Shown here piece after piece: positions 1 to 23,324 of a DNA stretch of 23,324 nt. The DNA lies in the IMG/VR virus record IMGVR_UViG_3300020051_000095, positions 1 to 23,324 of that record. The stretch is one strand, 5' to 3'. Both the position numbers and the translations under genes were made by a program. The stretch's first letter is position 1; the number at the start of each line of letters is the position of its first letter. A model generated the notes under the pieces. The model saw only the letters and a list, made by a program, of their open reading frames with translations, was not told the origin of the DNA and did no database searches. This stretch comes from a virus.

Positions 1-21
1 ATTGGTAAGCAAAATCTATGA
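1..21 (+). CDS. 3' end of an upstream gene (partial)
   Basis: Reading from base 1 gives six codons (IGKQNL) followed by TGA at 19-21, which overlaps the portal ATG at 18-20 as ATGA. Such 4-base overlaps are typical of co-translated phage genes, so this is probably the tail of the gene before the portal. In related phages that gene is often the large terminase, but nothing here identifies it. One other frame is also open across these bases, so the assignment is weak. Confidence 0.35.
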   Translation: MGKQNL

Positions 22-2414
22 ATAATCCATCACTAAAGAGTACAACATCTTTTCCAGATCAACTAGCTCCAGACAGCGAAAAGCAATCTAAGCAGTACGG
101 AGTAAGAGTAGGTAGGGCTATTGAGTCAGAGTGGTTTAGAGGTCAAGGTAGCGACTCCAGGTTTTACGACAACAAAGGAGTTTATCACAACCTAAGACTT
201 TACGCTATGGGCGAGCAGTCTATACAGAAGTATAAGGACGAGATGTCTGTTAATGGTGACATTTCTTACCTTAACTTAGACTGGACTCCACTACCTATTA
301 TACCTAAGTTTGTTGACATCGTTGTTAACGGTATGTCTAACAGACTTTTTGATGTTAAAGCAACAGCTGTGGATCCTATATCTACAGACAAAAGAGCTAA
401 CTATAAGAATAAGATACAAACTCAGATGGCTAATAAAGAGATCTTTGAAGAGATCGGAGCCATGCTTGGGCAGAATATGTTCTCAAGCGATCCTGATTTA
501 TTGCCTGAAAATGACGATGAGTTAGATCTTCATATGATGATAGACTACAAGGATTCTATTGAGATTGCTCAAGAGAAAGCCATTGAGTCTGTTTTCAAGA
601 TGAATGAGTACTTAGAGTTAAAGAAAAGAATTGACAAGGACATTACTGAGTTAGGAATAGGTGTTGCAAAACACTCATTCAACAGCCACGATGGTATAGT
701 ACTTGAATACGTAGACCCAGAGAATTTTGTTTACAGCCCTACAGACGATCCTAACTTCAAGGATTGCTACTACTTTGGTGAGGTTAAGAACATAAATATG
801 ACAGAGCTAAAGAAGATTAATCCAGACCTTACTAAGGATGATATGGAGAAAATCGCTCAGTCTTCTCAGAAGTGGGATCAGTATCAAGGAACTAGAGGTG
901 GAGCTAGAAACGAAACCTTTGACAAGAACACAGCTACTGTTTTGTACTTTGCTTATAAGACAGACAAAAATATTGTATACAAAAAGAAAATAACTAACTC
1001 AGGAGGAGAAAGAGTAATCAAGAGAGATGACTCATTCAATCCTGAAGAGAACGAGATGTTCGAGAGATTGTCTAAACGCATTGACGTTTGGTACGAGGGA
1101 GTTATGGTTTTAGGTACTGAGTACTTACTTAAGTGGGATGTAATGAAGAATATGGTTAGACCAAAGTCTTCTATGCAGAAAGTATACCCGCCTTATATAG
1201 TATCAGCTCCTAAGATGTATAAGGGTAGAATTGATTCATTAGTTAAGAGGATGATTCCTTTTGCTGATCAGATTCAACTTACACACTTAAAACTACAACA
1301 GATTGCTTCTAGAATGACACCAGATGGTGTGTACGTAGATCTAGATGGAATATCATCTATTAACCTAGGTAATGGAATGACTTACGATGCTGGAGAGGTT
1401 CTTAACCTTTACTTCCAGACTGGTTCTGTTTTGGGTAGATCAACAAACGAGATAGGTGAATTTAATCATGGTAAGATGCCAGTTCAGGAGCTTGCTTCTT
1501 CTGGATCAAACGCTAAGATTAGTTCATTAATTAATATGTACAACTACAACCTAAATATGATTAGGTCTGTAACTGGACTAAACGAAGCTAGAGATGGAAG
1601 TACTCCAGACTCTAATGCACTTGTTGGCGTACAAAAACTAGCAGCTCTTAACTCAAACACTGCAACTAGACATATCCTTCACGCTGGTATATACATTACT
1701 CAAAAACTAGCAGAGTGTGTTGCTTATAGAATATCTGATGTGTTAGAGTACTCTGATATGTCTGAAGACTTCGTGAAGAACATAGGAAGAGAAAGTATGA
1801 ATATTCTTAGAGAAATCAAAGACCTTCACTTTCACGACTTTGGTATCTTTATAGAGATACATCCTGACGAAGAAGAAAAGGCTGTGCTGGAACAAAACAT
1901 ACAATCTTCACTTGCTGCTCAGAAAATTGACATAGACGATGCTATTGATATTAGAATGGTAAGAAACTCTAAGATGGCTTCACAACTTCTTAAAGTACGT
2001 AAGAGACGTAAGGAGAAGATGGATCAGAAAAGACAGCAAGAGAATATTGCACTACAGTCTGAGGCAAACCAACAAGCTTCTTTAACAGCTGAACAAGGTA
2101 AGCAGCAAACTATTATGGCTCAAGGAGAGATTGATGCTAAGTTGGCACAGATGAAAGCTGAGTTCGAAATGCAAAAGATGCAGCAAGAGTTCCAGTTTAA
2201 GTCACAGCTTATACAACTTCAGAAAGGAATGGATGCTCAAATCAAAGGAGGAGAGATTCAGAATCAGCTTCAGAAAGAAAAGTATAAGGAGGATAGAAAA
2301 GATAAAAGGACAGAGAAACAAGCTAGTCAACAATCTAAACTAATCCAACAAAGACAACAAGACTTAAATCCAATAGACTTTGATGGTGCTGACTCTATAG
2401 GCTTAGACCTGTAA
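18..2414 (+). CDS. Portal protein
   Basis: A 798-residue protein that would form the dodecameric ring at one capsid vertex, through which DNA enters and leaves and to which the tail attaches. Its size fits the long portals of Bacteroidota podoviruses. The most telling stretch is about residues 473-560, with TNEIGEFNHGKMPVQEL, then RSVTGLNEARDGSTPDSNAL and an Asn/Ala/Thr-rich helix, a pattern I associate with portals of crAss-like and related phages. Residues from about 660 to 785 are a Gln/Lys/Glu-rich coiled coil that could form a long barrel into the capsid. The start at 18 overlaps the preceding stop by ATGA. It precedes a scaffold-like gene and the major capsid gene, the expected position for a portal. 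The family call rests on remembered patterns, not a search. Confidence 0.88.
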   Translation: MNNPSLKSTTSFPDQLAPDSEKQSKQYGVRVGRAIESEWFRGQGSDSRFYDNKGVYHNLRLYAMGEQSIQKYKDEMSVNGDISYLNLDWTPLPIIPKFVDIVVNGMSNRLFDVKATAVDPISTDKRANYKNKIQTQMANKEIFEEIGAMLGQNMFSSDPDLLPENDDELDLHMMIDYKDSIEIAQEKAIESVFKMNEYLELKKRIDKDITELGIGVAKHSFNSHDGIVLEYVDPENFVYSPTDDPNFKDCYYFGEVKNINMTELKKINPDLTKDDMEKIAQSSQKWDQYQGTRGGARNETFDKNTATVLYFAYKTDKNIVYKKKITNSGGERVIKRDDSFNPEENEMFERLSKRIDVWYEGVMVLGTEYLLKWDVMKNMVRPKSSMQKVYPPYIVSAPKMYKGRIDSLVKRMIPFADQIQLTHLKLQQIASRMTPDGVYVDLDGISSINLGNGMTYDAGEVLNLYFQTGSVLGRSTNEIGEFNHGKMPVQELASSGSNAKISSLINMYNYNLNMIRSVTGLNEARDGSTPDSNALVGVQKLAALNSNTATRHILHAGIYITQKLAECVAYRISDVLEYSDMSEDFVKNIGRESMNILREIKDLHFHDFGIFIEIHPDEEEKAVLEQNIQSSLAAQKIDIDDAIDIRMVRNSKMASQLLKVRKRRKEKMDQKRQQENIALQSEANQQASLTAEQGKQQTIMAQGEIDAKLAQMKAEFEMQKMQQEFQFKSQLIQLQKGMDAQIKGGEIQNQLQKEKYKEDRKDKRTEKQASQQSKLIQQRQQDLNPIDFDGADSIGLDL

Positions 2415-2427
2415 AATATATAAGTAT

Positions 2428-2435
2428 TATCTTTG
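2428..2435 (+). promoter_or_regulatory. Bacteroidota-type promoter -7 element
   Basis: TATCTTTG followed by C matches the TAnnTTTG -7 consensus used by the primary sigma factor of Bacteroidota. It lies between the portal stop and the scaffold-like gene, 22 bases before that ATG. No clear -33 TTG is present. The leader after it is A/T-rich (AAATTAAATTAAATC) with no Shine-Dalgarno sequence. Confidence 0.65.
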
Positions 2436-2457
2436 CGTAAAATTAAATTAAATCAAA

Positions 2458-3585
2458 ATGGAAGGAGTAACTTTTAGAGAGCTTGATGGCGATGGAAATC
2501 CTATTGAGCCACAACAAGTACAAGAGACCACTGTAGACGAAGTAGCTGAAACTGTAGATGAACAGTTAGAAACTGTAGATGAGCAGTTAGAAGCTGTAGA
2601 GGAACAAGTCGATGAGCCTCAAGTAGAAGAAACAACTGTAGAAGAAACTACAGAAAACAATGTACTAGAGCTAGACGAGAATAGTATTTTGTCTTACTTT
2701 AAAGATAAGCTTGGTAGAGAGTATGACTCTATCGAAGACGTTCTTAGACAACCTGAAGAAACCACTGTCCCAGAGGACGTGGCTAAGTACTTAGAGTACA
2801 AGAAAGAAACTGGACGCAGCTTCAATGATTTCCTAAACCTACAAAAGGATTGGAATGAAGTTGCAGATTCAGATGTTCTTAGAGAGTACTATAAGGAGTC
2901 GAAGCCGCACCTTGATGATAGTGAAATAAACTATCTGCTAGAAGATAATTTCTCTTACGATGAAGAATTGGATGATGAGAGAGATATTAAGAAAAAGCAG
3001 ATAGCAATTAAAGAAGAATTATACAAGGCTAGAAACCACTTTGAAAGTATGAAGGAAAAGTTCAAGGCTCCGCTTGAGTCAAGTGCTGCTTCTCTTCCAG
3101 ATGACTATCAAGAGGCTTACAGCTTTTATAATGACTATAAACAGAAATCAGCGACAGAAGAACAAATTCTAGAGCAGAGGTCTAAAGTTTTTGCTGAGAA
3201 AACAAATGCTTTATTCAATGAGGAGTTCAAAGGTTTTGAATTTAACCTCGGAGATAAGAAAGCTGTGTTCGAAGTAAAAGACGCATCTACGGTAAAACAG
3301 ACACAGTCTGATATATCTAATTTTTTTAGTAGGCATCTTGATGATAATGGCTTTATAAAGGATCCAAAGTCATACCACAAAGAGATGTACGCAGCTACAA
3401 ACGCTGACACAATAGCAAGACATTTTTACGAGCAAGGCTTAGCCGACGCAACTAAAGATATTGTTAAGGAAACTAAGAATATAGATATGGACGTTAGAAC
3501 TAACGCCAGCGTAGATTCAAAAGCACCTAAGTTCAGAATAGTTGACTCTGGAGATGATTTCACCATGAAAATTAAAAAACGCTAA
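2458..3585 (+). CDS. Scaffold-like acidic capsid assembly protein
   Basis: A 375-residue, highly charged and mostly helical protein. The N-terminal ~70 residues are strongly acidic and include three consecutive heptads (ETVDEQL, ETVDEQL, EAVEEQV). The middle (about 175-260) is Glu/Lys-rich and likely coiled coil. The C-terminus is basic, ending KIKKR. An acidic, helical protein with a basic C-terminus, encoded between portal and major capsid genes, is the usual profile of a scaffolding protein that guides capsid assembly. I do not recognise a specific family, and no protease signature is visible. It ends 12 bases before the capsid gene, so the two are probably co-transcribed. A minor structural protein is the main alternative. 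Confidence 0.62.
   Translation: MEGVTFRELDGDGNPIEPQQVQETTVDEVAETVDEQLETVDEQLEAVEEQVDEPQVEETTVEETTENNVLELDENSILSYFKDKLGREYDSIEDVLRQPEETTVPEDVAKYLEYKKETGRSFNDFLNLQKDWNEVADSDVLREYYKESKPHLDDSEINYLLEDNFSYDEELDDERDIKKKQIAIKEELYKARNHFESMKEKFKAPLESSAASLPDDYQEAYSFYNDYKQKSATEEQILEQRSKVFAEKTNALFNEEFKGFEFNLGDKKAVFEVKDASTVKQTQSDISNFFSRHLDDNGFIKDPKSYHKEMYAATNADTIARHFYEQGLADATKDIVKETKNIDMDVRTNASVDSKAPKFRIVDSGDDFTMKIKKR
2548..2610 (+). repeat. Three 21-base heptad-coding repeats
   Basis: Three tandem 21-base units (2548-2568, 2569-2589, 2590-2610) encode ETVDEQL, ETVDEQL and EAVEEQV. The first two differ by one base and the third has drifted. They keep the frame and extend the acidic coiled-coil N-terminus of the scaffold-like protein. 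Confidence 0.85.
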
Positions 3586-3597
3586 AACAAAAAACAA

Positions 3598-4935
3598 ATG
3601 GCTGTAACTTTATCAGGTGTTGGTGGTGCATTAACCCCAGCTCCTTCAAAATCAACACTTTCAACAAACTATATTGGATCAAGCATTGAGTTCACTTCTC
3701 AGTACTTACCAGAAGTTTACGAAAAAGAATTCGAGAAATACGGAAACCGTTCTGTATCTTCTTTTTTAAGAATGGTAGGCGCTGAAATGCCTTTTGCTTC
3801 TGATGTTATTCAGTGGGCAGAGCAAGGACGTCTACACTTAGCTGTATCAGGTGCTACTAGATCAGGTGATGAAATCACTTCTGCTGGTCACCCATTCAGA
3901 TTAAACCAAACAGTTATCATCACTGACGCTACTGGTGTTCAAGACAAAGCTCTTGTAACAGTTGTTGGAGCTGACTCTTTCGAGGTTGCTTCTTACTCTG
4001 GAGCTACTTTAGACGCTGCATTAGCTGCTGATGGATTAAGTGTTTACGCTTTTGGTTCTGAGTTCAAAAAAGGAACTGCTGGAATGGAAGGTTCTTTAGA
4101 GGCTGCAAAAGATATTCGTTCAACTACTCCTATTATCTTAAAAGATAAGTACGAAGTAAACGGTTCTGACATGGCTCAGATCGGATGGATTGAAGTAACA
4201 ACTGAGAATGGCGCAACAGGATACTTATGGTACTTGAAGTCTGAGCACGAAACAAGATTACGTTTCGAAGATTACTTAGAGACTTCTATGATCGAAGGAA
4301 GACCTGCTGCTGCTGGATCAGCTGCTGCTAACGCTGGATACAATGGTACTAAAGGTTTATTCTACGAAGTAGAAGACAGAGGTAACATCGCGTCTGGATC
4401 TATCGATACTAAAGGCGATATTGAAAACATCATCAAATTGTTAGACAAAGAAGGAGCAATCCAAGAAAACGTAATCTTCAACAACAGAGCTAAATCTTTC
4501 GAGATTGACAATGTTCTTGCTGGATTAAACAACTTCGGATCTGCTGGTGCTTCTTTTGGTTTATTCGACAACGATGAGTCTATGGCTTTATCTTTAGGAT
4601 TCAAAGGATTCAACTTAGGATATGACTTCTACAAAACTGACTGGAAATACTTAAACGATCCAACAACTGGAGGTCTTTCTTCTGGTGTTGATGGATTGAT
4701 TGTTCCTGTTGGTTCTAAAACTATCTACGATCAAGTATTAGGAAAGAACGCTACAGTTCCTTTCTTACACGTGAAATATAGAAAGTCAGAAGCAGAAGAC
4801 AGAAAGTACAAATCATGGGTTGTAGGATCTGCTGGTGGTGCATCTACTAGTGACCTTGACGCAATGCAAGTACACTTCTTATCTGAAAGAGCTCTATGTG
4901 TAATGGGAGCAAACAACTTCGTATTATTGAAGTAA
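3598..4935 (+). CDS. Major capsid protein
   Basis: A 445-residue protein that I read as the HK97-fold major capsid protein, the shell subunit. It follows the portal and scaffold-like genes and is closed by a strong hairpin. Residues 1-83 contain a helical N-arm (SSFLRMVGAEMPFASDVIQW). Residues 84-160 form a small Ala/Val/Gly-rich beta segment that looks like an inserted surface domain. The C-terminal VHFLSERALCVMGANNFVLL is the kind of ending I associate with capsid proteins of Bacteroidota podoviruses. Codon use is more uniform than in neighbouring genes, rich in TTA, GCT and GGA, as expected for the most abundant virion protein. The leader AAAACAAAAAACAA before the ATG is A-rich and lacks a Shine-Dalgarno sequence. 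Family membership is from memory, not a search. Confidence 0.88.
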   Translation: MAVTLSGVGGALTPAPSKSTLSTNYIGSSIEFTSQYLPEVYEKEFEKYGNRSVSSFLRMVGAEMPFASDVIQWAEQGRLHLAVSGATRSGDEITSAGHPFRLNQTVIITDATGVQDKALVTVVGADSFEVASYSGATLDAALAADGLSVYAFGSEFKKGTAGMEGSLEAAKDIRSTTPIILKDKYEVNGSDMAQIGWIEVTTENGATGYLWYLKSEHETRLRFEDYLETSMIEGRPAAAGSAAANAGYNGTKGLFYEVEDRGNIASGSIDTKGDIENIIKLLDKEGAIQENVIFNNRAKSFEIDNVLAGLNNFGSAGASFGLFDNDESMALSLGFKGFNLGYDFYKTDWKYLNDPTTGGLSSGVDGLIVPVGSKTIYDQVLGKNATVPFLHVKYRKSEAEDRKYKSWVVGSAGGASTSDLDAMQVHFLSERALCVMGANNFVLLK

Positions 4936-4942
4936 AATAAAC

Positions 4943-4980
4943 AATGGACGGGGATGGGTTCGCTCATCCCCTTATCCATT
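4943..4980 (+). terminator. Strong hairpin after the capsid gene, possible terminator
   Basis: GGGGATGGG (4950-4958) pairs with CTCATCCCC (4963-4971), with one G-U, around a TTCG tetraloop. An outer stem AATGGA (4943-4948) pairs with TCCATT (4975-4980) across a small internal loop. It sits 8 bases after the capsid stop. The following sequence TATTAAATC is not a U-tract, so it may be a weak terminator, or a 3' end that protects the capsid mRNA. Confidence 0.6.
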
Positions 4981-5008
4981 TATTAAATCAAATTAAATCA
5001 TAATTATA

Positions 5009-5767
5009 ATGGCAACAAAAAAAACACCAGCCACCCAAGAGTGGGAGGTTAAAGACAGAGTCTATGTCTTAAAAAATGGATCAACACCAGTAAACTTCAT
5101 ACTAAGATCCAGACACAGTAACAATAAACCACTACAATTTTTTGACGGTAGAATGCAGCGAGCTATGCGCTACGCTACAAACCAGTCATCTGTATTTATA
5201 GATGAGCAAATGGGTGATGCAACATTACCTCCTATTGTATTTGAAAATGGTAAATTGTTTGTATCAAAAGAAAATGTGTTACTACAAGAGTTTTTATCAA
5301 AATACCACCCAGACAACGGTAAGGTTTTTGTTGAGTTTGATGCGTCTAAAATTGCTGATGACGAGGTTAAGAACATTGACTTAGAGTTGGATGCTATGGT
5401 TCTTTGTCGTGAGATGGAGATTGAAGACCTTGAAGCAGTAGCCAGAGTCGTATTAAGAGGTAGAGTTACCGATATGAGCTCAAAAGAAATTAGAAGAGAT
5501 ATGCTTAACTACGCTAGAAAGAACCCTACTGAGTTCATTAACATAGCTAACGATGAGAATATCAAATTAAGAAATATTGCAATCAGATCAGTTGAGATGG
5601 GTGTACTAAGAGTACAAGACGATAACGTGACTGTTTGCTGGAATGACAAGAAAAAAGAAAAAGTTATTGTAGCTCCTTACGGGGAGAATGTATATAGTGC
5701 ACTAGCGAAGTTCTTTAAGACTGACGAAGGCCTTGATGTAATGCAAGCCATAGTCAATAAGCTTTAA
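5009..5767 (+). CDS. Conserved phage protein, probable head-associated
   Basis: A 252-residue soluble protein without signal peptide or membrane segment. The N-terminal half (about 10-110) is beta-rich and includes YVLKNGSTPVNFIL. A mixed middle section contains LELDAMVLCREMEIEDLEAV, followed by helical segments (SSKEIRRDMLNYARKNPTEF). The C-terminal stretch PYGENVYSALAKFFKTDEG looks conserved. I recall proteins of this type next to capsid genes in Bacteroidota phages, but no function is known to me. Its place between the capsid gene and the connector genes, and the terminator behind it, suggest a head or head-completion role. That role is inferred from context only. Confidence 0.72.
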   Translation: MATKKTPATQEWEVKDRVYVLKNGSTPVNFILRSRHSNNKPLQFFDGRMQRAMRYATNQSSVFIDEQMGDATLPPIVFENGKLFVSKENVLLQEFLSKYHPDNGKVFVEFDASKIADDEVKNIDLELDAMVLCREMEIEDLEAVARVVLRGRVTDMSSKEIRRDMLNYARKNPTEFINIANDENIKLRNIAIRSVEMGVLRVQDDNVTVCWNDKKKEKVIVAPYGENVYSALAKFFKTDEGLDVMQAIVNKL

Positions 5768-5784
5768 GATAGTATTACTCTAGG

Positions 5785-5819
5785 AAAAGGGGAGGTCAGA
5801 AATGATCTCCCTTTTTTTT
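5785..5819 (+). terminator. Intrinsic terminator closing the head module
   Basis: GGGAGGTCA (5790-5798) pairs with TGATCTCCC (5803-5811), with one G-U, around a GAAA tetraloop. The stem is followed at once by eight T (5812-5819). Upstream GAAAA can extend pairing with the T run. This is a textbook intrinsic terminator 18 bases after the preceding stop. Confidence 0.9.
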
Positions 5820-5820
5820 G

Positions 5821-5828
5821 TATTTTTG
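5821..5828 (+). promoter_or_regulatory. Probable -7 promoter element
   Basis: TATTTTTG matches TAnnTTTG and lies between the intrinsic terminator and the next ATG at 5845, a place where transcription would need to restart. The run of T from the terminator makes a chance match more likely than at the other sites, and no -33 element is clear. Confidence 0.5.
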
Positions 5829-5844
5829 TATCAAATAATAAGGT

Positions 5845-6531
5845 ATGATTAATCACGTTAGGAACACTGTTCTGACTATACTTAACAAGGAAAATAGAGG
5901 GTACTTGACGCCTGAGCAGTTCAATCTGTACGCTCAGCATGCGCAGCAGAATATATTTAACCTTTACTTTTCTGAGTACAGTAGAATGAGTACGATGAAG
6001 AATGCTAGGAGGCTTAGTCAAGACTACGGTGATAGGGTTAGAGATTTAAAGAACAAAATAGATAAGTTTACTACGGTTGTTAACCTACCTAAAAAAGACT
6101 CAGTTTACTTAAAGCCTTGTGATATGTATATGCCACACTCTTTACGAGCTAATGGTGTTGAGATAGATGAGGTGCCAGTTTACAAGGAAACATTCTTAGA
6201 TAACGCAAACCTTTGTGGTCCAACTGAAATGTATCCTGTTTATATAGACAAGAATAACTCTTACACAGTTAAACCTGATACTATAACTTGTGTAGAGCTA
6301 GTTTATAGCAGACAACCTAAAGACCCTAAGTGGACGTACGTTATGATTGGTGGTGAACCAATATTCAATAACAGCGCGAACGACTATATGGATTTTGAGT
6401 TAGGAGAGGAAGAAGAAGTTGCTTTAGTTATGGAAATCTGCAAGTTAGCGGGTGTATCAATAAGAGAAGCTGAGGTAACAAATGCTGCTATGGGGTTAGA
6501 TACTCAAGGAGCACAAAAAGAAACTATTTAA
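5845..6531 (+). CDS. Head-tail connector (ring) protein candidate
   Basis: A 228-residue protein. Its N-terminal ~75 residues look helical, with RGYLTPEQFNLYAQHAQQNI, a pattern I associate with a conserved structural protein encoded just after the capsid region in Bacteroidota podoviruses. The C-terminal half has beta character (CVELVYSRQPKDPKWTYVMI) and ends with an acidic helix (GEEEEVALVMEICKLAGVSI). Position and size match ring or adaptor proteins that dock below the portal. It begins a new transcription unit after the terminator and is separated by 3 bases from the next gene, so the two products may work together. The exact ring position is not determinable here. Confidence 0.6.
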   Translation: MINHVRNTVLTILNKENRGYLTPEQFNLYAQHAQQNIFNLYFSEYSRMSTMKNARRLSQDYGDRVRDLKNKIDKFTTVVNLPKKDSVYLKPCDMYMPHSLRANGVEIDEVPVYKETFLDNANLCGPTEMYPVYIDKNNSYTVKPDTITCVELVYSRQPKDPKWTYVMIGGEPIFNNSANDYMDFELGEEEEVALVMEICKLAGVSIREAEVTNAAMGLDTQGAQKETI

Positions 6532-6534
6532 GAA

Positions 6535-7401
6535 ATGGCTATAACTGATCAACAATACTATAGTGACTCTTCAAACTGGGGAGAAAGTCAATATGTAAAG
6601 CTATCTGACGTTATTAACAACTTTATGATTATAAATGTTGGTGACGGAAAACTGATAAACGACATATCAAGATTTGATGTAATATTCCACGCCAAAAGAG
6701 GCTTACAGGAGCTTCATTACGACGCTTTAAAGGAGGTTAGGTCTATAGAGATGGAAATGCCTGAAACACTTCAGATAACTCTTCCTAGAGACTACGTTGG
6801 CTTAGTTAGATTATCATGGGTTGATGACAGAGGAAGACTTCATCCTATGACTACTGGAAAACACACTACAAGCGTAGATAAGGCGTTCCTCCAGGACGAC
6901 CAGGGTAATATATTATTTTCAGCAGGCGCTGATGGAGAAGCTCTTGAAGGTACTCCACTCATGGATATACGTAACATGCAGGTTGCTGAAAGTCAAGATA
7001 CGAGTAACGATCCACTAAACGATTTCATTCAAGGAGGTAGGTTTGGAATGGATACTTCTACTGCAAACATAAATGGTACTTACAATGTAAACAAAAGCTT
7101 AGGTGTTGTTAGATTCAGTTCTGACGTGTACGGGAAGCTGATAGTTATGGAGTACCTTACTGATGGTCTTTCAGATGTTTCTGATTCTGACTTAAAGCTT
7201 CACAAGTTTGCAGAGGACTTTTTATACAAGTATATTCTTTATGAAGTTGTAAGGAATAAGTTTGGTATACAAGAGTATATAGTAACCAGAGCAAAGAGAG
7301 ATTATTTCGCATCTTTAAAGAACACCAAGTTGAGAATGATGGATGTACATCCTTTGGATATACTTCAGGCAATGAAAGGTAAAAATAAGTGGATTAGATA
7401 A
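6535..7401 (+). CDS. Tail tube/connector protein candidate (T7 gp11-like role)
   Basis: A 288-residue protein. The N-terminal helical part contains VKLSDVINNFMIINVGDGKL and FHAKRGLQELHYDALKEV. A beta-rich middle follows (QITLPRDYVGLVRLSWVDD), and the C-terminal helix contains FAEDFLYKYILYEVVRNKFG. This order is what I remember for the connector or tail-tube A type structural protein of Bacteroidota podoviruses, which joins the portal assembly to the muzzle. It starts 3 bases after the previous stop, and its own stop overlaps the next start by one base (TAATG), so all three genes are probably translated together. A specific match to T7 gp11 or P22 gp4 cannot be shown from sequence reading alone. 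Confidence 0.6.
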   Translation: MAITDQQYYSDSSNWGESQYVKLSDVINNFMIINVGDGKLINDISRFDVIFHAKRGLQELHYDALKEVRSIEMEMPETLQITLPRDYVGLVRLSWVDDRGRLHPMTTGKHTTSVDKAFLQDDQGNILFSAGADGEALEGTPLMDIRNMQVAESQDTSNDPLNDFIQGGRFGMDTSTANINGTYNVNKSLGVVRFSSDVYGKLIVMEYLTDGLSDVSDSDLKLHKFAEDFLYKYILYEVVRNKFGIQEYIVTRAKRDYFASLKNTKLRMMDVHPLDILQAMKGKNKWIR

Positions 7402-10400
7402 TGAAGTTAAAAAACGTATTCACATCTGGAAAAATGAATAAAGACTCCGATGAGAGGCTTATTCAAAAGGGAGAGTATAGACATGCACTAAACGTTAGGG
7501 TTGCAAACTCTAATGGTTCAGATGTCGGAGCCGTTGAAAACGCGTTATCTAACGAGAAAATGTCTTCTATAAACTTTGGTAGCAATGCAAAAACCATTGG
7601 TACTGTAGAGGATGATGCCGCTAATAAGATTTACTGGTGTGTAGTTTCTGACAACGGATCATTTGTTTGTGAGTTCTCAAAAGACTCTAACCAAGCTGCA
7701 ATTATATTATCAGACAATAGATCTGGAGACGCAAACATTCTAGGTTTTACACCTGGGAATATGGTGGATATGTCTATCCTTAATGACGCTGAGAACAATA
7801 AAAACTTCTTGTTCTTAACAGACGGCGTGACTGAGCCAAAGTACTTTGATATAGATACGGCTAAAGCTCTAGCTAATAATACATTTACTTTTGAGGATGT
7901 ATCGCTAATTAAGCCAGCGCCATATACAGCTCCTTTAATAGAGCTACAAAAAACAGATAGCAAAGAAGAGAATTACTTGGAAACTAAGTTCTTCTCTTTT
8001 GCGTACAGGTACATATACGACAACAACGAGATAAGCGCAGTGTCTCCATTTTCTGAGTTTGCATTTATGCCTAACGAGTTTAGGTATGACTACAATTCAG
8101 GTACTAATAAGTCAATGGAGAATGATTACAACAAAGCAGTTGTATCTTTTAATACTGGATCTAAAAATGTAAAGAAAATAGAAATCCTTGCTAAACAGTC
8201 TGGTGACGATATTACTTATATTGTTGAGAAGTTAGACAAAGAAGACAAGGGATGGGTTGATAATTCTACTCAGAACTATACTTTCACAAACAGCAAAGTA
8301 TACAAAGCACTTCCAGAGTCACAGCTAAGAAGGGTTTACGACAACGTACCAAGAAAAGCTAAGACTTTAGATATAATAGGTAACAGGGTGGTTTTTGGTA
8401 ACTATACTGAGAACTATAATATGTCTAACAATGGTGTTAGCATAATTCCTAAGCTAGATTTATCTTACACCTCTGTATCAGGAAGCAAAGGAATACCTCA
8501 TAGAACCATGAAGACAAATATGGATTATGAGGTTGGTATTTCATATACTGATGGAAAAGGTAGAATGACTACTCCTTTTACAAGTGAAGGAAGTAGTGTT
8601 CACATTCCTATTACTAATAGTGATAAGAAGAATACTCTAAACGTAGAAATATCTTCAAAAGCACCAGACTGGGCGGAAGGTTATAGGTTTTTCATAAAAC
8701 AAAGTAAGAATGATTACGATGTAATATCTCCTGTTGTATTTTACAGAGAAGGAGTTTACGCATACATTAAGGTAGAAGGAGAAGATATAAACAAAGTAAA
8801 GGAAGGAGACTTCTTATTTGTAAAGTCTGACACTTCTGGTATAAGGAATAAACCTATAAAGATAAAGGTTCTTGAGTCTGAGAAAAAAGAAAGAAACTTT
8901 TTAACGGGTTCTAGCGAAGCGAATACAATTCAAGAGTCAGGAAACTACATAAAAGTAGATACAGAAGAAATTGCTTTAGACGAAACATCTATAGATACTT
9001 TTTTATATGAAGGTTATGCATTTAGATCTGATGGATCAGGAAATGACCTTCTAAATAATGTAGCTTATATAGATGCTCCTGTTTTTTACGGACAAGGAAG
9101 CGATGACTTGTCTGCTTCTGGTACTTACTCAAGTCCTACAGATACAAGGTATGAGATAAAAATATTTAGTGAAGGAACACCTGATAGAATTAAGTGGAGA
9201 TCTTTAGATTGTAAAAGTAATCTTACCACAGCATGGAACGACAATTCAGGAGCTGGTATACCAATAAGCGGTAGCATACCATTAAGTAATGGTGTTTCTA
9301 TTTCTTTCTCTTCCACTACAGGTCACACAATAGATGATAGATGGATAGTTAGCGCAAAGTCTTCTGCTAGACCTAATGAGTGGGATAATGGAGGAGATGT
9401 TGGAGATGACGGAAGAAGAGCCATTATGCTTTTCAAGTGTAAATCAAGTTCTGATGAGTCAATAAAATCAGGAGCTATAATAACACTAGAATATGACGAC
9501 ACTAAATCTGATGTCGATGTAGACAATACTGTTGGATATACTTATAACAGGTTTGTTGCTAGTGCTGATTACGCAAACTTAGAAGAGTGGTTTTGGGAAG
9601 ACAATGTAATATCTCAGATGGATTATCCTGAAGATATTGCTGATATAATGTTTAGGAGGGGTTCTTTAGCGGATCCAAGTGGAGAGCAGATGACAATCAA
9701 CCCTTCTGGAGATCTTTTCATGGCTATGCTTTCTCCTTGTAACTACGCTGGGGGTGCAAGAATAAGAATAGACATAGACTTTAAAATTATAGAGCTAGAT
9801 AATTCTATAATACTTGAGACTGATTATAAGTTTGCTAGTTCTGATGTTTTTTATGAGTTACCTAAGACATATGGTATATCTAATGGAAACCACTTAGGTG
9901 ATGTTAACCAAGTCTTTGGCACAACTAACGCAGTAGTTAACTTAGATCACTTTAATGCTTTTGGTTGGTATAATGGTTACGAGTCTATAAAAATTTACGA
10001 CGGATTTAATCAAAGTAGAATGCTTGTGGATTCCAAACCACTAGTCCCTCTAGATGATTATAAAGAAATAACCAGGGTTGCATCGCTAACTTATAGTGAT
10101 GTTTACGAGGTTACTACGTCTTATAATGGTATAAACGAGTTCAATTTATCCAAAGCAAACTACAAAGACTTAGATCCAAGTTTTGGTAAGATCGCAAAGA
10201 TTATATCAAGGAATGGAGACTTAACTGTTATACAAAATAACAGAGTATCTAGAGTTCTTTATAGTAAGAGTGTTATATATAATGCAGATGGCTCAGGAAA
10301 CGTGAGTCAGAACAACAACGTTCTAGGACAAGAGGTTCCTTACCAAGGAGAGTTTGGTATAACAAACAATATATACTCTGCTACTAAATGGAATGGAGAT

Positions 10401-11771
10401 ATATATTTTGCCGACGAGAGAAGAGGATCTGTAATTAGGCTAACTGATAACGGTATATTTCCAATATCAACATACGGCATGATTAGCTGGTTTAACGACC
10501 ACTTATATGTTGGTTCTAATGTTGTTTCTTCTTTTGACCCTAATAACGATCAATTTGTATTAAGTATATCTAACCCGAATATAGAATGGGTAGAAGATAC
10601 TTATGAATGTGCACAGCTAGTAACTACAACTACAACTGAAGCGCCAATAGTTGATGACACAAAATGTTTTGTTGATGTAGAGATACCTGAAAATCCTTGC
10701 TTAGTTGACTGGAGAGTTCACACTTACGTATGTCAAGATATTGAATGGATAGAAGATACTTACGAATGTAATATAGAAGTAGTGACATGGCTTGAAGACA
10801 CTTACGAATGTAATATAGAAGGAACTACGACAACGACGACTACTACAACGGCAGCTCCGACTACGACGACTACTACTACAGCAGCTCCGACAACGACGAC
10901 TACTACAACGGCAGCTCCGACTACGACGACTACCACTACAGCAGCTCCGACTACGACGACTACCACTACAGCAGCTCCGACTACGACGACTACCACTACA
11001 GCAGCTCCGACAACGACGACTACTACTACAGCAGCTCCGACTACGACGACTACTACAACAGCAGCTCCGACTACGACGACTACCACTACAGCAGCTCCGA
11101 CAACGACGACTACTACAACAGCAGCTCCGACTACGACGACTACTACAACAGCAGCTCCGACTACGACGACTACTACAACAGCAGCTCCTTCTTGCGATCC
11201 TTACGGAACACTAATTAATACTTTTTGCTTCAATTTTGATTACTATGGAGAATATGCTGATGGTTCTTGTGGAAGCTTCACTCAGTTAATAGAGTCTAAT
11301 AGTTCAGCATGCGGATACGAACCTCCGACAACGACGACTACCACTACAGCAGCTCCGACTACGACGACTACTACTACGGCAGCTCCGACTACGACGACTA
11401 CTACTACAGCAGCTCCGACTACAACGACTACTACTACAGCAGCTCCGACAACGACGACTACTACAGCAGCTCCGACTACTACGACAACTACTACAGCGGC
11501 TACTGTTTACCCTGGTGCAATAACCACACCTAATTCATTATCAGGTGATGCTTGTGCTTCATTTGCTTTTGATGGTGTTTGGTTTGCTACACCAACACCT
11601 GAAGATGGATCAAGAGTTTATACAGATCCTAGCGCATCAACACCATTTAATGGTGGTGACCAATGGTACGGAATAGATATGGATGGAAATGGTGTAGGAT
11701 GGGCTACTCAAATAACATCTTTCGGATATATGTATAACACAGTTGTCTGTACAGGCGGTGGAGGTTTTTAA
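7401..11771 (+). CDS. Muzzle-like tail protein with Thr-rich modular C-terminus
   Basis: A 1456-residue protein. Residues 11-51 (KMNKDSDERLIQKGEY, then SDVGAVENALSN) match the start I associate with the large muzzle or stabilisation protein of crAss-like and related podoviruses, which closes the end of the tail. Residues ~50-1060 are beta-rich with propeller-like repeats. Residues 1063-1137 hold four W-x4-Y-x-C motifs (W1063, W1104, W1116, W1130). Residues 1142-1263 are twelve TTTTTTTAAP-type units. Residues 1264-1309 are a four-Cys domain, 1310-1368 six more units, and 1369-1456 a two-Cys domain ending CTGGGGF. The segment expected to follow the propeller, with the FDEKxxGWxSF signature, is absent and appears instead as the gene at 14047. 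Thr-rich linkers on the virion exterior would place the small domains outside. The domain identities and surface exposure are inferred. Confidence 0.75.
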   Translation: MKLKNVFTSGKMNKDSDERLIQKGEYRHALNVRVANSNGSDVGAVENALSNEKMSSINFGSNAKTIGTVEDDAANKIYWCVVSDNGSFVCEFSKDSNQAAIILSDNRSGDANILGFTPGNMVDMSILNDAENNKNFLFLTDGVTEPKYFDIDTAKALANNTFTFEDVSLIKPAPYTAPLIELQKTDSKEENYLETKFFSFAYRYIYDNNEISAVSPFSEFAFMPNEFRYDYNSGTNKSMENDYNKAVVSFNTGSKNVKKIEILAKQSGDDITYIVEKLDKEDKGWVDNSTQNYTFTNSKVYKALPESQLRRVYDNVPRKAKTLDIIGNRVVFGNYTENYNMSNNGVSIIPKLDLSYTSVSGSKGIPHRTMKTNMDYEVGISYTDGKGRMTTPFTSEGSSVHIPITNSDKKNTLNVEISSKAPDWAEGYRFFIKQSKNDYDVISPVVFYREGVYAYIKVEGEDINKVKEGDFLFVKSDTSGIRNKPIKIKVLESEKKERNFLTGSSEANTIQESGNYIKVDTEEIALDETSIDTFLYEGYAFRSDGSGNDLLNNVAYIDAPVFYGQGSDDLSASGTYSSPTDTRYEIKIFSEGTPDRIKWRSLDCKSNLTTAWNDNSGAGIPISGSIPLSNGVSISFSSTTGHTIDDRWIVSAKSSARPNEWDNGGDVGDDGRRAIMLFKCKSSSDESIKSGAIITLEYDDTKSDVDVDNTVGYTYNRFVASADYANLEEWFWEDNVISQMDYPEDIADIMFRRGSLADPSGEQMTINPSGDLFMAMLSPCNYAGGARIRIDIDFKIIELDNSIILETDYKFASSDVFYELPKTYGISNGNHLGDVNQVFGTTNAVVNLDHFNAFGWYNGYESIKIYDGFNQSRMLVDSKPLVPLDDYKEITRVASLTYSDVYEVTTSYNGINEFNLSKANYKDLDPSFGKIAKIISRNGDLTVIQNNRVSRVLYSKSVIYNADGSGNVSQNNNVLGQEVPYQGEFGITNNIYSATKWNGDIYFADERRGSVIRLTDNGIFPISTYGMISWFNDHLYVGSNVVSSFDPNNDQFVLSISNPNIEWVEDTYECAQLVTTTTTEAPIVDDTKCFVDVEIPENPCLVDWRVHTYVCQDIEWIEDTYECNIEVVTWLEDTYECNIEGTTTTTTTTTAAPTTTTTTTAAPTTTTTTTAAPTTTTTTTAAPTTTTTTTAAPTTTTTTTAAPTTTTTTTAAPTTTTTTTAAPTTTTTTTAAPTTTTTTTAAPTTTTTTTAAPTTTTTTTAAPSCDPYGTLINTFCFNFDYYGEYADGSCGSFTQLIESNSSACGYEPPTTTTTTTAAPTTTTTTTAAPTTTTTTTAAPTTTTTTTAAPTTTTTTAAPTTTTTTTAATVYPGAITTPNSLSGDACASFAFDGVWFATPTPEDGSRVYTDPSASTPFNGGDQWYGIDMDGNGVGWATQITSFGYMYNTVVCTGGGGF
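10587..10820 (+). repeat. W-x4-Y-x-C coding repeats
   Basis: Four copies of an 8-residue motif (WVEDTYEC, WRVHTYVC, WIEDTYEC, WLEDTYEC) begin at 10587, 10710, 10746 and 10788. The last two are 42 bases apart and share the 20-base string CTTACGAATGTAATATAGAA, a recent duplication. The same motif recurs in the gene at 14047. Confidence 0.85.
10824..11189 (+). repeat. 30-base tandem array, 12 units (TTTTTTTAAP)
   Basis: Each 30-base unit encodes seven Thr, two Ala and a Pro; the first has nine Thr. Units differ only at synonymous third positions (aca, acg, act, acc and gca or gcg), so the protein repeat is kept exactly while the DNA varies. The array links the W-x4-Y-x-C region to the first Cys domain. 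Confidence 0.97.
11328..11504 (+). repeat. Second 30-base tandem array, 6 units
   Basis: The same unit as the array at 10824, on the other side of the four-Cys domain. One unit (around 11452-11478) is 27 bases, lacking one Thr codon, and the last ends AAT instead of AAP. The frame is preserved. The arrays are direct repeats of each other and share long near-identical stretches. Confidence 0.96.
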
Positions 11772-11779
11772 ATATTAAC

Positions 11780-11787
11780 TATCTTTG
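11780..11787 (+). promoter_or_regulatory. Bacteroidota-type promoter -7 element
   Basis: TATCTTTG lies 9 bases after the muzzle-like stop and 24 bases before the next ATG. It sits within TAACTATCTTTG, a 12-base string that occurs again upstream of the gene at 14047. The leader ACATAAAACAAACAAACAAC is A-rich with no Shine-Dalgarno sequence. No clear -33 TTG is seen. Confidence 0.65.
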
Positions 11788-11810
11788 TAACATAAAACAA
11801 ACAAACAACA

Positions 11811-12998
11811 ATGGCAAACACAGGAATTAAAACAGTCCTTACATTAAGAAAATATGTGGACGGCGTCGCGACAAGCGAGGTTAAAATCAATGATCCGGCA
11901 GATCCAGACTACATTGCTCCTTATGAGGATTTAGTGGATTGCCCAGTTGAAGGTACTACAACTACTAGTACTACAACTACTAGTACTACAACTACTAGTA
12001 CTACTACTGAAGGTACAACTACTACTGAAGGTACGACTACTACTGAAGGTACGACTACTACTGAAGGTACAACTACTACTGAAGGTACAACTACTACTTC
12101 AGATCCTTATATCTATTTTTATATTCACGGATGTCCAGGGTCAACTTATGAGAATAGAGATGCTGTAGTTAGATCTACCGATGGATCTTGGCCTGATAAT
12201 GGAGTTGGATCTAATGCGAATGTTATATCTGAATTTGGTTCTACTTTCTATTATAATGGACCAGCTACAGAGGCGTTATGGAACACTACTGATAGCTCTA
12301 ATGCAGATGGTGATATGTGGACAGTTTGGGGTCATCAGAAAGAAGTTGGATCACCAACTCAAGTTGGATGTTCTGCAACAACTACTACTGAAGGCACAAC
12401 TACTACTGAAGGCACAACTACTACTGAAGGCACAACTACTACTGAAGGTACAACCACTACTAGTACAACTACTAGTACAACTACTAGTACAACTACTACT
12501 ACAGTTGCTCCAGACCAATGTACTGGCTATTACTTAATTACTGGATCAGGTCAGTCTTATGGTACTTTCACTTGGATAGACTGTAACACTGGAGTTGAGC
12601 AAAGCGAAACATTAGGTGCAGACGCTGCTTTCGGTCCTATCTGTGCTCAATCAGAACCAGTTATCACAAATGCTGTTAACGCTTCTTTAACTAATGAAGG
12701 TGTTTGTGGAACAATAACTACTACAACTACTACAACTACAGCAGCTCCAAGTTTAACATCTTTCTTTACGACATCTAGTGCAGCTGTTGATGGTAACAGT
12801 GCATGTGAACAGCTAACTGGAACGGAAAGATGGCATGATGGAAACGATACACTTCCAGCTGTTGGAGACACTGTTTATTTAAACAACAGTGCCGGAGGAG
12901 GTACTTTAGGGGCTGGTTACTGGAACACAGACTCTGGAGTATGGTATGAAACAAATTCTAGTGGATCTGTTATAGATGTAGGTCCTTGTGGAATTTAA
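11811..12998 (+). CDS. Thr-rich modular virion protein
   Basis: A 395-residue protein built as modules on linkers. Residues 1-48 form a short N-terminal segment containing NDPADPDYIAPYEDL, which I recall near the ends of phage tail proteins. Residues 49-97 are a linker of TTTTS and TTTTEG units. Residues 98-189 are domain A with two Cys, 190-231 a second linker, and 232-302 domain B with four Cys. Residues 303-313 are a short linker ending AAPS, and 314-395 are domain C with two Cys. Domain C shares spacing features with the last domain of the muzzle-like protein. There is no signal peptide, so export is unlikely and a virion role is probable. It has its own promoter and ends before a hairpin and terminator. 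The function of the domains is unknown; host-surface binding is a guess. Confidence 0.7.
   Translation: MANTGIKTVLTLRKYVDGVATSEVKINDPADPDYIAPYEDLVDCPVEGTTTTSTTTTSTTTTSTTTEGTTTTEGTTTTEGTTTTEGTTTTEGTTTTSDPYIYFYIHGCPGSTYENRDAVVRSTDGSWPDNGVGSNANVISEFGSTFYYNGPATEALWNTTDSSNADGDMWTVWGHQKEVGSPTQVGCSATTTTEGTTTTEGTTTTEGTTTTEGTTTTSTTTSTTTSTTTTTVAPDQCTGYYLITGSGQSYGTFTWIDCNTGVEQSETLGADAAFGPICAQSEPVITNAVNASLTNEGVCGTITTTTTTTTAAPSLTSFFTTSSAAVDGNSACEQLTGTERWHDGNDTLPAVGDTVYLNNSAGGGTLGAGYWNTDSGVWYETNSSGSVIDVGPCGI
11955..12101 (+). repeat. Thr-rich linker array 1 (TTTTS then TTTTEG units)
   Basis: Three 15-base units (ACTACAACTACTAGT) are followed by units of 18 bases (ACAACTACTACTGAAGGT type) that encode TTTTEG. 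Changes between units are synonymous. The linker joins the N-terminal segment to domain A. Confidence 0.93.
12378..12503 (+). repeat. Thr-rich linker array 2 (TTTTEG then TTS units)
   Basis: Four TTTTEG-coding 18-base units, mostly with GGC for Gly where array 1 has GGT, are followed by 12-base ACTAGTACAACT units. The order of the two unit classes is reversed compared with array 1. The array joins domain A to domain B. Confidence 0.93.
12717..12749 (+). repeat. Short Thr-rich linker 3 (T8-AAP)
   Basis: Eight Thr codons followed by Ala-Ala-Pro encode the same linker class as the muzzle-like protein (TTTTTTTAAP), not the TTTTEG class used elsewhere in this gene. It precedes the C-terminal domain, as in the muzzle-like protein. 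Confidence 0.85.
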
Positions 12999-13010
12999 TA
13001 ATTAATCATT

Positions 13011-13053
13011 TAGATATGTCGAGTAGGGTGGAAACGCCCTACTTGTCTATCTA
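13011..13053 (+). other. Stable hairpin before the terminator
   Basis: GTAGGG (13023-13028) pairs with CCCTAC (13037-13042), extended inward by two pairs around a GAAA loop. An outer stem TAGATA (13011-13016) pairs with TATCTA (13048-13053). It resembles the two-level hairpin after the capsid gene. No T run follows, so it may protect the 3' end of the mRNA. Confidence 0.6.
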
Positions 13054-13062
13054 TTAAAATTC

Positions 13063-13085
13063 AAAAGCCTCTTACGGGGCTTTTT
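13063..13085 (+). terminator. Intrinsic terminator before the glycosyltransferase gene
   Basis: AAAAGCCTC (13063-13071) pairs with GGGGCTTTT (13076-13084), with one U-G, around a TTAC loop. The stem runs into TTTTT (13081-13085). The next ATG is only 8 bases beyond the T run. Confidence 0.85.
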
Positions 13086-13092
13086 ATTTACT

Positions 13093-13998
13093 ATGAAATA
13101 TGTATGCGCCCAACCGGCAACTCTTTATTTTGCATGGCAAGTTGATGTTTTAGTTAATAGCCTTATAAAAAATAATGTCAAACCAAATGACATACAAGTT
13201 TTGTACTCCAGACAGGGGAATATTATTGAGCCTATTCATAGATTAATAAATAAGTATCCAGGGGTGGGGTTTTTTTTCTATAAAGACGATAGAAAATATA
13301 AGAACTATATACCATCTATAAAACAACACATGCTACATAAACATTATCTCGCTAACCCATATATGGAGAATGAAGATATATTCCTTGTAGATTCTGATAT
13401 ATGTTTAACAAAACCATTAGATTTTACAAATCTATTAAAGGACGACATATGGTATGTAAGTGATACAGTAAGCTATATAGGCTATGATTATATACTATCA
13501 AAAGGAAGAGACATACTAGAGCCTATGCTAGAGATTGGAGGCATATCTGAAGACATAGTTAAGTCAAATCAGAATGCATCTGGAGGAGCTCAGTACTTAT
13601 ATAAGAAAGTAAAGGCTGAGTTTTGGGAGGAAGTAGTTGATATGTCTCACGAGATATATATGAAAATATCGGAAATAAGTAGAATAAAGAAAGAAGCTGA
13701 TCCTTCTTATCACGAGATACAAATATGGACTGCCGAGATGTGGGCTATGTTGTGGGTGGCTTGGAAACAAGGCATAATGACTTGCGTAAGCAGTAAGTTG
13801 GATTTCACCTGGGCAACTGATCCAATTACTTATTGGGGCAAGAGAGCTATATACCACAATGCTGGAGCTACTAGTGATAAAGACGGTATGTTTTACAAAG
13901 GAAAATACACTTCAGAGTTTCCACCAGACAACTTGGATATAAAAAACACTAGAGCTTGTCATTATTACTACCAATTAATAAAGGAAACACTTTACTAA
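13093..13998 (+). CDS. GT-A-fold glycosyltransferase, HPAT/Ser-galactosyltransferase-like
   Basis: A 301-residue protein. D100-S101-D102 within NEDIFLVDSDICLTKPLDF is a DxD motif that binds the metal and nucleotide sugar in GT-A glycosyltransferases. The N-terminus with YFAWQ (12-16), PSIKQHM (74-80) before the DxD, and EIQIWTAEMWA (208-218) resembles the pattern I remember for hydroxyproline arabinosyltransferases and peptidyl-serine galactosyltransferases. His255 in IYHNAG could be the third metal ligand. There is no signal peptide or membrane segment, so it acts in the host cytoplasm. It follows a terminator by 8 bases with no visible promoter, so it is probably expressed at low level by read-through. 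Its place beside two Thr-rich proteins suggests it glycosylates them, which is inference. Alternatives are modification of host surface glycans or another phage substrate. Confidence 0.72.
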   Translation: MKYVCAQPATLYFAWQVDVLVNSLIKNNVKPNDIQVLYSRQGNIIEPIHRLINKYPGVGFFFYKDDRKYKNYIPSIKQHMLHKHYLANPYMENEDIFLVDSDICLTKPLDFTNLLKDDIWYVSDTVSYIGYDYILSKGRDILEPMLEIGGISEDIVKSNQNASGGAQYLYKKVKAEFWEEVVDMSHEIYMKISEISRIKKEADPSYHEIQIWTAEMWAMLWVAWKQGIMTCVSSKLDFTWATDPITYWGKRAIYHNAGATSDKDGMFYKGKYTSEFPPDNLDIKNTRACHYYYQLIKETLY

Positions 13999-14019
13999 AT
14001 AGCTCACCTCAAAAATAAC

Positions 14020-14027
14020 TATCTTTG
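14020..14027 (+). promoter_or_regulatory. Bacteroidota-type promoter -7 element
   Basis: TATCTTTG followed by C lies 22 bases after the glycosyltransferase stop and 20 bases before the next ATG. The surrounding TAACTATCTTTG also occurs at 11776-11787. It would start a transcript for the muzzle-end, small conserved and possibly downstream genes. Confidence 0.65.
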
Positions 14028-14046
14028 CAAATAACAATACATATAA

Positions 14047-14658
14047 ATGGCTAACTACACTTTAACTTTCGATGAGAAGATAAATGGATGGACATCTTTC
14101 CATTCTTACGAGCCAGAGATGATGGTCAACCTTAACAATGATTTCTTTTCGTTTAAGGATGGTCAGCTATATATCCACGAAAGAGACACAAATATTAGGA
14201 ACCAGTACTACGAGCAACCATCTGCCCCTACAGAGATAGAGCTGGTATTAAATGACAGTCCTTCTGACGTTAAGATATTCAAGACTATAGAAATAGAGGG
14301 TAGTACAGGGAAGTGGGATACAACAGTTGATACTAATTTAGAGTCAGGAAACATACCTAAAGACAAGTACAAGAACAAAGAAGGAATGTTCTACGAGTAC
14401 ATAAGAAGAAATGAGTCTGACGAAATAGATCCAACCTTATTATCAGTACAAGGTATAGGTGTTGTTCAGAACATAGAAGAAGGAGAAGTAGAATGGCAAG
14501 AGTACATAGCTACTTGTGATCAAGACAACGTAGACTGGTTGCCTGAAGAATATATATGTAACTACAGCTGTGGTGAAGAAGCTATAATATGGCTAGAGAA
14601 TACGTATAATTGCTCAGTAGAACAATGGTTAGAATATAATTACAGTTGCAATGGCTAA
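14047..14658 (+). CDS. Separately encoded muzzle C-terminal domain with W-x4-Y-x-C repeats
   Basis: A 203-residue protein. It starts almost directly with a segment (TLTFDEKINGWTSFHSYEPE) followed by FSFKDGQLYIHERD, then PSDVKIFKTIEIEGS. I recall this order as the region that closes the large muzzle or stabilisation protein of related phages, where it is part of one long chain. Here it stands alone, 2.3 kb behind a muzzle-like gene that lacks it. The last ~55 residues hold three W-x4-Y-x-C motifs (W165, W183, W194) and one degenerate copy (W151), matching the four in the muzzle-like protein. The likely role is assembly with the muzzle in the tail. It has its own promoter and overlaps the next gene by 8 bases. 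Confidence 0.68.
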   Translation: MANYTLTFDEKINGWTSFHSYEPEMMVNLNNDFFSFKDGQLYIHERDTNIRNQYYEQPSAPTEIELVLNDSPSDVKIFKTIEIEGSTGKWDTTVDTNLESGNIPKDKYKNKEGMFYEYIRRNESDEIDPTLLSVQGIGVVQNIEEGEVEWQEYIATCDQDNVDWLPEEYICNYSCGEEAIIWLENTYNCSVEQWLEYNYSCNG

Positions 14659-14953
14659 ATATAGTTTTAAAGAAGTACCACACAACATATCTATAGGCGA
14701 TGTTCTATACCACGAATACGCTGGAGAATATGTTAAGGTTGGTCAAATAATAGATAAGGGAGTTGACTTTGTAGAAGTTGATAATAACTTAGTATCTGTT
14801 CCTGAGAATTCATTTATGTTTGTAGCTAAAAATACTGTAGCTGAAAGCTATGGTTTAAAAGGTTATTACGCTAAAATAAAACTGAGTAATACAGAGACCA
14901 GACCAGTTGAATTATTTGCAGTAAATAGCGATATAAGCAAAAGCTTTCCTTAA
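14651..14953 (+). CDS. Small conserved phage structural protein
   Basis: A 100-residue protein overlapping the previous stop by 8 bases, so it is probably translationally coupled. The N-terminal half has a small beta fold (GDVLYHEYAGEYVKVGQI). The C-terminal half, with YGLKGYYAKIKLSN then VELFAVNSDISKSFP, looks like a pattern I have seen in small proteins near tail genes of Bacteroidota phages. There is no signal peptide or membrane segment. A virion or capsid-decoration role is possible from its position; its function is unknown. Confidence 0.65.
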   Translation: MAKYSFKEVPHNISIGDVLYHEYAGEYVKVGQIIDKGVDFVEVDNNLVSVPENSFMFVAKNTVAESYGLKGYYAKIKLSNTETRPVELFAVNSDISKSFP

Positions 14954-14959
14954 ATTTCG

Positions 14960-14967
14960 TATATTTG
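14960..14967 (+). promoter_or_regulatory. Promoter -7 element very close to the start codon
   Basis: TATATTTG followed by CG matches TAnnTTTG and ends 4 bases before the ATG at 14972. If it is active, transcription would begin at or next to the start codon, giving a leaderless or nearly leaderless message. Confidence 0.45.
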
Positions 14968-14971
14968 CGTA

Positions 14972-15373
14972 ATGAGTTTTGATGTTAGAGCAGTAGTTGA
15001 TAGTGACTACGACAACATACTGGTAAACTGGTGGAAAGATTGGGGATGGACACCACCTCCAAAAGATTTTTTACCTAGCACTGGTCTAATTGTTAGTAAG
15101 GATGGAGTTGACATATGCGGTGGATTTCTTTACTTAACAAACTCAAAAGTAGCTCTAACAGAGTTTGTAGTCTCTAACAAGGATTACAAAGAAAAAGACA
15201 GGTCTGATGCAATACAATTTTTATTGGACTGCATAGTTGTTCTAGCTGAAGATAATGGGTGTAAGTACGCTCACGTGATCTTAAAGAACAAGAGTCTTGT
15301 TGAGAAATATAAAGAAACCGGGTACATTGTATCTGACGATAACGTAACTGAAATGGTAAAGGTATGGCAATAG
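14972..15373 (+). CDS. GNAT-like acetyltransferase-fold protein
   Basis: A 133-residue protein of GNAT size. Residues 1-30 (VDSDYDNILVNWWKDWGW) form the first helix. A beta-strand region follows (GLIVSKDGVDICGGFLYL), then the central strand VALTEFVVSN with KDYKEKDRSDAIQFLLDCIV as the following helix. The C-terminal strands are KYAHVILKNKSLVEKYKETGY. The usual R/Q-x-x-G-x-G/A acetyl-CoA loop is replaced by KEKDRSD, so catalysis is uncertain. Proteins of this type next to tail and internal virion genes are known in T7-like phages (gp13 is a GNAT-like example), where the role is in virion assembly. Its end overlaps the next gene by 10 bases, so the two are probably coupled. Confidence 0.7.
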   Translation: MSFDVRAVVDSDYDNILVNWWKDWGWTPPPKDFLPSTGLIVSKDGVDICGGFLYLTNSKVALTEFVVSNKDYKEKDRSDAIQFLLDCIVVLAEDNGCKYAHVILKNKSLVEKYKETGYIVSDDNVTEMVKVWQ

Positions 15374-16128
15374 CAACTGGAACTGCAATATTAGCCGGAG
15401 CTGCACTAACAGCTGCTGGTAGTGCGGGCAACATGATTAAAGGAGCTAAGAGGGCTAAGGATGCTCAGAAAGCTTTAAACAACTTCAAGAGACAAGAACT
15501 TAAGAACGTGACTGAAGGAATGAGAGTGTCTACACTAGGCGCTGAACTTCAGACAAAGCAAGCTCAAGCTAGATTTGAGTCAAGCGTTGACGCTCTTAGA
15601 TCTGGTGGTGTTAGAGGTTTAGTAGGTGGTTTAGGTAATGTGGCAGCACAGGACCAAGCTATGCAGGCTCAAATAGGCGCTGGACTAGACCAACAACAAG
15701 TTGCAATAGACCAAATGGCTGCTCAAGACGAACAAAGAATCAGAGAAATACAAGAAGGAAGAGAGTCTGCTGCTATAGCTGGTTTAGGTCAGGAGATTGC
15801 AGCTGGTAAAGCTCAACAACAACAAGGGATAGCCGGTATAGCAGAGGCTGGGATGTCTGTTCTAACTGCTGGATTAAACGGTCAGCTTGGAGGAGCTACT
15901 GCACCTGGAGCAGACGCTATAACTTCAGCTGGAAGCTCAGCGATGGCTGCTGGAAACTCAGCAATTGCTTCGTTGTCAGCTCCTATAAGTGCTAATTTAG
16001 CACAACCAAAAGCAAGTTCTTTTCAGATGCCAAGTAGTTTTACTGCTGTAAATCCATATGCACCAAAAGATTATAGTGCTGGTTTTGGAGACCAACAAAG
16101 AACTTTTTTTAATTTAGGAAACTACTAG
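15364..16128 (+). CDS. Internal virion protein, T7 gp14-like role
   Basis: A 254-residue protein. Residues 1-25 form an Ala/Gly-rich hydrophobic segment (GTAILAGAALTAAGSAGNMI), which could be membrane-active. From about 30 to 170 it is a long Gln/Ala-rich helix with the look of a coiled coil. The C-terminal part is Ala/Gly-rich, then Pro/Ser-rich. This matches the profile of the smallest ejected protein in T7-like podoviruses, which inserts into the host outer membrane, and it is followed by larger helical proteins as in that module. It starts 10 bases inside the preceding gene. The identity is a role assignment; no strong family motif is seen. Confidence 0.6.
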   Translation: MAIATGTAILAGAALTAAGSAGNMIKGAKRAKDAQKALNNFKRQELKNVTEGMRVSTLGAELQTKQAQARFESSVDALRSGGVRGLVGGLGNVAAQDQAMQAQIGAGLDQQQVAIDQMAAQDEQRIREIQEGRESAAIAGLGQEIAAGKAQQQQGIAGIAEAGMSVLTAGLNGQLGGATAPGADAITSAGSSAMAAGNSAIASLSAPISANLAQPKASSFQMPSSFTAVNPYAPKDYSAGFGDQQRTFFNLGNY

Positions 16129-16129
16129 T

Positions 16130-17521
16130 ATGGCACAAAATACAGCTCAATACGAAGGTTTACAGTACAGCTCTCAGGCTCCGGTATTTGATTACGGCAG
16201 AATCACAAGGGGAGTTAATGAAATCGTAGAGAAGAAAAGATTAGAGGACGAAGCTAAAGCTAGAGAACTTGAAGCTCAAAAGGCAGAGTTAATAAAAGAA
16301 TATGGAGACGAGATATACTCCACATTTGAAATGACTGGTCTTGAGAACGCAGATCAACTTGGTTTAGAGACTAAGAACCTTATCATAGATACAGCTGAGG
16401 ATATACAGAGAAGGTTGACTAACGGACAAATTACTCAATCTGAAGCCACCAGAGAAATGATGATGGCCAGAAACCAATCTAAAAAAGTGTCAGAAAGTAT
16501 GCGTGGATTAGCTGAGTATGCTAATCAAATTAGAAGTAAGGAAGACATTAGTCCTGCCGATCAGTTAAAGTTAGACAGAATAGACAACATGATAGGCAAC
16601 GGTGTTTCTGTTGCTAAAGACTCTAGAGGAAACTATATGTTTTTATCTAAAGAAAATGGCAAGATGGTAGCGTCTCCATTCTCTAAGTTTCCTTCTTACA
16701 TGACATTTTCTGATAACATAAAACCAGAATCTGTTTTAGATGCTGTCATGAAAGATAGTGCCATGAATGAGTACTACGGCAAAGAAGGAGTTGTGTGGAA
16801 GTCTAAGCTTGGTAAAGACAATAAGCTAACAACAAATCAAGTAGAGGGTTTTAGGGGTTATTTAAAAGGATTAAGTGGAGAGAGTTTATACAACTTAGCA
16901 ATAAACTCAGAAGTAGAAGTTCCAAATCCAAAACTAGATGGAGATCTTACGATAGAAAACGAACAAAGCGTTAGAGATGCAATACTTGCTAAGCTTGAAG
17001 AACAAGCTCAAACAAAGTACGGTAACAAAGCTTTAGACGAAAAGAATGGGAAGTTATTACGAGCCCAGCTATACAAAGCATATAAAACTGATGATAAAGA
17101 AAAGGTAGTTGCTCCAGTGAAGAACAAAGACGGAAGAGATTTATATCCTTTAGACACTACTGTACAAAAACCATTAAACTATTCATTTAAGAATAAACCT
17201 ACGGATACTGTTTTTGGTCCAAAAATGCAATCTGAAACAGCTTACAGTGAATTCAAAATAAACTCATACGTTCCATCTGGTTCTGGAAAACCGGCTTTGG
17301 CTAGTATAACTTATTCCGAGCCAGTTTTTGGTCCAAGAGTATCAGAGAGTGTTCCTCCAGAAATAATTGGAACTAGAAAAGTCACTAAAGATATTACTGT
17401 ATACGACCAAGCAGATGAAGAGTGGTTGAAGACTCAGGTAGGAGTTAAGACACCTGAAGAGGTGATTACACCAGCAGAGGAAAAGGGTAAGGGTAATTCA
17501 ATATTTCAACAAAAATTATAA
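16130..17521 (+). CDS. Internal virion protein candidate, helical
   Basis: A 463-residue soluble protein. Residues ~25-130 are a long charged helix (KKRLEDEAKARELEAQKAEL) and are followed by mixed segments. The rest includes SKENGKMVASPFSKFPSYMT and a C-terminal section with repeated VFGP motifs (VFGPKM and VFGPRV). There are no transmembrane or catalytic motifs. It starts one base after the previous stop, and the next gene follows its stop directly. Its position between a gp14-like protein and a giant protein corresponds to T7 gp15, an ejected protein forming the periplasmic tube. I do not recognise the family, so this is context only. Confidence 0.6.
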   Translation: MAQNTAQYEGLQYSSQAPVFDYGRITRGVNEIVEKKRLEDEAKARELEAQKAELIKEYGDEIYSTFEMTGLENADQLGLETKNLIIDTAEDIQRRLTNGQITQSEATREMMMARNQSKKVSESMRGLAEYANQIRSKEDISPADQLKLDRIDNMIGNGVSVAKDSRGNYMFLSKENGKMVASPFSKFPSYMTFSDNIKPESVLDAVMKDSAMNEYYGKEGVVWKSKLGKDNKLTTNQVEGFRGYLKGLSGESLYNLAINSEVEVPNPKLDGDLTIENEQSVRDAILAKLEEQAQTKYGNKALDEKNGKLLRAQLYKAYKTDDKEKVVAPVKNKDGRDLYPLDTTVQKPLNYSFKNKPTDTVFGPKMQSETAYSEFKINSYVPSGSGKPALASITYSEPVFGPRVSESVPPEIIGTRKVTKDITVYDQADEEWLKTQVGVKTPEEVITPAEEKGKGNSIFQQKL

Positions 17522-20500
17522 ATGGATAAACTACAATCTTTATACGAACTTTATTTATCTGAAGGCTTAATAACAGAGGAAATTTCTTTTGAAACTTTTT
17601 CTAATGCGAATGAAGATCAAATAAAACAACTATATGATTTAGGTTCTACTAAAGAACTATTTACTGAGGTTGATGCCGACACATTTGCAACGGCATGGGG
17701 CGTAAAAAAAAAAGAAGATTTGGATTCACCTTCAGAGGGTGGTTCATTGGATTCTCAAACTACTAACCAACCCAGCGATGTAGTAACTCCAGGTATTGAT
17801 AACAGACCTTTAGGAGATATAAAAGATAGGATTGTAGAAGTTGAAGAAGCAAGACAGGAATCTACTAAGAATACAGTACTTGGTGGAATATCTTACTTAA
17901 ATGAATTAATAGTTGGAATACCGGCTGGTATTTATGACGTATCAGGATTTTTTACAACACCTATATCTATGCTTATGGGTCAAGAAGCCGCTACATCTGA
18001 AGGGCTTAAAGATTATTTAGGCGTTGATAGAACTCTTTCTGACTACTACAAAGAAGAAAAAGAAAGGTACAGAGGAGAAGCAAAGGAAGCTACTAAGACC
18101 TTTATGCAAGACCACGAAGCTGGTATCATAGAAAGTATAAAAAAAGGAAACTACAGCGACGCACTAGATAAAACATTTTTCGCTGGTTTAGAGTCAGCTC
18201 CTGTTAGTTTAGCTATGATGGCTGGAGGATCTGTAGCTACACTACCACAACTTGTAGGAGCGTCTACATTAGCATTTTTTGAGCCATCTATGGATGAGCT
18301 AAGGAAAGAAAGACCTGAAGCAAGCAATGCACAGAATGTTTTAGGAGCAATCACGATGGCTGGAGCAGAAAGTGTGTTCTCCTCTATAAATGCAAAGGCA
18401 ATGTCTTCTGTATACAAAAGCATAATAAAAAAAGAAGGTCTAGAGGCTGGTACGCAAATATTCAGAAAGACTTTATTAGAAAGGCTAACAGCTGCAATGG
18501 CTAAGTATGGAGCACCTGTTGGGGCACTATCAGAAGGTCTTGAAGAAGTTGCTACTCAAGCTACTCAGAATGCAGTTAAAGGAAAGCCTATATTTGAAGG
18601 AGCTGGAGACGCTTTCATAGTTGGTATGGCAATGGGTGGTGTGATGTCTTCTCCAATAAACGCAGCTAAGGCTGTTGAGTTAGTTGACGGAGCCATAGAA
18701 ACAGAAGCTCAAAAGAAGATGTCTACTGATATTATCGAGTCTTCTAAGTATAAAGATATTCTAGACGCGTTCTCTGAGAAAAATACTAAAACTCTTGATG
18801 AAGACCAGTTAGATTTTATTGGATTAAGCAAGTCTGAGTCTATTTTTAAAAAACAAATAAAGGAGAAGTTAAAAGAAGGAGAAATAACAAAGGAAGAAGC
18901 TGATCAGTACTTAGAAAGATTCAACGAAGCTTCTAGTATTAGGTCTCAGTTTGAAGGGCTTGAGTTAAGTATAGATCAGCAGTCAAAAATATCTGCCCTA
19001 ATAAAAGAAAAAAGAGCTTTAGAGAAAAAGATAAAAGGAAAGGACAGTAACCTCGTAAAGAAAGAAACCAAAAGGTTAAGCGAGATTAACAAACAGATAG
19101 AATCTATTTCAGAAGAAACTTCTAGCAGGTACTTCATTGGAGCTAGAGAATTAACTAGAGAGGGATTCTTAAATAGAATATCTGACATGTCTCAGCAAAC
19201 ATTTCTTACTTCTGAAGTAAGAGTTGAGAATGACAAAGAAACATCTGACCTAGTAGAGAGAACTTTTATGGAGACTCCTGTAGAGGAAGCAGCTCCTGTA
19301 GAAGACACTAGAACAGAAAAAGAAAAGTATACTGACATAGTTTCTGGAAAACCTAAGTTTCAAAAAGACTTAGACACCGATGTAGAAGAAGCAGAAGTAA
19401 ACGATATAGTTATAGAGATGAACAAAACTCCAGAAGAAAAAGCTTCTTTTGATGTTCCATCTGACTTGACTACAAAGGAAAAAACAAATATACAGAGCTT
19501 AGTAGAGCGTTTTGGAGAGAAGGTTAAGACAATTAAAAGTATAGCTTCACTAGATGGTATACCTTTTATATTTACTATATCTGACCAGCTAACTTCAGGA
19601 GACGTAAACAATCCTTTTACAGGGGAAACAATAAATGTCAAAGGTGGCATTGGCTTCAACATGACTGAAGGTAACGAGGCAAACGCTTGGGCAAATACTA
19701 CTGAAGCAGAAGCTACCAACATGTTGGGCAGAGCTCAGGAAGTTTACAACAAAAACAAACCTCTATTCGAAAGGCTGTGGAGAGAAGGTAAAATACCTAA
19801 CGGACACGTGCCAATGGCTGTTGTAAAGATGGGTCAAACATCTATAAAGAGCAACGAAGCTGTGTTTAGGTTCGCCTCTAATACATTTAAAAACAAGTTC
19901 TCAAAAGCAAAAAGAGTAGCTGCTAAAGAAGGACTTCTTAAAGATCTTAGAAACGCCAAAGGTATTAGCCAAGAAGTAATAGACTACGTAGCAAAACAAA
20001 ACACAATAGATGAGGTCCTTGATAATATTAAAGAATTAAATATATCTAAGAGACCTGATATAACTAGGTTTGTATTTACTGGAGGTATTAAACTAGGGGC
20101 TCAAACAAAACCTGGTAAACCTAAAAGTAATACTGGAGAGGCTTTAGTTGGTGACAACGCAGAACTTTATAAGTACGTACACCTTCAAACAATAAACAAT
20201 ATATTATCTGACCCAGCTACTAGCAATATACCAGACAGTCACGTTGTATCAGTAGTAGGTGTTGATGTACTAAACCCACAAGTAACTAAGGTTGATCACC
20301 AAAACTATCCTTACGGAGTTAAAGGTCAATTGATAGGCGTACTAGAAAAGCCAGTGCACGCAGCTGACGTATTCCCAGAAATGTATAGTAAATCTTTTTA
20401 CTTGCAAAAAGAAAACAAAGCAGGTAAACCTACTAGTCCAGAAACAGCTGTAAGACAATCAGTAGCAGCTGGAGGAGCAATAGCTGGAATAAAAGCATTT

Positions 20501-23324
20501 AGAGGAGCCAAGATGTCTACCAAGATGGACACCATGAAAAAGTTGTTAGGCAAACTAAAGCTTGCGTTCCCAAGTGTTACTATAGTCGAAACACAACAAG
20601 AGTTTGATAGAGCACTTGAGCAGCCTAACGTATTTAAGTTTGTTAAAAAAGGAGAAGTTGTTTACGGATTTACAATGGACGGTAAGGTATTCCTTAACCC
20701 ATCTCTAGCTACAGCTAACACTGCTATACATGAGTTTGGTCACGTATGGATAAACTTCCTTAAACAATCAAACCCTGACTTGCTTAAAAAAGGATATGAT
20801 CTTTTAGAAGGTACAGATATACTTAAAAGAAAAATAGTTGAGTACGGAGACGTTGAGCTTGCTAGAGAAGAAGCTATAGCAGAGCTTATGGGTAATAAAG
20901 GCGAGACCATAGTAGAAGCTGGTTTTAAATCAAAATTCAAGAACTGGTTAAACGCGGTGTTCACTTACGTGAAAAACAATACTAAAGGGTTTGCTGACAT
21001 GAGTCCAGAAGAATTCACCGATATGAGTCTTGAAGAATTTATAGACGGGTCTCTTAATTCTATACTACAAGGAAAAGAAATAACAGCAAAAGAGATAAAA
21101 TCTATTGGTGTTAAGTTCCAGAAAGAAGGTGTTGAAGGACTAATAAGAAGAGGTTTAGACGAAAAGATTTCTGATAAAACCATTAAAGAAGTATTAGTAG
21201 AGCAGGGGTATAGTAAGAAGGAAATTACAGAAAAATTTCTAAAAGTTAAGAAAGAAAGAGCTGATGTTATAAGAAAATCAGAAGGTATTATAGACCCTAT
21301 GGATGATAGATGGTCTACTAAAGTCAGAAAATACTTAAAGAAGTTGTTTAAAGCTAGAAAGCTTAACGCGAAATCTTCTCAAATAGCTAATGAAACAAGA
21401 GAGGGAAGTATAGAAGCTCAAGTTAAACAAGCGTTGTTTTACACTCAAAGGTTGAAGTCTGCAATTAAGTCTTACGATGGATCTATAACTAAAGATCAAC
21501 TAGTTAAGGAAGTTAGTAAAATAATAAATGGGGAAACACCAATTAGTAGACCAGAAGATGCTGGATTGCAAAAAGTATTTGGTATAGCTAGTGTAGCTCG
21601 TAACCATATAGATTTACTTTCTGAAGCATTGATCGAATCTGGTGCAGTAAAGTATGACGAGTCTATAGAAAACATAGAGAATAACAAAGGGAAGTACCTT
21701 ACTACATCTTACAGGATATTTGACTCTAACAACTGGGAAAAAGAACTTCTAGAGAAAGAAGATGGAAAGCAAATAGTAGCTAGAGCAAAAAACTTTTTCT
21801 TAAAAGACAAGAAAACTATACGAGAAGCTAAGAAACTTTCGAAAGAAACTCAAGACGACTTTGATACTGTCCTTGATATTTTAGCAGAAAGAAAGGTGGA
21901 CTTTATACTTAAAATGTCTGAGAAGTCAGAATTCATAAACCCTAGTAAAACAGGGAAAAAAGACGTTAGTATTCTTAAGGAAAAGAAAGACATTCCTGAA
22001 GTAATAAGAATGTTGATGGGAGAGTATACAGACCCTGTTCAAAATTACCAAAGAACTGTATATAAAATATCTAACCTATTAGAGTCTCAAAAATATTTAG
22101 CTAAAGTTAGAGAGAACGGTTTAGGTGTATGGTTGTTTGAGAAGAATGACTTATCTAGACCTAAAGGGTATGATCAATTAATATCTAGTGATACTGAAAA
22201 CTATGGGCCATTATCTGGTCTTTATACTTCCAAAGAAATTAAGGAGTCAATGGAGAACGCACCAGTTATTGCAGGTAAACTTTTAGACAGCAAGCCTTAT
22301 AGATGGTACCTAGACAAAGTTTCTAAGGTTAAGTACGCGAAGACTATTTGGTCTCCAGCAACTCACGGTAAAAACATATTTGGTAACATGTTCTTTATGG
22401 CTCAGAATCTTTACTTAAACCCTCAAGAATACTATAAAGCCGTAAAGATGATTACATCAGACTTGTTTAACAAAAGTTCTGAAGATCAGTTAGCTACGAT
22501 GAAGTCATACATAGAAGCTGGTATTATAAATCAGAATGCTACACTTAGAGACCTTCAAGATGTTTTCAAGGACTCTAAAAACTTTGAAGACACTCTTGAT
22601 AAAGCATACGAAAAGACAAATGACATTGGGAAAATAGGAAAAGCTAAGGCTGATTTTATAAAAGGATTTAAGACTGCTGATAAGTTTACGAGAGACATAT
22701 ATCAGGCGGAGGATGATTTGTTTAAGATAATAGCTTTCGAAACAGAAAAGAAAAGACAGTCTAAGATAGAGTTTGGTAAAGAGTATTCTGAGTTATCAGT
22801 TCAACAAAAATCTACTATAGATAAGATGTCTGCTGAAAACACTAAGAACTTATTGCCTAACTACGGAAGAGTCGGTGAAATAACTAAGTACTTGAGAGCT
22901 CTACCAGTTGTAGGTTCTTTTGCATCATTCCAGTTAGAGTCATATAGAACCGCTTACAATACTGTAAACATAGCTATGAATGACTTGAAGTCTGATAACC
23001 CAAGGAGAAGAGTACACGGAGCTAAAAGGTTAGCTGCTATTGTATCATTTCAAACTACTTGGCATGTTGCCGTTTCAATGATTGGACAATCGTTTGGAGG
23101 ATTTTTCGGTGATGAAGAAGACAGTCAAGTACAAAAGTATTTAGCGCCAATACTTCCAGATTGGAATAGAAATTCAAATTTATTAGTAGGAGAAATTGGT
23201 AAAGGATTTATAACATACACAGACATGAGTGGTTCAAACCCTCATGGTCAGTTAGATAAAATGATGAATGCAATGTTTTCTGACAAAGAAATAGGTTGGA
23301 AAGTATTAGACGTATTAAACGAAG
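17522..23324 (+). CDS. Giant internal virion protein with HEFGH metallopeptidase motif (partial, 3' end cut by window)
   Basis: The frame opens at 17522, right after the preceding stop, and runs to the window edge without a stop, giving at least 1934 residues. Hydrophobic stretches lie at about 117-150, 218-255 and 361-378. A coiled coil occupies ~483-532. H1070-E-F-G-H1074 is a zinc-binding HExxH motif, with E1117 or E1121 in REEAIAELMG as a possible third ligand, a gluzincin arrangement like that in large phage polyvalent proteins. Beyond ~1250 it is helical and charged, ending with membrane-compatible segments near 1820-1870. Such giant proteins at the end of the internal virion module are ejected with DNA in T7-like podoviruses, and a peptidase there could help cross the cell envelope or act in the cytoplasm. 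Its fold and peptidase activity are inferred. Confidence 0.72.
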   Translation, partial: MDKLQSLYELYLSEGLITEEISFETFSNANEDQIKQLYDLGSTKELFTEVDADTFATAWGVKKKEDLDSPSEGGSLDSQTTNQPSDVVTPGIDNRPLGDIKDRIVEVEEARQESTKNTVLGGISYLNELIVGIPAGIYDVSGFFTTPISMLMGQEAATSEGLKDYLGVDRTLSDYYKEEKERYRGEAKEATKTFMQDHEAGIIESIKKGNYSDALDKTFFAGLESAPVSLAMMAGGSVATLPQLVGASTLAFFEPSMDELRKERPEASNAQNVLGAITMAGAESVFSSINAKAMSSVYKSIIKKEGLEAGTQIFRKTLLERLTAAMAKYGAPVGALSEGLEEVATQATQNAVKGKPIFEGAGDAFIVGMAMGGVMSSPINAAKAVELVDGAIETEAQKKMSTDIIESSKYKDILDAFSEKNTKTLDEDQLDFIGLSKSESIFKKQIKEKLKEGEITKEEADQYLERFNEASSIRSQFEGLELSIDQQSKISALIKEKRALEKKIKGKDSNLVKKETKRLSEINKQIESISEETSSRYFIGARELTREGFLNRISDMSQQTFLTSEVRVENDKETSDLVERTFMETPVEEAAPVEDTRTEKEKYTDIVSGKPKFQKDLDTDVEEAEVNDIVIEMNKTPEEKASFDVPSDLTTKEKTNIQSLVERFGEKVKTIKSIASLDGIPFIFTISDQLTSGDVNNPFTGETINVKGGIGFNMTEGNEANAWANTTEAEATNMLGRAQEVYNKNKPLFERLWREGKIPNGHVPMAVVKMGQTSIKSNEAVFRFASNTFKNKFSKAKRVAAKEGLLKDLRNAKGISQEVIDYVAKQNTIDEVLDNIKELNISKRPDITRFVFTGGIKLGAQTKPGKPKSNTGEALVGDNAELYKYVHLQTINNILSDPATSNIPDSHVVSVVGVDVLNPQVTKVDHQNYPYGVKGQLIGVLEKPVHAADVFPEMYSKSFYLQKENKAGKPTSPETAVRQSVAAGGAIAGIKAFRGAKMSTKMDTMKKLLGKLKLAFPSVTIVETQQEFDRALEQPNVFKFVKKGEVVYGFTMDGKVFLNPSLATANTAIHEFGHVWINFLKQSNPDLLKKGYDLLEGTDILKRKIVEYGDVELAREEAIAELMGNKGETIVEAGFKSKFKNWLNAVFTYVKNNTKGFADMSPEEFTDMSLEEFIDGSLNSILQGKEITAKEIKSIGVKFQKEGVEGLIRRGLDEKISDKTIKEVLVEQGYSKKEITEKFLKVKKERADVIRKSEGIIDPMDDRWSTKVRKYLKKLFKARKLNAKSSQIANETREGSIEAQVKQALFYTQRLKSAIKSYDGSITKDQLVKEVSKIINGETPISRPEDAGLQKVFGIASVARNHIDLLSEALIESGAVKYDESIENIENNKGKYLTTSYRIFDSNNWEKELLEKEDGKQIVARAKNFFLKDKKTIREAKKLSKETQDDFDTVLDILAERKVDFILKMSEKSEFINPSKTGKKDVSILKEKKDIPEVIRMLMGEYTDPVQNYQRTVYKISNLLESQKYLAKVRENGLGVWLFEKNDLSRPKGYDQLISSDTENYGPLSGLYTSKEIKESMENAPVIAGKLLDSKPYRWYLDKVSKVKYAKTIWSPATHGKNIFGNMFFMAQNLYLNPQEYYKAVKMITSDLFNKSSEDQLATMKSYIEAGIINQNATLRDLQDVFKDSKNFEDTLDKAYEKTNDIGKIGKAKADFIKGFKTADKFTRDIYQAEDDLFKIIAFETEKKRQSKIEFGKEYSELSVQQKSTIDKMSAENTKNLLPNYGRVGEITKYLRALPVVGSFASFQLESYRTAYNTVNIAMNDLKSDNPRRRVHGAKRLAAIVSFQTTWHVAVSMIGQSFGGFFGDEEDSQVQKYLAPILPDWNRNSNLLVGEIGKGFITYTDMSGSNPHGQLDKMMNAMFSDKEIGWKVLDVLNE

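Follow-up and report, generated by a model that had tools for sequence, protein, structure and literature searches.

Genes and features of the locus

The window, the whole 23,324-nt stretch of DNA analysed here, is a fragment of a crassvirus-like (Bacteroidota) phage. Along its plus strand, the N-terminal part of a muzzle protein with a threonine-rich tail is followed by a second Thr-rich open reading frame (ORF), a glycosyltransferase (GT) gene and two ORFs for the remainder of the muzzle:

7401–11771 (+): muzzle (tail-tip) protein, N-terminal part with Thr-rich C-terminal tail; 1456 aa; PF25731, phrog_14478
10623–11495 (+): Thr-rich tail of the muzzle N-terminal part; 19 runs of at least four Thr, mainly TTTTTTTAAP repeats
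10828–11188 and 11323–11501 (+): 30-nt arrays of the muzzle Thr tail; TTTTTTTAAP units
11811–12998 (+): second Thr-rich protein; 395 aa
11955–12740 (+): Thr tracts of the second protein; 15 runs of at least four Thr
13093–13998 (+): GT-A glycosyltransferase of the phrog_4417 family; 301 aa; profile match and AlphaFold2 (AF2) model
13390–13398 (+): codons of the DxD motif D100-S-D102, predicted metal/nucleotide-sugar ligands; invariant in 17/17 aligned homologues
13855–13857 (+): codon of H255 in an IxHNAG motif; His invariant in 17/17, putative ligand
14047–14658 (+): muzzle protein, middle part, ending in W-x-x-x-T-Y-x-C repeats; PF25729, PF25731
14651–14953 (+): muzzle protein, last part; 8-nt overlap with the preceding ORF marks the second split site; phrog_18548

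An antisense ORF at 10802–11086 (poly-Val) was rejected as a gene, being an artefact of the Thr repeats read backwards.

Profile matches and gene order, with the ring proteins preceding, both fit a crassvirus muzzle. The first part matches phrog_14478 (1e-246), and its residues 915–1058 align with positions 1042–1188 of crAss_MUZ (PF25731; 9.3e-6); the middle part matches crAss_MUZ_C (PF25729; 7e-16) as well as PF25731 positions 1187–1223, and the last part, which is joined to the middle part in L005 (242 aa) and in L015, matches positions 146–240 of phrog_18548. Whereas the muzzle is a single contiguous ORF in L015, L035 and L036, and a crassvirus muzzle is expected to be a single polypeptide, in the window it occupies three ORFs with two split sites. 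In phiCrAss001 the muzzle protein is gp44, whose length varies through surface insertions (PMC10172136); the window protein belongs to the same family (PF25731, PF25729) and likewise follows the ring proteins (PMC10172136), but differs in the Thr-rich C-terminal tail on its first part and in the extra genes between its parts. A sequence search of the PDB, aimed at placing the split site on the solved gp44 structure, gave no match. Because the muzzle is split in most GT-lacking relatives of the window virus as well, we rejected the GT/Thr cassette as the cause of the split. The original prediction had taken the Thr-rich proteins for tail linkers; the first is instead the crassvirus muzzle, at the tail tip, with its remainder downstream of the enzyme.

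Threonine tracts under probable protein-level constraint

The prediction of two adjacent proteins with long, repeated Thr runs is borne out. The muzzle ORF contains 19 runs of at least four Thr, of which 16 have a length of exactly seven and fall mostly within TTTTTTTAAP, and the second ORF contains 15, far above the means of 0.56 and 1.35 obtained by shuffling the same residues (maximum 5). Their start had been put at 10824; since the tracts cover 10623–11495 and 11955–12740, they begin about 200 nt earlier. The 30-nt tandem arrays of the muzzle tail, with 90–93% identity, point to recent expansion. The fifteen TTTTTTTAAP units comprise ten different DNA sequences, and every difference among them is synonymous, which argues for constraint at the protein level and against plain DNA slippage. 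The second protein combines TTTT-EG and TTT-S repeats with small Cys-containing domains in between; similar N termini occur in L005, L014 and L032, and searches with Pfam and PHROG profiles returned no match.

A GT8-like fold in a family of unassigned function

The enzyme matches phrog_4417 along almost its entire length (residues 1–299 to profile positions 1–291 of 293; 5e-73); phiFL1A gp51 (4e-156) and the L155 protein (2e-116) fall in the same family. This large family is annotated ‘unknown function’ and takes in the lactococcal ‘prophage pi2 protein 34’. None of the family members tested matches a Pfam or NCBIfam profile, and sequence searches of the PDB with the enzyme, as single query and as profile, found nothing credible. 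The AF2 model adopts a confident GT-A fold (pLDDT 94.6, pTM 0.90), which, with the invariant D100-x-D102, upholds the predicted GT-A enzyme with a DxD motif. D100, D102 and H255 are all invariant among 17 diverged homologues, and it is plausible, by analogy with GT8-type enzymes, that H255 provides a third metal ligand.

The closest solved fold is that of glycogenin-1 (Z 16.1, rmsd 2.9, 202 residues aligned), a GT8-like enzyme that glycosylates protein, which favours a protein acceptor here too, and LgtC scores Z 14.8. The nearest solved folds (glycogenin, LgtC, GlyE and UGGT) are all GT8-like; for glycogenin, LgtC and GlyE, Z is 14–16 across about 200–230 residues at sequence identities of about 9–13%. 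The Glyco_transf_8 profile (CAZy GT8) matched none of 17 phrog_4417 members at E up to 1, and the enzyme resembles CAZy GT8 by fold only, not by sequence profile: it shares the GT-A fold and DxD with glycogenin, LgtC and pneumococcal GlyE, but departs from them in its low identity and in its lack of Pfam or NCBIfam matches. The expected resemblance to the HPAT and SERGT enzymes found no support: neither appears among the profile matches or among the top PDB fold matches, a listing still compatible with kinship, and the nearest folds in it are GT8-like.

Tag and enzyme come and go together

We collected relatives of the window virus by a major capsid protein (MCP) anchor, obtaining 11 contigs with the GT and 25 without. 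Thr tracts occur in 11/11 of the former and 1/25 of the latter (a marginal case), although within this clade only two to three independent changes back the link. On one contig, L243, the Thr tract was noticed first and the GT found afterwards, farther along.

Among 190 GT loci, strict poly-Thr tracts are most frequent less than 3 kb from the enzyme gene (61, 58 and 42 loci per 1-kb bin) and drop to 1–8 loci per bin at 3–10 kb; homopolymer tracts of nine other residues lack this peak. The tagged proteins are unrelated, and include the crassvirus muzzle, tail proteins of phrog_88, phrog_238 and phrog_6686, and head proteins of phrog_10, 840 and 909. Thr-rich tails lie near the GT in all 17 GenBank phages sampled; among these, 521B and LP65 have the most divergent enzymes and also depart from the usual repeat, with TTVKPTTVAP and TETQTQTQ respectively. 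Many tags are made of Thr alone and sit at the very C terminus, such as PYPSTTTTTTTTTSA and KTTTTTTTTTHHD, and others are mixed Ser/Thr tracts (L004, L017, L049). The pairing has exceptions on both sides: about ten GT-containing viral loci lack a strong Thr tract in their vicinity, and of 60 viral records in which an ORF of at least 90 aa bears a T7 tag at its C terminus, the GT is present in roughly 20 and absent from about 40 (some of them fragments), leading us to reject the idea that every poly-Thr-tagged virus has a phrog_4417 GT. A Pfam/PHROG scan of 90 neighbours, confined to nearby genes, found no other GT near the tags of viruses without this enzyme; in these viruses, poly-Thr may stay unmodified, or other enzymes may modify it.

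In a set of Firmicutes prophages we surveyed 66 loci anchored on the major tail protein (MTP) family phrog_88, with the tag trimmed off the query. C-terminal poly-Thr tag and GT are both present in 16 and both absent in 50, with no discordant locus (Fisher 1e-15, kinship ignored), and on the MTP tree the two traits change together on eight occasions, of which well-supported branches force at least three. In the same loci the MCPs, about 2.1 kb upstream of the GT, follow suit (both 13, neither 38, discordant 1), the single exception (L295) having a broken MCP frame, while the genes between MCP and GT are untagged. Each GT-containing Firmicutes locus has two to three tagged C termini; 28 of 30 loci without the GT have none. 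In lactococcal phage 1706, capsid protein orf10 ends in KTTTTTTTTTHHD and major structural protein orf13 in VTTTTTTTTTTHHD, with the GT as orf14; lactococcal bIL285, too, has an intact GT gene. Since MCPs 2 kb away carry tags in the same genomes, we rejected the idea that the tag hitch-hikes with the GT, by which the concordance in MTP and MCP of the same loci is hard to explain. The poly-Thr C termini are candidate acceptor tags on the MCP, MTP or connector of GT-containing phages. The co-occurrence expected of Thr-rich proteins and the enzyme held among MTPs, MCPs and relatives of the window virus alike. Homologues residing mainly with capsid genes had been expected to speak against self-glycosylation; the enzyme does keep such company in part, yet those capsid proteins are themselves Thr-tagged.

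Chromosomal homologues in RiPP clusters

Chromosomal Bacteroidota homologues of the GT sit in RiPP clusters that also encode LanC-like proteins, lantibiotic dehydratases and C39 exporters, where two GG-leader precursors have T6–T7 cores. Their placement in lanthipeptide-like clusters makes peptides a likely substrate of the family, and phrog_4417 GTs probably share ancestry with these peptide-modifying GTs. The RiPP-cluster enzymes are homologous to that of the window, often longer, and lie beside GG-leader precursors, but the window's proposed acceptors are virion proteins; Pfam and PHROG profiles identified no RiPP precursor, modification or export genes beside the GT in the window.

A putative self-glycosylation module

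We observe here an enzyme with a GT fold and conserved DxD and His residues, Thr tracts, and their repeated strict co-occurrence. That enzyme and Thr tails come and go together across unrelated phages suggests that phages probably sugar-coat their own particles, and comparison of sequences makes it probable that the two form a module in which a phage GT glycosylates poly-Thr tracts of the phage's own virion proteins. Catalysis, Thr as acceptor, the identity of the sugar and the role of the coat we infer: a cytoplasmic phrog_4417 GT-A enzyme would take sugar from a host nucleotide-sugar and pass it to hydroxyl groups of Thr (and Ser) in poly-Thr tracts, which would be phage-added extensions on virion proteins exposed at the surface. 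The acceptors in the window would be the C-terminal tail of the muzzle and the second Thr-rich protein encoded between the split muzzle parts, and in other phages the tags at the C termini of MCPs and MTPs, giving a dense mucin-like glycan coat at the tagged sites. Of the original proposal that the phage O-glycosylates its own tail linkers, self-glycosylation thus gains strong comparative support, while the linker identity falls away.

The enzyme might instead modify phage DNA, the host wall or LPS, or a host protein, lying near structural genes by chance, with the tracts as unmodified flexible linkers. Phage GTs acting on DNA or the host surface are well known, and some Thr-tagged viruses lack a phrog_4417 GT; yet unmodified linkers need not appear and vanish with the enzyme, whereas tag and GT presence agree for every MTP and, 2 kb away, for nearly every MCP, the tagged proteins are unrelated and in unrelated phages, and the enzyme has cousins in RiPP clusters. 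We consider this explanation quite unlikely. We think it improbable, too, that the GT glycosylates virion proteins at another site or residue, such as a folded domain or the Ser residues that separate Thr runs, with the tract as spacer or enzyme dock. Sequence cannot reveal the acceptor residue, several tracts are mixed Ser/Thr, and the GT could act on the folded part of tagged proteins rather than on Thr, but pure-Thr tags at extreme C termini leave little else common to unrelated carriers. Functionless triplet-repeat expansion in low-complexity regions, which the recently expanded 30-nt arrays might suggest, seems highly improbable given repeat units that differ only synonymously, tracts that many lineages share at one C-terminal position and that depend on the GT, and the lack of enrichment of other homopolymers near it.

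With glycosylation of the tracts as our preferred reading, we also lean, less firmly, towards a portable glycosylation code, in which a stand-alone bacterial-type GT would read bare poly-Thr on any carrier. Firmicutes and Bacteroidota phages would then coat capsid, tail tube or tail tip by gaining the enzyme, probably kin to RiPP GTs, and growing Thr tags, with enzyme and tag (TTTTTT, TTVAP, TETQTQ) evolving together.

Relation to known virion glycosylation

Phage virion glycosylation has been described for a few mycobacteriophages. In Che8, Corndog and Myrna, according to summaries of Freeman et al. (2023, Cell Host Microbe), phage-encoded GTs modify virion proteins, with glycans at the C termini of capsid and tail-tube subunits (PMC12619734, PMC12363180); as so summarised, these are the same two proteins that bear poly-Thr tags in Firmicutes phages. 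The window's candidate acceptor, the tail of the muzzle N-terminal part, is likewise C-terminal. The systems differ, however, in that a single GT8-like enzyme is here matched with transplantable poly-Thr tags, which occur in phages of Bacteroidota and of Firmicutes and at a crassvirus tail tip. Che8 gp108–110 fall in phrog_8858, 1721 and 854, not phrog_4417, making the window GT non-homologous by PHROG family. Poly-Thr tags are likewise missing from the Che8 capsid and tail proteins, whose last residues are VVFNKTGS and QYSDGS. The original suggestion that the arrangement was undescribed does not fully hold, as phage-encoded glycosylation of capsid and tail-tube C termini is known in mycobacteriophages; of the pairing of poly-Thr or Thr-rich tags with phage GTs we found no report in the literature searched (subscription papers lying outside it).

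If our reading is correct, virion glycosylation would be widespread in phages, in the form of a two-part tag-plus-enzyme module recognisable by sequence alone and testable in cultured dairy phages, and the phrog_4417 family would gain a function. A compact cytoplasmic enzyme with its acceptor tag could serve to make mucin-like glycopeptides, and would offer a natural system in which to ask what virion sugar does for a phage outside animals. The module is probably widespread: one viral collection contains at least 596 related stretches.

Thr-rich proteins beside a predicted glycosyltransferase

The 23.3-kb window, an IMG/VR fragment, has a crassvirus-like gene order, running from portal (phrog_6547) through a scaffold-like gene, capsid (phrog_13704) and ring-type proteins to the muzzle, which in phiCrAss001 is the tail-tip protein (PMC10172136). 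By capsid protein its nearest cultured phages infect Maribacter, Flavobacterium and Cellulophaga, with best identities of ~52-55%. The genes discussed here are:

7401-11771: N-terminal part of the muzzle, then a Thr-rich tail (first Thr-rich protein)
11811-12998: second Thr-rich protein
13093-13998: phrog_4417 enzyme, 301 aa
14047-14658 and 14651-14953: remainder of the muzzle, as two overlapping ORFs downstream of the enzyme gene

The Thr-rich stretches from which the original prediction started are real: the two proteins hold 19 and 15 runs of at least four Thr, where shuffling gives means of 0.56 and 1.35. The 15 full TTTTTTTAAP units are encoded by ten DNA sequences whose differences are all synonymous, and the tandem array has therefore been kept as protein.

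The enzyme belongs to a family annotated as of unknown function and matches no Pfam or NCBIfam profile. Its model (pLDDT 94.6, pTM 0.90) adopts a GT-A fold nearest to human glycogenin-1 (Z 16.1, rmsd 2.9 over 202 residues), with further matches to LgtC (14.8), UGGT and pneumococcal GlyE (14.3), a fold compatible with a predicted retaining transfer from nucleotide-sugar to protein hydroxyl. D100, D102 and H255 are kept in 17 homologues with identity down to 30%; motif and invariance mark this DxD-His set as putatively catalytic.

Tracts and enzyme are gained and lost together

Throughout the survey, ORFs were called mechanically, counts are of contigs rather than independent events, and the largest sets consist of the 80 top-scoring scan matches, a non-random sample. 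In viral contigs, bacterial genomes and GenBank phages we scanned 190 enzyme loci. Strict poly-Thr tracts lie in the first, second and third kilobase from the enzyme gene in 61, 58 and 42 loci respectively, against 1 to 8 loci per kilobase between 3 and 10 kb. For nine other residues, the same 190 loci show no peak of tracts near the enzyme. In Firmicutes prophages, the enzyme gene usually starts no more than ~70 nt from a structural gene whose product ends in a poly-Thr tag (for example FQAVFGKPYPSTTTTTTTTTSA).

The original prediction, that the phage O-glycosylates its own Thr-rich tail linkers, came with a proposed survey of whether Thr-rich phage proteins and the enzyme co-occur. When viral contigs were searched with the core of the phrog_88 major tail protein, its tag removed, and tag and enzyme were scored only after the search, 16 loci had both, 50 had neither and none was discordant. 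Untagged relatives carry short tail endings instead, such as PEGA. On the tail-protein tree, tag and enzyme each change eight times, at identical positions, with at least three changes forced by well-supported branches. The capsid protein of these loci, encoded ~2.1 kb upstream and separated from the enzyme gene by several untagged genes, is tagged in 13 enzyme-bearing loci versus 0 of 38 lacking it; at the single discordant locus the capsid reading frame is broken.

Among the window's relatives, anchored on the capsid protein with ~10 kb required downstream, Thr tracts occur in 11 of 11 contigs with the enzyme versus 1 of 25 without, the last marginal. One contig (L243) had a tract but no enzyme in the piece first examined; the enzyme was then located in the remainder of the record, in effect as the tract had predicted. 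Because the traits change independently just two or three times here, this count is weak alone, and the argument is carried by the tail and capsid proteins. Thr-rich tails are encoded near the enzyme gene in all 17 GenBank phages sampled, which span Herelleviridae, Andrewesvirinae, lactococcal 1706, bIL285, phiFL1A, iLp84 and others; the two most divergent enzymes pair with altered repeats, TTVKPTTVAP in 521B and TTTETQTQTQNPV in LP65.

The major tail protein gene of Staphylococcus phages SA2 and RQ1 and Arcanobacterium phage TPWB06 ends ACT ACT CCC TAA. Were the ribosome to move +1 at CCC-TAA, a long poly-Thr tail would be added (L042:7667-7930, L489:5620-5931, L493:5720-5926), an arrangement that looks like programmed frameshifting.

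Exceptions and chromosomal relatives

The converse, that a tag implies the enzyme, fails, since only ~20 of ~60 viral records in which an ORF of at least 90 aa has a T7 tag at its C-terminus carry it. No glycosyltransferase was seen among nearby genes of the tagged records without this one. Many viruses (contigs L367, L378, L381, L388, L391 and others) bear C-terminal tags of T7 or longer on tail- or fibre-type proteins in records from which this enzyme is absent; their tags must be modified by a different enzyme or not at all. Some enzyme-bearing contigs have no strong tract nearby, several of them truncated or with a tract just past 5 kb (L006, L019, L023, L024).

Chromosomal Bacteroidota homologues are mostly longer (450-830 aa) and neighbour LanC-like proteins, lantibiotic dehydratase, C39-type exporters and thioredoxin-like proteins (loci L128-L201). 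GG-leader precursor peptides lie upstream of about a dozen, two with T6-T7 cores immediately before the enzyme gene (L193:9636-9872, L196:9609-9857). This RiPP setting, an independent line of evidence, makes a peptide side chain the likely acceptor throughout the family, and the TTTTTT-core precursors suggest that these clusters make glycosylated RiPPs.

A predicted O-glycan coat

The fold, the conserved motifs, the tracts and their coupled gain and loss with the enzyme are observed. We infer that the enzyme would act on disordered Thr tracts inside the host's cytoplasm, either ahead of assembly or in the course of it, drawing on host nucleotide-sugars to yield clustered O-glycans. In Firmicutes phages these would cover head and tail tube on the outside; in the window virus they would form tail-tip stalks bearing small Cys-rich or adhesin-like modules between tracts. 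The coat might serve solubility, protease resistance, glycan-mediated attachment or immune shielding. Virion glycans have been reported to provide immune shielding in mycobacteriophages; antibody shielding is not favoured for this virus of aquatic bacteria.

The nearest known system is virion glycosylation in mycobacteriophages, whose outcome on the virion would match. There, phage glycosyltransferases place glycans on capsid and tail-tube subunits at their C-termini (PMC12619734 and PMC12363180, citing Freeman 2023). The enzymes of mycobacteriophage Che8 belong to other families, and its capsid and tail proteins are without poly-Thr; with a like outcome but unlike enzyme, acceptor code and host range, the present arrangement would be a variant of known virion glycosylation.

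A split tail-tip gene

In three relatives (L015, L035, L036) the muzzle is one ORF of ~1,300 aa, without Thr tracts or enzyme. At the first break, the intact version in L015 reads ...GQVITSIYGS-YSLSFNEQTNGWVSF...; in the window, ...DQFVLSISNPNIEWVEDTYEC and then Thr close one ORF and MANYTLTFDEKINGWTSF... lies in the next. The break falls between two stretches that look like neighbouring strands.

In the window's group the crassvirus-like muzzle gene has one or two split sites, at fixed positions (window 14047-14953; L002, L013, L017, L029, L244 and others), with display-type genes between the parts, in relatives lacking the enzyme too; L013 has Thr repeats and a BspA-like (FNQDISNWDVSNV) domain at the second site. 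Splitting of this kind has the look of a general platform for display. W-x-x-x-T-Y-x-C repeats close two muzzle parts, at 10560-10821 and 14515-14655 (units EWVEDTYEC, EWIEDTYEC, TWLEDTYEC; IWLENTYNC, QWLEYNYSC), and similar motifs adjoin Thr tags in L017, L372 and L392. The ORF at 14972-15373 (133 aa, phrog_17252), GNAT-like by eye and without a Pfam match, is kept beside the muzzle in relatives with and without the enzyme.
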